64,000 nt of DNA from Azospirillum canadense. Lineage in GTDB: Bacteria; Pseudomonadota; Alphaproteobacteria; Azospirillales; Azospirillaceae. How positions within the stretch are numbered: position 1 is the stretch's first letter; each line of letters starts with the position of its first letter. Below the pieces are notes generated by a model. The model was not told the DNA's origin. It ran no database searches and worked only from the letters and a program-made list of their open reading frames with translations. Position numbers and translations under genes: made by a program. Below are positions 1 through 64,000 of the stretch, one piece after another. The stretch covers positions 533,001 through 597,000 of the forward strand of contig NZ_JAOQNG010000001.1 in assembly GCF_025961225.1 (NCBI RefSeq). Reading direction: 5' to 3'.

Positions 1-402
1 CGCGTCGGCGTCCACCCATTTCCAGGCGTCGAACTCCGGATGCTCCGTGGCGAGGTCGATGTCCGCGTCGGTCCCAGTGAAACGGGCGGCGAGCCACACC
101 TGCTCCTGCCCGCGCCAGCGGCCCTTCCAGACCTTGCCCAGCAGGTGGTCGGGCAGGTCGTAGCGCAGCTTCTCCGCCGTCTCCCCCAGGATCTCGGCTT
201 TGTCGGTGCCGATCTCCTCCTTCAACTCGCGCAGGGCTGCCTCGTGGACTCCCTCGCCCTCGTCGATGCCGCCCTGCGGCATCTGCCACGCATCGTCGCT
301 GCCGCAACGCTTGGCGACGAAGACCTGCCCGCGGTCGTTCAGCAGCATCACCCCCACACAGGGCCGGTAGGGGAGGGAGTCGCGGTCGATGGTCTTGCTC
401 AT
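1..402 (-). CDS. rppH: RNA pyrophosphohydrolase RppH (Nudix), 3' end beyond the window
   Basis: Nudix hydrolase that removes pyrophosphate from the 5' end of RNA and so starts RNA decay in the cytoplasm. Seen: an N-terminal [11 protein letters not shown] stretch, then a complete Nudix box at about residues 43-65 (GGIDEGEG...RELKEEIG), both typical of RppH. The ATG at 402 lies two bases after the stop of the upstream deacetylase gene, so the two are probably translationally coupled. 134 codons are inside the window and the C-terminus is cut off. It is the last visible gene of the gpmI-envC-ctpA-deacetylase-rppH run. Confidence 0.93.
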
Positions 403-404
403 GC

Positions 405-1709
405 CTACTGCTTCTGAAGATTGGCGAGTGCCGACACCGGCGCGATCACAAAACCGCGGTCGGCGAGGCCGGTCAGCCACAGGTTGATGCGCTCGATGGT
501 GCTGGGGTAGGGCGAGCCGATGCCCACGGCGCTGCCGTTGGCCTTGGCGACGGCCTCCAACTCCTTCAACTGGTCGTCGATGGCGCCGCGCGACAGGTCG
601 CGGTCGATGACGCGGTCGGCGAAGGCGCGCGGCACGCCGGCCTGGGTGGCCAACGCCCCGCCGACGCTCTTCGGGTTGGCGCGGGCGTCCAGGAACATCA
701 GGCCGCGCGCCTTCAACGTGTCGACGATGGGCTTCATGGCGTCGGCGTTGCCGGTGAACTTGCTGCCCGTCGTGCTGGTGATGCCGACATAGCCGACCGC
801 GCGGCCCAGCGACCATTCCAGCCGTTCCAGGTTCCGGTCGGGCGCCAGCATGGTGAGCAGGGCGTTCGGGCCCGGATCGTCGCGCGGGTAGGTCTGCGGC
901 TCCATGGGCACGGACAGCATGACCTCATGCCCCTTGGTGCGCGCCCGCTCGACCCAGTTGTCCAACCGGTCGGCGTAGGGCACGAAGGCGAGCGTGATGG
1001 TCGGCGGAAGCTTTTGCAGGGCATTGCCGGTGGTCACGCCCGACACGCCCATGTCCGCCAGCACGATGGCGATGCGCGGGCGTTTGTCTGCGGCGGGGAA
1101 GGGGCGGGCGTAGACTTGCCAGGGCTTGCGCCCATCCTCCGCGATGCGGGGCAATGGGCCGTTGCGGGAGTCCTCCACGAGGCCGGGAACCGGCGCTGCG
1201 GTGAGCGTGACCGACCCGTCAGCCATTGGGGGGGCTATCGGGGGGGGCATTGGCGGTGCCGCGGGCGGCTGGGTCGCCGCTGGCGGGGCCGTTGGCGCGG
1301 CGACGGCGGGGTCAGCCGGCGGCGGCTGTGATGCGGCTGGGGTGGCCGGTGCCTCCGCGGGCGGTGGGGCTGCCGCAACGGCGGAGGGGCGCGGGGCGGC
1401 CGGGGCCTGCGCGATCTTCACCGGAACCTGCATCTTGGGGATGCCGGCCTCCCACGCCTGGACGGTGTCGTCGGCGTTCAGCGCCAGCCAGCCCGCAAGG
1501 CCACCCAATGCCAGCGCCAAGACGGCGAAGGCGCCGATCAGGGCTTTGGTGGAGGTGGACATCGGCCCGTGCGGCGCCTTGGGACCGGAAGCGCCGCCCT
1601 CCTGCCAGTCGTCCCCCTGCTCCTTGGGAACGCGCGACCGCCGGCCGAAGCCGAGGCGCAGGCCCCGGACATCGACTTTCAGACGGCCCAGCAAGGCGGC
1701 GGCGTTCAC
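405..1709 (-). CDS. Divergent polysaccharide deacetylase family protein (YibQ-like)
   Basis: A 434-residue membrane-anchored periplasmic protein. After a basic N-terminus there is one membrane segment (about residues 53-77, [20 protein letters not shown]), then a Pro/Ala-rich linker of about 110 residues, then a C-terminal domain starting near [13 protein letters not shown]. That domain matches the divergent polysaccharide deacetylase (YibQ) family, which often sits beside envC and ctpA. Substrate unknown; a role in peptidoglycan or glycan trimming is inferred from the neighbours. The gene starts 15 bp after the ctpA stop, in the same operon. Confidence 0.85.
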
Positions 1710-1724
1710 GGGTTGGTCACTCCG

Positions 1725-3161
1725 TCAGTGCGTGTTGCGGGCCTGGAACAGCGCGACGCCCCGCAGCAGGTCGAGCGCACGCGCCAGCTGGTAGTCGAAC
1801 GGCGGCTGGCCGGCCGCCGCGGCCGGTTCGCCATTCTCGCCCGTGGCGGGAGCGGCGGCCGGCGGGTTGGCGGCATTTCCAGGGGCGGCACCGGCCTTCG
1901 GTGCGGCACCCGGCGCCGGGGCGTTGCTGGCGCCCGGTCCGGGAGCCGGCTGGGTGGTCGCCGGCTTCGGCGGCTGGCCGGGCGCGGCGGAGTCCGGGTT
2001 GCGCAGCGCGCCGCGCAGATCGCTTTCGCGGCGGCGGGCGACGCCCTGGTCGGTGTCCTCCACCTTGGCCGGATGCACCTCGATGTCGGGCGTGATGCCC
2101 AGCGCCTGGATCGACCGGCCCGACGGCGTGTAGTAGCGCGCGGTGGTCAGGCGCATGGCGCCATGGCCCGGCAGCGGGATGATGGTCTGGACCGAGCCCT
2201 TGCCGAAGGACTGGGTGCCCAGCACCAGCGCCCGCTTGTGGTCCTGCAGGGCGCCAGCGACGATCTCCGACGCGGAGGCCGACCCGCCGTTGACCAGCAC
2301 GATCAGCGGCATGCCCTTGATCATGTCGCCCGGCTTGGCGTTGTAGCGCGTGCCCTCCTCGGCCTTGCGACCGCGGGTGGAGACGATCTCGCCCTTGTCG
2401 AGGAACGTGTCGGACACCGACACCGCCTGGTCGAGCAAGCCGCCCGGGTTGTTGCGCAGGTCGAGCACGAAGCCCTTCAGCTTGTCGCCGAGCTGCTGCT
2501 GGACGGAGGTGATGGCCCGCTCCAGCCCCTGCTGGGTCTGTTCGTTGAAGCTGGTGATGCGGATGTAGCCGATGTCGCCCTCGGTGCGGTAGCGGACCGA
2601 CTGCACCTTGATCACGGCGCGGGTCAGCGTGACCTCGAAGGGCTCGCCGGCCTCGCCGCGGCGGACGGTGACCTTGATGTCGCTGCCCACAGGGCCGCGC
2701 ATTTTCTCCACCGCCTCGTTCAGGGCCAGGCCCATCACGGCCTCCCCGTTCAGCTGGACGATCAGGTCGCCCGGCTGCAGACCGGCGCGGAAGGCGGGCG
2801 TGTCGTCGATGGGCGAGACGACCTTGATCAGGCCGTTTTCCATCGTGACCTCGATGCCCAGCCCGCCGAACTCGCCGCGGGTCTGCACCTGCATGTCCTG
2901 GAAGCTTTTCCGGTTCAGGTAGCTGGAATGCGGGTCGAGCGAGGTGAGCATGCCGTTGATGGCGGACTCGATCAGCTGCTCGTCGGTGACCTGCTCGACA
3001 TACTCCGCGCGCACGCGCTCGAAGACGTCGCCGAACAGATTGAGCTGCCGGTAGGTCTCCGACGTGTTGCTGTTGTTGCTGACCTGCGCGGTGACGGTGG
3101 CAACGCCGGCGCCCAGGAACACCAGGGCGGCTGCTGTGGCGGCTCGCTTGACTATCCTCAT
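1725..3161 (-). CDS. ctpA: Carboxy-terminal processing serine protease CtpA (S41)
   Basis: Periplasmic S41 protease of 478 residues. Order: signal peptide (MRIVKRAATAAALVFLGAG), N-terminal helical region, PDZ domain (about residues 85-165, GGLGIEVTMENGLIKVVSPI), then the protease core. The nucleophile Ser lies in GGSASASEIVAGAL and the general-base Lys in SFGKGSVQTI. The C-terminus is a Pro/Ala-rich low-complexity tail. The ATG follows the envC stop directly (TAG then ATG), which implies coupled translation. In alphaproteobacteria CtpA acts on envelope proteins; its target here is unknown. Confidence 0.95.
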   Translation of the reverse strand: MRIVKRAATAAALVFLGAGVATVTAQVSNNSNTSETYRQLNLFGDVFERVRAEYVEQVTDEQLIESAINGMLTSLDPHSSYLNRKSFQDMQVQTRGEFGGLGIEVTMENGLIKVVSPIDDTPAFRAGLQPGDLIVQLNGEAVMGLALNEAVEKMRGPVGSDIKVTVRRGEAGEPFEVTLTRAVIKVQSVRYRTEGDIGYIRITSFNEQTQQGLERAITSVQQQLGDKLKGFVLDLRNNPGGLLDQAVSVSDTFLDKGEIVSTRGRKAEEGTRYNAKPGDMIKGMPLIVLVNGGSASASEIVAGALQDHKRALVLGTQSFGKGSVQTIIPLPGHGAMRLTTARYYTPSGRSIQALGITPDIEVHPAKVEDTDQGVARRRESDLRGALRNPDSAAPGQPPKPATTQPAPGPGASNAPAPGAAPKAGAAPGNAANPPAAAPATGENGEPAAAAGQPPFDYQLARALDLLRGVALFQARNTH

Positions 3162-4697
3162 CTACCCTTGTCCTTTCCCCTCCGGGGTGCCGAAGCCGCG
3201 TTGCGGGTTGATCGGCTGACCGTGTCTTCGCAGTTCGAAGTAGAGATCCGGGCTTCCGTCGGCGGGCATCAAACCAATGGGCTCCCCGGTGGCCACGCGC
3301 CTGCCGACGGCCGTGTCGATGCGGCCAAATCCAGCAATCAGACTATGATATCCATTGCTGTGTTCAACGATCAAGATTTGCCCATAGCCGCGAAACGGTC
3401 CGGCGAACATGATCGTTCCGGCCTGCGGCGCCACGACGGTGCCGCCCGGCCGGGCCTGGATGGTGATGCCCCGGCTGGTGGAGCCGAAGCGGTCGGATTC
3501 GCCATAGCGGACGGTGACCTTGCCGACCGCCGGCATGCGCCCGCCGACCACGGTTTCTGCGTCCGGCGCACGCTGGGCGGCGGCGAATTCCGCCTCCGCC
3601 CGCGCCCGCTCGGCAGCCTTTTCCTCAGCGGCCTTCTGCTCGGCCGCCCTCTGTTCCGCCAAGCGCTGCTCCGCGGCGCGCTGTTCGGCCAGCTTCCGCT
3701 CGGCCTCCCGGCGCTCCGCCTCCTTCTTGGCGGCGAGCTTGCGTTCGGCCTCGCGCCGTTCCGCGTCACGGCGCTCCGCCTCCTTGCGCTCGGCTTCCAG
3801 CCGCTCGGCCTCACGCTTCGCGGCGGCCTCGGCGGCGGCGCGGCGTTCCGCCTCGATGCGCTCCATCAGCTGGCGCAGGTCGGTGGCCTGCCCGGCCAGC
3901 CGGGTGGCGTGCTGCGCGACCTGGACCCTTTCCTCTTCGGTCTGGCGCGACAGCTCTTCGCGGCGCGCGACCAGCTTGGACAGGTCGTTCTGGCGTTCGG
4001 CCAGGGCGGTGCGGGCGGCCAGCGTGCGGCGGCGCTGCGTCTCCAGCGTCTCGCGCGTCTCGGCCAGCTTGGTCAGGGCGCCGGCCAGGGCGTCGGCCCG
4101 GGCGCGCAGCGCCGGCACGGTGTCGCGCAGCAGCAGGGCGGAGCGCAGCGTGTCCACCGGCCCCTCGGGCCGGGCCAGCGCGGCCTCCGGCGGAATGCGG
4201 GCTAGGCGCTGGAGCGCCGCGAGCAGGCCGGCGATCTGCTGGCGCTCGCCCTCCAGCGCGGCCGACCGGTCCTGTTCCTCGGTTTCCAACTTGGTGAGCG
4301 TGTCTTCCAACTGGGCAAGGTCGTTTTCCTGCGCGCGCTCCTCCGCGGCGAGGCCGATCACCCGGGCGCGCAGGTCGTCCAGTTCCTTTTGCAGGCTCTG
4401 CGACTGCTGGTCGAGCTGCTTCTGGCGGGATTTGTCCGCCTGGATTTCCTGCTCGACGCGCTTCAGCGTCTGCTGGGGGGCTTCGTGTTGAGCGAAGGCT
4501 GGGGTGGAGAGGAGGAGGGCGAGGAGGGTAAGCGCGTGCGCTGGGCCCCCACCCAACCCTCCCCCACTTCGCAGGGGAGGGCTTTGGGGGTCGTGCTGCG
4601 GAGTTCCCTCCCCCGTCGAAGATGGGGGAGGGTTAGGGTGGGGGCCCAGAGCAAGGACGGTCGCGAGGACGGTCCGCCAGGTCTGCTCTGCGCCCAT
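3162..4697 (-). CDS. envC: EnvC-like murein hydrolase activator, signal peptide interrupted by an in-frame repeat
   Basis: A 511-residue periplasmic coiled-coil protein with a C-terminal LytM (M23) domain. The coiled coil spans about residues 70-370 and includes a long Ala/Glu/Arg-rich stretch of AERREAERK units. The LytM domain lacks the zinc ligands of active M23 enzymes: the usual HxH is replaced in SPDLYFELR. This fits EnvC/NlpD-type activators of amidases rather than hydrolases. Odd feature: the N-terminus reads MGAEQTWRTVLATVLALG, then 35 residues encoded by a palindromic repeat, then ALTLLALLLSTPAFAQ. The hydrophobic core and cleavage site of the signal peptide are therefore split by the repeat. 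Translation could instead begin at a TTG within the repeat. The gene starts 3 bp after gpmI. Confidence 0.9.
   Translation of the reverse strand: MGAEQTWRTVLATVLALGPHPNPPPSSTGEGTPQHDPQSPPLRSGGGLGGGPAHALTLLALLLSTPAFAQHEAPQQTLKRVEQEIQADKSRQKQLDQQSQSLQKELDDLRARVIGLAAEERAQENDLAQLEDTLTKLETEEQDRSAALEGERQQIAGLLAALQRLARIPPEAALARPEGPVDTLRSALLLRDTVPALRARADALAGALTKLAETRETLETQRRRTLAARTALAERQNDLSKLVARREELSRQTEEERVQVAQHATRLAGQATDLRQLMERIEAERRAAAEAAAKREAERLEAERKEAERRDAERREAERKLAAKKEAERREAERKLAEQRAAEQRLAEQRAAEQKAAEEKAAERARAEAEFAAAQRAPDAETVVGGRMPAVGKVTVRYGESDRFGSTSRGITIQARPGGTVVAPQAGTIMFAGPFRGYGQILIVEHSNGYHSLIAGFGRIDTAVGRRVATGEPIGLMPADGSPDLYFELRRHGQPINPQRGFGTPEGKGQG
4543..4647. repeat. 105-bp palindromic element inside envC
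   Basis: Outer arms 4543-4565 and 4624-4647 are inverted copies of a C-rich motif (GGGCCCCCACCC then AACCCTCCCCC) with one small difference. An inner pair (GGGGAGGG near 4573, CCCTCCCC near 4606) makes a nested hairpin. The length is exactly 35 codons, so the envC frame stays open through it. It belongs to the same C-rich palindrome family as 7888-8148, 30740-30805 and 57488-57632. Confidence 0.85.
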
Positions 4698-4700
4698 GCG

Positions 4701-6266
4701 TTATTCCGCGGCGGCTTGCGCGGCGGCGCGGTCGAGCAGGCTGCGGCCGGTCATCTCGGAGGGCACCGGCAGCTTCATCAGGTCGAGCAGGGTCGGCGCG
4801 ATGTCGGCCAGCCGGCCGCTGCGGATCGCCTTCACGTCGGCCGGGCTGTTGACCAGCACCAGCGGCACCTTGTCCAGCGTATGGGCGGTGTGCGGGCCGT
4901 GGGTCTCCGGATCGGTCATCATCTCGCAGTTGCCGTGGTCGGCGGTGACCAGCATGACGCCGCCCTGGCGGCGCACCGCGGCCTCCAGCCGGCCGAGGCT
5001 CGTGTCCACGGCCTGGACCGCCTTCATGGCGGCGTCCAGGAAGCCGGTGTGGCCGACCATGTCCGGGTTGGCGTAGTTGATGACGACCAGGTCGTACTTG
5101 CCACTGTCCACGGCCGCCACGACCTTGTCGGTCACCTCCGCCGCCGACATCTCCGGCTGCAGATCGTAGGTCGCGACCTTCGGGGAGGGCACCAGGATGC
5201 GGTCCTCGCCCGGATACACCCGCTCCTCGCCACCATTGAAGAAGAAGGTGACGTGCGGGTACTTCTCCGTCTCCGCGATGCGCAACTGAGTCAAACCGGC
5301 CTCGCTGACCACTTCGCCCAGCACCTTGGTCAAGGATTTCGGCGGAAAGATGGTCGTCATCAGCTTGGCAAGCGCCGAGGAATATTCGACCATGCCCACC
5401 GCAGCGGCGAGCGAAGGCACGGTGCCGCGGTCGAAGCCGTCGAAGGCGGGGTCGACGAAGGCGGCCAGGATCTCCCGCGCGCGGTCAGCGCGGAAGTTGG
5501 CCATCAGGATGGCGTCGCCGTCCTTCAGGCCGGTGTAGCCGTCGATGATCGTCGGCAGGATGAACTCATCGTGCTTGCCGGTGGCGTAGCTCTGCTCGAT
5601 CGCCTGGATCGGGTCGGCGGCGCGCTCGCCCTCGGCGCGCACGATGGCGGCGTAGGCCTTCGCGACGCGGTCCCAGCGCTTGTCGCGGTCCATGGCGTAG
5701 TAGCGGCCGGACACGGTGGCGACGTTCACCCCGGCCAGTTCGTGCACGTCGGCTATGAATTCGGCGACCTGGTCCTTGGCGCTCTGCGGCGGCACGTCAC
5801 GACCGTCGGTGAAGGCGTGGACCTCGACCGGCACGCCCTCATGCGACAGCACGGCGGCCAGCGCGGCGATGTGGTCCTGATGGGAGTGCACGCCGCCGGG
5901 CGACAGCAGGCCGAGGATGTGGCAACGCCCGCCGGTCTTGTGCAGCGCCGTGACCAGATCGTTCAGCGCTTTGTTGCGCTCGAACTCGCCCTGGACGATG
6001 GCGTGGTCGATCATGACGAGGTCCTGCATGACCACGCGGCCGGCGCCGAGGTTCATGTGCCCGACCTCGGAGTTGCCCATCTGCCCCTTGGGCAGGCCGA
6101 CCTCCTCCTCGCTGGCCTCCAGGAAGGCGCGCGGCTCCGACGACCACAGCCGGTCCCAGGTCGGCGTGTCGGCCAGCGCGATGGCGTTGTCCGTCCGCTC
6201 CTCGCGATAGCCCCAGCCGTCCAGGATGCACAGGACAACGGGGCGGGGACGTGTGGTCTCGGTCAT
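4701..6266 (-). CDS. gpmI: 2,3-bisphosphoglycerate-independent phosphoglycerate mutase GpmI
   Basis: Interconverts 3- and 2-phosphoglycerate in glycolysis and gluconeogenesis using two Mn ions. Seen: the N-terminal metal site CILDGWGYREE, the catalytic-serine motif QMGNSEVGHMNLGAGR (about residues 57-72), and the C-terminal metal site TADHGNCE. Length 521 residues, near the family norm of about 510. The ATG at 6266 was chosen because GAGGAGCGCG precedes it; an open frame continues upstream without family similarity. It heads the envC-ctpA-deacetylase-rppH run. Confidence 0.96.
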   Translation of the reverse strand: MTETTRPRPVVLCILDGWGYREERTDNAIALADTPTWDRLWSSEPRAFLEASEEEVGLPKGQMGNSEVGHMNLGAGRVVMQDLVMIDHAIVQGEFERNKALNDLVTALHKTGGRCHILGLLSPGGVHSHQDHIAALAAVLSHEGVPVEVHAFTDGRDVPPQSAKDQVAEFIADVHELAGVNVATVSGRYYAMDRDKRWDRVAKAYAAIVRAEGERAADPIQAIEQSYATGKHDEFILPTIIDGYTGLKDGDAILMANFRADRAREILAAFVDPAFDGFDRGTVPSLAAAVGMVEYSSALAKLMTTIFPPKSLTKVLGEVVSEAGLTQLRIAETEKYPHVTFFFNGGEERVYPGEDRILVPSPKVATYDLQPEMSAAEVTDKVVAAVDSGKYDLVVINYANPDMVGHTGFLDAAMKAVQAVDTSLGRLEAAVRRQGGVMLVTADHGNCEMMTDPETHGPHTAHTLDKVPLVLVNSPADVKAIRSGRLADIAPTLLDLMKLPVPSEMTGRSLLDRAAAQAAAE

Positions 6267-6357
6267 CGCGCTCCTCATACGCCAGTCGTGGTTGGTCGGC
6301 TCGTGGTTGGTCTGCTGCACCGGGTGGGGCAGGCACGCCGAAGGCCGGCGCACCCGC

Positions 6358-6816
6358 TCACGCCCGGTGATATGGGTGTCCGGCCAGGATTTGCTGGGCG
6401 CGGTAGAGTTGCTCCGCCAGCATGCCCCGCACCAACATATGCGGCCAGGTCATGAGGCCCAAGGCCAAAAGAAAATCGGCGCGCGCGCGGACCGCGTCGC
6501 CGTGGCCATCGGCCCCGCCGATCAGGAAGGCGATGTCGGCGGCACCCTGGTCGCGCCAGGCGCCGATCTTGCCGGCGAAGGCCTCGCTGGACACGCTTTT
6601 CCCGCGCTCGTCGAGCGCCACGACGATGGAGCCGGCGGGAATGGCGGCCAGCAACAGCTCCGCCTCCTGCCGCTTCATTTCGTCGGGCGGCAGGCGCTTC
6701 TTGACCTCGACCTCGCGGAGCGTCAGCGGCCAGCTCAGCCGGCCGGCATACTCGTCGTAGAGGTCGCGCGCCGGACCGGTCCGTGACCGCCCGACGGCGG
6801 CAAGCCACAGACGCAT
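6358..6816 (-). CDS. rlmH: 23S rRNA pseudouridine-1915 N3-methyltransferase RlmH
   Basis: SPOUT-class methyltransferase that modifies pseudouridine 1915 of 23S rRNA on assembled 70S ribosomes. The 152 residues match the whole family. Seen: the substrate region VVALDERGKSVSSEAFA, the knot motif FLIGGADGHGDAVRARA, and the C-terminal LVRGMLAEQLYRAQQILAGHPYHR. It lies 25 bp after rsfS, the usual neighbour in bacteria. Confidence 0.96.
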   Translation of the reverse strand: MRLWLAAVGRSRTGPARDLYDEYAGRLSWPLTLREVEVKKRLPPDEMKRQEAELLLAAIPAGSIVVALDERGKSVSSEAFAGKIGAWRDQGAADIAFLIGGADGHGDAVRARADFLLALGLMTWPHMLVRGMLAEQLYRAQQILAGHPYHRA

Positions 6817-6841
6817 GGGTCCGGCTCCCTCTCGAACGACG

Positions 6842-7276
6842 TCAGGCGCTCATGCGCTCGGCCGATGGCCGCGGCGCATCCAGGCCCCACATCTTCTCGA
6901 TGTTGTAGAAGGTCCGGACTTCCGGGCGGAACAGGTGGACGATGACGTCCCCGGCGTCCACGAGCACCCAATCGCACTGGGGCAGGCCTTCGACCTCGAC
7001 GCCACGGATGCCGGACTGCTTCAGCCGGTCGGCGAGCTTCATGGCCATGGCGGCGATGTGCCGGGTGTTGCGGCCGGACGCCACGATCATGTAGTCCGCG
7101 ATGCTGGTCTTGCCGGCAAGATCGATGACGATGACGTCATCCGCCTGGTCGTCGTCCAGGGACTTTTCGATAAGCGCCTTCAGTTCCTGCGGCTGGGGAA
7201 CGGGCGCGGGCCGCACAACGGGCGCGGCCGGTTCGATGAACGTGTTGATGGTACCCACCTCGTCATACAGGGTCAC
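6842..7276 (-). CDS. rsfS: Ribosomal silencing factor RsfS
   Basis: Binds ribosomal protein L14 and blocks subunit joining when nutrients are short. The family domain begins near ELKALIEKSLDDDQADDVIVIDL and includes TSIADYMIVASGRNTRHI, CDWVLVDAGDVIVHLF and the C-terminal YNIEKMW. The start is taken as the GTG at 7276, which overlaps the nadD stop as GTGA. A second GTG at 7258 is possible. The resulting 144 residues carry an N-terminal extension beyond the usual 105-120. Confidence 0.93.
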   Translation of the reverse strand: MTLYDEVGTINTFIEPAAPVVRPAPVPQPQELKALIEKSLDDDQADDVIVIDLAGKTSIADYMIVASGRNTRHIAAMAMKLADRLKQSGIRGVEVEGLPQCDWVLVDAGDVIVHLFRPEVRTFYNIEKMWGLDAPRPSAERMSA

Positions 7277-7887
7277 GACCCGCGGGCACGCGCCCGCCGG
7301 ATCGCCGTCGCCGAAGCCGGATGCAGCGGGTTGCGGAGGAAGATCCAGGCCGGCGTCGCGTGGCCGGCCAACCCCCTGGCCCGATGGTCCTTCACCCGGC
7401 GACGGGCATAGCGCTGAGCGGCCATGCCACCAAGCGCATTCATAGAATAAGTTGGACGGGCCAGAACTGCAACCGGGACCAGCCGGAAGATTCGCGTCCA
7501 ATGCCGCCAGCGGGGTATTTGCCGAAGATTGTCCGCACCCATCAGCCAGACGAAGCGCGTTCTTGGAAAGCGACGCTTCAGTTCGGCCAGCGTGTCGGCG
7601 GTGTAGCGCGTGCCAAGCTCCCGCTCGATGTCGGTGACCCGGATGCGGGGATGGCGGGCGACGCCGCGCGCCTCCGTCATGCGCTCGGCCAGCGATGCCA
7701 TGCCGCTGGCTGGCTTCAGCGGGTTCTGCGGGCTGACCAGCCACCAGACCTGGTCGAGCCCCAGCGCCTTCAGCGCGTGCAGGCTGATGTGCCGGTGCCC
7801 CGCGTGCGCCGGGTTGAAAGACCCGCCGAGCAGGCCGATGCGCAGGCCGGCGTGGAGGGGGCCGGAGTAGCGGTGGGGGGGCGTCAT
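7273..7887 (-). CDS. nadD: Nicotinate-nucleotide adenylyltransferase NadD
   Basis: Transfers AMP from ATP to nicotinate mononucleotide, the penultimate step of NAD synthesis. Seen: the nucleotidyltransferase motif GLLGGSFNPAHAGH (about residues 18-31) with the HxGH-type site, VWWLVSPQNPLK, and the FVWLMGADNLRQIPRW region. Length 204 residues is usual. It overlaps rsfS by four bases. The final NAD step, nadE, is also in this window at 29050. Confidence 0.95.
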   Translation of the reverse strand: MTPPHRYSGPLHAGLRIGLLGGSFNPAHAGHRHISLHALKALGLDQVWWLVSPQNPLKPASGMASLAERMTEARGVARHPRIRVTDIERELGTRYTADTLAELKRRFPRTRFVWLMGADNLRQIPRWRHWTRIFRLVPVAVLARPTYSMNALGGMAAQRYARRRVKDHRARGLAGHATPAWIFLRNPLHPASATAIRRARARGS

Positions 7888-8148
7888 CGCCCCTCTCCCC
7901 TCCGCTCACGCGCAAACGAAGTTTGCGCTGACGCGACAGGCGGACCTTCGGTCCGCCGAAAGCGGGGAGAGGGTAGGGAGAGGGGGTTCCCCCTCTCCCC
8001 TCTGGGGAGAGGGCCGGGGTGAGGGGGCCGGGCTCCACGAAACGTTCGGCCAAAGCTGGACCCGCTCACCCTAACCCTCTCCCCAGGGGGGAGAGGGGAC
8101 AGGAGGTGCGGGTGAGGGAGAGCGCTTGCCGCCGACATGATGGAAAGA
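7888..8148. repeat. Cluster of C-rich palindromic repeats between proA and nadD
   Basis: This 261-bp gap is almost entirely inverted repeats. Several copies of CCCCTCTCCCC and its complement occur at about 7889-8100. Two compact hairpins, GCGCAAAC-GAA-GTTTGCGC (about 7911-7929) and GGCGGACC-TTCG-GTCCGCC (about 7940-7957), sit inside the first unit. At least three units appear to be nested or tandem. No coding potential is seen. Confidence 0.8.
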
Positions 8149-9426
8149 CTAAGGCCGGGTCTGGCCATCGCCGCGCACAACGTACTTGTAGCTGGTCAGC
8201 TGCTCCGCTCCGACCGGGCCGCGGGCGTGGAACTTGTCGGTGGAGATGCCGATCTCCGCCCCCATGCCGAACTCGCCGCCGTCGGCGAACTGGGTGCTGG
8301 CGTTCCACAGCACGATGGCGCTGTCGACTTGGTTCAGGAAGCGCTCCGCCGCGGTCGCATTCTCGGTCACGATGGCGTCGGTGTGGTGGGAACCGTGGCG
8401 GTTGACGTGCGCGATGGCCGCGTCCACCCCGTCCACCACGCCGCAGGCGATGATGGCGTCCAGATACTCGGTGTCCCAGTCCTCAGGCGACACGGGCGTG
8501 ACGCGCGGGTCGGCGGCTTGGGCGGCCTCGTCGCCGCGCACGGCGCAGCCGGCGTCCAGCAGGTCCTTCACCAGGACCGGCAGCATGCGATCGGCCACCT
8601 TGCGGTCGATCAGCAGCGTCTCCGCAGCACCGCAGACGGAGGTGCGGCGCATCTTAGCGTTCATCACGACCTTGCGCGTCTTCTCCAGGTCCGCGCCGGC
8701 ATCGACGTAGACGGTGTTGTTGCCGTCCAGGTGCTTGATGACCGGGACGCGGCTTTCCTCGGAGATACGCTCGATCAGCGACTTGCCGCCGCGCGGCACG
8801 ATGACGTCGACGAGTCCGCGCATGGTCAGCAGGTGCCCGACCGCCGCCCGGTCCGTGGTGGGGACCAGCTGGATCGCCGCCTCCGGCAGGCCGGCGGCGC
8901 GCAGGCCGTCGACCAGGCAGTCGGCGATGACGCGGGAGGAGCGGACGCTCTCCGACCCGCCGCGCAGGATGGCGGCGTTGCCGGACTTCAGGCAGAGGCC
9001 GCCGGCGTCCGCCGTCACGTTGGGGCGGCTTTCGTAGATGATGCCGATGACACCCAGCGGCACGCGCACGCGCTGGATGGCCAGGCCGTTGGGCCGCGTC
9101 CATTCCGCCATCACGCCGCCGATGGGATCGGGGAAATCGGCGATGTCCTCCAGCCCCTTCGCCATCGCCTCAATGCGGGCGTCGTTCAGGGTCAGCCGTT
9201 CCACCATGGGGCCGGCGAGCCGCTCGCCCACCGCGGCGACGTCCGCGTCGTTGGCCGCCTGGATCTCCGCCTTGCGGGCGCGGATCGAGGCGGCGGCGGC
9301 CCTCAAGGCTTGATCCTTCGACGGTCCCGGCACGGTCGCCAGCTCCGCGGCGGCGGCGCGGGCGGCGCGGCCGAGGGCGAGCATCTGGTCGTGCAGGGCG
9401 TCGGTGGTCTCAAGCAGGGCGGACAT
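8149..9426 (-). CDS. proA: Gamma-glutamyl phosphate reductase ProA
   Basis: NADPH-dependent reductase that converts glutamyl 5-phosphate to glutamate semialdehyde, the second step of proline synthesis. Seen: aldehyde-dehydrogenase fold with [20 protein letters not shown], the catalytic Cys in [13 protein letters not shown], and the C-terminal [20 protein letters not shown]. Length 425 residues is typical. The ATG at 9426 is preceded by GGAGTTGGACCG. The first enzyme, proB, lies 2.6 kb away in another run on the same strand. Confidence 0.96.
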
Positions 9427-9581
9427 CGGTCCAACTCCGGTGGGGGCCCGACTCCGCGGGCCCGGTTGAAAGGGGCGCAACTCTAACCCATCGCCCAGTC
9501 TCGCGAAAGGCGGGTGAATACGCCGAAAAGCTGAGCTGCGCGCTCAACAATGCGCTGGGACGCGGATTGTTGCCGCGTTAC

Positions 9582-9603
9582 CGTTTTCCCAAACGCGAAA
9601 ACG
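9582..9603. promoter_or_regulatory. Inverted repeat in the proA/cytochrome divergent region
   Basis: CGTTTTC (9582-9588) and GAAAACG (9597-9603) are perfect inverted copies with an 8-bp spacer, just before the ribosome-binding site of the cytochrome gene. It could be an operator or a leader hairpin. No -10/-35 pair is convincing nearby. Confidence 0.4.
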
Positions 9604-9616
9604 CGGGGAGGCGGAG

Positions 9617-10468
9617 ATGACGGGGTTGATGCGCTGCGGCTTGGCCGCAGCGGTTGTCGTGCTGTGCCTGGGGCAGGGCGCCCAAGCGGAGACGCCGCTG
9701 GAACGCGGCAAGGCCTTGATGAGCGGCATCGTCGCCTGCGGCAACTGCCACACGCCGCAGGGGCCGAACGGCCCGGTGCCGGGAATGGAGCTGGCGGGGG
9801 GCACGCTCTTTGACGAGAAACCCTTCACCGCCTACGCGTCCAACATTACGCCGGACCCCGAAACCGGCATTGGCCGCTGGACCGACGAGCAGCTGATAAT
9901 GGCGATCCGCGAGGGCAAGCGGCCGGACGGGTCGCTGATCGGCCCGCCGATGCCCATCGCGTTCTACCGCGGCATGTCCGACGGCGATGCGCGCGCCATC
10001 GTCGCCTACTTGCGCAGCGTGCCGGCGGTGAAGAACGCGGTGCCGAAGTCGGTGTACCGCATGCCCCTGCCGGCCGCGTACGGGCCGCCGGTGGGCTCAG
10101 TCCCGGATGTGCCGCGCAGCGACCGGCTGGCGTACGGCGCGTACATGGCCGGCCCGCTCGGCCACTGCCTGGAATGCCACACGCCGATGCTTCCCGACGG
10201 GCGCCGCGACATGACCCGCGCCGGGCTGGGCGGAGAGCATTTCACCGGCCCCTGGGGGACGACCGTGTCCCGCAACATCACGTCGGACAAGGAGCATGGA
10301 CTGGGCCTGTGGACGGACGCCCAGATCAAGCGCGCGATCACCGAGGGTGTACGCGCCGACGGCACCCGGCTGGGGCCGCCGATGGGTTTTCATTTCTACA
10401 AGAACATCGACGACGCGGAGCTGACGGCGTTGATCGCGTACCTGCGTACGCTTCCGCCGCGGTCGTAG
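9617..10468 (+). CDS. Periplasmic dihaem cytochrome c
   Basis: A secreted electron-transfer protein of 283 residues. Seen: a signal peptide (GLAAAVVVLCLGQGAQA) and two haem-binding CxxCH motifs, CGNCH at about residue 38 and CLECH at about residue 183. Each is followed by TPDPETGIG/TSDKEHGLG-type loops and a distal Met region (PPMPIAFY, PPMGFHFY), so the protein is an internal duplication. This resembles the cytochrome subunits of membrane alcohol or aldehyde dehydrogenases, but no dehydrogenase gene is adjacent. GGGAGGCGGAG precedes the ATG. Confidence 0.85.
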   Translation: MTGLMRCGLAAAVVVLCLGQGAQAETPLERGKALMSGIVACGNCHTPQGPNGPVPGMELAGGTLFDEKPFTAYASNITPDPETGIGRWTDEQLIMAIREGKRPDGSLIGPPMPIAFYRGMSDGDARAIVAYLRSVPAVKNAVPKSVYRMPLPAAYGPPVGSVPDVPRSDRLAYGAYMAGPLGHCLECHTPMLPDGRRDMTRAGLGGEHFTGPWGTTVSRNITSDKEHGLGLWTDAQIKRAITEGVRADGTRLGPPMGFHFYKNIDDAELTALIAYLRTLPPRS

Positions 10469-10573
10469 GGCAGGAGTACGCGTTGGAAACAGGGATGCGT
10501 CGAAAACGCAGTACCGAAAGCTGTGCTGAACGGGCATAGTCCGCGCGCCTTTTTTCCGCCGGACGCGTGCCCC

Positions 10574-11317
10574 ATGCTGACCCTGCTGCTGATCGTCTCC
10601 GCCTTCTTCGCGGGCGTGCTCAACGCCGTGGCCGGGGGCGGCAGCTTCCTGACCTTCCCGGCGCTGATCATGGCCGGGGTGCCGCCGCTGAACGCCAACG
10701 CCACCAGCACGGTCGCGGTGTCGCCGGGGGCGCTCGCCAGCGCCTACGGCTACCGGCGGGAACTGGGGCGCATCCGCGAGGTGAACCTGCCGGCCTTCCT
10801 GGGCGTCAGCCTGGTCGGCGGGCTGCTGGGCGCGCTGCTTCTGCTGTGGACCCCGCAGCGGACCTTCGAGGCCGTGGTGCCCTGGCTTCTGCTGTTCGCC
10901 ACGGTGCTGTTCGCCTTCGGGCCCAAGGTGTCGGCCTACATCCGCCGCAACTTCAAGGTCGGGCACGGCACGGTGCTAATCGTGCAGTTCTTCATCGCCA
11001 TCTACGGCGGCTATTTCGGCGGCGGTATCGGCATTTTGATCCTGGCGACGCTGGGGGTCTTCGGCCTGACCGACCTGCACGCCATGAACGGGTTGAAGGC
11101 GCTTGTCTCCGGCTGCCTGAACGCGGTGGCCGTGGTGGCTTTCGTGTTCGGCGGCGCCGTCTATTGGAGCGAGGCGCTGGTCATGCTGATCGCCGCCATG
11201 GCCGGCGGCTACGCCGGCGCTGCGGTTGCCCGCCACATCCCCCCGCCGATGCTGCGCAAGTTTGTGATCGGCGTGGGCGTCGCGATGACGGCGTATTTCT
11301 TCTACGTGAAGGGGTGA
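10574..11317 (+). CDS. TauE/SafE family sulfite/organosulfonate exporter-like permease
   Basis: A multi-span inner-membrane protein of 247 residues with a TauE/SafE pattern: the N-terminal FFAGVLNAVAGGGSFLTFPALI, the repeated GYFGGGIGILILATLG, and LNALKALVSGCLNA-like segments. The family exports or imports sulfur-containing or other small anions; the substrate cannot be told from sequence. The start is placed at the ATG before LTLLLIVSAFF. It follows the cytochrome gene by about 105 bp. Confidence 0.85.
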   Translation: MLTLLLIVSAFFAGVLNAVAGGGSFLTFPALIMAGVPPLNANATSTVAVSPGALASAYGYRRELGRIREVNLPAFLGVSLVGGLLGALLLLWTPQRTFEAVVPWLLLFATVLFAFGPKVSAYIRRNFKVGHGTVLIVQFFIAIYGGYFGGGIGILILATLGVFGLTDLHAMNGLKALVSGCLNAVAVVAFVFGGAVYWSEALVMLIAAMAGGYAGAAVARHIPPPMLRKFVIGVGVAMTAYFFYVKG

Positions 11318-11330
11318 GGCGGAGGGACGC

Positions 11331-12010
11331 TCAATCCGCCGCCATGCGCTCTGCGAAGTTGCAGAGCGCGTCCCAGTCCAGGGCGGCGGGGTCCTCGACC
11401 ACGTGGTCGGCGGCTTCGAACAGCAGGTGTGGGTGCTGGGGCCAAGCGATGGTCAGCATGCCGGCGGCCTTGCCGGCGCGGGCGCCGGTGGGGCTGTCCT
11501 CGATGACCGCGCAGGCCTCCGGCGGCACGCCCAGCCGGGCGGCGGCGGTCAGGTAGGGCTCCGGGTGCGGCTTGCCGTTGGTCACCTCGTCGCGGCTGAG
11601 GCCGAAGGCGAAATGGGGGCTGGCAATCCGGCGCAGGTTGGCCTCGACCACCCGCCGGCCGCTGTTCGACACGCAGGCCTGCCGCAGGCCGCGCGCCGCG
11701 AAGGCCTCGACCAGGGCGAAGGCGCCGGCGCGGGCCTCCACCTCGGCGAGCCGTTCCAGATAGAGGTCGGTGATGGCGTCCGCCCACTGCTGGAAGGTCG
11801 CGGCCATGGGCCGCAGCGCGTTCAGCCGTGCGTAGAACTCCGGGAAGGCGATACCGAGGGAGCTGCCGTACTGCTCCTCGGTCAGGTCATGGCCCAGGCC
11901 CCGGCACACCGCGATGGTGGCGCGCTGGTGCCAGGGCTCGCTGTCCAGCAGCGTGCCGTCGATGTCCCAGAGGATGGCCTGGAGCGGCGGGCGGACCGAC
12001 ACGGGAACGC

Positions 12011-12014
<4 letters not shown>
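11331..12014 (-). CDS. HAD-superfamily phosphatase (beta-phosphoglucomutase/GPH subgroup)
   Basis: A 227-residue cytoplasmic HAD hydrolase. Motif I is [14 protein letters not shown], motif II lies in ACVSNSGRR, motif III Lys is in [10 protein letters not shown], and motif IV is [19 protein letters not shown]. The helical cap inserted after motif I marks the phosphoglycolate phosphatase/beta-phosphoglucomutase group. The GTG start overlaps the proB stop as GTGA. The substrate is unknown; linkage to proB does not by itself imply a proline function. Confidence 0.85.
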
Positions 12015-14519
<2,505 letters not shown>

Positions 14520-14798
14520 TTACTCGGCCGCGACCGCCGGAACCTGCACCGCCTCGACAGCGACGAAGGTGCGGCCCTTTGCGGAACGCTTGAAGGTCAC
14601 GACGCCGGCCGCGGTGGCGAACAGCGTGTGATCGCGGCCGATGCCGACGTTCTCACCCGGGTGGAACTTCGTGCCGCGCTGGCGGACGATGATGTTGCCC
14701 GAGACGACGTTCTCGCCGCCGAAGTGCTTCACGCCGAGGCGACGGCCAGCGGAGTCGCGGCCGTTGCGCGAGGAGCCGCCTGCTTTTTTGTGAGCCAT
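14520..14798 (-). CDS. rpmA: 50S ribosomal protein L27
   Basis: The 92-residue L27 of the large subunit, whose N-terminus reaches the peptidyl-transferase centre. It begins [23 protein letters not shown], the invariant family start, and contains [20 protein letters not shown]. Second gene after rplU, 33 bp downstream. Confidence 0.98.
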
Positions 14799-14831
14799 GG
14801 GGGGTTACTCCTGTGACTGGTCGGCGGCCGC

Positions 14832-15149
14832 TCAGGCGGCGCCGTTGATCCCGGTGATGCGCAGGACGGTCAGGTCCTGGCGATGGCCGTTCTTGCGGCG
14901 GTAGTTCTGGCGGCGCTTCTTCTTGAAGACGATGATCTTCGGACCGCGATCCTGGGCGACCACCTCGGCGGTCACGGCCGCGCCGGCAACCGTCGGGGTG
15001 CCAACCGTGGCGCTGCCGCCGTCGCTCACCATCAGCACGTCGCCGAGCGTGATGGAGGCGCCAGCCTCGGCCTCGAGCTTCTCAACGCGGATCACGTCGC
15101 CATTGGCGACCTTGTACTGCTTGCCGCCGGTGCGGATCACTGCAAACAT
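14832..15149 (-). CDS. rplU: 50S ribosomal protein L21
   Basis: The 105-residue L21, a 23S rRNA-binding large-subunit protein. Seen: [14 protein letters not shown] at the start and [19 protein letters not shown] at the basic end. The ATG at 15149 gives the family length; a GTG three codons upstream is also open. It is the first gene after the promoter at 15231-15258 and is followed by rpmA. Confidence 0.98.
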
Positions 15150-15230
15150 CGTCGTCACTGCCTATTCCAAAACAAACAGCGGGCCGCTCGCCCACCGTTT
15201 GAGGTGCAAGCCCGTTCGTGAGAGCGGGGA

Positions 15231-15258
15231 TTTATACCGACGACCCACCCTGAGTCAA
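15231..15258 (-). promoter_or_regulatory. Sigma-70 type promoter of rplU-rpmA
   Basis: On the minus strand TTGACT (15258-15253) is followed after 16 bp by TATAAA (15236-15231), about 80 bp before the rplU start. The match is strong for this G/C-rich genome and it lies in the right place for a ribosomal operon. Confidence 0.8.
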
Positions 15259-15314
15259 CAGGGTTGGTGGTGGAGCGGCGTTCATTTTCCTGCAAAATCC
15301 CGCAAACAAGGGGC

Positions 15315-15343
15315 TTGCATCGCCAAAGGCTTTTGGGTAGGTT
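15315..15343 (+). promoter_or_regulatory. Candidate promoter of tRNA-Ser
   Basis: TTGCAT (15315-15320), 17 bp, TAGGTT (15338-15343), ending 26 bp before the mature tRNA 5' end. Moderate match; position supports it. Confidence 0.55.
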
Positions 15344-15369
15344 CCGCGCCACCCCGGAAACGGGGCAGC

Positions 15370-15459
15370 GGATGGGTGGCAGAGCGGTTGAATGCACCGC
15401 ACTCGAAATGCGGCATACCCGCAAGGGTATCGGGAGTTCGAATCTCCCCCCATCCGCCA
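15370..15459 (+). tRNA. tRNA-Ser, anticodon CGA
   Basis: A 90-nt class II tRNA. Acceptor arms GGATGGG and CCCATCC pair, the anticodon stem CCGCA/TGCGG encloses the loop CTCGAAA with anticodon CGA (codon UCG), and a long variable arm (TACCCGCAAGGGTA) marks serine. The T arm has GTTCGAATC. Discriminator G and an encoded CCA end the gene. Confidence 0.97.
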
Positions 15460-15492
15460 CATTTCTTCAGCGCGACGCGCTTTTACGTAGGC

Positions 15493-15520
15493 AAGCCTCC
15501 CCGATGCGGGAGGCTTTTTG
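15493..15520 (+). terminator. Rho-independent terminator after tRNA-Ser
   Basis: Perfect arms AAGCCTCCC (15493-15501) and GGGAGGCTT (15508-15516) with a 6-nt loop, followed by TTTG, 34 bp after the tRNA. It may also serve the convergent hydrolase gene in reverse. Confidence 0.88.
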
Positions 15521-15541
15521 CGTTTCGGGCCATTGCCGCTG

Positions 15542-16405
15542 TTATCCGGCCGTTCCGCGCAGCATCGCCATGGTCGCGTCGAACAGGGCGCCGTCCGGAT
15601 CGGCGAAGCGGTCCACCACGCTGAAATGGTTGGCGCCGGGCTCCACGAACTCCTGAATCGCGTTGCCGGCGGCGGCCCAGGCGCGAGCCTGGTCGGTCTG
15701 CTGGCGGTGCATTTCGTCGGTCTCATTCGACCCCAGGGCCAGGACGAGCAGCGGGGCGGGGGCCGGAACGTTGTGGACCGGGCTCAAGCGGCGTGCCGAT
15801 TCCAGGTTCAGTCGCAGTTGGTCGTTCACCTCGAAATGCAGCAGCGGTTCCAGATCGTAGATTCCGCTGATGGATACGGCGCCCGACGCCCGTTCCGGGT
15901 TGCGGGACACCAGCGTGGTCGCCAGATGGCCGCCGGCGGAGTGGCCGGCCAGGACGAAGCGGCGCGAATCGGCGCCGAAGCCGGCCGCGTGGTCGATGGT
16001 CCAGTCCAGCCCGGTCTGGGCGTGGCCGATCAACTCGTCCATCGTCACGTCCGGGCACAGGCCGTAGCCGATCATCGCCACCGCAACGCCCCGCGCCACG
16101 AAGGGCTCCGCGATGAAGGAGTGCATGGCCTTCGACAGCGACCGCCAATAGCCGCCGTGGATGAAGACCAGCAAGGGTGCGCCGTCACCGGCCGGGAAGA
16201 CGTCCACCGTCTGGCGCGGGTGCGGGCCGACGGGGATGTCCAGGGTGCCGCCGAGCCGCTCGCGCGCCGCGGCGCTTTGCGCCTCCCACCGGGCGAAGTG
16301 GTCGGCGTGTTCGGGCACCAGTTTGCGGAAATTGTACTGCCGGTCGATCGCGGCGGCGTCCATGCCATTGAACAGGGGGCTTTGGAGCGGGGACTCGGAC
16401 GTCAC
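15542..16405 (-). CDS. Alpha/beta hydrolase, kynurenine formamidase-like
   Basis: A 287-residue cytoplasmic alpha/beta hydrolase. Seen: the oxyanion-hole motif HGGYWRSLSK (about residue 90), the nucleophile elbow AGHSAGGHLA (about residue 155), and a late His in PGANHFSVVD. The HGGYW motif is typical of arylformamidase-like enzymes of the HGG class. No other tryptophan-degradation gene is visible, so the substrate stays open. The GTG at 16405 follows AGGAGCCCCGCC. Confidence 0.8.
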   Translation of the reverse strand: MTSESPLQSPLFNGMDAAAIDRQYNFRKLVPEHADHFARWEAQSAAARERLGGTLDIPVGPHPRQTVDVFPAGDGAPLLVFIHGGYWRSLSKAMHSFIAEPFVARGVAVAMIGYGLCPDVTMDELIGHAQTGLDWTIDHAAGFGADSRRFVLAGHSAGGHLATTLVSRNPERASGAVSISGIYDLEPLLHFEVNDQLRLNLESARRLSPVHNVPAPAPLLVLALGSNETDEMHRQQTDQARAWAAAGNAIQEFVEPGANHFSVVDRFADPDGALFDATMAMLRGTAG

Positions 16406-16522
16406 GGCGGGGCTCCTATGTGGTGTTCGGCGCGGCGCTGACATTGACCGGTTCATGGGAAGAGGACTATCCCCAGGCCACGGAATATGGCGGATCGGCC
16501 GGACTGAGGAAAGGGCAGGGTC

Positions 16523-17215
16523 ATGAACGGAAAGAACGCGGTCGTGCTGGTCAGCGGCGGGCTCGATTCGACGACGGTGCTGGCGATCGCCAAGGACCAA
16601 GGCTACCGGGTCAACGCGCTGAGCTTCCGCTACGGCCAGCGCCACGCGGTGGAGCTGGAGGCGGCGCGGCGCGTGGCTTCGGCGATGGGGGTGGACCGGC
16701 ACGTCATCGCCGACATCGACCTGCGCGCCTTCGGCGGTTCGGCCCTGACCGACGCCATCGACGTGCCCAAGCACGGAAGCGCTTCGGAGCTGGGCGAGGG
16801 CATCCCGGTCACCTACGTGCCGGCGCGCAACACCATCTTCCTGTCCTTCGCGCTGGCCTGGGCGGAGACGCTGAACGCATCGGACATCTTCATCGGCGTC
16901 AACGCGCTGGACTATTCCGGCTATCCGGACTGCCGGCCGGAATACATCACGGCCTTCGAGACCATGGCCAACCTCGCCACCAAGGCCGGGGTGGAGGGGA
17001 CCAGCCGGTTCAAGATCCACGCGCCGCTGATGACGCTGGACAAGGCCGGCATCATTCGGCGCGGGCTGGAACTGGGCGTGGACTACGGCCTCACCCACTC
17101 CTGCTACGACCCGACGCCGGAGGGCGAGGCCTGCGGCACCTGCGACAGCTGCCTGCTGCGCCTGAAGGGCTTCCAGAAGGCCGGGCTGGTGGATCCGGTG
17201 CCCTATAAGAGATAA
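16523..17215 (+). CDS. queC: 7-cyano-7-deazaguanine synthase QueC
   Basis: ATP-dependent conversion of 7-carboxy-7-deazaguanine to preQ0 in queuosine synthesis. Seen: the PP-loop motif [12 protein letters not shown] (residues 7-18), [10 protein letters not shown], the conserved [17 protein letters not shown], and a zinc site Cys-x8-Cys-x2-Cys-x2-Cys at the C-terminus ([17 protein letters not shown]). Length 230 is typical. No other que genes are adjacent, and no preQ1 riboswitch was recognised upstream. Confidence 0.96.
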
Positions 17216-17222
17216 GGGGGCG

Positions 17223-17894
17223 TCAGGCGGCGGCGAAGCGCCGTTCATCGGCCCAGGTGCGGGCGGTGGTCGGGCGGCCCTCGGCGTCGATCAGGCCGCG
17301 TTGGTGCAGTTCTTCCACGTGGCGGGTGAAGAAGCGGACGGTGCTCTCCCGCTCCCAGTGCTCCATCCAGTTCTGCTCCAGGAAGGCGAGGATCGCCGGC
17401 TGGCCCAGCTCCGCCTCCCACAAGATGCCAAGGAGCGAGGTCTGCTGCTCCTCGTGCATGCACTCCTCGAAGGTCAGCTTCTGCTGGCTGCGGGCTTCCT
17501 TGCGCCGAGTCGTCTCCGGCCCCGGTCCCAGGCCGTAGTCGTAGAGCGGGCGGCGCTCCGGGGCGGCCAGCAGCCAGTGGGCGACCTCGTGCACGATCAC
17601 CGTGGCCTCCACGTCCGTGCGGATGACCTTGCCGTCCCACATGAAGGAGGTGTTGGGCGGCTCGTCCAGCGTGTCGATGCCGTGGGCATGGGCCAGCCGC
17701 ACGGCGTCGGCGCGCTGGTCCGGCGTGTCGACACCGCCGGGTACGGGCCAGGTGGCGGCAATGCGCCGGAAGGCGGCCAGGGGCAGCCGCCCCGCCTGGA
17801 AGGCCGGGTCCGCCAGCGTCCTTTCGGCCAGCGTCTTTTCAAAGGCGGCCAGGGCTTCCGGCATCACCTCGGCCGGGATCGGGGTCAGGATCAT
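17223..17894 (-). CDS. HExxH putative metalloprotein resembling EF-P hydroxylase EpmC
   Basis: A 223-residue soluble protein with one clear motif, VIVHEVAHWLL (about residues 107-117), followed by AAPERRPLYDYG. The combination HExxHW then RR then DYG recalls EpmC (YfcM), which hydroxylates the modified lysine of elongation factor P. That similarity is from memory and only local, so the call is tentative. A second conserved-looking region is LTFEECMHEEQQTSLLGILWE. It converges on queC with a 7-bp gap. The start is taken as the ATG at 17894; a TTG at 17903 is also open. Confidence 0.5.
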   Translation of the reverse strand: MILTPIPAEVMPEALAAFEKTLAERTLADPAFQAGRLPLAAFRRIAATWPVPGGVDTPDQRADAVRLAHAHGIDTLDEPPNTSFMWDGKVIRTDVEATVIVHEVAHWLLAAPERRPLYDYGLGPGPETTRRKEARSQQKLTFEECMHEEQQTSLLGILWEAELGQPAILAFLEQNWMEHWERESTVRFFTRHVEELHQRGLIDAEGRPTTARTWADERRFAAA

Positions 17895-17977
17895 GGTGCA
17901 CAAACGACAAAGGGTCCGGAATGGGCCTATGTGCCCAATCCGGACCCCCCGCGCAAGGTTATTCGCCTGCGGCCGAT

Positions 17978-18025
17978 TTACGCCGCGCGCATGTCCCAGC
18001 GGCGGCGTTACGCCGCGCGCATGTC
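17978..18025. repeat. 18-bp direct repeat covering the chemoreceptor stop
   Basis: TTACGCCGCGCGCATGTC occurs at 17978-17995 and at 18008-18025, 30 bp apart. The second copy encodes the last residues of the chemoreceptor (DMRAA) and its TAA; the first is an untranslated copy just downstream. Confidence 0.85.
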
Positions 18026-20017
18026 ATTGAGGAAGCGGGAGACGAAGCCGCGCAGCCCCTCCGCCTCGCCGTTCAGGCCGTCTGCGGCGTCCAGCACCTG
18101 GCGGGAAGCGTCGCCGGTGGCTTCCGCCGCCTGGGTCACGCCGACGATGGTGCCGGTGACCTCCTGGGTGCCGCGGGCGGCTTCCTGGACGTTGCGGCTG
18201 ATCTCGCGCGTGGCGGCCCCCTGTTCCTCCACCGCGGCGGCGATGGTCGCGGAGATGCCGCTGATCTCGCCGATCACGCGGCCGATCTCGGCGATGGCGG
18301 CGGCGGCCTCGCGGCTCACCTCCTGGATGCCGGCAATCTGGCCGGAGATGTCCTCGGTCGCCTTGGCCGTCTGGTTGGCGAGGTTCTTCACCTCCGACGC
18401 GACGACGGCGAAGCCCTTGCCGGCCTCCCCCGCGCGCGCCGCCTCGATGGTGGCGTTCAGCGCCAGCAGGTTCGTCTGGCTGGCGATGTCGTTGATCAGC
18501 TGCACCACCTCGCCGATCCGCTGGGCGGCGTCGACCAGGCCGCGCACGGTGGCGTCGGTCTTCTGCGCCGTGGTGACGGCGGCGCCGGCGATGGCGTTGC
18601 TCTGGGCGACCTGGCGGCTGATCTCCTGGATGGAGCTGGACAGCTCTTCCGCTGCGGCAGCCACGGTCTCGACATTGGCCGTCGCCTGGCTGGAGGCGGC
18701 GGCGACGGCGCTGGCCTGCCGGGTCGTCTGCTCGGCGGTGGCCGACATGCCCTGCGCCGTGGCGTGCAACTGGGTCGCGGCGGAGGAGACGCGGCCCAGC
18801 ACGTCCAGCACCAGCCGGTCGAACTCGCGCGTCAGGGCGTCGATCGCCTCGGCACGCTTTTGCCGCGCCTCCTGCTCGACGGCCTGCTCGGCCGCCAGCT
18901 GGTCGGCGCGGATCAGGCTTTCCTTGAAGACCGCCACGGACTTGGCCATGCCGCCGATCTCGTCGCCGCGCTCCAGGCCGGGCACGTCCACCGACCGGTC
19001 GCCGCCGGCCAGCCGGGTCATGGCGTTGGTCATCGCCACCACGGGACGCGACAGGCCGCGGCCGATCAGCAGGGCGGAGAGCAGGCCCAGCAGCACGGCG
19101 GCCAGCGAGGCGGCGACCATCGTCTTACGGGCGTTGTCGACGGTGCCGGACGCCTCCGTCCCCAGGTCGGACTGGTTGCGCACGCTGGCGTCGCGCAGCT
19201 GGTCGGCGCGCGCGTTGATGGTGGGGCCGAGCGTTTCCAGCATCCCGCTGACCAGCTCGTCGCGCTTGGTCGTGGCCGCCACGGCCTTTTCCAGCTCGGT
19301 GGAGAAGACCCGCTGCAGCGCGATGAAAGACATGGCCGCCTTGCGCCGGTCCAGGTCGTTCAGCTTGGCCAGCATGGCGTTGCCGCGCTCGCGCGCGCTC
19401 TGCATCTCCTTGCGGGCGCCGTCCGCGCTTTCCGCCTTGCCGTCGATCAGGAAGCGCGCCGCCAGGATGCGGGTGGCCAGGAAATGGCGGCCCGCCATGC
19501 CGGCCAGATAGGCGCCTTCGGTGTCGCCGTCCGCGTAGGCGCTGTCCATGATGGAGGTGAGTGCCTTTTCCATCTTCGGCCCCAGCTCGTCGATCGTGGC
19601 GATGGACTCCGACCGCGCCGCCTGGAACTCCAGCACCTTGGCGAAGCTTTCCTGGTACTGCGTCAGCTCGTTGCCCATCTGCTCGACCGTGCGCAGCAGG
19701 GTCGGGTCGGAGAACAGAGCCTTCGTCTCGTCGATCTGCGCGGAGATCGCCGCGGCGTGCGACCCGACCTCGCCGGCGGACTCCTCGTTTCCGGTCAGCA
19801 GGAAGGTCTTCGCGTGCAGCTGCGTCTCCAGCATCAGGGCCTGGATCTTGCCCACCTCGATCGACTGCCGCGCCAGCGTCTGGTAAGTCGCGAAATCGTC
19901 CTTCGCGTTGGACAGGGCCAGGACACCGATGGCCCCGATGGCGACCAGGAAAATCAGGATTCCGGCGCTGGCGGCGGTGATCTTGGTTCCGACCCGCAAA
20001 CGGTTGAGCACGCTCAT
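18008..20017 (-). CDS. Methyl-accepting chemotaxis protein
   Basis: A 669-residue chemoreceptor. Order: a membrane segment (about residues 14-34), a periplasmic helical ligand domain of about 280 residues, a second membrane segment (about 315-335), HAMP ([15 protein letters not shown]), then the cytoplasmic coiled coil. The kinase-control tip is intact: [20 protein letters not shown] then [17 protein letters not shown]. It ends without a CheR-tethering pentapeptide. The ligand is unknown. It appears monocistronic. Confidence 0.95.
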
Positions 20018-20511
20018 GGCGGAAGGGCTCCGGGGAGGGACAAAGTTTAGACTTCAAACATGGCAGCACCCGGTTACCAATACATTAAGTGTGCCAAGTC
20101 TGTGACGCTGCCTGTGACACTATAGGACGCTTGAGCGGGGCCGTTCGGGAAGGGACGGCGGGCGCCGGTCGCGCATCAAAGGCAAATTCCCACCACTTCC
20201 GTGTTCTGGCGGTTCGGTGGCCGGCTGGAATATTTGTCTGGCCGGTGGTGTTTGCCCCCATCGGTGGACGGCATTCGGTGCGCCCCGCCCTGGCTGTCCG
20301 GCGGCCCTTCGGCTGCCCGTTGAACCCCGATTGAACAGGGCGTGGGCCACGAAATGACCACAAGAGAGGCATTTTGCTCAATCCCATGTATCGTGGTATA
20401 CGCCCAACGGCGGAGCGCCCGGCCGGGGACGCCCGCCAACCGGCTTCCATCCCGGCTTCCGACCCTGTATCCGAAGACCTGACGCCCAAGAACCTAACGC
20501 AACGGCTGGCC
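20018..20511. other. Intergenic region between chemoreceptor and glycosyltransferase
   Basis: About 490 bp between divergent genes. It must hold the promoters for both, but no pair of boxes is convincing. The glycosyltransferase frame stays open upstream to a TTG at 20374 that has AGAGAGG four bases before it, so an N-terminus longer by 46 residues is possible. No repeat or RNA structure was recognised. Confidence 0.5.
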
Positions 20512-21630
20512 ATGTCCCTTTCCGACGCGCCTTCCCTGGTGGCCCCGGCCGTGCCCGGCGACGCCCCTCCCGCCACGATGGTGGACGATCCCGGCGCGCG
20601 GCCGCGCCGCGGCGGCCGTGCCCGGCGCGTTCGGCTGTCGGTCGTTATCCCCTTCTTCAACGAAGGTGCCAACGTCGACGCGCTGTTCGACCGGCTGGTG
20701 CCGGTCCTGGACCGGCTGGACGCCGAGTGGGAGGTGGTCTGCGTCAACGACGGCAGCCGCGACGACACGCTGGACCGCCTGCTGGACGTGCACGACCGCG
20801 ACCCGCGGGTGAAGGTCGTCGACCTGTCGCGCAACTTCGGCAAGGAGCTGGCGCTGTCCGCCGGCCTCGGCCACGTCACCGGCGATGCCGTGGTGCCGAT
20901 GGACGCCGACCTGCAGCACCCGCCGGAACTGCTGCCCCAGTTCCTCGCCAAGTGGCGCGAGGGCTACGACGTGGTGGTGGCCGTGCGCAACGCGCGGGTC
21001 GGGCAGAGCATGAAGCACCGGCTGTTCGCGCGGGCCTTCTACTGGATCTTCGACAACCTGTCGGAGGTGAAGCTGCCGCGCGAGGTGGGCGACTTCCGCC
21101 TGATGGACCGCCGCGTGGTGGAGGTCATCAACCGCATGCCGGAGCGCACGCGCTTCATGAAGGGCATCTTCGCCTGGGTCGGCTTCCGCCAGGCGAGCAT
21201 CCCCTACGAACAGGGCGAGCGCGCGGGCGGCGACACCAAATGGGGCTTCGTGAAGCTGCTGCGCCTGTCCTTCGACGGGCTGACCGCCTTCTCCACCTTC
21301 CCCCTGCGGGTGTGGAGCCTGGTGGGCATGGCGGTGTCGGGCTTTGCCTTCGTCTACATCCTGATCCGTGTGATCCGCACCCTGCTGCACGGCATCGACG
21401 TGCCCGGCTATGAATCGCTGTTGGCCGCGGTGCTGTTCCTGGGCGGCGTCCAGTTGATCACGCTGGGCATCCTCGGCGACTATCTCGGCCGCGTGTTCAA
21501 CGAGGTGAAGGGCCGGCCTCTCTACATCGTGCGTTCCGCCCACGGCTTCGAGGACGAGGAGGCCGCCGTGGCGCCCGCCGCGTACCGGACGCCGCGCCGC
21601 GGGGCCGGCACCGAGGACCGTCATCCATGA
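20512..21630 (+). CDS. Family 2 glycosyltransferase, polyprenyl-phosphate glycosyltransferase type
   Basis: Transfers a sugar from a nucleotide donor to polyprenyl phosphate at the inner face of the membrane (the DPM1/GtrB/ArnC group). Seen: LSVVIPFFNEGANVDALF (about residue 42), VCVNDGSRDDT, the metal site VPMDADLQHPPELLP, and the acceptor motif GDFRLMDRRVVE. The C-terminus has two membrane spans (VWSLVGMAVSGFAFVYILI; LLAAVLFLGGVQLITLGIL). Start at ATG 20512 is uncertain. Its stop overlaps the next gene as ATGA. Confidence 0.88.
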   Translation: MSLSDAPSLVAPAVPGDAPPATMVDDPGARPRRGGRARRVRLSVVIPFFNEGANVDALFDRLVPVLDRLDAEWEVVCVNDGSRDDTLDRLLDVHDRDPRVKVVDLSRNFGKELALSAGLGHVTGDAVVPMDADLQHPPELLPQFLAKWREGYDVVVAVRNARVGQSMKHRLFARAFYWIFDNLSEVKLPREVGDFRLMDRRVVEVINRMPERTRFMKGIFAWVGFRQASIPYEQGERAGGDTKWGFVKLLRLSFDGLTAFSTFPLRVWSLVGMAVSGFAFVYILIRVIRTLLHGIDVPGYESLLAAVLFLGGVQLITLGILGDYLGRVFNEVKGRPLYIVRSAHGFEDEEAAVAPAAYRTPRRGAGTEDRHP

Positions 21631-23363
21631 ATTATCAGTCGCCCGCCGAACTGGCGGCCCTGGGCAAGGCCCGGCAGGCATCCGGTTCGGGGGCCAGTTC
21701 GGGGGCCGGTTCGGCGGCTGTGTCGGGGGTCCGGTACGAGCACCGGCGCGCCGGCGCGCTGTGGGACGACCTCTCGCGCGCGCTGCTCCTCTGCCTGCTG
21801 ATCATCGCCTTTCTGAGCTTCCGCTCCTACGGCATCAGCACGGACGAGGAGGTGCAGCACATCTACGGCAAGAAGCTGCTGTCCTTCTACCTGTCGGGCT
21901 TCACGGACCGGTCCGCCTTCCACTTCAAGGACCTGTACCTCTACGGCGGGCTGTTCGACCTGGTGACCGCGCTGCTGGTCCACGTCTCCCCGTTTGAGGA
22001 GTACGAGACTCGGCATCTGCTCTGCGCGCTGGTCGGCGTGCTGGGCATCGCCGGAAGCTGGCGCTACGCGCGCCTGCTGGGCGGGCCACGCGCTGGGTTC
22101 CTGGCCGCGGCGCTGCTGGCGCTGTCCGGCGTCTATTACGGCGCGATGTTCAACAACACCAAGGACGTGCCCTTCGCAGCCGGCATGGTGTGGACCCTCT
22201 ATTTCGGCACGCGCATCATCAACCAGCTGCCCAGCCCGAGCCGCAGCGCCGTGCTGAAGTTCGGCCTCGTGCTGGGCCTGACGCTGGCGATCCGCGTCGG
22301 CGCGGTGCTGGCCGGCTTCTACCTGGTGGCGGCGCTGTCGCTGTATGTCGTGCTGGTGGCGTGGCGGGACGGGCTGGCGCCCGCGCTGTCGGACACGCGG
22401 CGCATCGTCCTGGCGCTGCTGCCGGCGCTGCCCGTGGCCTACGCGCTGATGGCGCTGTTCTGGCCCTGGGCCGTGTTGAACCCGCTGAACCCGCTGGAGG
22501 CGCTGCGCGTCGTCTCGCACTTCCCGATCGACATCCAGACGCTGTTCATGGGCGAGATGGTGCGGTCCAGCGACCCGCCGGCCCTTTACCTGCCGGTCTA
22601 CCTGGCGGTGAAGCTGCCGGAGGCTGTGCTGCTGGGTGCCGCGGCCGCGGTGGTGATGGCCGGGGTCTGGCTGGCGCGCGGCGGCTGGAAGGCGCGCTAC
22701 GGCTTCCCGCTGGTGCGCTGGGTGCCGCTGGTGCTGGGCGCCTTCCTGCCGATCATCCTGTTTATGCTGCTGCGCCCGTCGGTCTACAACGGCATCCGCC
22801 ATTTCCTGTTCGTGGCGCCGCCGCTGACCGTCATGGCCGGCCTCGCCATCGACCGGCTGTGGATGCGGACCGAAGGTTTCGGTCGCCGGCCGGGGCAGGT
22901 CTTCGGCGCCGCGGCCACGGTCGTGGCGGTGCTGTACGCTTGGCAGCTCGGCTGCATGCACCCGAACCAGTACGTCTACTACAACCAGTTCGCCGGCGGC
23001 ATGAAGGGCGCGGAGGGCAACTTCGAGCTGGACTACTGGGGCAACTCCCAGCACGAGGCGCTGGAGGAGCTGATCGAGCTGGTGGAGCGCGAGAACGACG
23101 GCAACCCGCCGCCGCGCCAGTACACGCTGACCGTCTGCGGGAACACGCTGGCGGTGCGCTTCGAGTTGCCGCCCTGGCTGAAGTTGGTCAACGGGATCGA
23201 GCCGGACTGGCGCAAGGCCGACTTCTTCATGGCCTTCACCCAGGTGAAGCGCTGCCCGTCGCTGCTGAACGGCCGGCCGATCATCGAGATCGCGGCCGAC
23301 GACGTGCCCCTGACCATCGTGAAGGACCGCCGCCCCCCGCCCGCGGAGATCCCGAGCGAGTAG
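21627..23363 (+). CDS. Membrane glycosyltransferase, GT39/ArnT-like
   Basis: A 578-residue protein with about ten membrane segments. After an N-terminal span, FLSFRSYGISTDEEVQHIYGK carries the acidic residues found in the first periplasmic loop of PMT/ArnT (GT-C) enzymes. A second loop reads YYGAMFNNTKDVPFAAG. Such enzymes use polyprenyl-phosphate sugars to modify lipid A, proteins or polysaccharides on the periplasmic side. The upstream gene would make that donor, and the four-base overlap supports a joint pathway. The acceptor is unknown. Confidence 0.8.
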   Translation: MNYQSPAELAALGKARQASGSGASSGAGSAAVSGVRYEHRRAGALWDDLSRALLLCLLIIAFLSFRSYGISTDEEVQHIYGKKLLSFYLSGFTDRSAFHFKDLYLYGGLFDLVTALLVHVSPFEEYETRHLLCALVGVLGIAGSWRYARLLGGPRAGFLAAALLALSGVYYGAMFNNTKDVPFAAGMVWTLYFGTRIINQLPSPSRSAVLKFGLVLGLTLAIRVGAVLAGFYLVAALSLYVVLVAWRDGLAPALSDTRRIVLALLPALPVAYALMALFWPWAVLNPLNPLEALRVVSHFPIDIQTLFMGEMVRSSDPPALYLPVYLAVKLPEAVLLGAAAAVVMAGVWLARGGWKARYGFPLVRWVPLVLGAFLPIILFMLLRPSVYNGIRHFLFVAPPLTVMAGLAIDRLWMRTEGFGRRPGQVFGAAATVVAVLYAWQLGCMHPNQYVYYNQFAGGMKGAEGNFELDYWGNSQHEALEELIELVERENDGNPPPRQYTLTVCGNTLAVRFELPPWLKLVNGIEPDWRKADFFMAFTQVKRCPSLLNGRPIIEIAADDVPLTIVKDRRPPPAEIPSE

Positions 23364-23394
23364 GGCGGACACGGTGAGCGCCTGTCTGGTTTGA

Positions 23395-23480
23395 ATTCAC
23401 CACCAAGGCACCAAGACACCAAGAGTCCTCAACATGCAGAGCGCGAGGACTCTTGGTGTCTTGGTGCCTTGGTGGTGAAT
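23395..23480. repeat. Long hairpin of CACNNAGR units (copy 1)
   Basis: Arms 23395-23429 and 23446-23480 are perfect inverted copies of 35 bp with a 16-nt loop. The arm is built of CACCAAGR units (ACCACCAAGGCACCAAGACA). Related hairpins lie at 35626-35685 and 44999-45112. It has no T-run and lies between two co-directional genes. Confidence 0.9.
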
Positions 23481-23627
23481 CCCCTTACCCGGAGCGTGAC
23501 CCTCCCCGACAGACTACCCCTCCGGCCCGCGGGCACCCCGTTGGCGTGATCTCCGTCCGTGGGCGTACCGTGTGACGTTTCCGACACCCACTCTCCCCTT
23601 CCAGGGTCGTGCAGGACGGAGGGTGGG

Positions 23628-24827
23628 ATGCGGGGGCCGGTGGTCGGTGTCGTGTCGTTTCTTGCCCTCTGGGGGTGGGTGTCGGTTCCCGCGGCCGATC
23701 CGGTCGCGACCCATCCGGGCACCGCCTATCAAAACGGGGCCGGCGGCTTGCGCGACACCGTCGCGGCAATGGCCGACCAACGGCTGTCGGAGGCTGGGCC
23801 GGGGAGCCTGGTGGTCGGTGTCATCCGCGACGACGTCAAGGTGGTGGTCGGGCGCGGGGACAGCGGCCGGCCGGACGGCGGCCCGCCCGACGGGCGCACG
23901 CTGTTCCAGATCGCCTCTCTGACCAAGCCCTTCACCGGCACCATTCTGGCGGAGCTGATCCGCGCCGGCCGCGTGGCGCCGACCGACCCGCTGGCCCGCC
24001 ACCTGCCCAAGCCGAACCACGCGCCGGACTTCGACGGCCAGCCCATCCGGCTGCGCGACCTCGCCACCCACACCGCTGGCCTGCCCAACGTGCCGGAGAC
24101 GCCACGCTTCTCCTGGAACCGGCTGGAGGACCCGCGCAACCCCTACAAGCCGCTGACGCGGGAGGAGGTGGCTTCCTGGCTGTCGAACTTCAGCCTGCCG
24201 GTGCCGCCGGGCACCCGGTTCCGCTATTCGAACGTCGGCATGGCCGTGCTGGGGGAGGCGCTGTCGACCGCCGCCGGAACCCCCTACGAAACCCTGCTGA
24301 AGCGCGTCGTCACCGAACGCTTCGGCCTGAAGGACACGACGCTCCGCCTGTCAGCGGAGCAGCGCGCCCGCAAGGCGGTGGGCCACGCGCGCGGGCAGGT
24401 CGTCCCCGACTGGGAGGCGCCGGCCATGCAGCCCTCCTTCGGGCTCTATTCGACGGCGAACGACCTGCTGCGCTGGCTGCGCGTCAACATGGGCGACTGT
24501 TCGGCCGCAGCAGGGAACGGGAGCCCTTGCGATCCGGACGTGGCGGCCACGCTGACGCTCGCCCAGTCGGTGCAGGTCGACGGCCGGGCGTTGCGCGACC
24601 CGGGGGCGCTGGGGCAGGGGGCGATGGCGCTGGGCTGGTTCGTGGCCTGGGCCGGCGACGGCACGCCGATCCTCTGGCATTCCGGCTCGACCGGCGGCTT
24701 CAACGCCTACATCGCCTTTTCCCGCGCGCACCGCTGGGCCGCGGTGGCCCTGACCAACAGCGACCCCGACCGCGTCGTCGCCGACAAGGTGGTGGGCGAC
24801 ATCATCAACCATCTCGAGTCGCACTGA
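23628..24827 (+). CDS. Secreted serine hydrolase, beta-lactamase class C family
   Basis: A 399-residue protein of the class C beta-lactamase/esterase/D-Ala-D-Ala carboxypeptidase fold. It has a signal peptide (MRGPVVGVVSFLALWGWVSVP), the nucleophile motif ASLTKPF (SxxK, about residue 105), the RYSNVG (YxN) motif near residue 202, and WHSGSTGG, which fills the KTG-like position. GGACGGAGGGTGGG precedes the ATG. True lactamase activity cannot be claimed; an esterase or peptidase role is equally possible. Confidence 0.85.
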   Translation: MRGPVVGVVSFLALWGWVSVPAADPVATHPGTAYQNGAGGLRDTVAAMADQRLSEAGPGSLVVGVIRDDVKVVVGRGDSGRPDGGPPDGRTLFQIASLTKPFTGTILAELIRAGRVAPTDPLARHLPKPNHAPDFDGQPIRLRDLATHTAGLPNVPETPRFSWNRLEDPRNPYKPLTREEVASWLSNFSLPVPPGTRFRYSNVGMAVLGEALSTAAGTPYETLLKRVVTERFGLKDTTLRLSAEQRARKAVGHARGQVVPDWEAPAMQPSFGLYSTANDLLRWLRVNMGDCSAAAGNGSPCDPDVAATLTLAQSVQVDGRALRDPGALGQGAMALGWFVAWAGDGTPILWHSGSTGGFNAYIAFSRAHRWAAVALTNSDPDRVVADKVVGDIINHLESH

Positions 24828-24896
24828 GGCGGGTGCGGCAACGCTTCACGGGCGGCGGTGTTGACCCAGGAGGTCACCACCACGGAGAGCCCGGGC

Positions 24897-25670
24897 ATGA
24901 AGCAGTTCCTGTTGACCAGCGCATCCTTCGTCGCGATCACGGTCGGCGCGACCCTGTTGCTGCGCAGCGTGTCCGGGGCGTCCCCGGCGCGGCGGGAGGC
25001 GGGACAGCCGGTCCGCAGACCAAGGATCATGCCGCAGATCGCGCCGGCCCAGCGCGGGATGTCGGACGAGGAGGTGCGCATGGTCACGCGCAACTTCCTG
25101 CTCTACTTCATCATCCCGCTCTGGCTCGCCTCCGGCGTGGCGGACTGGCTGTGCCACCGGACCACCGACATCCAGCACACCACCGGCGCCAAGGAGACGA
25201 TGATCCACCTGCTGATGCTGGTGGAGATGGGCGTGCCGACGCTGGCCGGCCTGTTCCTGGAGATCAACTCGCCGGTGCTGGCGCTGATGATCGCGTCTTT
25301 CCTGCTGCACGAGGCGACGGCGCTGTGGGACGTCAGCTACGCCATCACAGCGCGCGAGGTCTCGCCCATCGAACAGCACGTCCACAGCTTCCTGGAGATG
25401 CTGCCGCTGATGGCAGTGTCCTTCATCGCGGTGATGCATTGGCCGAAGGCCCTGGCCCTGGTCGGCCTGTGCGAGGACGAGGACCGCAGCATCCGGCTGA
25501 AGCGGGATCCGCTGCCCGTGGGCTACGTCGCCACCCTGATCGGGCTGATCGGACTGTTGGAGGTGCTGCCGTACCTGGAGGAGATGTACCGCGACTGGCG
25601 CGCTCATCCCGGCCGGCTGATGCCGCCGAAGGCCGAGCGGATGCAGGAGGCGATCCCGGCGGCGGGCTGA
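24897..25670 (+). CDS. Polytopic membrane protein with conserved-looking His/Glu, unknown function
   Basis: I do not recognise this family. The 257 residues include an N-terminal span (MKQFLLTSASFVAITVGATL) and at least four more: LLYFIIPLWLASGVADWL, HLLMLVEMGVPTLAGLFL, LALMIASFLLHEA and VGYVATLIGLIGLLEVLP. Polar residues sit in or next to the spans (DWLCHR, MIHLLMLVE, LLHEATALWD, EQHVHSFLEM), as in proteins that hold a metal or haem in the membrane. ATG 24897 follows GGAGAGCCCGGGC; an earlier start at 24858 is open. Confidence 0.65.
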   Translation: MKQFLLTSASFVAITVGATLLLRSVSGASPARREAGQPVRRPRIMPQIAPAQRGMSDEEVRMVTRNFLLYFIIPLWLASGVADWLCHRTTDIQHTTGAKETMIHLLMLVEMGVPTLAGLFLEINSPVLALMIASFLLHEATALWDVSYAITAREVSPIEQHVHSFLEMLPLMAVSFIAVMHWPKALALVGLCEDEDRSIRLKRDPLPVGYVATLIGLIGLLEVLPYLEEMYRDWRAHPGRLMPPKAERMQEAIPAAG

Positions 25671-25683
25671 GCCGCAAACCGGC

Positions 25684-26100
25684 TCAGTGCAGCCGGGTTG
25701 AGGACGGGCGGCCGATGGGATCGTTCGTGTGGACCAGCGGGTCGGCGATCGGGCCGGCCTGGTGATGGACGAGCCGCCATTCCCCGTCCTCGCGCGCGAA
25801 CAGGTTGGTGGCGGCCAGCACGGCGTGGCCCAGCGTTTCCTCGCAGATGACGACCGCGGTGTCGCCGTACAGCATCACCCGCTCGTTGCGGGCCTGGATG
25901 ACCGGGCCGTTGGGGACGTTCAGCACGTCCCCCCAGCTGGCCATGACCGCCTCCCGCCCGAACAGGATCGTCCAGCCCGGATGGATGCAGCACACGGGCA
26001 GGTGGGCCGCCCACAGGGAGTCCATGGCGGGATAGTCGCGGTCGCTGAAGGCCCGGTAGAAGGCTTGGTTCAGGGCCAGAACGGCGTCGCGGTCGGTCAT
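25684..26100 (-). CDS. SnoaL/NTF2-like small protein
   Basis: A 138-residue cytoplasmic protein with the cone-shaped SnoaL/NTF2 pattern: ALNQAFYRAFSDRDYPAMDSLWA at the N-terminus, IHPGWTILFGREAVMASW in the middle, and EDGEWRLVHHQAGPI at the end. Members act as isomerases, hydratases or ligand-binding proteins; the substrate is unknown. ATG 26100 has GGAGAG upstream. It converges on the membrane-protein gene before it, 13 bp away. Confidence 0.75.
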   Translation of the reverse strand: MTDRDAVLALNQAFYRAFSDRDYPAMDSLWAAHLPVCCIHPGWTILFGREAVMASWGDVLNVPNGPVIQARNERVMLYGDTAVVICEETLGHAVLAATNLFAREDGEWRLVHHQAGPIADPLVHTNDPIGRPSSTRLH

Positions 26101-26233
26101 TGTGGAAAAGCTCTCCGGATCACTCCGAGAGCTTCTAAACAAGCAACCGTTTCATTCGCAAGTGCCGGTCCGATATAAATCACAAGCAAATGCCTTTGGA
26201 CCCATGCCATCGGGCGGGCGACCGCGGCGCTCC

Positions 26234-27217
26234 TCACGCCTTGATGTCAACCTTGGCGGGTGTTTCCGCCTTGTCCGTGGCCGCGGGGGCCTTGCCATCG
26301 GTCAGTCCTTCCACCGGTTGCGACAGGTCCAGGTTCAGGTGCATGACGCCGTCGGCGCTCTTGGTCGGCTTCAGCACGCCGGACCCGCTCATGCCGCCGC
26401 CCTTGGCCATCATGCCGTTCAGCTTCTCCAGGACGCCCTTGATTTCGTCCTCGCTGAAGCCGTTGGCGCGGACGATCATGCCGGTCGACTTGCCGGTGAC
26501 CTTGGTGTTCGTCTGGCCGAACGCGACGCTGCCCGACCCGTCGGCGTTCAGGGCCGCCTCCACGCTCTGGTCCTGGCGCTGGAAGTCCAGCGTGGACTTG
26601 GCGAAGGAGATGCGGACCGACTTGTTGCCGTCCTGGATGGTCAGCTCGATCCCGCGCGACTCGATCGTGAACTGGGAGCGCGCCTCCTGCATGCTCATGG
26701 ACATCTGGCTGAAATCCATGGACTTCAGCTTGTCCTTCAGATGGTCGCCGAAGCCGTCGAGCACGCCGTCGACCCGGTCCTTAGGCATGCCGAGCGCGTC
26801 GAGCGTGCTGCCCAGGTCGCTTTTCATCCCGTCGATGGCCTTCTCGAAGGCGCCGGCCAGGCCCTTGGAATGGTCGAGCGCGCCCTTCATGATGTCCAGC
26901 GCCTGCGCCGCGCGGTCGCTCATCGCCTGGGCGCCCGTGCCGCTGCCGCCGGTCATCCCCTTGCCGGCCGTCCCCTTGCCGGCGTAGTCCGACGCTCTTG
27001 TGTCGGAGGCGGCCGGCTTCTTGCCGGACAGGCCGTCGAGCAGCGTTTCCATGGATTGGCTGATGGTGTAGGCCGGGCTGGCGGCCTTCTTATCGTCTGC
27101 CTTCGAGTTCTCCGACGCCGAAGAGGCCGACTTGCCATCGGTGGTCTTCTTGGCCGCCGGGGTCTGGAGGACCGAACTGGTCGTCCCGTTCGGCCCGGAG
27201 AGTTCCGAGTAGTACAT
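26234..27217 (-). CDS. Hypothetical protein, low-complexity N-terminus
   Basis: Not recognised. 327 residues with no signal peptide or membrane span. The first 100 are Ser/Ala/Lys/Gly-rich. A helical Met- and Lys-rich middle follows (LKSMDFSQMSMSMQEARSQF), then a beta-rich part (RGIELTIQDGNKSVRISFAK) and the C-terminal GFSEDEIKGVLEKLNGMMAK. The codon bias is normal for the window. The layout resembles a flagellar or other exported structural protein, but nothing confirms it. ATG 27217 follows GGGAGACG. Confidence 0.7.
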   Translation of the reverse strand: MYYSELSGPNGTTSSVLQTPAAKKTTDGKSASSASENSKADDKKAASPAYTISQSMETLLDGLSGKKPAASDTRASDYAGKGTAGKGMTGGSGTGAQAMSDRAAQALDIMKGALDHSKGLAGAFEKAIDGMKSDLGSTLDALGMPKDRVDGVLDGFGDHLKDKLKSMDFSQMSMSMQEARSQFTIESRGIELTIQDGNKSVRISFAKSTLDFQRQDQSVEAALNADGSGSVAFGQTNTKVTGKSTGMIVRANGFSEDEIKGVLEKLNGMMAKGGGMSGSGVLKPTKSADGVMHLNLDLSQPVEGLTDGKAPAATDKAETPAKVDIKA

Positions 27218-27340
27218 CGACGTCTCCCGCGTATTATCGTTGTCAGCGCACCGTACTATTGCCGCGGGAATCTTTACCACAGGTTAATCCGCTGCGCCAG
27301 GGCGCAACGCCAAGTCGCATTGCTTTGTGAGCTTACGGTT

Positions 27341-28900
27341 CTATCCGGTGCGGCGGGCGGTCTCCTCCACTTCGGCGAGCGGCTGGGTGGCCGGCCCGTT
27401 CAGCACCGCCCCGTCCACCGTGAAGCGGGAGCCATGGCACGGGCAGTCCCAGGTTTTCTCGCCGGGGTTCCAGTGCACCACGCATTTCAGGTGCGGGCAG
27501 ACGGCGGAGCGGCGGTGCAGCGTGCCGGCGTCGTCGCGGTAGACGGCGATGGGCTTCCCGCCGGACTTCAGCACGGCGCCCTCGCCGGGTGCGATGCCCT
27601 GTTCCGACTCCACCTCCGACCGCCGCACATAGTCCAGGTACTGGCGTCCGACGTCGATGTTCTCGCGCAGGTAGGTGCCGAGCTTGTTGGTCATCTTGCG
27701 GCCGGGGTCGTAGAGCGCGGCCCAGGGGCTTCCGCTGCCGTGGATCAGTTCGCACAGGACCATGCCGGCGATGGTGCCGTGGGTCATGCCCATGCCGCTG
27801 TCGCCGGTCGCCACGAAGATCCGCCCCCCGTAGGCCGGGTCGCGGCCGATGAAGGCCAGCCCGTCGAAGGGTTCCATCACCTGTCCGGACCAGCGGTACT
27901 CCACCGCGCCGGCCTCCGGGAAATGCTCGCGCGTCCAGGCCTCCAGCGCGGCCCAGCGGCTGTCCATGTCGCGCGCCTCGCCGGTCTTGTGGTCCTCGCC
28001 GCCGACGATCAGCAGGTCGTGGCCCTCCTCCGGCTGGAGCCGTACGTAATGATAGCTGTCCAGCGTGTCCCAATAGAGCCCGTCCGGCACTGTCCCCTTC
28101 GGCACGCGCGCCGCGATGGCGTAGGTGCGGTAGGCGGCCTGCTTGGTGTGGATCGCGAATCGGTCACTGATGGGGGAGTTGGTGGCGACCACCACGGCGT
28201 CGGCGTCGATGGTCGTGTGGTCAGGACCGACATGGACATGCGCCCGCTCTCCCTCCTGCCCGACAGCGGAGACGTGGGCGCGGGTGGCGAGGCGGCCGCC
28301 GCGCGCCAGGAAGGCGCGGGTCAGCCCGGCCAGGTACTTCAACGCGTGGAAGCGCCCTTGGCGGGGGAAGCGCAGGCAGGGGCCGGGGTGGTGGATCGGC
28401 GGGTGGTCCATCCGCTCCACATCCTCCAGCCCGGCGCGGCGGGCGGCGTCCAGTTCATTGTCGATGGTGGAGGGCGACTGGCCGGGCGCCAACATCAGGT
28501 AGCCGTCGAGCCGTTTGAGGTCGCAGTCGATGTTCTCCTCGCGGGCGATCCGCTCGATGGTGTCGATGGCGGCGCTGTGGCTGTCGGCGGCCATGCGGGC
28601 GCCGGACTCGCTGTGCAGCCGGATCATCTCGGTGTAGCGGTCGTCGATGGCGTTGGACAGGTGGGCGGTCGTGCGCCCCGTCTCGCCGTCGCCCGGCTGC
28701 CCGTCGTCCAGCAGCAGGACCCGCTTGCCGGAGCGCTGGAGCAGATAGGCGGTGGTGACGCCGGCGATCCCGGCCCCGACCACGATGACGTCAGGCTTTT
28801 CGGCCGCAAGGTCGGCGTTGCCGGCGGGCATCGGCCCGGTTTGCATCGGCCCAGGGGACGCGCTCATCCAGACGGAGGTCGTGGTGCCGGAACCCTGCAT
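27341..28900 (-). CDS. FAD-dependent oxidoreductase with C-terminal Rieske [2Fe-2S] domain
   Basis: A 519-residue fusion. The N-terminal DAO-type flavin domain has the dinucleotide motif VIVVGAGIAGVTTAYLLQRS (about residues 38-57) and a late GRIFVATGDSGMGMTHGTIAG. The last 100 residues form a Rieske domain with CPHLKC and CPCHGSRF ligands. This architecture is known in bacteria and cyanobacteria as a flavin dehydrogenase that passes electrons to its own iron-sulfur centre. The substrate is unknown. GGAAAGGG lies before the ATG. Confidence 0.9.
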   Translation of the reverse strand: MQGSGTTTSVWMSASPGPMQTGPMPAGNADLAAEKPDVIVVGAGIAGVTTAYLLQRSGKRVLLLDDGQPGDGETGRTTAHLSNAIDDRYTEMIRLHSESGARMAADSHSAAIDTIERIAREENIDCDLKRLDGYLMLAPGQSPSTIDNELDAARRAGLEDVERMDHPPIHHPGPCLRFPRQGRFHALKYLAGLTRAFLARGGRLATRAHVSAVGQEGERAHVHVGPDHTTIDADAVVVATNSPISDRFAIHTKQAAYRTYAIAARVPKGTVPDGLYWDTLDSYHYVRLQPEEGHDLLIVGGEDHKTGEARDMDSRWAALEAWTREHFPEAGAVEYRWSGQVMEPFDGLAFIGRDPAYGGRIFVATGDSGMGMTHGTIAGMVLCELIHGSGSPWAALYDPGRKMTNKLGTYLRENIDVGRQYLDYVRRSEVESEQGIAPGEGAVLKSGGKPIAVYRDDAGTLHRRSAVCPHLKCVVHWNPGEKTWDCPCHGSRFTVDGAVLNGPATQPLAEVEETARRTG

Positions 28901-29049
28901 GGCCTGTTACCCTTTCCGATGAGCATGCGTTCCCAGGGGAACAGCCACGCGGCAGGCGGGTTCCGGTGCGCCAGCACGCCGCTTTCGCCCCCGGCGTCCG
29001 GCTGCTACGCTGCCGTCTCGTCCTTGCCGATCCACCAGACGACAGAGCC

Positions 29050-30714
29050 ATGACCGACCGCCTTACCATCGCGCTGGCCCAACTGAACCCGACCGTCGGC
29101 AACATCACGGCCAACATCGACCGCATCCGCAACGCGCGGGCCGAAGCCGCCGCGCGCGGCGCCGACCTCGTCGTCTGTCCGGAGCTGGTGGTGACCGGCT
29201 ACCCGCCCGAGGATCTGGTGCTGAAGCCCTTTTTCCTCGACCTCGTGGAAAAGGCGGTGAAGGGCCTCGCCGAGGAGACCGCCGACGGCGGCCCGGCGGT
29301 GCTGGTGGGGACGCCCTGGCGCGAGGGCGGCAACCGCTACAACGCGGCGCTGCTGCTCGACGGCGGCAAGGTCGCGGCGACCCGCTTCAAGGTCGACCTG
29401 CCGAACTACGGCGTCTTCGACGAGAAGCGCGTCTTCGCCGCCGGCCCGATGCCGGGCCCGATCAACTTCCGCGGCGTGCGGCTGGGCGTGCCCATCTGCG
29501 AGGACATCTGGAGCCCGGATGTGGTGGAGACGCTGGCCGAGAGCGGGGCGGAGATCTTGATTGTCCCCAACGGCAGCCCCTTCGAGGTCGGCAAGCACGA
29601 CCAGCGCATCCAATTGTCAGTGGAGCGCGTCACCGAGTCCGGCCTGCCGCTGATCTATGTGAACCAGGTCGGCGGCCAGGACGAGCTGGTCTTCGACGGC
29701 GCCAGCTTCGCGCTCGGCGCCGACCGCAAGCTGGTCGCCCAGGCCCCGTCCTTCACCGAGCACCTGATGCTGACCCACTGGCAGCGCGGGGCGGACGACG
29801 TATGGACCTGCGCGGAGGCGGAGCGCATCGCGCCGGCCGGGGACCTGGAGTCGATCTATTCCGCCCTGGTGCTGGGTCTGCGCGACTATGTGACCAAGAA
29901 CCGCTTCCCCGGCGTCATCCTGGGCCTGTCGGGCGGCATCGACTCGGCGCTGTCGGCGGCGATCGCGGTGGATGCGCTGGGGGCGGATCGGGTGCACGGC
30001 GTGATGATGCCCTCGCCCTACACCTCGCAGGAGAGCCTGGACGACGCGGCGGAGTCGGCGGAGCTGTTGGGGTGCAAGCTCGACACCATCCCCATCGTCC
30101 CGGCGATGGAGGCGTTCGAGCGCATGCTGCTGCCGGCCTTCGCCGGCCGTGACCAGGATATCACGGAGGAGAACATCCAGTCCCGCTCGCGCGGGATCAC
30201 GCTGATGGCGCTGTCCAACAAGTTCGGCGCCATGGTGCTGTCCACCGGCAACAAGTCGGAGATGTCGGTTGGCTACGCCACGCTCTACGGCGACATGTGC
30301 GGCGGCTACGCGGTGCTGAAGGACGTCTACAAGACGACGGTCTACGACGTGTCGCGCTGGCGCAACGACAACATCCCGGTCGGCGCCCTGGGGCCCGCCG
30401 GGCGCGTCGTGCCGGAGCGCGTGCTGGTCAAGGCCCCGACCGCGGAGCTGAAGCCCAACCAGACCGACCAGGACACGCTGCCGCCCTACGAGGTGCTGGA
30501 CGACATCCTGGAATGCCTGGTGGAAAAGGACTTCGGCGTGCCGGAGATCGTCGCCCGCGGCCACGCGCCGGAGGTGGTGAACAAGGTCTGGCGCATGCTG
30601 CACCTGGCCGAATACAAGCGCCGCCAAGCGCCCCCGGGCCCGAAGATCACGCGGCGCATCTTCAATCGCGAACGGCGGTACCCGATCACCAACGGGTTCA
30701 CGAGCATCGTGTGA
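29050..30714 (+). CDS. nadE: Glutamine-dependent NAD(+) synthetase NadE
   Basis: Amidates nicotinate adenine dinucleotide to NAD. The N-terminal half is a nitrilase-type glutaminase with catalytic Glu, Lys and Cys regions (CPELVVTGYPPEDL, FKVDLPNYGVFDEKRVF, GVPICEDIW). The C-terminal half is the PP-loop synthetase with LGLSGGIDSALSAAIAVDAL and STGNKSEMSVGYATLYGD. 554 residues is the usual length of the two-domain form. The ATG was set where the nitrilase domain begins. Confidence 0.97.
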   Translation: MTDRLTIALAQLNPTVGNITANIDRIRNARAEAAARGADLVVCPELVVTGYPPEDLVLKPFFLDLVEKAVKGLAEETADGGPAVLVGTPWREGGNRYNAALLLDGGKVAATRFKVDLPNYGVFDEKRVFAAGPMPGPINFRGVRLGVPICEDIWSPDVVETLAESGAEILIVPNGSPFEVGKHDQRIQLSVERVTESGLPLIYVNQVGGQDELVFDGASFALGADRKLVAQAPSFTEHLMLTHWQRGADDVWTCAEAERIAPAGDLESIYSALVLGLRDYVTKNRFPGVILGLSGGIDSALSAAIAVDALGADRVHGVMMPSPYTSQESLDDAAESAELLGCKLDTIPIVPAMEAFERMLLPAFAGRDQDITEENIQSRSRGITLMALSNKFGAMVLSTGNKSEMSVGYATLYGDMCGGYAVLKDVYKTTVYDVSRWRNDNIPVGALGPAGRVVPERVLVKAPTAELKPNQTDQDTLPPYEVLDDILECLVEKDFGVPEIVARGHAPEVVNKVWRMLHLAEYKRRQAPPGPKITRRIFNRERRYPITNGFTSIV

Positions 30715-30739
30715 GGGGGGTAAGCCGGGGCGCCTCTTG

Positions 30740-30805
30740 CCCCCACCCTAACCCTCCCCCGCCCAGCGGGGGAGGGAGGGACCCGTGAAGCGGGAGGGTG
30801 GGGGA
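30740..30805. repeat. C-rich palindromic repeat after nadE
   Basis: CCCCCACCCTAACCCTCCCC (30740-30759 and one more C) pairs with GGGGAGGG and GGAGGGTGGGGG within 30768-30804. It fills the gap between the convergent nadE and Ntn-hydrolase genes, where it could act as a bidirectional structured 3' end, although there is no T-run. Confidence 0.8.
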
Positions 30806-30819
30806 ACCGGTGCCCGAAC

Positions 30820-31389
30820 TTACGCCGCCTCGGTCAGCGCCAGATGCGGGCGGCGGACCATGGACTGGATGGTGAAGGGGGCGCGGACGCCGCCGCTGAA
30901 CAGCTCGGCGCATTCCAGGGCCTTGAGCACCCGCTCCTCGGCCGGCAGGCCGACGGTCGAGGCGAGCGAGCCCAGCGCGTAGTCGGAGCCGCAGCCGATG
31001 GCGTGGTAGCCGCGGACCGCCTCGCCGACCTGATAGTCGGACTGGATGCTGAACAGGCGCCCTTCATAGCCGACCATGAAGGTGCCGCCCGTCTCTACGT
31101 CGTTGGAGCGGTGGGCGTAGCCGCCGTCCTTCAGGCAGCCGCGCACGGCGTCCACGAAATCCACCACCATGTAGCGGAAGACGTCGGCGTCGGCGTCGCG
31201 GTGCGGCGGTTCCAGCCGGTAGTGCAGAAGCTGGCCCATGCGGAAGGAACTGGTGAAGCCGATCAGCATCTCGCCGTTGCGGAACACCTTGGTGTCCGCG
31301 CGGACGGTGATGTCCAGCCCGTTCACGCCGGCGCTGTCGCCGCCCATCCACACCCGATCGCCGTCCACCAAGCCCACAATGCAGGTCAT
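30820..31389 (-). CDS. Ntn-hydrolase of the proteasome beta-subunit fold
   Basis: A 189-residue protein starting MTCIVGLVDGDRVWMGGDSA. If the initiator Met is removed, Thr is residue 1, Asp is 17 and Lys is 33 (ADTK), exactly the catalytic spacing of proteasome beta subunits and HslV. A later CGSDYALGSLAS matches the GSGxxYAxGAL motif of those enzymes. It lacks a longer propeptide, and there is no unfoldase gene beside it, so it is not hslV in an hslUV operon. It may be a small amidase or peptidase. ATG 31389 follows GAGGACAGCG. Confidence 0.8.
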   Translation of the reverse strand: MTCIVGLVDGDRVWMGGDSAGVNGLDITVRADTKVFRNGEMLIGFTSSFRMGQLLHYRLEPPHRDADADVFRYMVVDFVDAVRGCLKDGGYAHRSNDVETGGTFMVGYEGRLFSIQSDYQVGEAVRGYHAIGCGSDYALGSLASTVGLPAEERVLKALECAELFSGGVRAPFTIQSMVRRPHLALTEAA

Positions 31390-31530
31390 CGCTGTCCTCG
31401 TTCCCGTTCCTTCTGTGCGCGGAAGCAAGGCCAGGGTGGGCTTTTATAGTTAACGAAATGTTGCGACGCCGCGATGCCGAAGGGGGTATTCCACTTCGGC
31501 AGCTGAGGCGTGGCAAGGACTTAGCGCAAG

Positions 31531-33144
31531 CTAGTCCGACGCCATCAACTCCAGCGGCATCTCCATCGGCGCGTCCACCGGCGTGGCGTTGGCGGTGTTC
31601 CGGTTGGCGGCGGCCCGCGCCACGGCCGGCGCGCGGCGTGGCTTGGCGAGCAGGTCGTCCTGGATGACCTCCCCCCTGCGGTCGGTCACCATGGTCGGGG
31701 TGAAGAGCCCGGCGTGGCGGCCGTCCACCGGGAAGGCCGGGGTGAACAGGCGGTCGAGCGGCTCGGTCGTCGTCACCCCGCTGCGGTTGGGATCGCGGCG
31801 ACCCAACAGGTCGAAGGGCGAGGTGTCGTAGAAGGCGCGGAACAGCGGCTTCACCACGCAGACGGCCAGCTGGTCCCAGGTCAGGTCGTTGCGGCGGTTC
31901 CAGGCGAAGCGGAAGACCTGCCGGAACAGCTGGGCTCGGTGCTCCTTCATGCCGCTCATGGTGCGGACGTAGGCCGCGACCTCGTCCAGCGGGTCCTTCG
32001 GCCAGACCACCAGCGTGTCGCCGTCCATGTCGCGCAGCCGCACGTTGGGCAGGAAGCCGCCCTCTTGCGCGATTTCGCGGAACATCGGCGTGCCGGGCAG
32101 CGGGATGGCCAGGCTGAGGAAGCCCGGCGAGGTGACGTCGTCGCGGCTGAGGATGTCGTTGATGTCGGTGCGGAAGCTGTCGATGGTCTGGTGCGCCGGG
32201 TCGAAGATCAGGCCATAGTCGAAGACCATGCCGTGGTCGATGCACTTGCGCGCGATGTCGAAGCGGTCGACGTGGCGGTTCTGCTTCTTCGAATAGCGCT
32301 CGATCATGTCGCTTTGCAGCGATTCGACGCCGGAGAACAGACCGACGCAGCCCGCCTCCTTCACCATCACCAGGTTTTCCTCCTTGGCGAAGAAGTCGGC
32401 GGTGACCAGCGCCAGCCAGCCCTTGAAGTAGCCGCGCTGCCAGTATTCCTTCACGATGGCCAGCCGTTCGCGGAAGCTGGCGCGGTCGTTCCCGTAAAAA
32501 TTGTTGTCCTGCAGCGAAATGTAGCTGCACTTGCCCAACGCCTCGAACTGGGCGCGGATGAAGCTTTCTGAATAGGTCTGGTACTTGCCGCCCTCGCCGG
32601 TCAGCGAGCAGAAGCTGCAGGCGAAGTTGCAGTTCCGGCTGGTCTCCACGAAGCCGACGCCGTCGATGCGCTTGTACAGGTCGAAGCGTGGGACGAGGCC
32701 CGGCTTGACGTAGCCGGGGCCGAAGGCGTCAGCGATGACGTCCTCGATCTCCTCCAGGTCGCCTTCGCAGGCGTAGTCGAAGCAGGCCCGCGCCAGCGTC
32801 GGCAGGGCGCGCACGGCCGGCCCGCCGGCCACCACGACCACTCCCGGATTCTTGGTGCGCGCGTAGGCGGTCAACTGCCGCATGCGGTCCAGCGTGTTGG
32901 TCGTGCCGGTCAGGACCAGCATGTCCGGCCAAGCGAAATCATCCTCCCGCTTCAGCAGTCCGGACTGCACCTCGCAGTGGGTCCGCACCTCGCACAAGTC
33001 CGGGTTGAAGGCACCGGCCAAGTAGAAGGTTGCCGTCGCGGCGGTCAGGAACAGTTGGCGTGGTTCGTAGGTCCGGAACGAATCAAAGCTGGCATTGACC
33101 AGGAGAATCCGTTTCTTGCCGCTGCTGCGCCGGGAGATGAACAT
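31531..33144 (-). CDS. B12-binding-domain radical SAM protein
   Basis: A 537-residue enzyme. The N-terminal 170 residues form a Rossmann-like cobalamin-binding type domain (RILLVNASFDSF, VVVVAGGPAVRALP). The radical SAM core carries the cluster motif CNFACSFC (CxxxCxxC, about residue 172) after VGFVETSR. The C-terminal 130 residues are not recognised. Members methylate or rearrange natural products and lipids; the substrate cannot be assigned. The N-terminal domain lacks an obvious DxHxxG motif, so cobalamin may not be bound. It lies upstream of the Ntn-hydrolase gene with a 141-bp gap. Confidence 0.85.
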   Translation of the reverse strand: MFISRRSSGKKRILLVNASFDSFRTYEPRQLFLTAATATFYLAGAFNPDLCEVRTHCEVQSGLLKREDDFAWPDMLVLTGTTNTLDRMRQLTAYARTKNPGVVVVAGGPAVRALPTLARACFDYACEGDLEEIEDVIADAFGPGYVKPGLVPRFDLYKRIDGVGFVETSRNCNFACSFCSLTGEGGKYQTYSESFIRAQFEALGKCSYISLQDNNFYGNDRASFRERLAIVKEYWQRGYFKGWLALVTADFFAKEENLVMVKEAGCVGLFSGVESLQSDMIERYSKKQNRHVDRFDIARKCIDHGMVFDYGLIFDPAHQTIDSFRTDINDILSRDDVTSPGFLSLAIPLPGTPMFREIAQEGGFLPNVRLRDMDGDTLVVWPKDPLDEVAAYVRTMSGMKEHRAQLFRQVFRFAWNRRNDLTWDQLAVCVVKPLFRAFYDTSPFDLLGRRDPNRSGVTTTEPLDRLFTPAFPVDGRHAGLFTPTMVTDRRGEVIQDDLLAKPRRAPAVARAAANRNTANATPVDAPMEMPLELMASD

Positions 33145-33294
33145 GACGACGGGCTTCTCCTGAAGGGTGAGGAGACATCGCTTTGGGCGAACTGGGAGGG
33201 CTTAAGCCGAAGATCAGATGCTATCACCAGTTAGCGAAAGAATAGATCAAACGTCAAATAATTTTGCGTTACATGAAAGACATCATTCGAACCA

Positions 33295-33349
33295 AAGTCG
33301 CGCGATCGGGTTGTGGCTGCATATAATTGTATGTTTGCCCGCGCGACTT
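33295..33349. promoter_or_regulatory. Inverted repeat flanking a TATAAT box
   Basis: AAGTCGCGCG (33295-33304) and CGCGCGACTT (33340-33349) are perfect inverted copies 35 bp apart in an A/T-rich patch. Between them lies TATAAT (33322-33327). The region separates the divergent radical SAM and lipoprotein genes, so an operator arrangement is plausible, but no matching -35 box is seen. Confidence 0.4.
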
Positions 33350-33426
33350 GCCGCCTTTTGAGGCGCCTCGCGCCGAGACGTGCGCCATGATACGGTGGGA
33401 AAATCAACCATCGGAGGTGGCTTCCC

Positions 33427-34143
33427 ATGGAACCCGCGCGCATTCTTGTTTTTATAACAGCTGTCACTCTTTGCGGCTGTGCCGCCGATCAGGCTGGGGA
33501 CGGCCGCGCCCTCTACGACCAAGCCATCGACCGCAGCGCCGTGTATCAGGAGGCGAATGTCCGCCCGCTGGCGCCGCTGGCCTACCCGGTGCGCGCCCTG
33601 TCGCTGACCGGCAACGCCGCCTGGGCCGAGGGCAAGGAAGGGCAGAAGGTCACGATCAACAGCCTCTATGGCCTCTGGATATCCGTGGAGCCGGAGTTGC
33701 AGGCCATCTGCCAGACCTACCCGAGGGATCAGGTGATCGACCGGCTGCACCAGCTTCTGGGACTGAAGCCGGCGACCGACTCCGACCGCAACGCGCGTTT
33801 CATCCGTTTCACAATCGACCAGCAGAAGACCGGACCGGCGGTGTCTGGCGTCTTCCGCCCCTGCGCCAATCCCGACACGGCGGCGACCCAGTGCGGCAAC
33901 CAGATCACGACGAAGCCGGAGCAGGCGGCCTACGTGTCCTGGTTCGCCAACCAGATGGTCTTCTCCTACAAGCGGGACGCGTCGATGGGCGGCACGGGCT
34001 ATCCCTGGACGCGGCTTGGCTACACCTACAACTGGAACCCGGCGGCGGCGGACATCCGCGGCGTCCAGGAATATGTCGTGCCGGACAAGACCGTGGTCAC
34101 CGTGACCGGGATCGTGTCGCCGGAGGACTACTGCGCGCCCTGA
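33427..34143 (+). CDS. Putative lipoprotein of unknown function
   Basis: A 238-residue exported protein. The N-terminus MEPARILVFITAVTLCGC ends in a lipobox-like LCGC, so acylation at the second Cys is likely. The mature part holds two regularly placed cysteine pairs (AICQTY, FRPCANPD, TQCGNQ, EDYCAP) that may form disulfides in the periplasm. No family was recognised. GGAGGTGGC lies before the ATG. Confidence 0.7.
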   Translation: MEPARILVFITAVTLCGCAADQAGDGRALYDQAIDRSAVYQEANVRPLAPLAYPVRALSLTGNAAWAEGKEGQKVTINSLYGLWISVEPELQAICQTYPRDQVIDRLHQLLGLKPATDSDRNARFIRFTIDQQKTGPAVSGVFRPCANPDTAATQCGNQITTKPEQAAYVSWFANQMVFSYKRDASMGGTGYPWTRLGYTYNWNPAAADIRGVQEYVVPDKTVVTVTGIVSPEDYCAP

Positions 34144-34244
34144 CGCAGTCCCAGCGCGCGTGACCTCCGCATGCGCGGCTTTCGGAGCGGGGCGGGGCGT
34201 GCTAGGACTGCCGCCCCGTCCCTGACTTTCGAACGATCGCCGTC

Positions 34245-35588
34245 ATGACCGTCGCCGTCCGCTTCGCCCCCAGCCCGACCGGCCTCCTCCATGTGGGCAA
34301 CGTGCGCCTCGCGCTCGTCAATTGGCTGTTCGCGCGCAAGGCCGGCGGCAATTTCCTGCTGCGCCTGGACGACACCGACGAGGAGCGCTCCAAGCCCGAA
34401 TACGCCGAGGGCATCGAGCGCGACCTGACCTGGCTGGGCCTCGCCTGGGACCGCTTCGCGCGGGAGAGCGACCGCTACGGCCGCTACGACGAGGTGTCGG
34501 AGGCGTTGAAGGCGTCCGGGCGGCTCTACCCCTGCTACGAGACGCCGGAAGAACTGAACCTCAAGCGCGCCAGCCTCGTCTCGCAGGGGCGCCCGCCGAT
34601 CTACGACCGCGCCGCCCTGCGCCTGACGGACGCCGACCGCGCCCGGCTGGAGGGGGAGGGGCGCCGGGCCCATTGGCGCTTCAAGCTGGAGCACACGCCG
34701 GTGGAATGGACCGACCTCGTCCGCGGGCCGGTGCATTTCGAGGGGACGGCGCTGAGCGACCCGGTGCTGATCCGCGAGGACGGCCGGCCGCTCTACACGC
34801 TGACCAGCGTGGTGGACGACGGCGACCTCGCCATCACCCATGTGATCCGCGGCGAGGACCACGTTGCCAACACGGCGGTGCAGATCCAGATCTTCGAGGC
34901 CATCGGAGCGCCGGTTCCGGAGTTCGCGCACCTGCCGCTGCTGACCGATGCCGCCGGCGCGGGCCTGTCCAAGCGGCTGGGCAGCCTGTCGGTGGCATCC
35001 TTGCGCGAGGAGGAGGGGATCGAGCCGATGGCGCTGGCCAGCCTGCTCGCGAAGCTCGGCACCTCCGATCCCATCGAACCGCGGCTGACGTTGGACGAAC
35101 TGGTGGCCGAGTTCGACATCGCCAAGATCGCCCGCGGCACCCCGAAGTTCGACCCGGAGGAACTGGCCCGGCTGAACGCCCGCATCCTGCACCTGCTGCC
35201 CTTCGAGCGCGTGGCCGGGGAACTGGCGGCGCTGGGCCTCGACGGCGCCGACGCGGCCTTCTGGGAGGCGGTGCGGCCGAACCTGGGGCGCATCGCCGAC
35301 GCCCGCGACTGGTGGGCGGTGACCCACGCGCCGGTCACGCCCGTGGTGGACGACGCCGGCTTCCTGGATGAGGCGGCGGCGCTGCTGCCGGACGAGCCGT
35401 GGGATTTGGCGACCTGGGGCGCGTGGACCGGCGCGGTGAAGGCGAAGACCGGCCGCAAGGGCAAGGACCTGTTCCTGCCGCTGCGCCGCGCGCTGACCGG
35501 CCGCGACCATGGACCGGAGTTGAAGAACCTGCTACCCCTGATCGGCCGCGCGCGCGCGCTCAAGCGCCTCGCCGGCGAGACGGCTTGA
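34245..35588 (+). CDS. gltX: Glutamate-tRNA ligase
   Basis: Class I aminoacyl-tRNA synthetase charging tRNA-Glu. Seen: the HIGH-type motif [17 protein letters not shown] at the N-terminus, [32 protein letters not shown], and the KMSKS-type motif [10 protein letters not shown] (about residue 242). The C-terminal half is the anticodon-binding domain, with no Glu-Q-RS truncation. 447 residues. Alphaproteobacteria often carry two gltX copies; which one this is cannot be told here. Confidence 0.96.
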
Positions 35589-35625
35589 CGCTCATTTCGG
35601 TGGCCGCAGGCCGGGCTTGGGTTTA

Positions 35626-35685
35626 ACCACAGAGACACGGAGACACAGAGAAGCCACGCCCTCTGTGTCTCCGTGTCGCTGTGGT
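35626..35685. repeat. Long hairpin of CACNNAGR units (copy 2)
   Basis: Arms 35626-35650 and 35661-35685 are inverted copies of 25 bp with one mismatch and a 10-nt loop. The arm reads ACCACAGAGACACGGAGACA then CAGAG. It lies between gltX and cysS. Confidence 0.88.
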
Positions 35686-35741
35686 GACGCACCGCTTGCA
35701 ATGAATTGGCTGTAAGGCCGTTTGACAGGAGACATGGTGCC

Positions 35742-37115
35742 GTGCCGTTGGACCTCTACAACACGCTGACCCGCCGCAAGGAACGCTTCGAGCCGATGAG
35801 CCCGGACCGGGTGGGCATGTATGTCTGCGGTCCCACCGTCTACGACACGGCGCACATCGGCAACGCCCGGCCGGTCGTCGTCTTCGACCTGCTGTTCCGG
35901 CTGCTCCAGCGGCTCTACCCGGCGGTGACCTACGTCCGCAACATCACCGACGTGGACGACAAGATCATCGACCGCTCGCGCGACAGCGGGGAGCCGATCG
36001 AGGCGCTGACCAAGCGCACGGCCGACCTCTACCACGCGGACATGGACGCGCTGAACGCGCTGCGCCCGACCATCGAGCCGCGCGCCACCCACCACATCGC
36101 CCACATGGTCGCGCTGATCCAGCTGCTGATCGAGCGCGGCCACGCCTACGCGGCGGAGGGGCATGTGCTGTTCTCCGTGCCGTCCATGGCGGACTACGGC
36201 CAGCTGTCCCGCCGGTCGCTGGATGAGATGATCGCCGGCGCCCGCGTCGACGTCGCCCCCTACAAGCGCGACGCCGCCGACTTCGTGCTGTGGAAGCCCA
36301 GCGCCGACGACCAGCCGGGCTGGGACAGCCCCTGGGGACGCGGCCGGCCCGGCTGGCACATCGAGTGCTCCGCCATGGCGAAGGAGCATCTTGGCGTCAC
36401 CTTCGACATCCATGGCGGCGGGCTGGACCTGATCTTCCCGCACCATGAAAACGAGATCGCGCAGAGCCGTTGCGCCCACGGTGGCGAAGCGCTGGCCCGC
36501 TATTGGGTCCACAACGGCTTCGTGACCGTCGAGGGCGAGAAGATGTCCAAGTCCCTGGGCAACTTCTTCACTGTGCACGAGCTGCTGGACGAGTTCCCCG
36601 GCGAGGCGATCCGCCTGACGCTGATGAGCGCCCACTACCGCCAGCCGCTGGACTTCACCCGCGAGGGGCTGAAGCAGTCCAAGGCGACGCTCGACCGCTG
36701 GTATCAGGCGCTGCGCGGCGCCCCGGCGCCGGCCGCGGCGGAGCTGCCCTTCGACGTGCTGGCCGCCCTTGAGGACGACCTGAACAGCCCGCTCGCCATC
36801 TCCCACATGCACGAGTTGGCGGGTGCGGTGAACAAGGCGCACAGCGACGCGGAGAAGGCCGCGGCCAAGGGGGCGCTGCTCGCCGCCGGCGAGGCGCTGG
36901 GGCTGCTCCGCCAGGATCCGGAGGCGTGGTTCCGCTGGGCGCCGAAGGGGGCCGCGGCCCTGTCGGACGAGGTGATCGCGCAGCTCATCGCCGACCGACT
37001 GGCCGCCCGCAAGGCCAAGAACTTTGCGGAGGCCGACCGCATCCGCAAGGACTTGGCCGACCAGGGCATCATCCTGGAAGACGGCCCGCAGGGTACGACC
37101 TGGAAGCGGGCGTAG
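35742..37115 (+). CDS. cysS: Cysteine-tRNA ligase
   Basis: Class I synthetase charging tRNA-Cys. Seen: the zinc-binding and HIGH region [19 protein letters not shown], the second zinc-site part [15 protein letters not shown] and [19 protein letters not shown], and [10 protein letters not shown]. 457 residues from the GTG at 35742, which has AGGAG upstream; upstream codons in the same frame show no similarity. The last 47 bp overlap the end of the convergent acyltransferase gene. Confidence 0.96.
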
Positions 37116-38340
37116 CCGGCACCGTCTCCGGCGTGCTGCCTTTCTCGGGGGCTTTCCCCGGCGGCACGCCGTTCAGCAGGAAGCGCAGGACCGGGGAGCG
37201 GCGGACCGCGGCGTGGTGGAAGGCCAGCGGGACCAGCAGGCCGAGCACGGCGATCAGCAGGAACTCAACGCCCGGCTTCCACGGCACGGCGATCAGGGCG
37301 AAGCCGGCGACCACCACCACGGCGTGGTGCAGCAGGTAGATGCTGTAGGAGGCCTGCGACAGCGTCCGCACGCCCCGGTTCTCCCGCGCGAACCACGCCA
37401 GCGCGAGGCCGAGCAGCAGGCGGAAGGCCGACCAGGCGCCGACGGCGTGCAGCACCTGGTCGAGCACCCGCAGCGCCATGGGCTTTTGCACATGATCGAG
37501 CCCGACCTGCCCCAGGAAGCACAGGACGTAGAGCAGCACGACCGTCCAGCTGGTGCTGGCGAAGCGCGCCGGCCCGCCGGTGAGGTGGGCGATGTAGACG
37601 CCGACCAGGAAGAAGCTCGCCGAGATGGCCGTGGTCAGCGCCGACGAGGTGGTCGGGGGCAACGGCTCCAGCAGCAGGGGGGATATGTTGTCGAACCCCA
37701 TGGTGCCCACCAGCATCACGCTGAGCAGGGCAGGCGGCAGCCAGCCGTCGCCGGCCTCAAAGAGCCGCGCCAGCCGGGGTGCCCGCGCGCGCAAGGATCC
37801 GTAAAGCCTTGTTGCGACGGGATAAAACAGGCAGAGCAACACCATGCAGGCGAACAGCTCGACCAGGAACCACAGGTGATAGGTCAGGCCGCCGCTCCAG
37901 AAGGCGTCGGGCAGCGTGCGGGTCAGGAAGGCCGCGAGCGTCAGCCCGGGATCGACCGAGAGCGTCGCCAGCCATAACTGAAGCACGTTGAAGGTCGCCG
38001 CCACGGCGACCAGCGGCACCAGCAGCCGCGTCGCCCGTGACCGCAGCACCGCGGTGGGCCCGTGCTTGCGCAGGCTGCGGGCGATCAGAAGGCCGGAGAT
38101 CAGGAAGAAGGCCGGCATGCGGAAGCTGTGGATGAAATCCGCAAACAGCCCGATGCCTGGGATCGTGTCGGGGGAATCGATCAGCCAGTGGTAATCGGGG
38201 GTGTAGATCAGCGCTGCGTGATAAGGCACGCCGAGGATCATCAGCAGGCTGCGCGCCGCGTCTAGGGAATGATCCCGCACGCCGCCCCGTGCCGTTGCCA
38301 GGGTCCCATTGGCCATGGTCCCATCGGCCATCGCGTCCAC
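37069..38340 (-). CDS. Acyltransferase family 3 membrane protein
   Basis: A 423-residue inner-membrane protein with about ten spans. [25 protein letters not shown] near the N-terminus and [20 protein letters not shown] mark the acyltransferase 3 family, whose members O-acylate glycans, lipids or antibiotics, including the glucan-modifying OpgC/MdoC group. The acceptor is unknown. The start may be the GTG at 38340 or the ATGs at 38331 or 38316. The first residues are a short repeat ([10 protein letters not shown]). Its 3' end overlaps cysS. Confidence 0.85.
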
Positions 38341-38586
38341 CTTGCTCCGTTCCTGTCGACGACACGGAAACGTTTCACTCGCCTCTCAGGCACACCGGTC
38401 AAAGGGCTTATGTGCCGGGGGTACGCCTTTGCGTCAGCCGCTCCTCTCCGGGAAGGGTTCACCGGATGGGACCGAACCTGTTACAAGGCGTCGGCGGGGC
38501 GCTCGCATTCACGCGGGTGGCCCCCTTTTTCGCACCGATATTTCCGCGCCCGTATTTCCGCGGGTTGCCTTCGGAGGATCTTGGAC

Positions 38587-39051
38587 ATGCTCTGGCTTGC
38601 CGCCTACATCGGCAGTGTTCTCGCCATCAATTACGCCTTCAGCTGGGCGCCCCACCTGGACCTCGTCTGGTCCTGCTGGGCCGGGTTGATCTTTCTTCTG
38701 CGCGACATGGTGCAGGTCCGCTACGGCCACTGGTCGCTGGCCGCCATGCTGGCCGCGACGGCCCTGTCCTTCCTGCTCGCCGACCCCTTCGTCGCGACGG
38801 CCAGCGTCACGGCCTTCGCCGTGTCCGAGTTGATCGACTGGGGTGTCTTCACAGTCACGCGACGCCCGCTGCGCGACCGGCTGTGGGTCAGCGCCGCCCT
38901 GTCGGTGCCGGTCGACACCGCCATCTTCTTCGGCATGCTGGGTGTCTGGGCACCCTCCGTATGGGCCGCCAGCCTCGCTTCCAAGCTGGCCGGCGTGTCG
39001 GCGGTGTGGATGCTGATGCGGGCGCGGGACTCCCGGCTGGTGACGGCGTAA
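38587..39051 (+). CDS. VUT family (DUF165-type) membrane transporter, possible queuosine-precursor carrier
   Basis: A 154-residue membrane protein with about five spans. IFLLRDMVQVRYG, VTAFAVSELIDWGVFTVTRR and LSVPVDTAIFFGMLG match the VUT/QPTR pattern (LRDxVQ; AxAFxxSELxDxxVY; VDSALF). The family includes YhhQ, a carrier of queuosine precursors. It is shorter than YhhQ, so substrate assignment is tentative. queC is 21 kb away, not linked. Confidence 0.7.
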   Translation: MLWLAAYIGSVLAINYAFSWAPHLDLVWSCWAGLIFLLRDMVQVRYGHWSLAAMLAATALSFLLADPFVATASVTAFAVSELIDWGVFTVTRRPLRDRLWVSAALSVPVDTAIFFGMLGVWAPSVWAASLASKLAGVSAVWMLMRARDSRLVTA

Positions 39052-39070
39052 GGGAGCCCCGCGGGCACCC

Positions 39071-39676
39071 TCACCCCCACGCCCCCGCGTCCTCGACCAC
39101 CACGGCGATCCGGTCGGCCAGCCCGGCGAGGGTGGCGATTTGCACCGTCTCCGCGGGGATCGCGCCGCCGAGCGGGTTCGGCAGGTCGCGGGTCGTCGTG
39201 GCGGCGGCCACCACCGTGCTGCGCCAGCCGAGGTCCAGCGCGGCGCGCGCCGTGCTGTCAACGCAGTTGTGGGTCATGAAGCCGGCGAGGATCAGCTCGC
39301 TCCGGCCGGTGGCGCGCGCCCGCTCCTGAAGGTCGGTGCCGGCGAAGCTGTTGGGCAGGCGCTTGGCAATCACCGACTCCCCCTCAACCGGGGCCAGGGC
39401 GGGGATGAAGCCGCTCATCGGGCCGCCGGGATCGAACAGGCCGCCGGGCTTGCCGTGATGGACAATGTGGATCACCGGCACGCCGGACTTGCGGGCCAGC
39501 GTCAGCAGCCGCGCGGCCTCGGCGACGGCGGCGTCCACGCCGGACAGGGGCAGGGCACCGTCGGTGTATTCGCGCTGCGCGTCGATCAGCACGAGGACGG
39601 CCTTGTCGAGGGGGCTCGGGTGCAGCGGCGCGCCGGCCAGGGACAGCAGGGATTTGGGCTCGGTCATCACGGTCAT
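39071..39676 (-). CDS. Isochorismatase-family cysteine hydrolase
   Basis: A 201-residue cytoplasmic hydrolase with the Asp-Lys-Cys triad of the family: VLVLIDAQREYT, IAKRLPNSFAGT and GFMTHNCVDSTARAA. Members cleave isochorismate, nicotinamide or ureido acids; the exact substrate is unknown. The ATG at 39676 follows GGAGTGTTCCCG. It is divergent from a LysR regulator, which probably controls it. Confidence 0.85.
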   Translation of the reverse strand: MTVMTEPKSLLSLAGAPLHPSPLDKAVLVLIDAQREYTDGALPLSGVDAAVAEAARLLTLARKSGVPVIHIVHHGKPGGLFDPGGPMSGFIPALAPVEGESVIAKRLPNSFAGTDLQERARATGRSELILAGFMTHNCVDSTARAALDLGWRSTVVAAATTTRDLPNPLGGAIPAETVQIATLAGLADRIAVVVEDAGAWG

Positions 39677-39746
39677 CGGGAACACTCCGGGACGCTGGTG
39701 GTCGGGATCGGGTGATGGGCCGATCCTGTCCTGTTCGTTTTCGGTC

Positions 39747-39761
39747 GGATATTCGCTATCC
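39747..39761. promoter_or_regulatory. Candidate LysR-type box (GGATA-N5-TATCC)
   Basis: A perfect inverted repeat, ATA-N7-TAT within GGATA/TATCC, in the 92-bp gap between the divergent isochorismatase and LysR genes and 7 bp before the LysR start. It fits the T-N11-A form bound by LysR proteins and would permit autorepression. Confidence 0.55.
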
Positions 39762-39768
39762 TCGCACC

Positions 39769-40668
39769 ATGACTGTTCAAAAACGTTCAGCCCCGCCTTC
39801 AGTCCCGCTGGCCGCGGCCCTGGATTGGGACGACCTGCGCGTCTTCCTGGAACTGGCCCGGGTCGGCAGCCTGTCGGCGGCGGCTCGGGCCCTGGGGCTC
39901 AGCCACGCCACGGTCGGGCGGCGCATCGCCGCGCTGGAGGCGACGCTCGGCCGCCCGCTGGTGGACCGCCGCCCCGACGGCTATGGCCTGACCGTGGACG
40001 GGGAGGCGGTGCGCGCGCTCGCCGAGGGGATGGACGAGCGGGCGCTCGCCATCCTTCGCCGCGCCGGGGGCGGGGAGGAGCTGGCCGGCACGGTGCGGCT
40101 GACGATGACGCAGGCGCTGGCCGATCGCTTCCTGGTGCCGCGGCTGGCGCGGCTGCGCGCCCGGCATCCGGCCCTGGACCTGGAGGTGATCGCCGACAAC
40201 CGCTCCCTCAGCCTTGCGCGGCGGGAGGCGGATCTCGCCATCCGGCTCGCTCGGCCGCAGAGCGGGGAGCTGTTCGCCCGGCGGCTCGCGACGGTCGGCT
40301 ACGCCCTCCACGCCGCCCCGGGCGCGCCCGACGTCCTGGTCGGCTTCGACGAAGCGCTGGCCGACCTGCCGGAGGCGGCGTGGCTTGCCCGGCACGCCGG
40401 GGGGCGGCGGATCGCCTTCCGCTCCAACAGCGTGCAGGCGCAGCTGGCCGCGGCGAAGGGCGGGTTCGGTGCGGCGTTGCTGCCCTGCTGGCTGGCGGCG
40501 GAGGAGGCGGGGCTGGAGCAGCTGCCGACAACGGCGCCACCACTGGTGCGGGAAGCGTGGCTGGTTGTCCATCGCGACCGCAAGGATGTGCCCCGCGTCC
40601 GCGCGGTGATCGATCACATCGTTGAACTGTTCGAGGCGGAGCGCGCGCTGCTGGCCGGGGAGGGCTGA
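39769..40668 (+). CDS. LysR-family transcriptional regulator
   Basis: A 299-residue regulator. The N-terminal winged helix spans about residues 18-78: LRVFLELARVGSLSAAARAL then GLSHATVGRRIAALE. The effector-binding domain follows (VRLTMTQALADRFLVPRL). It is divergent from the isochorismatase-like gene and is likely its regulator. The ligand is unknown. Its last 55 bp overlap the convergent histidine kinase gene. Confidence 0.92.
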   Translation: MTVQKRSAPPSVPLAAALDWDDLRVFLELARVGSLSAAARALGLSHATVGRRIAALEATLGRPLVDRRPDGYGLTVDGEAVRALAEGMDERALAILRRAGGGEELAGTVRLTMTQALADRFLVPRLARLRARHPALDLEVIADNRSLSLARREADLAIRLARPQSGELFARRLATVGYALHAAPGAPDVLVGFDEALADLPEAAWLARHAGGRRIAFRSNSVQAQLAAAKGGFGAALLPCWLAAEEAGLEQLPTTAPPLVREAWLVVHRDRKDVPRVRAVIDHIVELFEAERALLAGEG

Positions 40669-42491
40669 AGGCCGGCTTCCCCGCCTTCGTCTGCTTTGGC
40701 CTCCTTGGCGGCGGTCGGCCGCGCGTCGCGCGGCACCTCCACCATGAAGATCGCCCCGCGGCCGGGGCGCGACAGCACGCGCAGGCGGTAGCCGAGAAGC
40801 CGGGTCAGCCGTGCCACGGTGGCGAGGCCCAGCCCCAGCCCCTTGCGGCGGTCCCGCTCCGGGTTGCCGATCTGGTAGAAGTCCTCGAAGATCAGGTGCA
40901 TGCGGTCCTGCGGGATGCCGGGGCCGGTGTCCTGCACCTTGATCGCGACGAACTCCGCGCCGACGCGGCAGGCCAGCCGGATGGTGCCGGTGCGCGTGTA
41001 TTTCAGCGCGTTGCTCAGCAGATTGCGCACGATGCGTTCCAGCATCGACGGGTCGGTCGTCACGCGCACGTTGCAGCTGACGACGCGGAAGGCCAGCCCC
41101 TTGTCCGCGGCCTCCATCCGGATGTCCTCGCTGATGCGGGCCAGGAAGGCCGGCAGGTCGATCTCGGTCAGCTGCGGGCGGATGACGCCCGTCTCCAGCA
41201 TGGCGATGTCCATCAGCGAGTTCAGCATGCGCTGCGTCGCCTCGAAGGCGTCGCGGGCGGAGTCGACCAACTTCACGGCGGTCGGCGTGTCCGCCCGCTC
41301 CCCGATCATGTGCAGGTAGATGCCCAGCGTTTGCAGGGGCTGGCGCAGGTCGTGGCTGGCAGCGGCCAGGAAGCGCGACTTGGCGGCGTTCGCCTCCTCC
41401 GCCTCCGCCCGGGCGCGGGCGAGCGCGTGGTAGCTGCGGCGCAGCTCCGCCATGCGGTTGCGGTCCTGGAGCACGGAATTGACGACGGTAACCAGCAGCA
41501 GCGCGATGATCACGCCGGCGACCAGCACGGCGCGGGGTGTGGCGTGGTCGATCCCCGCCTCGAAGGCGGGGGCGCTGGCGATGCGCAGTGTCCAGCGGCG
41601 GCCGAAGACGTCGATGTGCCGGGATTCCTGGAAGCGCGGGTGGTGGATGGACGACTTTTCGAACAGCAGGGCGTCCGGTTCGGTCGAGGTGCCGTCATAG
41701 AGTTGGAGGTCCAAGTCATCGGCCGACCCGGGCTTCAGGATCGCCCGCATCAGGTCGTGCATGCGGAAGGGGCTGTAGACGAAGCCCAGCAGCGCCGCGT
41801 GCCGGTCGGCGGCGGTCGCCAGCGGCCGGCGCTGGTCGTAGACGGGCAGATAGATCAGGAAGCCGGGCTGCACGTCGCTGTCCGTCTCCTGCACCAGGCG
41901 GAGCTTGCCGGTGGCGCTGGGGCTGCCCGTGTCGCGGGCGCGCTCCATGGTGGCGCGGCGCATCGGTTCGGAATGCATGTCGTAGCCGAAGGCCCGCAGG
42001 TTGCGGCTGGCGAAGGGCTCGATGTAGACGACCGGGAAATATTCGGGCCGCACCCCGTGCGGGGTGACATCGTAGCTGTAGAAGCCCTCGGCGCGGATGA
42101 TGGCCTCGTGCATCTCCAGGTCGGCGGCCACCACGCGCTTGGCGTAGCCGATCCCCTGGATGCCCGGATAGCGGTCCTCCACATGCAGGCCGGACACGTA
42201 GGTCCGCCATTCTTCGCGGGAGGCGCGGCCCCCGGCCGCGTTCATCATCGCCACGCCGCCGTGCAGCATCTGCTCGTAGGCGCCGAGGCGCGACGCGACG
42301 TCGCTGGTCAGGTCCCCCGCCCGCGCCTGGAAGCGCGCGTGGGCCAGCCGGTCGTTCTGGTCGCTGAGCAGCCACCAGGCCAGCCCCGTCAGCAGCAGGC
42401 TGAGGCCGAAGACCACCCAGCTCTCCCAGGAACGGAGCGGCCGCCCCTGAGGGCGGTCGTGAGGGCGGTCGCCCGGCGGTGTCGGGATCAT
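40614..42491 (-). CDS. CHASE-domain sensor histidine kinase
   Basis: A 625-residue inner-membrane kinase. Order: membrane span (WVVFGLSLLLTGLAWWLL), periplasmic CHASE domain (YPGIQGIGYAKRV, GFYSYDVTPHGVRPEYFPV), second span (AVLVAGVIIALLLVTVVN), coiled coil, HisKA with the phospho-acceptor in AAASHDLRQPLQT, then HATPase (NLLSNALKY, DTGPGIP, GLGLGLATV). CHASE domains bind small organic ligands, unknown here. ATG 42491 comes one base after the response-regulator stop. Confidence 0.92.
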   Translation of the reverse strand: MIPTPPGDRPHDRPQGRPLRSWESWVVFGLSLLLTGLAWWLLSDQNDRLAHARFQARAGDLTSDVASRLGAYEQMLHGGVAMMNAAGGRASREEWRTYVSGLHVEDRYPGIQGIGYAKRVVAADLEMHEAIIRAEGFYSYDVTPHGVRPEYFPVVYIEPFASRNLRAFGYDMHSEPMRRATMERARDTGSPSATGKLRLVQETDSDVQPGFLIYLPVYDQRRPLATAADRHAALLGFVYSPFRMHDLMRAILKPGSADDLDLQLYDGTSTEPDALLFEKSSIHHPRFQESRHIDVFGRRWTLRIASAPAFEAGIDHATPRAVLVAGVIIALLLVTVVNSVLQDRNRMAELRRSYHALARARAEAEEANAAKSRFLAAASHDLRQPLQTLGIYLHMIGERADTPTAVKLVDSARDAFEATQRMLNSLMDIAMLETGVIRPQLTEIDLPAFLARISEDIRMEAADKGLAFRVVSCNVRVTTDPSMLERIVRNLLSNALKYTRTGTIRLACRVGAEFVAIKVQDTGPGIPQDRMHLIFEDFYQIGNPERDRRKGLGLGLATVARLTRLLGYRLRVLSRPGRGAIFMVEVPRDARPTAAKEAKADEGGEAGLQPSPASSARSASNSSTM

Positions 42492-42492
42492 G

Positions 42493-42972
42493 TCACGCCG
42501 GGGCCCCCCTGGCGGGAGGTCCATCAGCCGACGGATCCGACGAAGGATCGCCGCCGGTCCCCTGGAGGGCCTTGCCCAGCACCGCCTGGAGGTGGGGCGG
42601 CAGGACGGGCTTCTGCAGAATGGTCAGCCCGCGGGCGCGCGCCTCCCGGATGCCGTCGGTGGAGGTGTCGCCGGTGATGATCACGGCCGGCACGTGGGTC
42701 CCGACCTCCGTCCGGATGCGGTCGATCGCCTGCACGCCGGTGCGCCCCTCGCGCAGGCGGTAGTCGGCCAGGATGGCGTGCGGCCGCTCGTCGAGCGCGC
42801 TCAGCCGCTCCACCGCTTCGCCTTCGCTTTCGGCGGCGATGACGCGGTAGCCCCACATCTGGAGAAGCAGGTTCAGCGCCTGCAGCACGGTCCGCTCGTC
42901 GTCAATGACCATGACGAGCTTTTCCCGCGCCTCGCTGCCCGCTTCCGTCACCGATTGCCATCCATTCGCCAC
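42493..42972 (-). CDS. Single-domain response regulator
   Basis: A 159-residue receiver protein with no output domain. VMVIDDERTVLQALN holds the acidic pocket, AILADYRLREGRTG the phosphorylated Asp, VIITGDTS the Thr switch and ILQKPVLP the Lys. It precedes the CHASE kinase in the same transcript and is its probable partner, or a phosphate sink. The GTG start at 42972 is a best guess; the frame is open to 43041. Confidence 0.85.
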   Translation of the reverse strand: MANGWQSVTEAGSEAREKLVMVIDDERTVLQALNLLLQMWGYRVIAAESEGEAVERLSALDERPHAILADYRLREGRTGVQAIDRIRTEVGTHVPAVIITGDTSTDGIREARARGLTILQKPVLPPHLQAVLGKALQGTGGDPSSDPSADGPPARGAPA

Positions 42973-43357
42973 AACCCACCCGTCGCTAAAGGCCGGTTCC
43001 AATGGCCAATGCCAAAGGCTGAAGATTATCAGGATCAACACGCCGGCCGTCAGAAAAGCATTGCCTCATGCTGCCCAGGGGCGTGGTGTTTAGCACAGGA
43101 GGTTCGCCGTTCGGTCAGTGGAATTGCCCTATTACCTCCAAAGCCCAGGGGTCCGGCGGGTCTGTTTACAGGGACCGATGACCGGGAACAGACCCCGCGA
43201 ACAGTCCTGCACGCGCAGCTTTCCATCAAAATTGCGCCCGCAATTGAAACCTGTCCACGAAAAGGATTGTGAAGCCGGTACGCATCCGCCATTCTTCCGG
43301 CCTTTCGGCTGGTTCTATGACCTGCGTTCAGGTGACCCAGTATTTCAGGCGGCGGCG
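42973..43357. other. Divergent intergenic region before cimA
   Basis: About 385 bp with two inverted repeats: GCGGGTCTGTT (43156-43166) with AACAGACCCCGC (43187-43198), and AATTGC-GCCC-GCAATT (43230-43245). Neither has a T-run, and no leader peptide rich in branched-chain codons was recognised. A promoter for cimA is expected here but not identified. Confidence 0.5.
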
Positions 43358-44962
43358 ATGATGGGCGAGCGGATCTTCCTGTACGACACCACGCTGCGCG
43401 ACGGCGCGCAGACCCAGGATGTGGATTTCTCCGTCGCCGACAAGATCGCCATCGCCCGCGACCTGGACCGGCTGGGCATCGACTATGTCGAGGGCGGCTG
43501 GCCCGGCGCGAACCCGACCGACGACGCCTTCTTCGCGCAGGCGCCGGACCTGAAGCGCTCCACCTTCACCGCCTTCGGCATGACCCGCCGGCCCGGACGC
43601 AGCGCGGCGAACGACCCGCAGCTGGCGGCGTTGATCCAGTCGAAGGCGCGCGCCGTCTGCATCGTCGGCAAGACCTGGGACTTCCACGTGGACGTGGCGC
43701 TGGCCATCCCGCGGGAGGAGAACCTGGAGCTGATCGCCGACAGCGTCGCCGCGCTGAAGGCCGCGAAGGGCGAGGCGCTGTTCGACGCGGAGCATTTCTT
43801 CGACGGCTACAAGCGCAACCCGGCCTACGCCGCCTCCTGCATCAAGGCGGCTTATGAGGCCGGCGCGCGCTGGATCGTGCTGTGCGACACCAACGGCGGC
43901 ACGCTGCCGCACGAGGTCGAGGCCATCGTCCGCCAAGTGGTGGAAGAGCACGGCATCCCCGGCGACCGGCTGGGCATCCACTGCCACAACGATACGGAGA
44001 ACGCGGTCGCCAACTCGCTCGCCGCGGTGCGGGCCGGCGCGCGGATGGTGCAGGGCACGATCAACGGGCTGGGGGAGCGCTGCGGCAACGCCAACCTCGT
44101 CTCGCTGATCCCGTCGCTGATGCTGAAGATGGGCTGCGACGTCGGCATCCGGCCCGACGACCTGCCGCTGCTGACGGAGATCAGCCGCAAGTTCGACGAG
44201 CGGCTGAACCGCGCCCCCAACCGCCACGCCGCTTACGTCGGCGCCAGCGCCTTCGCCCACAAGGGCGGGCTGCACGTGTCGGCGGTGGAAAAGGACCCGT
44301 CCTCCTACGAGCATGTGGCGCCGGAGGCGGTCGGCAACCGCCGGCAGATCGTCATGTCGGACCAGGCCGGCCGCTCCAACGTCATCGCGCGGCTGCGCGA
44401 GATGGGCATGGCCGTGGACCCGAAGGACGAGCGGCTGAACCGCCTGCTCGACCTCGTCAAGCAGCGCGACACGGAGGGCTACGCCTACGACACGGCGGAG
44501 GCCAGCTTCGAGCTGCTGGTCCGCCGCGAGCTGGGCGAGGTGCCGGACTATTTCACCCTGAAGCGCTTCCACGTCACCGACGAGCGCCGTTACAACGCGA
44601 AGGGCGAACTGGTCGTGGAGTCGGAGGCCGTGGTCCGGGTGCGGATCGGCGGCACCGAATACCACGAGGTGGCCGCCGGCAACGGCCCGGTGAACGCGCT
44701 GGACACCGCCATGCGCAAGGCGCTGGAGCCGCGCTACCCGGCGCTGGGCGGGGTGAAGCTGTCCGACTACCGCGTGCGCATCCTGGCGGCCAAGGACGGC
44801 ACGGGCGCCAAGCCGCGGGTGCTGATCCGCTCCCAGAACGGCGACGGGGTGGAGTGGTCGACGCTGGGCGTGTCCACCAACATCATCGAGGCCTCCATGG
44901 AAGCGCTCGTGGACAGCTACGCCTTCACGCTGTTCAAGGGCGGCGCGCAGCCGCGGGGGTGA
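43358..44962 (+). CDS. cimA: Citramalate synthase
   Basis: Condenses pyruvate and acetyl-CoA to citramalate, a threonine-independent entry to isoleucine. Seen: the catalytic motif LYDTTLRDGAQTQDVDFSVA, YVEGGWPGANPTDDAFF (the CimA form of the LeuA-family loop), the metal site GIHCHNDTENAVANSLAAV, and a C-terminal LeuA-type regulatory domain. 534 residues. Start ATG 43358, with a second ATG immediately after. No threonine deaminase is in the window. Confidence 0.95.
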   Translation: MMGERIFLYDTTLRDGAQTQDVDFSVADKIAIARDLDRLGIDYVEGGWPGANPTDDAFFAQAPDLKRSTFTAFGMTRRPGRSAANDPQLAALIQSKARAVCIVGKTWDFHVDVALAIPREENLELIADSVAALKAAKGEALFDAEHFFDGYKRNPAYAASCIKAAYEAGARWIVLCDTNGGTLPHEVEAIVRQVVEEHGIPGDRLGIHCHNDTENAVANSLAAVRAGARMVQGTINGLGERCGNANLVSLIPSLMLKMGCDVGIRPDDLPLLTEISRKFDERLNRAPNRHAAYVGASAFAHKGGLHVSAVEKDPSSYEHVAPEAVGNRRQIVMSDQAGRSNVIARLREMGMAVDPKDERLNRLLDLVKQRDTEGYAYDTAEASFELLVRRELGEVPDYFTLKRFHVTDERRYNAKGELVVESEAVVRVRIGGTEYHEVAAGNGPVNALDTAMRKALEPRYPALGGVKLSDYRVRILAAKDGTGAKPRVLIRSQNGDGVEWSTLGVSTNIIEASMEALVDSYAFTLFKGGAQPRG

Positions 44963-44998
44963 CGGCTTTGCGGTGGGGCGTCGCTTCGTCGGCGGATA

Positions 44999-45112
44999 AC
45001 CACAAAGACACAAAGGGCACAAAGGATTTCACAAAGGGGCTCTCGCCCGCCGGCGATCCGGCGCAGGGCAGGGTTTTTGTGAAACTCTTTGTGTCCTTTG
45101 TGTCTTTGTGGT
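44999..45112. repeat. Long hairpin of CACNNAGR units (copy 3)
   Basis: Arms 44999-45035 and 45076-45112 pair over 37 bp with about three mismatches and a 40-nt loop. The left arm begins ACCACAAAGACACAAAGGGC. It lies between cimA and trmJ. Compare 23395-23480 and 35626-35685. Confidence 0.88.
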
Positions 45113-45175
45113 GAAAATCCGTCGCCGTCGCTGGCCTGTTACCGTCTGACGAACCGCTAAGAACTGTTTGAACCG

Positions 45176-45946
45176 ATGACCTCCGGCAATAATCCCACCC
45201 GTCCGTCCGTCCTGGGCGGCCCGACCATCATCCTGGTCCAGCCGCAGCTTGGCGAGAACATCGGCGCCTGCGCGCGGGCCATGCTGAATTGCGGCCTGAC
45301 CGAGCTTCGGCTCGTTAAGCCGCGCGACGGCTGGCCGAACGAGAAATCCGTGGCCTCCGCGTCGGGCGCCGACCTCGTGCTCGACGGCGCCAAGCTGTAT
45401 GAGACGACGGCCGAGGCGGTGGCCGACCTGAACGTCGTCTTCGCGACGACCGTGCGCACCCGCGGCATGATCCAGGAGTTCATCACCCCGCGCATCGCCG
45501 CCACGGAGCTGCGCGCCCATTTCGACGCCGGCCACAAGACCGGCGTGCTGTTCGGGCCGGAGCGCACGGGGCTCGTCAACGACGACCTGACGCTGGCGGA
45601 AAAGCTGATCACCGTGCCGCTGAACCCGTCTTTTTCCTCGCTGAACCTGGCGCAGGCGGTGCTGCTCATCGGCTACGAGTGGTTCCAGACCGGCGAGATC
45701 CCGCCCGACCGCGTCCTGCACACCGGCCAGACCCGCCCGGCGACCAAGGCGGAGCTGCTGAACTTCTTCGAGCATCTGGAAGGGGACCTGGATCGCACCG
45801 GCTTCTTCACCTCGCCGGAGAAGCGCCCATCCATGGTCCGCACGCTGCGCAACGCGCTGGAGCGCATGCAGATGACCGAGCAGGAGGTGCGCACCTTCCA
45901 CGGCGTCATCGCCGCGCTGACCGGCCGCCGCAAGGGCGAGCCGTAA
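45176..45946 (+). CDS. trmJ: tRNA/rRNA methyltransferase, TrmJ-like (SPOUT)
   Basis: 2'-O-methyltransferase of the SpoU class. Seen: LVQPQLGENIGACARAMLNCGL, FATTVRTRGM (TrmJ-type), FGPERTGLVNDDL and the knot VPLNPSFSSLNLAQAVLLIGYEW. 256 residues, as in TrmJ, which modifies position 32 of tRNAs. Assignment within the family is by motif only. ATG 45176 lies 63 bp after the hairpin. Confidence 0.88.
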   Translation: MTSGNNPTRPSVLGGPTIILVQPQLGENIGACARAMLNCGLTELRLVKPRDGWPNEKSVASASGADLVLDGAKLYETTAEAVADLNVVFATTVRTRGMIQEFITPRIAATELRAHFDAGHKTGVLFGPERTGLVNDDLTLAEKLITVPLNPSFSSLNLAQAVLLIGYEWFQTGEIPPDRVLHTGQTRPATKAELLNFFEHLEGDLDRTGFFTSPEKRPSMVRTLRNALERMQMTEQEVRTFHGVIAALTGRRKGEP

Positions 45947-46003
45947 CCTCATTCGCTTCTAACTTGTTGTCCGGCGGGGGCATTCGCGGCCTATACTGCT
46001 CCC

Positions 46004-46729
46004 ATGGAATACACCCTCCAGCATATGGACGTGGGCCTCGTCCTGCTCGACGGCGACCGGCGCGTGGTGTCGGTCAACGCCGCGGCGGAGCGGATGGTCG
46101 GACGCTCCCGTCCGTTGCTGGGGGCTAGCCTGCACGACCTGCACCCGCCGGGCAGCCGCGCCAAGGTGGAGCTTCTCCTGGCCGCCGCCCACGATCCTAA
46201 TTCCCCGGCGGCCGCGGGCTCCATGATGGTGGCGCTGCCCGGCCGGACCATCGTGGTGAAGGCCTCGGCGCTCCGCCAGGGTGACGCGACCTTCGTTGCG
46301 CTGATGCTGTTCGAGGTTCCCAAGCCCGGCGCCGTGGCGGAACCGCCGCCGCTTGCGCCCCCGCCGATTGCCGAACTGGCGCCGGAGCCCGCCCCGCCGC
46401 TGGTGAAGCTGCCCATCACGACGCGCCAGGGCGTGGTTCTGCTCGACCCGACGGCGGCCGTCTATGTCCAGGCCAATGGGCATTACACGACCGTGCACAC
46501 GGCCGAGGGGGCCTTTTTCTGCTCCCTGTCCCTGTCCGAGCTGGAGACGCGGCTGGACGGGCGGCAGTTCGTGCGGGCGCACCGCGGCTACATTGTGAAC
46601 CTGCGCCACGCCCGGGCCGTCGACCGCAGCGACGGGCGCGCCGCCTTTGTCATGGCCGCCCCGGGCTCGCCCCGCGTCCCGGTCAGCCGAGGGCGGATCG
46701 AGCAACTGAAGAAGCTGCTGGCGCTGTAG
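46004..46729 (+). CDS. PAS-LytTR transcriptional regulator, RcoM-like
   Basis: A 241-residue protein. A PAS domain (about residues 1-105) is joined by a Pro-rich linker (EPPPLAPPPIAELAPEPAPP) to a LytTR DNA-binding domain (VVLLDPTAAVYVQANGHYTT, FVRAHRGYIVNLRHARAV). This is the layout of RcoM, a haem-PAS CO sensor. His44 and His47 (SLHDLHPPGSR) and Met74/Met75 (AGSMMVALP) could supply axial ligands. The 30-residue spacing His44-Met74 equals the spacing I recall for RcoM, but that comparison is from memory. A TATACT box at 45992 would give a nearly leaderless transcript. cowN lies downstream. Confidence 0.8.
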   Translation: MEYTLQHMDVGLVLLDGDRRVVSVNAAAERMVGRSRPLLGASLHDLHPPGSRAKVELLLAAAHDPNSPAAAGSMMVALPGRTIVVKASALRQGDATFVALMLFEVPKPGAVAEPPPLAPPPIAELAPEPAPPLVKLPITTRQGVVLLDPTAAVYVQANGHYTTVHTAEGAFFCSLSLSELETRLDGRQFVRAHRGYIVNLRHARAVDRSDGRAAFVMAAPGSPRVPVSRGRIEQLKKLLAL

Positions 46730-46748
46730 GCCCGGCGTTGCTGTCTTG

Positions 46749-46800
46749 GCCATTCGCGCATGGACGAAACCGTTCACGCGGTCCGCGCGCCGTTCATGCA
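46749..46800 (+). promoter_or_regulatory. Three 12-bp direct repeats at a 20-bp period upstream of cowN
   Basis: GCCATTCGCGCA (46749-46760), ACCGTTCACGCG (46769-46780) and GCCGTTCATGCA (46789-46800) give the consensus RCCRTTCRYGCR. Starts are exactly 20 bp apart, about two helical turns, as for binding sites of LytTR proteins. They lie between the PAS-LytTR gene and cowN, and end 72 bp before the cowN GTG. No good -35/-10 pair follows, as expected for an activator-dependent promoter. Confidence 0.7.
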
Positions 46801-46872
46801 GGGCGACTTGTCTTGGACGCCGCGGTCCGCGATCAGAGAGACCAACCATCCTCTGCCGTGGGAACCGCAACC

Positions 46873-47169
46873 GTGGACGCAACCGACTCCCCCGACCGCT
46901 ACGTCTCCTTCAAGGGTATCGACTGCGAAGGCAATTCGCGCCGCATCATCGAGCGGCTGTACTCGCACATCAACGACCCCGCCAAGACCAACGCCTTCTG
47001 GGAACGCTTCCGGGAGAAGCTGGCCGTCGCCGACGACCCGCTGAAGCGGCAGGCCGACGGGCTGTGCCTGCTCTGCGCCAACGTCTATTACATCTCCGAC
47101 CTGTTTGAGGAGCACGACGACGAGGAAGGTCTGGCGATGCTGCGCAAGCTGGAGGACGAGTGCTGCTGA
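46873..47169 (+). CDS. cowN: N2-fixation sustaining protein CowN
   Basis: A 98-residue cytoplasmic protein that lets nitrogenase work in the presence of carbon monoxide. RYVSFKGIDCEGNSRRIIER at the N-terminus, DPAKTNAFWERFREKL in the middle and the C-terminal LFEEHDDEEGLAMLRKLEDE then CC match the CowN family. GTG 46873 is chosen (TGGGAACC upstream); a GTG at 46858 would add five residues. The PAS-LytTR gene and its likely sites lie just upstream. No nif genes are in the window. Confidence 0.9.
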   Translation: MDATDSPDRYVSFKGIDCEGNSRRIIERLYSHINDPAKTNAFWERFREKLAVADDPLKRQADGLCLLCANVYYISDLFEEHDDEEGLAMLRKLEDECC

Positions 47170-47190
47170 CGGCCCGCCGCCTTTGAAGGG

Positions 47191-48519
47191 TCACCGCTTC
47201 CCGCTCAGCTTGCGCGCGCTGGCGCCCGTGTAGGACACGCGCCAGACGGAGCCCAGGCTGTCGGCGATCAACAGACTGCCGTCCTTGGCGATGGCGAGGC
47301 CGGCCGGGCGACCCCAGGCCAGGGGGCGCTTGTCACCGTCCTCCTGGTTCGGCAGGCGGAAGCCGCTGGCGAAGACCTCGTAGCCGCCGGCCGGCTTCTT
47401 GCCCTCGAACGGCACGAAGACCACCGTGTAGCCCACGGGCTCCGAACGGCTGGAGGAGCCGTGCAGCGCGACGAAGGCGCCGGTGCGGTAGCGCGCCGGC
47501 CCGTTCAGCCGGTCGGCGAAGACCAGGCCGATCGGCGCGGAATGGGATTCCAGCAGCACGTCCGGCACGATGGTCCGCGCGACGAGGTCCGGCCGCTTGT
47601 CGGCGAAGCCCGGTTGCGGGTTCGGGCCGGCGTAGGCGTAGGGCCAGCCGTAGAAGCCCTCCGGCTCGACCCTCGTGAAGAAGTCCGGGGCCAAGCCGTC
47701 GCCCAGCCCGTCGCGCTCGTTCACCACGGCGTAGAGGTCGCTGCTGCCCGGCCGGAAGGCCATGCCCACCGGGTTGCGCAGGCCGGTGGCGACGGTGCGC
47801 GCCTCCCCGCCGTCCAGCGTCCCGTCGCCCATAATTCCCTCGATGGGGAATTCCTGGATGGTGGCGCGCGGCGGCGGCTCCTCCGCGAGGTTGGCGGCGG
47901 AGCCGACGCCGACGTAGACGTGCTTGCCGTCCGGCGCGATGGCCAGCGAGCGCGTGTCGTGCCCCTCCCGGCTGCCCAGTGCCCCCGGCGGGGTGAGGCG
48001 CTGCCGCTCCCCCGGCGCCGTGGTGGCGCCCTCCCGCCAGGGCAGCCGCCACACCGCCTCCGCATCGGCGACGTAGACGAAGCCTTCGTGGAAGGCGAGC
48101 CCGAAAGGCTTGTCGAAGCCCGCCGCCCATAGCCAGGACTCGTCGGCCTCGCCCTTGCCGTCGGTGTCGCGCAGAAGGGTCAGCGTGCCGGGCTTCTGCT
48201 GCGCCACCAGCACACCGCCGTCGGGCAGGACCAGCAGGTTGCGGGCGTTCTCCACATGGTCGCGGAACAGCGTGGCGCGGAAGCCGGCGGGCACCTGCAA
48301 CGCCGCCTTGGCCGGCCGGTCGACCGGGACCGGCTTGTTGGACACCGCCCCTGCTTTCGTGGAGGGCGTGGCGTTGGGGGCGGGAAGATCCTCCACCGTC
48401 AGGCGGACGGTGTCACCGGCGGTGTGTGCCACATCGTCCGCAAGAGCGGGGGCGGCGAGTATCATATTCAGGAGCACGGCGAAGGCGAGGCGCTTGCTTC
48501 GGAGTCTGCTGGTCGTCAA
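47191..48519 (-). CDS. Secreted sorbosone/glucose dehydrogenase-like beta-propeller protein
   Basis: A 442-residue periplasmic protein with a signal peptide (RLAFAVLLNMILAAPALA). VPAGFRATLFRDHVENARNL, FGLAFHEGFVYVADAEAVWR, HDTRSLAIAPDGKHVYVGVG and EFPIEGIMGDGTLDGGEART fit the PQQ-type glucose/sorbosone dehydrogenase family. Whether PQQ is bound is not known. The only start in a suitable place is a TTG at 48519. It is divergent from rpsD and converges on cowN. Confidence 0.85.
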   Translation of the reverse strand: MTTSRLRSKRLAFAVLLNMILAAPALADDVAHTAGDTVRLTVEDLPAPNATPSTKAGAVSNKPVPVDRPAKAALQVPAGFRATLFRDHVENARNLLVLPDGGVLVAQQKPGTLTLLRDTDGKGEADESWLWAAGFDKPFGLAFHEGFVYVADAEAVWRLPWREGATTAPGERQRLTPPGALGSREGHDTRSLAIAPDGKHVYVGVGSAANLAEEPPPRATIQEFPIEGIMGDGTLDGGEARTVATGLRNPVGMAFRPGSSDLYAVVNERDGLGDGLAPDFFTRVEPEGFYGWPYAYAGPNPQPGFADKRPDLVARTIVPDVLLESHSAPIGLVFADRLNGPARYRTGAFVALHGSSSRSEPVGYTVVFVPFEGKKPAGGYEVFASGFRLPNQEDGDKRPLAWGRPAGLAIAKDGSLLIADSLGSVWRVSYTGASARKLSGKR

Positions 48520-48625
48520 GGCACGTCGGTCCGGTTGGTGGGGTCTTTGCGTGCCTTAACGGGATAAGGGCGGGAAGGGCACGCGGGGGCCGGCCGATTT
48601 GCGTGGTTTTCCGGCGACTCCGCGT

Positions 48626-48653
48626 TTGACAAGGCGGGACGGATCCGTATAGT
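48626..48653 (+). promoter_or_regulatory. Promoter of rpsD
   Basis: TTGACA (48626-48631), 16 bp, TATAGT (48648-48653), about 110 bp before the rpsD start. It is one of the best sigma-70 type matches in the window. The long leader could carry S4-type autoregulation; no structure was resolved. Confidence 0.85.
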
Positions 48654-48765
48654 GCGCGGCTCCAACTCCTGGGAAAGCGGGCGTGCCTATCGTTTTGCGC
48701 CCCGTCCGCGGCCTGCTCCGCGGAACTACCGGGACAAAACCAACTCGTGTTCCATCGAGGACAGA

Positions 48766-49380
48766 ATGAGCAAGCGTCAAGAGTCCAAGTACAAAATCGA
48801 CCGCCGCCTCGGCGTCAACCTCTGGGGCCGCGGCAAGTCGCCGATCAACAAGCGCGAGTACGGCCCGGGCCAGCACGGCCAACGCCGCAAGAAGCCGTCG
48901 GACTACGGCCTGCAGCTGATGGCCAAGCAGAAGCTGAAGGGCTACTACGGCAACATCGGCGAGAAGCAGTTCCGTCGCATCTACGCCGAGGCCGTGCGCC
49001 GCAAGGGCGACACCGGCGAGAACCTGATCGGCCTGCTGGAGCGCCGTCTGGACGCGGTCGTCTACCGCATGAAGTTCGCGCCGACCCCGTTCGCCGCGCG
49101 CCAGATCATCAACCACGGCCACATCCTGGTCAACGGCCGCCGCCTGAACATCCCGTCGGCCCAGATCAAGGAAGGCGACACCATCGAGGTGCGCGCCAAG
49201 TCCAAGCAGATGGCCCTCATCCTCGAGGCCGTCGCCTCGGGTGAGCGCGACACGCCGGACTACCTGGAAGTCGACACCGGCTCCCTGAAGGGCCGCTTCG
49301 TCCGCATCCCGCAGCTGGCCGACGTCCCGTACCCGGTCCAGATGGAGCCGAACTTGGTCGTCGAGTTCTACTCGCGCTGA
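48766..49380 (+). CDS. rpsD: 30S ribosomal protein S4
   Basis: Primary 16S rRNA-binding protein that starts assembly of the 30S body. [39 protein letters not shown], and the S4 domain ([35 protein letters not shown]) cover the family. 204 residues. CGAGGACAGA precedes the ATG. Single gene between the promoter at 48626 and the terminator at 49405. Confidence 0.98.
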
Positions 49381-49404
49381 TCTCTCGGTTCCGCCAAGAC
49401 AGGA

Positions 49405-49434
49405 AAGGCCGCGCCCCCGGGCGCGGCCTTTTTT
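49405..49434 (+). terminator. Rho-independent terminator after rpsD
   Basis: AAGGCCGCGCC (49405-49415) pairs with GGCGCGGCCTT (49420-49430), followed by six T (49429-49434), 24 bp after the rpsD stop. Confidence 0.93.
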
Positions 49435-49460
49435 GTTGCTGTGGGTGGCAGCCAAACACA

Positions 49461-49490
49461 AAGGCCGGAACCCTTGCGGGTCCCGGCCTT
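49461..49490 (-). terminator. Likely terminator of the OYE-family gene
   Basis: Read on the minus strand, AAGGCCGGGACCC (49490-49478) pairs with GGGTTCCGGCCTT (49473-49461), loop GCAA, then TGTGTTTGG. It lies 39 bp after the stop of the oxidoreductase gene. Confidence 0.75.
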
Positions 49491-49529
49491 CGCGTGCGGG
49501 GGATGGGGGCGTCCCCCGCGGGGGGAGGG

Positions 49530-50633
49530 TCAGGCCTCCACCGGCTCCAGCGTCGGGTAGTCGGTGTAGCCCTTGGCGTCGCCGCCGTAGTAGGTGCTGC
49601 CGTCCGGGGTGTTCAGCGCCGCGTTGCGGCGGAAGCGTTCCGGCAGATCCGGGTTGGCGATGAAGGACTCGCCGAAGCTGACGGCGTCGGTCAGGCCGCT
49701 GGCGATGGCCTCATCGGCCTTGTCCTTGGTGTAGCCGCCGTTGATGATGAAGGGACCCTTGTAGATCCTGCGCAGCGTCGCCGCGACATGGGGGGCGCCT
49801 TCCGGCGGGGCCATGCGGTTGCCGGGCAGGCCTTCGATGACGTGCAGGTAGGCGAGCCCGAACGGGTTCAGCACCTCGGCGACGTGGCTGTAGAGCGCGA
49901 CCGGGTCGCTGTCGGCCATGTCGTTGAAGGCGCCGGTGGGCGACAGGCGTACGCCGACGCGGTTGGCGCCGACGGCGGCGGTCACCGCCTCCGCAATCTC
50001 CAGCAGGAAGCGGCAGCGGTTCTCGATGCTGCCGCCGTAGCGGTCGGTGCGCTTGTTGGTGCGGTCGCGCAGGAACTGGTCGATCAGGTAGCCGTTGGCC
50101 GCGTGGATCTCCACCCCGTCCAGGCCGGCGTCGAAGACCGCGCGCTTGGCCGCGTCGGTGAAGGCCTTCACGAGGCCGGGGATCTCGTCCGTCTCCAGGG
50201 CGCGCGGGGTGGGGAAGGGCTTCATGCCCTGGCCGGTGTACAGCTCGCCCGCCGCGGCGATGGCCGACGGGGCAACCGGCGCCGCGCCGTTCGGCTGGAA
50301 CAGCGGGTGCGAGATGCGGCCGACGTGCCAGAGCTGCGCGACGATCCGGCCACCCTTGCCGTGCACGGCCTCCGCCACGCGGCGCCAGGCGAGCGTCTGC
50401 GCGTCCGTGTGGATGCCCGGCGTGTTCGGGTAGCCCTGCGCGGTGTCGCTGACCTGGGTCGCCTCGGTGATGATCAGGCCGGCGGAGGCGCGCTGCGCAT
50501 AATACTCCGCCGCCAAGGTTGTGGGAACGTTGCCCTCGCCCGCGCGGCTGCGGGTCAGCGGCGCCATGACGATGCGGTTCGGCAGCTCGATCGCGCCAAG
50601 ACGCAGGGGCGTGAAGAGGTCGGCGTTGCTCAT
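49530..50633 (-). CDS. Old Yellow Enzyme family alkene reductase (NemA-like)
   Basis: FMN-dependent reductase of activated alkenes or nitro compounds, 367 residues. Seen: ELPNRIVMAPLTRSRA, GLIITEATQVSDTAQGYPNT, QLWHVGRISH, GVEIHAANGYLIDQFLRDRT (the HxxN substrate site) and FGESFIANPDLPERFRRN. The gene is divergent from a TetR regulator with palindromic operators over both promoters, so induction by an electrophile is likely. Confidence 0.93.
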   Translation of the reverse strand: MSNADLFTPLRLGAIELPNRIVMAPLTRSRAGEGNVPTTLAAEYYAQRASAGLIITEATQVSDTAQGYPNTPGIHTDAQTLAWRRVAEAVHGKGGRIVAQLWHVGRISHPLFQPNGAAPVAPSAIAAAGELYTGQGMKPFPTPRALETDEIPGLVKAFTDAAKRAVFDAGLDGVEIHAANGYLIDQFLRDRTNKRTDRYGGSIENRCRFLLEIAEAVTAAVGANRVGVRLSPTGAFNDMADSDPVALYSHVAEVLNPFGLAYLHVIEGLPGNRMAPPEGAPHVAATLRRIYKGPFIINGGYTKDKADEAIASGLTDAVSFGESFIANPDLPERFRRNAALNTPDGSTYYGGDAKGYTDYPTLEPVEA

Positions 50634-50680
50634 GGGTGCTGTGCCCTCTGGTTCGGTCCGCCCGTTTGACGTGGCGGCAG

Positions 50681-50741
50681 GTATGTATGCGCATACATAC
50701 TTGCTACAGAGCGCGCTCTTGTCAAGTATGCGCGTGCATAC
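50681..50741. promoter_or_regulatory. Divergent promoters with two palindromic operators
   Basis: GTATGTATGCGCATACATAC (50681-50700) is a perfect 20-bp palindrome; GTATGCGCGTGCATAC (50726-50741) is a second with matching ends. Between them AGAGCGCGCTCT (50708-50719) is also palindromic. Minus strand: TTGACA (50725-50720), 17 bp, AAGTAT. Plus strand: TTGCTA (50701-50706), 17 bp, AAGTAT (50724-50729). Each operator overlaps or adjoins one -10 box, fitting repression of both genes by the TetR protein. Confidence 0.82.
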
Positions 50742-50792
50742 CTATTATCAATGAGGCGCGGCGTTGCGACGCGGTGCCGAGGGCATGGGTGT

Positions 50793-51494
50793 ATGAGGAC
50801 GCTGACCGTGGACGAGACGACCGCCGCAAAGTCGGACGCTGGCAATCCGGACAACACCGACGGCTGTTGCGCCGCCGGCCCGGACGCGCCGGCCCGCAAG
50901 CGCGACCGGGAGGCGACCAAGAGCGCGCTGCTCGACTCCGCCAAGGCGGTGTTCGCCGAGCGCGGATTCGACGCCGCGACGACCCGCGACATCGCCGGCC
51001 GAGCGGGGGTGAACGAGCAGCTGATCCAGCGCTATTTTTCCGGCAAGGCCGGGCTTTTGCTGGCGGTGGTCGAGCGTTATGGCCGGGAGGAGGGGAACGG
51101 CTGCGACCTGCCGCCGCCGGGCGACGACCTGGAGGCGGAGATCGCGTCCTTCCTGATGCACCAGCTCCAGCACGCCTGGAAGTGCCGGGACTTCACTAAG
51201 GTGGTGCTGGACCGCGCGCTGGTCGACCCGGCCATCGCGGAGGAGATGGGGCGGACCCTGTCGCAGAGCCGCATCCCGTGCCTGGTGAACCGGCTGGAGA
51301 CGTTCCGCGACCGCGGCGCCATCGCGGCCGACGCGGATCTCGCCAACGTCGCGGCGGGCATCGCGACGCTCAGCTTCGGATTGGGCTTCCTCGACCAGGT
51401 GGTGTTCGGGCGCTGTCCGGAACGGGTGGGCGACGTGGTCCGCACGCTCGCCCACACCATGGCCCACGGGCTGGCGCCGCGCGGCGGCGCCTGA
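50793..51494 (+). CDS. TetR-family transcriptional repressor
   Basis: A 233-residue regulator. The helix-turn-helix is at about residues 40-85: AVFAERGFDAATTRDIAGRA then GVNEQLIQRYFSGKAGL. The C-terminal helical domain should bind the inducer. The start is put at ATG 50793 after GAGGGC; the frame is open to an ATG at 50751 that lies too near the promoter for a ribosome-binding site. It probably represses itself and the divergent OYE gene. Confidence 0.9.
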   Translation: MRTLTVDETTAAKSDAGNPDNTDGCCAAGPDAPARKRDREATKSALLDSAKAVFAERGFDAATTRDIAGRAGVNEQLIQRYFSGKAGLLLAVVERYGREEGNGCDLPPPGDDLEAEIASFLMHQLQHAWKCRDFTKVVLDRALVDPAIAEEMGRTLSQSRIPCLVNRLETFRDRGAIAADADLANVAAGIATLSFGLGFLDQVVFGRCPERVGDVVRTLAHTMAHGLAPRGGA

Positions 51495-51506
51495 GCGCCG
51501 ACCGTA

Positions 51507-52460
51507 TTACTCGGCAGCGGCCGCCGCGCGGATCCTGTCGCGGCGGGCGAACAGAGTGTCGGCGGAATAGAGCGCCAGCGCCACCCAGATGCAGGCGAAG
51601 GTGACCGCGTGGGACGCCGTGAAGGCCTCCCCATACACCAGCACGCCCAGCAGCAGCTGGCCCGTCGGCCCGACATATTGAATTAGGCCCAGCGTGGACA
51701 GCGTCAGCCGGGCGGCGCCGATCATGAACAGGACCAGCGGGACGGCGGTGACCGGCCCGGCCATGACCATAAGAAGGTCCGTGCCGATCCCGTGCATGCC
51801 GAAGCTCCCGGTGCCGTTGGCGTTCAGCCACAGCAGGTAGCCGAGCGCCGGCGGCACCAGAAGCGCCGTCTCCACCATCAGGCCGATCATCGGGTCGATG
51901 GCCGCCTTCTTGCGCACCAGCGCGTAGAAGCCGAAGCTGAGCGCCAGCGCGAACGCCACCCAGGGCACCGACCCATAGGACAGCACGAGGCTGAACACAC
52001 CGGCCGCCGCGATCAGCACGGCGATCCCCTGGCGGCGCGACAGCCGCTCGTTCAGGAAGGCCATGCCCAGCAGGACGTTGACGATGGGGTTGATGTAGTA
52101 GCCGAGGCTCGATTCGACCAAGCGGCCGTGGGTGATGGCCCAGATGAAGACGGTCCAGTTGGTGGCGATCAGGGCCGTCGTCACCAGGAAGACGCCCAGC
52201 CGCCGCCAGCTTCCCACCCCCTGCAGGATGCCGGACAGCCCGCGGGTCGGCAGCAGCCAGGCGCTGATCAGCACGACGGTCCAGACCACGCGGTGCGCGA
52301 CGATTTCGACCGCCCCGACGTTGCCCAGCTGCTTGAAGAAGACCGGCGCGAACAGGCCCCAGATCACGAAGGAGCTGAACGCGGCGAGGAAACCCAGGGT
52401 GGCGGGGTTGTGCCCGCCGCCTAGCGGCGTGATGGGAGACTGAGATTGGGATTCGGCCAT
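51507..52460 (-). CDS. rarD: RarD-type EamA transporter
   Basis: A 317-residue inner-membrane protein with ten predicted spans in two EamA repeats. FSSFVIWGLFAPVFFKQLGNVGAVEIVAHRVVWT-type N-terminus (in part FKQLGNVGAVEIVAHRVVW), ATNWTVFIWAITHGRLVESS and LGYYINPIVNVLLG are characteristic of RarD, a DMT-superfamily permease whose physiological substrate is not settled. It converges on the TetR gene. Confidence 0.93.
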   Translation of the reverse strand: MAESQSQSPITPLGGGHNPATLGFLAAFSSFVIWGLFAPVFFKQLGNVGAVEIVAHRVVWTVVLISAWLLPTRGLSGILQGVGSWRRLGVFLVTTALIATNWTVFIWAITHGRLVESSLGYYINPIVNVLLGMAFLNERLSRRQGIAVLIAAAGVFSLVLSYGSVPWVAFALALSFGFYALVRKKAAIDPMIGLMVETALLVPPALGYLLWLNANGTGSFGMHGIGTDLLMVMAGPVTAVPLVLFMIGAARLTLSTLGLIQYVGPTGQLLLGVLVYGEAFTASHAVTFACIWVALALYSADTLFARRDRIRAAAAAE

Positions 52461-52578
52461 GCACCCCGTTTACCATGGGCGGTGCCCCGGCGCGATGCGC
52501 CCACGCTCATGCCCGGGCTGCGCGCCGGGAATGGCGCACAACCTACGGACGGTGAATCACCACGGCGTCCGGAGCGGA

Positions 52579-53103
52579 TCAGCCCCCGCCTCCGCCCCCA
52601 CCACCTCCGCCACCGCCGGCACCGCCGCCACTTCCGGTGCCCGATCCCGAGCGGCCGCTGCCGGATTGCGGGCTGCCGGATTGCGGGCTGCCGGACTGCG
52701 GGCTGCCGGACTGCGGGCTGGAGGAGCCGCTGCCCCGCGGGTTGGCGGGGGACAGCGTGCTGCCGAAGCTCCCCACACCGCCCTGGCGCGCGAGGTTGCG
52801 GGCGTCCCGCAAGCGGTTCAGGCACTCATCGGTATCGCCGTGGTCCGCGGCGGTGCGGACCTCGTCCAGGAGGCCGCGCAGCTTGGTCCTGGTGTCGTTG
52901 TCCAACGACGATCCCCGGCGCGTTCCGGCCAGGGTCTGGCTGCCGAGGAACGTTTCGGAAAGGCGGTTGGCCTCGTCGCGGCACGCCTCCTGCCGTTCGC
53001 GATCCAGCGACCGGTCCGGTGATCGGCCCGGCTGGCCCTGGGCCAGCGCGGGCTGCGCGGTGAGCGCCACCAGCGCTCCCGCCAGAATGCCCCGGGCGAT
53101 CAT
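52579..53103 (-). CDS. Secreted protein with SPQSG repeats and poly-Gly tail
   Basis: A 174-residue exported protein not assigned to a family. Signal peptide (MIARGILAGALVALTAQPALA), then a helical domain with two cysteines (EACRDEANRLSETFLG, DTDECLNRLRDARNLARQ), then four SPQSG units, Ser/Gly units, and a C-terminal run of glycines. The start overlaps the upstream gene as ATGA. It is the third gene of a small cluster (53717 to 52579). Confidence 0.75.
   Translation of the reverse strand: MIARGILAGALVALTAQPALAQGQPGRSPDRSLDRERQEACRDEANRLSETFLGSQTLAGTRRGSSLDNDTRTKLRGLLDEVRTAADHGDTDECLNRLRDARNLARQGGVGSFGSTLSPANPRGSGSSSPQSGSPQSGSPQSGSPQSGSGRSGSGTGSGGGAGGGGGGGGGGGG
52661..52720. repeat. Four tandem 15-bp repeats
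   Basis: CCGGATTGCGGGCTG twice, then CCGGACTGCGGGCTG twice, head to tail at 52661, 52676, 52691 and 52706. They encode the four SPQSG units on the minus strand. The copies differ by one base, so they are recent and length variation is likely. Confidence 0.95.
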
Positions 53104-53567
53104 GGCCGCCCCCCTCCCGCACCGGTGCCCGTTCCGGGGCCAACGTCGGCATCCACGCCGGGCGCCGGGTAGACGCCCGCCCGCACCGTGTCGGTCCGGG
53201 TGGTTGCCGGGGCGGTGTTGGCACCGTGCATCGCGGCGGCGGCCGGCCGGAGATTTCCGGCGTGGGCGCCGTCCGGCTCCAGGATGGCCAGCGCGCGCTC
53301 CACCGCGTCCGCGCGGGTCAGCGACACCACCAGCAACGCCCCGCCGAGCCGCACCGCTTCGGCGTAGTCGTGGGCTTCGCCGTCGGGCACGCCCCAGCCG
53401 GTCAGCAGCACCCACAAACCGCCGTGCCCGTCGTTTGCGCCGCCGAAGCCGCCGTCGAACACCACGTCCACGGTCAGGTCGTCGAACCCGGCGTCGAGCA
53501 ACTCGCGGCGCACGGCCTCGGCCTCGCTGCGCTGGTCGTACAGAGCGACGATCGTCTTTCGTGCCAT
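53100..53567 (-). CDS. Small soluble protein, YflT/stress-protein-like domain
   Basis: A 155-residue protein. The first 95 residues (TIVALYDQRSEAEAVRRELL, GVPDGEAHDYAEAVRLGGAL) resemble the domain of general stress protein 17M/YflT, which reads a value and alternates beta strands with helices. The C-terminal 60 are Ala/Thr/Gly-rich. It overlaps the next gene by four bases and follows the small membrane-protein gene by 12 bp. Confidence 0.7.
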   Translation of the reverse strand: MARKTIVALYDQRSEAEAVRRELLDAGFDDLTVDVVFDGGFGGANDGHGGLWVLLTGWGVPDGEAHDYAEAVRLGGALLVVSLTRADAVERALAILEPDGAHAGNLRPAAAAMHGANTAPATTRTDTVRAGVYPAPGVDADVGPGTGTGAGGGRP

Positions 53568-53579
53568 GGGCAGCCTCCC

Positions 53580-53717
53580 TCAGCGCAGAAGGACGAGCAG
53601 GATCGCCGCGATCACGATCGCCGCGACCACCATCAGGACCGTCCGCGACTGCGCGCGCACCGTCCCGGCCCCTTCATAGACGCCCAGCTTGCGCGGGCCC
53701 GATCGTCCCATCGCCAT
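53580..53717 (-). CDS. Small single-span membrane protein
   Basis: 45 residues, MAMGRSGPRKLGVYEGAGTV then RAQSRTVLMVVAAIVIAAILLVLLR in part: a polar basic N-terminus and one C-terminal membrane span ending at the stop. GGTGGAGGTGGTGCC precedes the ATG at 53717. It is first in the three-gene cluster and probably codes for an envelope-stress-related peptide, which is inference from context only. Confidence 0.65.
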   Translation of the reverse strand: MAMGRSGPRKLGVYEGAGTVRAQSRTVLMVVAAIVIAAILLVLLR

Positions 53718-53929
53718 GGCACCACCTCCACCTGTTTTTCGGCCGCCTGTCTTCCGGCCGCCTGCATCCCAGCCGACCAATTGCCGGTTGTTGCCGGTTG
53801 TGGAAAAGGAACACGGGGCGACGGCGGGGGGTTCCTCCGCAAAGGAAAAGGGCCCCGCCGGAGCGGAGCCCTATTCAAAAACCGGCACTTTCAGAACCGT
53901 TCGCTTCGGAACCGGCTGTGCGCGGTCGC

Positions 53930-54271
53930 TCAGGCGTTGGCGCCGGAGGCGACGCCCTTGTCGGCCAGCAGGGTCTGCAGCTCGCCCGACTCGTACATCT
54001 CGCGCACGATGTCGCAGCCGCCGACCAGCTCGCCCTTGACGTAGAGCTGCGGGAAGGTCGGCCAGTTCGAATATTCCTTCAGACCCTGGCGCAGGCCCGG
54101 ATCCTCCAGGATGTTGATGCCCTTGAACTTCACGCCGACGGTGCTGAGCACCTGGACGACGGCGGCGGAAAAGCCGCACTGCGGGAAGACGGGCGTGCCC
54201 TTCATGTACAGCACGACATCGTTGCCCTTGATGTCCTGCTCGATCCGTTCCTTGACGTTCTGGTCAACCAT
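53930..54271 (-). CDS. grxD: Monothiol glutaredoxin GrxD
   Basis: CGFS-type glutaredoxin of 113 residues that carries and delivers [2Fe-2S] clusters. Seen: VLYMKGTPVFPQCGFSAAVV, WPTFPQLYVKGELVGGCDIV. It lies 73 bp after bolA on the same strand; the two proteins form a cluster-binding pair in many organisms. Confidence 0.96.
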   Translation of the reverse strand: MVDQNVKERIEQDIKGNDVVLYMKGTPVFPQCGFSAAVVQVLSTVGVKFKGINILEDPGLRQGLKEYSNWPTFPQLYVKGELVGGCDIVREMYESGELQTLLADKGVASGANA

Positions 54272-54319
54272 GTGTCCCGACCTTTTCCGATGTGTGCGTG
54301 GCTCGCTGGGTACCCGTCT

Positions 54320-54363
54320 TTACGCGCCTTCCGGCACGTCTTCCTTACGCGCCTTCCGGCACG
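54320..54363. repeat. 19-bp direct repeat covering the bolA stop
   Basis: TTACGCGCCTTCCGGCACG at 54320-54338 and 54345-54363, 25 bp apart. The second copy encodes the last residues of BolA (VPEGA) and its TAA. The first copy is an untranslated duplicate just downstream, as at the chemoreceptor stop. Confidence 0.88.
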
Positions 54364-54593
54364 GCGGTTGTCAGGGCCAGCGCGTGCAGCTCTCCGCCCA
54401 TCTTACCCTGAAGCGCGGCGTAGACCATCTGATGTTGCTGCACACGAGACTTGCCTTTGAAGGCGGCGGACGTGACGAGCGCCGCGTAATGGTCGCCGTC
54501 GCCGCGCAGATCCGCGATCTCCACGGTTGCGTCCGGAATGCCTTCCCTGATCAGCTTTTCGATCACCGCGGCTTCCATCGCCATGGCCGTCAT
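54345..54593 (-). CDS. bolA: BolA-family protein
   Basis: An 82-residue BolA-like regulator of iron-sulfur handling that partners CGFS glutaredoxins. VIEKLIREGIPDATVEIADL, GDGDHYAALVTSAAF and KSRVQQHQMVYAALQGKMGG (with the conserved His) cover the family. Start at 54593 after GGAACGGG; ATGs at 54584 and 54578 are possible. Next gene is grxD. Confidence 0.93.
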   Translation of the reverse strand: MTAMAMEAAVIEKLIREGIPDATVEIADLRGDGDHYAALVTSAAFKGKSRVQQHQMVYAALQGKMGGELHALALTTAVPEGA

Positions 54594-54724
54594 CCCGTTC
54601 CGTCAAACCCAGCCCATCCGGGCGTCGCCGGTATAATTAGGCGCGCCGGTTGATTTTGTCACCGGGGAAGCGTCGACAATCGGTGGGGCGGCGGATTTGG
54701 GGGCGGGCGCGTCACTGGCCGCCG

Positions 54725-57466
54725 TCACCTGGCGTCGAGCGTCACCGCCAACGGAACCGTGAAGGAGAAGGTCGCCCCCTGGCCGGGGGTGCTGTCGACG
54801 CGGATGCGGCCGCCGAGATGCTCGACGATGCGTTTGCAGATGGCGAGGCCCAGGCCGGTGCCCTGCGGCTTGTCGGTCATGGTGTCGCCGACTTGGCGGA
54901 AGCGTTCGAAGATGATGGCCTGGTGTTCCGGCGCGATGCCGGGGCCGGAGTCGCGGACGGAGACGGTGGCCTCATGTCCCGCCGCTGTGGCGGATATGGT
55001 CACCCGGCCGCCGGGCGGGGTGAACTTCGCGGCGTTGGACAGCAGGTTGACCACCACCTGCACCAGCCGGTCGTGGTCGCCGCGCACCGGCGGCAGGTCG
55101 GGCGGAAGCGCCACCTCCAGCCGGATGCCGCGGTCGAGGAAGAGCTGGCCGGTTGCCGCCGCCGCCTGCTCCACCACGGCGCCCAGGTCCATGGCTGCCA
55201 CCTGCCAGTCGATCTCCCCGGCCTCGATCTTCGCCATGTCCAGCACCTGGTTGATCAGGCGGGTCAGCCGCTCGCTCTCCGTGATGACGGTGCCCAGGAA
55301 CTCCTGCCGCTGCTCCTGCTCGATGTCGGGGTTGTCGAACAGGATCTCCGTCAGCGCGCGGATGGAGGTCAGCGGCGTGCGCAGTTCGTGGGTCACGGTG
55401 GACAGGAACTCGTCCTTCAGCCGGTCCAACTCCGTCAGCCGCAGGTTGGCGGCGCGCAGCGCGGCCGAGGCGCGTTCCAGCTCGGCGGTCTTGTGCTCCA
55501 ACTGGCGGCTGTATTCGATGACGTGGCTGGTCTCGTCCAGCATGCGCATCAGCTCCGGGTAGCTGACCTCGCCGCCCTTCACCGCGGAGGCCAGCGCCAC
55601 GCGGGCCGAAGCGCCGCCGATCGCCCCGGCGAGCAGGCGCTCCGCCCGGCGGACCAGCTCCGCCCCCGCCCGGCGGCGCGGGTCGATGCCGGCAAAGGCC
55701 GTTTCCGCCCGGTGGGGGCCGAGGAAGCGCGCGACGATGCGCTTCAGGTCGCCGACCGTGGCGGTGCCGCGCCATTGCAGGTCGGCCGGCGAGACGTCGG
55801 GCTCGGAGCCCGCCGCCAGGGGCGCGTCGCCGTGCCGAAAGACCTCCACGAAGGCGGTGGCCTGCGCCCGCTCGCCCAGGTCCGGCCGATCCAGCAGGGA
55901 GACGACGGCGAGGGCGCCGACGTTCAGCAGCAGGCTCCAGAACAGGGCGTGGGTCAGCGGGTCCATCCCGCCCAACCCGAACAGGGCGTAAGGGCGCAGC
56001 AGCGCGATGCCCCAGGGTCCGGCCTCGACGAACGCCCCCGGCAGCCAGCCGGACCGGGCGAAGCTGGGCAGCAGCAGCGTGTAGGCCCAGGCCAGGGTGC
56101 CGGCACTCAGCCCGGCCAGGGCGCCGCGCCGCGTCGCCCCGGTCCAGTAGATGCCGCCGAGCAGCGCCGGGGCGAACTGCGCCACCGCGGCGAAGGAGAC
56201 CAGCCCGATGGCGCTCAGCGCGTAGGCCGAGCCGGCGAAGCGGAAATAGGCGTAGCCGAGCATCAGGATCGCCACGATGGCGGCGCGGCGGATGGCCAGC
56301 AGAAGTGGCGACAGGTCGCGCAGCCGGTCCAGCCGCGCGCTGCGGGCGCGCAGCAGAAGCGGCATGACGAGGTCGTTGGACACCATGGTGGACAGCGCGA
56401 TGGCCTCCACGATGATCATGCCAGTGGCCGCGGACAGCCCGCCGATGAAGGCGATCAGGGCCAGCCAGCCCTGGCCGGCGGCCAGCGGCAGGGCGACCAC
56501 GAACATGTCCGGGTCCACCGACCCTTCCGGCAGGCGCATCAGCCCCGCCATCGCCACCGGCAGCACGAACAGGTTGATCAGCAGAAGGTAGAGCGGAAGC
56601 AGCCACAGGGCGCGGGTCAGGTGCCGCTCGTCCACATTCTCGATCACCATCACCTGGAATTGGCGGGGCAAGCAGAGCAGCGCGGCGGCGGCGAGCAGCA
56701 TCGTCGTCGCCCAGGATCCGTCGGACAGCGCCGGGGCGGCGGTGAACAGGCGCCGAATGTCCGGATCCTCCGCCGCCCGGGCGAACAGGTCGGCGTTGCC
56801 GTCGTACAGCCCCCAGACCACGACCCCGCCCAGCACCAGGAAGGCCACCAGCTTGACCACGGATTCCAGCGCGACGGCGGCGACCATGCCTTCGTGGTGT
56901 TCCGCGGCGTCGATGTGGCGGGTGCCGAAGACGATGGCGAAGGCCGCCATCAGGATCGCCACGTAGAAGGCGTTGTCGAATACCACCGGCAGCGACAGCC
57001 CGCCGGTCAGCCCGGTCGGGTCGGCCCCCGACAGCACGTCGAAGCTGACGGCCACGGCCTTCAGTTGAAGCGCGATGTAGGGTGTCACCCCGATCACCGC
57101 GGTCAGCGCCACCAGCCCGCCGAGCCCCTGGCTCCGCCCATAGCGGGAGGCCAGGAAATCGGCGATGGAGGTGATGCGCTGCGCCTTGGCGATGCGCAGG
57201 ATCTTGCGCAGCACCAGCGGCCCCAGCAGCAGCATCAGGGTGGGGCCGAGATAGATCGGCAGGAAGCCGATGCCCAGCGTCGCCGCCCGCCCGACCGATC
57301 CGTAGAAGGTCCAGGTCGTGCAGTACACACCGAGCGAGAGCGCGTACACGTACGGCGACGCGATGACGCTGCGCCCCGCGTCCGCCCGCCGGTCCGCCCA
57401 CCAGGCGACGGCGAAGAGGAGGAATAGGTACGCGAAGGATGCGGCGACGATGGCCGGGCCGGGCAT
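54725..57466 (-). CDS. Sodium/solute symporter-fused sensor histidine kinase, CbrA-like
   Basis: A 913-residue fusion. The N-terminal 500 residues are an SSF transporter domain with about 13 spans (YALSLGVYCTTWTFYGSVGR, FLASRYGRSQGLGGLVAL). A short coiled coil is followed by HisKA (STVTHELRTPLTSIRALTEI) and HATPase (NLLSNAAKFTPPGG, DSGPGIAPEHQ, GTGLGLAICKRI). This is the CbrA layout, a kinase for carbon and nitrogen balance that transports histidine in Pseudomonas. ATG 57466; a C-rich palindrome array separates it from the small gene upstream. Confidence 0.92.
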   Translation of the reverse strand: MPGPAIVAASFAYLFLLFAVAWWADRRADAGRSVIASPYVYALSLGVYCTTWTFYGSVGRAATLGIGFLPIYLGPTLMLLLGPLVLRKILRIAKAQRITSIADFLASRYGRSQGLGGLVALTAVIGVTPYIALQLKAVAVSFDVLSGADPTGLTGGLSLPVVFDNAFYVAILMAAFAIVFGTRHIDAAEHHEGMVAAVALESVVKLVAFLVLGGVVVWGLYDGNADLFARAAEDPDIRRLFTAAPALSDGSWATTMLLAAAALLCLPRQFQVMVIENVDERHLTRALWLLPLYLLLINLFVLPVAMAGLMRLPEGSVDPDMFVVALPLAAGQGWLALIAFIGGLSAATGMIIVEAIALSTMVSNDLVMPLLLRARSARLDRLRDLSPLLLAIRRAAIVAILMLGYAYFRFAGSAYALSAIGLVSFAAVAQFAPALLGGIYWTGATRRGALAGLSAGTLAWAYTLLLPSFARSGWLPGAFVEAGPWGIALLRPYALFGLGGMDPLTHALFWSLLLNVGALAVVSLLDRPDLGERAQATAFVEVFRHGDAPLAAGSEPDVSPADLQWRGTATVGDLKRIVARFLGPHRAETAFAGIDPRRRAGAELVRRAERLLAGAIGGASARVALASAVKGGEVSYPELMRMLDETSHVIEYSRQLEHKTAELERASAALRAANLRLTELDRLKDEFLSTVTHELRTPLTSIRALTEILFDNPDIEQEQRQEFLGTVITESERLTRLINQVLDMAKIEAGEIDWQVAAMDLGAVVEQAAAATGQLFLDRGIRLEVALPPDLPPVRGDHDRLVQVVVNLLSNAAKFTPPGGRVTISATAAGHEATVSVRDSGPGIAPEHQAIIFERFRQVGDTMTDKPQGTGLGLAICKRIVEHLGGRIRVDSTPGQGATFSFTVPLAVTLDAR

Positions 57467-57487
57467 GGGGTCAGGCCCCACGCAACG

Positions 57488-57632
57488 TCCCCTCTCCCGC
57501 CCCTGGCGGGAGAGGGAGGGACCCATGCGGAGCATGGGAGGGTGAGGGCAAGGTAATTCCGAGAAACCTAGCCCTCACCCTCCCACGCCAGGGGCGTGGG
57601 TCCCTCCCTCTCCCAGCGGGGCTGGGAGAGGG
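57488..57632. repeat. Mirrored pair of C-rich palindromes
   Basis: One unit at about 57488-57548 (CCCTCTCCCGCCCCTGGCGG and on) and an inverted unit at about 57571-57632 (GCCCTCACCCTCCCACGCC and on) can pair along about 55 bp with a 22-bp spacer, while each also folds alone. It lies within the operon, between the small membrane gene and the symporter-kinase. Confidence 0.82.
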
Positions 57633-57649
57633 TATGGTTTGCGATGTGG

Positions 57650-57886
57650 TCACCCCCGCCCCCCGCGTTCCAGCAGCCGTGCCGACAGCGCGATCACCAG
57701 ACCCCACGCGCCCAGCACATAGACGTACAGCAGCGGAAGCCCGAACAGCGTGTCGCCCGCGCCGAAGACGCGCAGGAGCGGCGGGTTGAAGGCGACCAGC
57801 GCGAACAGGAACAGGGCGATCAGGCGGTCGGTGCCCGCTTTCGCGGGGGTCGGCGGGGAGGGCGGCTTGTCGGCCGGGCCGCTCAA
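57650..57886 (-). CDS. Small two-span membrane protein, CbrX-like by position
   Basis: 78 residues with two membrane spans (LIALFLFALVAFNPPLL and GLPLLYVYVLGAWGLVIAL). The TTG start overlaps the stop of the exonuclease gene as TTGA. In Pseudomonas a small membrane ORF, cbrX, precedes cbrA; this one has the same position before a CbrA-like kinase. Sequence similarity to CbrX was not checked. Confidence 0.75.
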   Translation of the reverse strand: MSGPADKPPSPPTPAKAGTDRLIALFLFALVAFNPPLLRVFGAGDTLFGLPLLYVYVLGAWGLVIALSARLLERGGRG

Positions 57887-60099
57887 AAGGCGCGCTCCCG
57901 CGCCGCGAGTTCCACGATCATGTTGGCGCCGCGGATGGCGTCGTCGAGCGTGTTGGCGCCGCGTTCCTTCAGCATCTCCACCATGCGCAGGAAGACCGCC
58001 GCGGTAACGAGGCTGTCGCCGAGCGCCGTGTGGCGGTCCACCACCTCGATCCCCAGCCGTTCGGCGATGCCGTCCAGCGTGTGGTCGCCGCCCTCGCCCA
58101 ACAGCATGCGCGACAGCAGCATGGTGTCCAGCACCGGGCTGTCGAACCGCACCCCGGCCGCCCGTTCCTTCATCTTCAGGAATTTCAGGTCGAAGGCGGC
58201 GTTGTGCGCGATCATCACCGCGCCGGAGACGAAGGCGCGGAACTGCGGCATCACCTTGTCGATGGTCGGCTTGTCGGCGACCATGGCGTCGGTGATGCCG
58301 TGGAAGGGGATCGATTCCGGCGGGATGGAGCGCTTGGGGTTGACCAGCGCGTTGAAGGTTTCGCCGGTCAGGATGCGCCCGCCGACGATGCGCACGGCGG
58401 CGATCTGGATGATCTCGTCGCCGGTGCTGGGCGACAGGCCGGTCGTTTCGGTGTCGAACACCACGTAGTGGAGCTGGTCGAGCGGCGTGCGGCCAAGCTC
58501 GCTGGTCGCCAGCGGCTGGTGCAGCAGGTTGAAGTCGAAGAACTCCGGCCGGGAGGAGCTGCGCGCCGCGGTGTGGGCCGAGGGCGGCTTCAGCGCCGGG
58601 GGCAGCGGCACGCGCAGGCGCGACCGGCCCTCCTGGCCCTTCACCGGTTCGCTCCACATCGTGCTCTTGTGGTGCTGGAGCACGTCGCCGACGGTCAGGC
58701 CGCCCAGCGCGTCCGGCAGCGGGTGGTCGAGCCAGCTGTCCACGATGCCGCTGGGCACCGCCGGCCCCTGCCAGCTGATGTCCAGATAGACCCACTGCCC
58801 CTCAGGCTCCACGGACAGGTCGTAGGCGGTGACGGCGGTCAGCGCATGGACATACTCGATCAGGTAGCCGAACAGGATGACGAGGCTGTAGCTGTCGCCG
58901 TGCACCCACTGCGGCAGGCCGGTCAGCGTCACCCCGTACTGGGCATCCGCGCCGACCCGGTGGCGGATCAGGTTGATCAGGTTGTTGGAATGGATGTCGC
59001 TCATCGGCCAGGAGCCGGTGACGACGGTGCGGTATTCCGCGGTGACGTGGGCCAGCCGTTCCGACAGCGTGTTGGACGACTCCATCAGCGCGGCCTGGAA
59101 GGCGGCGCGCTCCTCCGGCCCCAGTTCCGGCGTGTCCTCCAGCGTCTCCAGCACCGCGCGCAGGTTGGCGATGGGGGCGCAGAAGCCGTCCGTCGCCTCG
59201 CGCAGGAGCGCGTCGCGCTGGCCGAGCGCGGCCAGGTCGCTGGTCGCGTCGGACAGGGTGATCACGTATCCGGTGATGGCCGGTGGCTCGTCGGAACCCT
59301 CCGGCGCCTCCTGCAAAATGGCGCTCATGCGGCCGGCCAGAAGGATGCGGCCGTCGGTGGTGGCACCCACGAACTGGGCGGTCGTGCCGTGCTCGTGGTT
59401 GACGTGGCGCCCTTCGCGGACGCGCAGGGTCAGCCGTTCCAGCGTGTGGGTCACCGGCTCCGCCACCACGAAATGCAGCAGGGAGCGGCCGAGCCCCAGG
59501 TCGCCGGCCAAGTGCAGGATATCCAGGGCCGTCTGGTTGTACAGCAGGATCTGGTGCTTCAGATTGCAGACCAGAACGCCCTCGTGCAGGTCGCGCAGCA
59601 CGGCGGCCAGCCGGGTCTTCTGCTCCTCCGCCTTGGCGGTCGATTCGGCGACGGCACGGGCGGTGTCGCGGCGGGCGGCGGCCAGCTTGTCCGACAGGTC
59701 GTTGATCGCCCGGGCCATGGGGGCGAGGTCGCCATAGCGGGCCAGCGGCACGCGGGCGCCCATGCGGCCGTCCGCCGAGCCGTGGGCGATCAGCCCGGCC
59801 TCGCGGCTCAGCGTCTCGGACGCGCGCAGCAGGTGGCGGTCGACCGCCCACCACAGGCCCCAGACGCCCCCCGTCACCGCGGCGGTCATAACCACGGCGT
59901 AGGTGACGAAAGGATCATCCGCTCCGGCCGACCCCGCGTTGCGCAAGGCCACCGCGGCGGCGATCGACAGCAGCGGCAAGCCGAAGCCGACGGCGCGGAA
60001 GGCCAGCGGGACGATGCGGCGGGGCGCCGCCGCGCCTTGAGCGGGCGCCGGAACCGACGGCGCGCTCTCCGCCTGCGCGCTCTCCACCGGGACCGTCAC
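57883..60099 (-). CDS. Membrane HAMP-PAS sensor fused to a DEDDh 3'-5' exonuclease
   Basis: A 738-residue fusion. Two membrane spans (about residues 30-85), HAMP, PAS (LHEGVLVCNLKHQILLYNQT), a degenerate kinase-like part, and from about residue 547 an epsilon-like exonuclease. Exo I is FDTETTGLSPSTGDEIIQ, Exo II IAHNAAFDLKFL, Exo III RHTALGDSLVTA: all five DEDDh residues are present, so nuclease activity is likely. The histidine-box position reads EATDGFCAPIANLRAVLETL without His. The GTG start overlaps the receiver stop as GTGA. Its substrate, nucleotide or RNA, is unknown. Confidence 0.88.
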   Translation of the reverse strand: MTVPVESAQAESAPSVPAPAQGAAAPRRIVPLAFRAVGFGLPLLSIAAAVALRNAGSAGADDPFVTYAVVMTAAVTGGVWGLWWAVDRHLLRASETLSREAGLIAHGSADGRMGARVPLARYGDLAPMARAINDLSDKLAAARRDTARAVAESTAKAEEQKTRLAAVLRDLHEGVLVCNLKHQILLYNQTALDILHLAGDLGLGRSLLHFVVAEPVTHTLERLTLRVREGRHVNHEHGTTAQFVGATTDGRILLAGRMSAILQEAPEGSDEPPAITGYVITLSDATSDLAALGQRDALLREATDGFCAPIANLRAVLETLEDTPELGPEERAAFQAALMESSNTLSERLAHVTAEYRTVVTGSWPMSDIHSNNLINLIRHRVGADAQYGVTLTGLPQWVHGDSYSLVILFGYLIEYVHALTAVTAYDLSVEPEGQWVYLDISWQGPAVPSGIVDSWLDHPLPDALGGLTVGDVLQHHKSTMWSEPVKGQEGRSRLRVPLPPALKPPSAHTAARSSSRPEFFDFNLLHQPLATSELGRTPLDQLHYVVFDTETTGLSPSTGDEIIQIAAVRIVGGRILTGETFNALVNPKRSIPPESIPFHGITDAMVADKPTIDKVMPQFRAFVSGAVMIAHNAAFDLKFLKMKERAAGVRFDSPVLDTMLLSRMLLGEGGDHTLDGIAERLGIEVVDRHTALGDSLVTAAVFLRMVEMLKERGANTLDDAIRGANMIVELAARERAF

Positions 60100-60476
60100 A
60101 GAGCGGCCTCCGGGTCCAGATGCTTGCGGACCGTGGCGATGAGGTCGCGGGTCGAGAAGGGCTTGGTGACGTAGTCGGTGGCGCCCAGCGCCATGCCCTT
60201 CTGCCGCTCCACGTCGCGGCTCTTGGCCGTCAGCATGATGATCGGCAGGTTTCGATGGGCCGGGTTGGCGCGCAGCGACTGGCAGACGTCGAAGCCGTCG
60301 CGCTTGGGCATCATCGCGTCGAGCAGGATCAGGTCGGGCGGGTTGGCCTCCACCGACTGGAGCGCTTCCTCCCCGTTGCGGGCGATGCGGACGTCGAAGC
60401 CCGCCTTCTGCAACAGGACCTGCAGGGATAGGACGATGCTGGGCTCATCGTCGGCGACCAGGATGGTCGGCTTCAT
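60096..60476 (-). CDS. Response-regulator receiver protein
   Basis: A 126-residue single receiver domain: ILVADDEPSIVLSLQVLLQK, the phosphorylated Asp in LILLDAMMPKRDGFDV, IIMLTAKSRD and YVTKPFSTRDL. No output domain. First gene of the four-gene operon, coupled to the exonuclease sensor; it may receive phosphate from the symporter-kinase. Confidence 0.94.
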   Translation of the reverse strand: MKPTILVADDEPSIVLSLQVLLQKAGFDVRIARNGEEALQSVEANPPDLILLDAMMPKRDGFDVCQSLRANPAHRNLPIIMLTAKSRDVERQKGMALGATDYVTKPFSTRDLIATVRKHLDPEAAL

Positions 60477-60711
60477 AACAGGGCTTCCTCCGATTCACCG
60501 GTCTCTTGCGCCGGTTTTGTTCGTCGTCGCGCTTTTTTGTTTTTCGCTAAGCGTGCCCGATCAAAACCATGTTAGCGGCAAGGATAACGGCAGATCAAGA
60601 CGGAGCCCGCCCGCAATACCGAAATTGCGGACGGGCCGGTCATTGAGAAAGAAGCGGAAATAACGAGGAAGAGACAGTTTGTCGCAGGCGCGGAACCACT
60701 CCGCGGCGTCT

Positions 60712-61806
60712 TCAGCGCGTCCCGACGACCAGCGCCGGAAGCCCCATCCTTGCCTTGAGCGAATCAGCGGCGCGCTTTGCCGTTGCCCGGTCGGCGTAGC
60801 CGCCGACGCGCACCGCGTGCCAGGACCGCTGCTCCGCGTCGGTCCAGTCCACCACCTGGGCGGTGTAGCCGCCGTCGCGCAGCCGGCGCAGCAGGGCGTC
60901 GGCGTTCTCCGCAATCTGGAAGGTGCCGACCTGTACCGCGAAATGCCCGTCCGGAACGGAGGGAACGGCCGGCGGGGTCAGCACGGTCGGCTTTGCCGCC
61001 TGGGGCGGGGCGACGGGGGCTGGCGCCGCCGCGGGCGGCTTGGCATCGGGCCGGATGGGCGCGCGGGTGGGCGCCTTGGGGGCCAGCATGGCCTGGAGTT
61101 CGGCGGTTTCCGCCGGCTTGGCGGCCGGGACCGGCTTCGTCGGCTCCTCCACCGGCGCGGGAAGCGGTGCCGCGGCCTTCGCCGGTTCCGGAGCGGCCGC
61201 GGGCGTCGCGGCGGGTGCCATGGTCGCGGTCGGCTCGACCGGGGCGGTGGCCGGCGGGGCCGGCGGTGGCTCCGGCACCTTCAAGGCCGGGGGCGGGATC
61301 TGGGGCAGGGCGGCCGCGGGCGGCGGCGGGGCGACGAGCGGAGCGGCGGCCGGGGCCGGCGCGGTCGTGGCTGGCGCCGTCGTGGCCGGCGCCGTGGAAA
61401 TGGGAGCGCGGGCGATCAGCGGTTCGGGCTGTCCCGCAGGCGCGCGCGTCAGCGCGGGCGAGGAGCCGCCGGGCGCCGCGGTGGAGGGTGCGGCCGCGAT
61501 CAGGGGCGGCGGCGCGGGCGGCGGGACATCGGCGCTTTGGTCGAACAGGACGACGGCGACGCCGATGCCGGCGGCGGCGACCAGTGCCGCGGCGATCTTG
61601 CCGACCGGCAAATGCCGCTCCGCCTTCGCATCGACCTCGTCCTCCAGGACGGCGACGTCGTCGGCCGGGTCGGCCCTCAGGTCCTCGTTGAGGACGCGCA
61701 GAAGCTTGGCGATGTCATTGCTGTCCGCCTGCCCAGCCGATTGTGGGGCCGGCGCGGCATCGCCCGGCTTCTTGCCGGCGGCCTTCATTTCGTCCTTGAA
61801 CGTCAC
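60712..61806 (-). CDS. SPOR-domain cell-envelope protein
   Basis: A 364-residue protein with a cytoplasmic N-terminus, one span (IAAALVAAAGIGVAVVLF, about residues 70-88), a very long Pro/Ala-rich linker and a C-terminal SPOR domain (GHFAVQVGTFQIAENADALL, GGYADRATAKRAADSLK). SPOR domains bind denuded peptidoglycan, usually at the division site. Similar in layout to FtsN-like proteins, but the assignment to FtsN is not supported by sequence alone. Confidence 0.85.
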   Translation of the reverse strand: MTFKDEMKAAGKKPGDAAPAPQSAGQADSNDIAKLLRVLNEDLRADPADDVAVLEDEVDAKAERHLPVGKIAAALVAAAGIGVAVVLFDQSADVPPPAPPPLIAAAPSTAAPGGSSPALTRAPAGQPEPLIARAPISTAPATTAPATTAPAPAAAPLVAPPPPAAALPQIPPPALKVPEPPPAPPATAPVEPTATMAPAATPAAAPEPAKAAAPLPAPVEEPTKPVPAAKPAETAELQAMLAPKAPTRAPIRPDAKPPAAAPAPVAPPQAAKPTVLTPPAVPSVPDGHFAVQVGTFQIAENADALLRRLRDGGYTAQVVDWTDAEQRSWHAVRVGGYADRATAKRAADSLKARMGLPALVVGTR

Positions 61807-61971
61807 GGCGCGGCCCGCATCCCTGCAATTTCAACTCAACGGCCGCACGCCGCGGCCCGAACGGGCTACGACGCGGGGTGTAGCCCTTCTACTGTATTTC
61901 GGTGTTCGTTCAAACGGTCCTGCGACACCGTGGCGTGAGAAAGTTGTGGCTTTGCGTTGTTCCCGCTCCCG

Positions 61972-62889
61972 TCACTCCGGTTTCCGGTAAGGGTGCTCGG
62001 CCATCCAGTGCCGGGCGATGTCCAGGCGGGTGGCGACCCAGACCCGGTCGTGCCCGCGGACGTAATCGAGAAAGCGCGCCAGCGCCGCCGCGCGCCCCGG
62101 CCGCCCGACCAGCCGGCAGTGCAGCCCGACCGACATCATCTTCGGCTGGTCCGCACCTTCCGCGTACAGGACGTCGAAGCTGTCCTTCAGGTAGGTGTAG
62201 AACTGGTCGCCGCTGTTGAAGCCCTGGTTCGTCGCGAAGCGCATGTCGTTGGCGTCGAGCGTGTAGGGCACGATCAGCTGCGGGCGGCCGAACTGGTCGT
62301 CCCAATAGGGCAGGTCGTCGGCGTAGCTGTCGGCGTCATAGGCGAAGCCGCCTTCCTCCGACACCAGCCGCCAAGTGTTCGGGCTGCACCGCCCCAAATA
62401 CCAGCCGAGCGGGCGGGAGCCGGTGACGCGCGTGTGGATGTCGATGGCGCGCAGCATGTGGTCCCGCTCCACCTCCTCCGGCAGGTGCTGGTAGTCGATC
62501 CAGCGGTAGCCGTGGGTGGCGATTTCCCAGCCCGCGTCCAGCATGGCCCGGACGACGTCCGGGTTGCGCTCCAGCGCCATGGCGACACCGTAGACGGTGA
62601 CGGGCATACCGCGCTCGGTGAACATCCGGTGCAGCCGCCAGAAGCCGGCGCGGGCGCCGTATTCGTAGATCGATTCCATGTTCATGTGCCGCATGCCCGC
62701 GATGGGCTGGGCGCCGACAATCTCCGACAGGAAGGCTTCCGACGCAGCGTCGCCGTGCAGGACGCAGTTTTCCCCGCCTTCCTCGTAGTTGATGACGAAC
62801 TGCACCGCGACCCGCGCACCGCGCGGCCAGTTGGCGTGGGGCGGCCGGGCGCCGTAGCCGATCAGGTCGCGCGGGTAGCGTTCGGTCAT
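61972..62889 (-). CDS. puuE: Allantoinase PuuE (polysaccharide deacetylase fold)
   Basis: A 305-residue cofactor-light allantoinase converting allantoin to allantoate in purine breakdown. MTERYPRDLIGYGARPPHAN, VQFVINYEEGGENCVLHGD, GWEIATHGYRWIDYQHLP and LGWYLGRCSPNTWRLV fit PuuE. ATG 62889. No other uric-acid genes are in the window. The frame is open far upstream through the convergent region, without similarity. Confidence 0.93.
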   Translation of the reverse strand: MTERYPRDLIGYGARPPHANWPRGARVAVQFVINYEEGGENCVLHGDAASEAFLSEIVGAQPIAGMRHMNMESIYEYGARAGFWRLHRMFTERGMPVTVYGVAMALERNPDVVRAMLDAGWEIATHGYRWIDYQHLPEEVERDHMLRAIDIHTRVTGSRPLGWYLGRCSPNTWRLVSEEGGFAYDADSYADDLPYWDDQFGRPQLIVPYTLDANDMRFATNQGFNSGDQFYTYLKDSFDVLYAEGADQPKMMSVGLHCRLVGRPGRAAALARFLDYVRGHDRVWVATRLDIARHWMAEHPYRKPE

Positions 62890-62939
62890 GCGGGGACTCC
62901 GATGGCAGGCCAGAGACGGCGGAAGGGCGGAATTGTCGT

Positions 62940-63518
62940 TTAGGAGGCCGACGTCTTCTCGGTCGACTTGTCGTCCGCGGCGTCCGGCACTTGGTGGCGC
63001 AAAATCAGCGGTGCCTGCAACGCGCTGAACAGCAGCGTCAGCGGCATGATGCCGAACACCTTGAAGTTCACCCAGGCGTCGGTGGTCATGGTGCGCCACA
63101 CCGCCTCGTTCAGGGCGGCCAGCAGCAGGAAGAACCACGCCCAACGGATGGCCAGCGTGCGCCAGCCCGCGTCGTCCAGGGCCAGCACCGTGCCCAGGAT
63201 GTGCTTCAGCACGTTGCGCCGGGTCAGGTGCGCCGCGAACAGCACGGCGGCGAACAGCAGGTTGACCAGGGTCGGCTTGATCTTGATGAACAAGTCGTCC
63301 TGAAGCCACAGCGTCAGTCCGCCGAACAGCAGGACGAAGCCCGCACCCACCACCGGCATGATCGGGATCTTGCGCTCGAAGTGCCAGGAGATCAGGACGG
63401 CCAGCGTGGTGGCGACCATGAAGACCCCCGTCCCGGCCATGATGCCGGCCTGGGAGTTGGCGATGAAGAAGGCGGCCAGCGGGCCGGCTTCGATCAGCAG
63501 TCGGGCGTACTGGTTCAT
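62940..63518 (-). CDS. yciB: YciB family inner-membrane protein (septation protein A)
   Basis: A 192-residue protein with five spans: LIEAGPLAAFFIANSQAGIM, GVFMVATTLAVLISWHFE, KIPIMPVVGAGFVLLFGGLT, RWAWFFLLLAALNEAVWR and VNFKVFGIMPLTLLFSAL. The NEAVWR and W-x-NFK motifs mark YciB. It is linked to cell-envelope and septation functions whose mechanism is not settled. AGGACC precedes the ATG. Confidence 0.92.
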   Translation of the reverse strand: MNQYARLLIEAGPLAAFFIANSQAGIMAGTGVFMVATTLAVLISWHFERKIPIMPVVGAGFVLLFGGLTLWLQDDLFIKIKPTLVNLLFAAVLFAAHLTRRNVLKHILGTVLALDDAGWRTLAIRWAWFFLLLAALNEAVWRTMTTDAWVNFKVFGIMPLTLLFSALQAPLILRHQVPDAADDKSTEKTSAS

Positions 63519-63691
63519 GGTCCTGACATAGACCGATCCGCGGCGCGGATAAAGGGGGAAGCGGTGGGTACGGGCTTCCCCATCCGCAGGGCCATGCATT
63601 CTGGCACGCAGATCCCTTTTCTTTCTTGCGGGGAGCGATTACCACTTTATGCGACCCGCATTGGGCGAGAAAGGCAGAGGGCGGCACACCC

Positions 63692-64000
63692 ATGGAAGCG
63701 ACCGAAGTCAAGGACATGATCGACGAGGCCGTGGAGCGCGAGCATGTGAAGGAGAAGGGCTCGAAGACCTCCACCGCCATCTACATCTCCGTCCTGGCCG
63801 CCGTCCTGTCGGTGGTCAGCGTGATGGGCTCCAACGCCAGCAAGGAGATGATGGCAAGCGCCATCGAGGCGTCGGACACCTTCGCCTACTATCAGGCCAA
63901 GACGCAGCGCCAGGTCAGCCTGCGCCTTGCCGCGGACCAGCTGGACCTGCTGACCGACGGCATGCCGGACGCGGTCCGCTCCAAGGCCGAGGCGAAGATC
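63692..64000 (+). CDS. DUF4337-family membrane protein, 3' end beyond the window
   Basis: First 103 codons of a protein. A charged N-terminus (MEATEVKDMIDEAVEREHVK) leads to one span (STAIYISVLAAVLSVVSVMG) and then DTFAYYQAKTQRQVSLRLAA, the YxAK-type region of DUF4337. Function is unknown. AGAGGGCGG precedes the ATG. Confidence 0.82.
   Translation, partial: MEATEVKDMIDEAVEREHVKEKGSKTSTAIYISVLAAVLSVVSVMGSNASKEMMASAIEASDTFAYYQAKTQRQVSLRLAADQLDLLTDGMPDAVRSKAEAKI

Follow-up and report, generated by a model that had tools for sequence, protein, structure and literature searches.

An RcoM-type regulator, a triple-repeat operator and cowN as a conserved unit predicted to link CO sensing to nitrogenase protection in Azospirillum

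The 64,000-nucleotide stretch of Azospirillum canadense DNA analysed here (the window) carries a gene for a regulator with PAS and LytTR domains, followed on the same strand (+) by cowN; the gap between the two genes is 143 bp. The following features were assigned at the locus.

45992..45997, + strand: -10-like TATACT directly 5' of the rcoM start, read from the sequence; putative function
46004..46729, + strand: RcoM-like PAS-LytTR one-component regulator, 241 aa (Pfam PAS_4 and LytTR, homology)
46013..46318, + strand: PAS domain, residues 4-105 (Pfam and AlphaFold model)
46142..46144, + strand: codon of His47, predicted proximal haem ligand (His74 in Burkholderia numbering); His in 59/59 sequences
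46223..46225, + strand: codon of Met74, predicted CO-displaceable haem ligand (Met104), aligned to Met105 of the homologue P0121
46433..46720, + strand: LytTR DNA-binding domain, residues 144-239 (Pfam)
46753..46760, + strand: operator repeat 1, TTCGCGCA, full match to TTCNNGCA, the RcoM1 consensus in the available text of PMC11347149
46773..46780, + strand: operator repeat 2, TTCACGCG, last letter unlike TTCNNGCA (sequence)
46793..46800, + strand: operator repeat 3, TTCATGCA, full match to TTCNNGCA (sequence)
46808..46810, + strand: -35-like TTG, 7 nt after repeat 3 (conserved offset); putative promoter role
46873..47169, + strand: cowN, GTG start, 98 aa (PF20543 and NF033689)

The original prediction had named a CowN-encoding gene with a PAS plus LytTR gene directly upstream, and both assignments were borne out. 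The downstream product scored 128 bits against PF20543 and 123.7 bits against the NCBIfam equivalog NF033689 (cut-off 48), and a Pfam scan placed PAS_4 (E 3e-7, residues 6-85) and LytTR (PF04397, E 2e-20, residues 144-239) in the 241-aa product of 46004-46729. The most likely CowN start is the GTG at 46873, because a start codon followed by GA is kept at this position in 28/28 aligned azospirilla, the window included (25 GTG, 3 ATG). Given the -10-like TATACT just 5' of its start, the rcoM transcript is probably leaderless. A TrmJ-type methyltransferase gene is the 5' neighbour of the regulator gene, and a GSDH-type ORF (28.1 bits, cut-off 25) lies 3' of cowN on the opposite strand. At window positions 40614-43041 (-), a sensor-kinase-like ORF adjoins a receiver-domain-like ORF, as judged by eye from the ORF list.

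The layout of the regulator is that of RcoM, with an N-terminal PAS domain, a C-terminal LytTR domain and no receiver domain in either the Pfam scan or the structure model. The AlphaFold model has a PAS fold, with pLDDT 61 for the first ten residues and blocks of 79-96 beyond them. When this model was used in a fold search, the PAS matches included the haem oxygen sensors Aer2, FixL and DosP, and non-haem PAS proteins matched the PAS half as well as haem ones, some of them ranking higher; such a search returns many kinds of PAS domain and cannot separate haem from other ligands, and a family missing from it is uninformative. In a PDB sequence search, DosP and WalK matched on the PAS side at E < 0.001, and no chain named RcoM was among the matches listed. 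Many of the best 120 of 125 homologues are labelled Azospirillum, and six JGI records among them are named CO-responsive transcriptional regulator RcoM. As a relative in a CO-oxidation setting we chose P0121, a Paraburkholderia aromaticivorans homologue on plasmid pBN2, whose gene lies near an annotated aerobic carbon-monoxide dehydrogenase large subunit gene and partner genes. The window regulator aligned with P0121 over its whole length at 30% identity. In the plasmid collection, the search matched a single full-length relative with annotation, together with two Caballeronia sequences that had none.

His47 aligns with His75 of P0121, and Met74 with its Met105. We equate the two residues with His74 and Met104 of Burkholderia RcoM-1, with a predicted role in haem binding. 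His74 is what we take to be a haem ligand position of Burkholderia RcoM-1, Cys94 is presumably the ferric haem ligand position of Burkholderia RcoM, and Met104 is reportedly named as an RcoM residue in the title of a cited paper. In reduced RcoM, according to the available text of PMC9670170, the haem ligands are His and Met, the latter giving way to CO.

Conservation of the ligand positions was followed in 59 sequences, namely the window regulator with 22 Azospirillum relatives, 22 other cowN-linked regulators and 14 others, the last being P0121 and 13 database hits whose neighbourhood was unexamined; L127, which is without the PAS part, was excluded. The His47 column held His in 59/59. The Met74 column held Met in 23/23 Azospirillum rows, 12/22 other cowN-linked rows and 12/14 others, the remainder being Leu. 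The ten cowN-linked rows with Leu came from Xanthobacter (4), Azorhizobium (2), Rhodoblastus, Skermanella, Roseospirillum and UBA2562; in Roseospirillum and UBA2562 a Met follows one residue later, so that 8/22 are without Met in either column. The original prediction had offered His44/His47 and Met74/Met75 as candidate axial ligands. The residues stand at those positions, and His47 and Met74 held up through their alignment with the RcoM ligands; His44 (His in 22/23 Azospirillum rows and 0/36 others) and Met75 (a variable column) are not conserved and were rejected. In Xanthobacter, Azorhizobium and Rhodoblastus, the cowN-linked RcoM homologues at L123, L125, L130, L131, L136, L138 and L147 have Leu in place of the CO-displaceable Met of RcoM.

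Cys was found in the Cys94 column of 0/45 cowN-linked rows (the window regulator has Asp) and 11/14 others, but the column is a gap in 21/22 of the non-Azospirillum cowN-linked rows and is therefore alignment-dependent. Eleven of the 23 Azospirillum rows have a Cys two residues before Met74, where the window regulator has Gly, and a Cys elsewhere in cowN-linked regulators could serve in place of Cys94. Because Met74 is Leu in 10/22 and the Cys94 column is without Cys in 45/45, the ligand chemistry of cowN-linked regulators may differ from that of RcoM. We treat Cys94 as a feature of the Burkholderia-type branch and not as one that defines the family; if it were defining, the regulator would be RcoM-like only. 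In the tree, the Azospirillum regulators clustered with one Telmatospirillum row nested inside, and the Cys-bearing rows clustered with P0108 nested inside; the cowN-linked rows as a whole formed no supported single clade, and the deepest forks were weak.

The gap upstream of cowN holds the triple repeat that had been considered suited to a LytTR protein. Its repeats start exactly 20 bp apart in the arrangement TTCGCGCA-12-TTCACGCG-12-TTCATGCA, and the RcoM1 operator, as described in the available text of PMC11347149, comprises three copies of TTCNNGCA, spaced by 12-13 bp and lying upstream of the -35. We regard the triplet as a close match to the published operator and as the predicted regulator site upstream of cowN. 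When the 143-bp gap was dinucleotide-shuffled 20,000 times, no shuffle contained an exact-period TTCNNGC triplet and 5 contained a looser form; by these counts the triple repeat is real. At one mismatch or fewer, the triplet pattern has one site in the whole genome (9,732,847 bases), at cowN. As evidence, the exact match inside the gap is strong; the absence of other genomic sites is mild evidence for a single target, because about 0.8 chance sites per genome are expected at this stringency under uniform base odds, and more degenerate sites are missed. Loosening the third repeat added a single one-mismatch site, on contig C2, a rate equal to that of the reversed control.

The first TTG after repeat 3 lies 7 nt downstream in 29/30 Azospirillum loci and 8 nt downstream in one (L001-L030, best triplet at a fixed 20-bp period per locus). 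A sigma-70 consensus scan of 45900-47250 found no promoter, and the -35 and -10 calls therefore rest on conservation and reading of the sequence. Scanning of the gap for NifA, sigma-54, FNR-like and CooA-like patterns found none of them. The sigma-54 and FNR-like patterns were used in their familiar forms; the TGT-N10-ACA NifA pattern and the CooA site pattern were taken from the literature.

Within the genus, 41 genomes were compared (37 including the window genome, and 4 extra). cowN was found in 37/41 (33/37 and 4/4, respectively); the first cowN search had covered 61 genomes, and the 24 outside the genus were all without it. The regulator was present at E<=1e-20 in 36/41. Both genes occurred together in 36 genomes, cowN alone in one (G422), the regulator alone in none, and neither in four (G003, G027, G029 and G031). 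In 35/36, an intact regulator gene shared contig and strand with cowN and lay less than 3 kb upstream of it, within 600 bp in 30 and at most 2,977 bp away. In the remaining genome, G034, cowN is adjoined by a LytTR-only ORF, and a different contig carries the intact regulator gene. This arrangement is seen in A. doebereinerae GSF71, with a PAS-less LytTR ORF by cowN (L177 2345-3143(-), L175 2607-3401(-), also L127). Over-cut-off nifH was found in 37/41 genomes; in G009 the gene is split over contig ends, and no match over cut-off was found in G027, G029 or G031. Three of the four genomes without the regulator and cowN pair are thus also without nifH over cut-off, and G003 has nifH.

An operator site lay within 300 bp of cowN in 32/37 cowN genomes (21 exact, 11 with one mismatch), and the pattern was not found near cowN in G009, G010, G028, G034 and G422. 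With a relaxed pattern (third repeat TTS, one mismatch or fewer), the 41 genomes held 111 sites, 32 at cowN and 79 elsewhere; because the reversed control gave 78, the sites away from cowN are background at most. Exact matches numbered 27, of which 21 were at cowN and 6 elsewhere. One exact TTCATGCA triple repeat away from cowN, in G009 (L174 2668-2714(-)), lies apparently 5' of an uncharacterised ORF and is possibly a second target or a chance occurrence. Where extra DNA separates rcoM from cowN (the A. brasilense clade, G006, G010 and G024), the triplet remains with cowN. In the A. brasilense clade, an ORF of ~70 aa without a Pfam match lies between the two genes (L003 1123-1350(+), also L016).

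To look outside the genus, we scanned for cowN with a CowN alignment of six rows, which gave 150 loci; the best 80, from named records, were kept. A regulator was near cowN in 45 of these best 80 loci (HMM >60 bits, the LytTR-only fragment L127 being counted as present) and absent from 35, although L095, L099, L115 and L137 have <800 bp upstream, where a regulator could be missed. For each locus, the 200 bp upstream were searched for their best TTCNNGCA triplet, which was compared with 400 dinucleotide shuffles and called significant at p<0.01. Significant triplets were found in 37/45 loci with the regulator and 0/35 without, so that among the 80 named cowN loci the operator was significant only where a regulator gene was nearby. 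Excluding 24 Azospirillum loci, of which one is titled Roseomonas, left counts of 14/22 with the regulator and 0/34 without. The spacers were 12/12 in 31 of the 37 significant triplets. The search for the same gene pair in other genomes, which had been proposed as a check, thus found it in 36/41 Azospirillum genomes and found the regulator at 45 of the best 80 cowN loci, the pair occurring in records labelled Telmatospirillum, Magnetospirillum, Phaeospirillum, Caenispirillum, Xanthobacter, Azorhizobium and Azospira, among others. In Azospira, a betaproteobacterium, the regulator gene is divergently oriented relative to cowN.

Eight of the 45 regulator-bearing loci had no significant triplet: L070 (UBA2562), L092 (Skermanella), L094 (Roseospirillum; p 0.01, two good repeats), L111, L114 and L118 (Magnetospirillum), L112 and L147 (Rhodoblastus). 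L112 is a MAG contig labelled Stygiobacter (Ignavibacteriota) with a Magnetospirillum-like rcoM-cowN pair, which could reflect transfer or a misbinned contig. In a phylum sample of 398 genomes, with at most seven candidates per genome scored so that the counts are lower bounds, the full-length regulator was found in at least 6 and the LytTR part only in at least 12. Among the five non-window genomes with a full-length regulator, cowN was within the 1.5-kb flanks in one.

A natural deletion was found in Azospirillum sp. TSO35-2 (L090). There a TATAGT box at 3954, equivalent to the TATACT at 45992..45997, comes immediately after the methyltransferase gene. From 3968 the first nine rcoM codons, start codon included (MDYALQNMD), continue in frame as the CowN body (APDRYVSF), the fusion region spanning 3954-4273. 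Regulator and operator are absent together, and no triplet was detectable upstream of cowN (score 18, p 0.28). In this CowN, the Trp of the FW motif, kept in 6/6 alignment rows, is Arg, and the frame continues past the usual end; the gene may be decaying. The locus fits an operator that serves the regulator, and is no demonstration that a working cowN thrives without it.

The window genome has nifH (465.6 bits, over cut-off) about 189 kb from cowN on the same contig. The model for the molybdenum CO dehydrogenase large subunit (CoxL) gave 24 matches in the window genome, the best at 701 bits against a cut-off of 991, a cut-off that 0/14 control genomes exceeded either. The two best matches bear AYRGAGR, which we take to be the form II motif. 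The CooS model reached 26.5 bits at best in the window genome, against a cut-off of 478. Because no molybdenum or nickel CO dehydrogenase match was over cut-off, we predict that the switch works only in the protection of nitrogenase.

Taken together, we consider it highly probable that the RcoM-type regulator, the triple operator and cowN act as one CO-responsive circuit. The regulator is predicted to coordinate haem with His47 and Met74; CO would likely take the place of Met74 and so convert the regulator into an activator of cowN. CowN, which protects nitrogenase from CO in other species (PMC8047169, available text), would in turn allow nitrogenase to go on working despite CO. From sequence and structural models we infer the haem, the ligand switch, CO control of the window cowN, and activation over repression, the last because the operator lies just upstream of the -35-like TTG. 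Control of cowN by an RcoM-type regulator as one module, as originally proposed, is supported by homology to cox-linked P0121 with the domains in the same order, the operator, co-occurrence of the genes and the association of operator with regulator.

The PAS domain might instead sense oxygen, redox state or another cofactor, with cowN induced by low-oxygen, N2-fixing conditions and not by CO. The presence of Aer2, FixL, DosP and non-haem PAS proteins among the fold matches would suit such a sensor, as would a Met ligand that is not universal (Leu in 10/22 other cowN-linked rows). However, both His47 and Met74 align with a cox-linked RcoM homologue, and in the available text of PMC8047169 CowN protects against CO specifically and is adjoined in G. 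diazotrophicus by the gene for the CO sensor CooA; we think another signal improbable. That the regulator is a repressor relieved by CO would have a precedent in CoxC, a LytTR regulator with a triple operator that represses its targets, but the CoxC operator overlaps the -35 box, whereas the putative -35 TTG here is 7 nt downstream of repeat 3 in 29/30 loci, and an operator upstream of the -35 is the placement given for the activator RcoM1 (PMC11347149, available text). Repression is, in our judgement, quite improbable.

It is very improbable that cowN is transcribed mainly through NifA and sigma-54 or by read-through, with the neighbouring regulator playing no role. The gap is without a TGT-N10-ACA NifA site or a sigma-54 core, the triplet tracks the regulator (37/45 versus 0/35), and it remains by cowN even where other DNA parts it from rcoM; these observations outweigh, in our view, the presence of cowN without the regulator in TSO35-2 and the NifA dependence of cowN in G. 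diazotrophicus and R. capsulatus, where both CooA and NifA are described as controlling cowN (PMC8047169, available text). CO-dependent activation by the RcoM-type regulator is thus the reading that we retain.

The rcoM-cowN pairing is already known from Rhodospirillum rubrum (Kerby & Roberts 2011, as cited in the available text of PMC4257681), and PMC4257681 was the only paper found that treats RcoM with CowN or nitrogenase; subscription journals were mostly outside the scope of the search, and earlier reports are possible. In the literature searched for Azospirillum and CowN, the two words occurred together only within a reference list. Like Azospirillum, R. rubrum is an alphaproteobacterial diazotroph in which rcoM adjoins cowN, a comparison by gene adjacency alone; unlike the window genome, which has no CooS or CoxL match over cut-off, it has CO dehydrogenase, alongside CooA, as described in the literature available. 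Paraburkholderia (Burkholderia) xenovorans RcoM-1 and RcoM-2 share the PAS plus LytTR one-component layout, a triple TTCNNGCA-like operator spaced by 12 bp in the published text available and, through the alignment with P0121, the His and Met positions. They are described as controlling cox CO-oxidation genes, whereas the one detected site of the window regulator is at cowN, and P0121 has Cys at the Cys94 column, which the window regulator lacks.

The RcoM-cowN arrangement is, by these sequence comparisons, a real and conserved unit of a known kind, and the ligand variation is its point of interest. The new details are the Cys94 column without Cys, the variation of Met74 to Leu, and the fusion of the rcoM start to cowN in TSO35-2 with loss of regulator and operator, a natural deletion that places cowN behind the start of its own regulator gene. 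We propose, tentatively and with somewhat less than even confidence, that diazotrophs hold an RcoM set devoted to cowN, in which loss of the Cys would let CO be read without redox gating, Met to Leu in Xanthobacteraceae and Rhodoblastus would mean a different switch, and the sensor-operator-cowN circuit would be the dominant alphaproteobacterial CO-protection module. Natural variation of this kind bears on the switching of very tight CO binders. An adjacency known from one organism becomes a regulator-operator-target unit across many genera, and azospirilla, which are plant-associated nitrogen fixers, gain a concrete, testable CO-protection circuit.

Other CO-responsive systems resemble this one in part. 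CoxC of Afipia carboxidovorans is CO-responsive and has a LytTR domain and a triple-repeat operator, but it carries an MHYT membrane sensor in place of PAS and represses cox genes (PMC11347149, available text). In Rhodobacter capsulatus and Gluconacetobacter diazotrophicus a CO sensor, CooA, likewise controls cowN, and its gene adjoins cowN in G. diazotrophicus; unlike the window regulator, CooA belongs to the CRP family and has another kind of operator (PMC11347149 and PMC8047169, available text). cooA also adjoins cowN in Rubrivivax (PMC4257681, available text). Among the loci without RcoM by HMM, Desulfuromonadales-type cowN lies beside an FKBP_C (FKBP-type isomerase) ORF in L102 and L142 and beside a NifU_N plus NifQ ORF in L106. 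In at least four betaproteobacterial loci, CRP-type regulators adjoin cowN instead.
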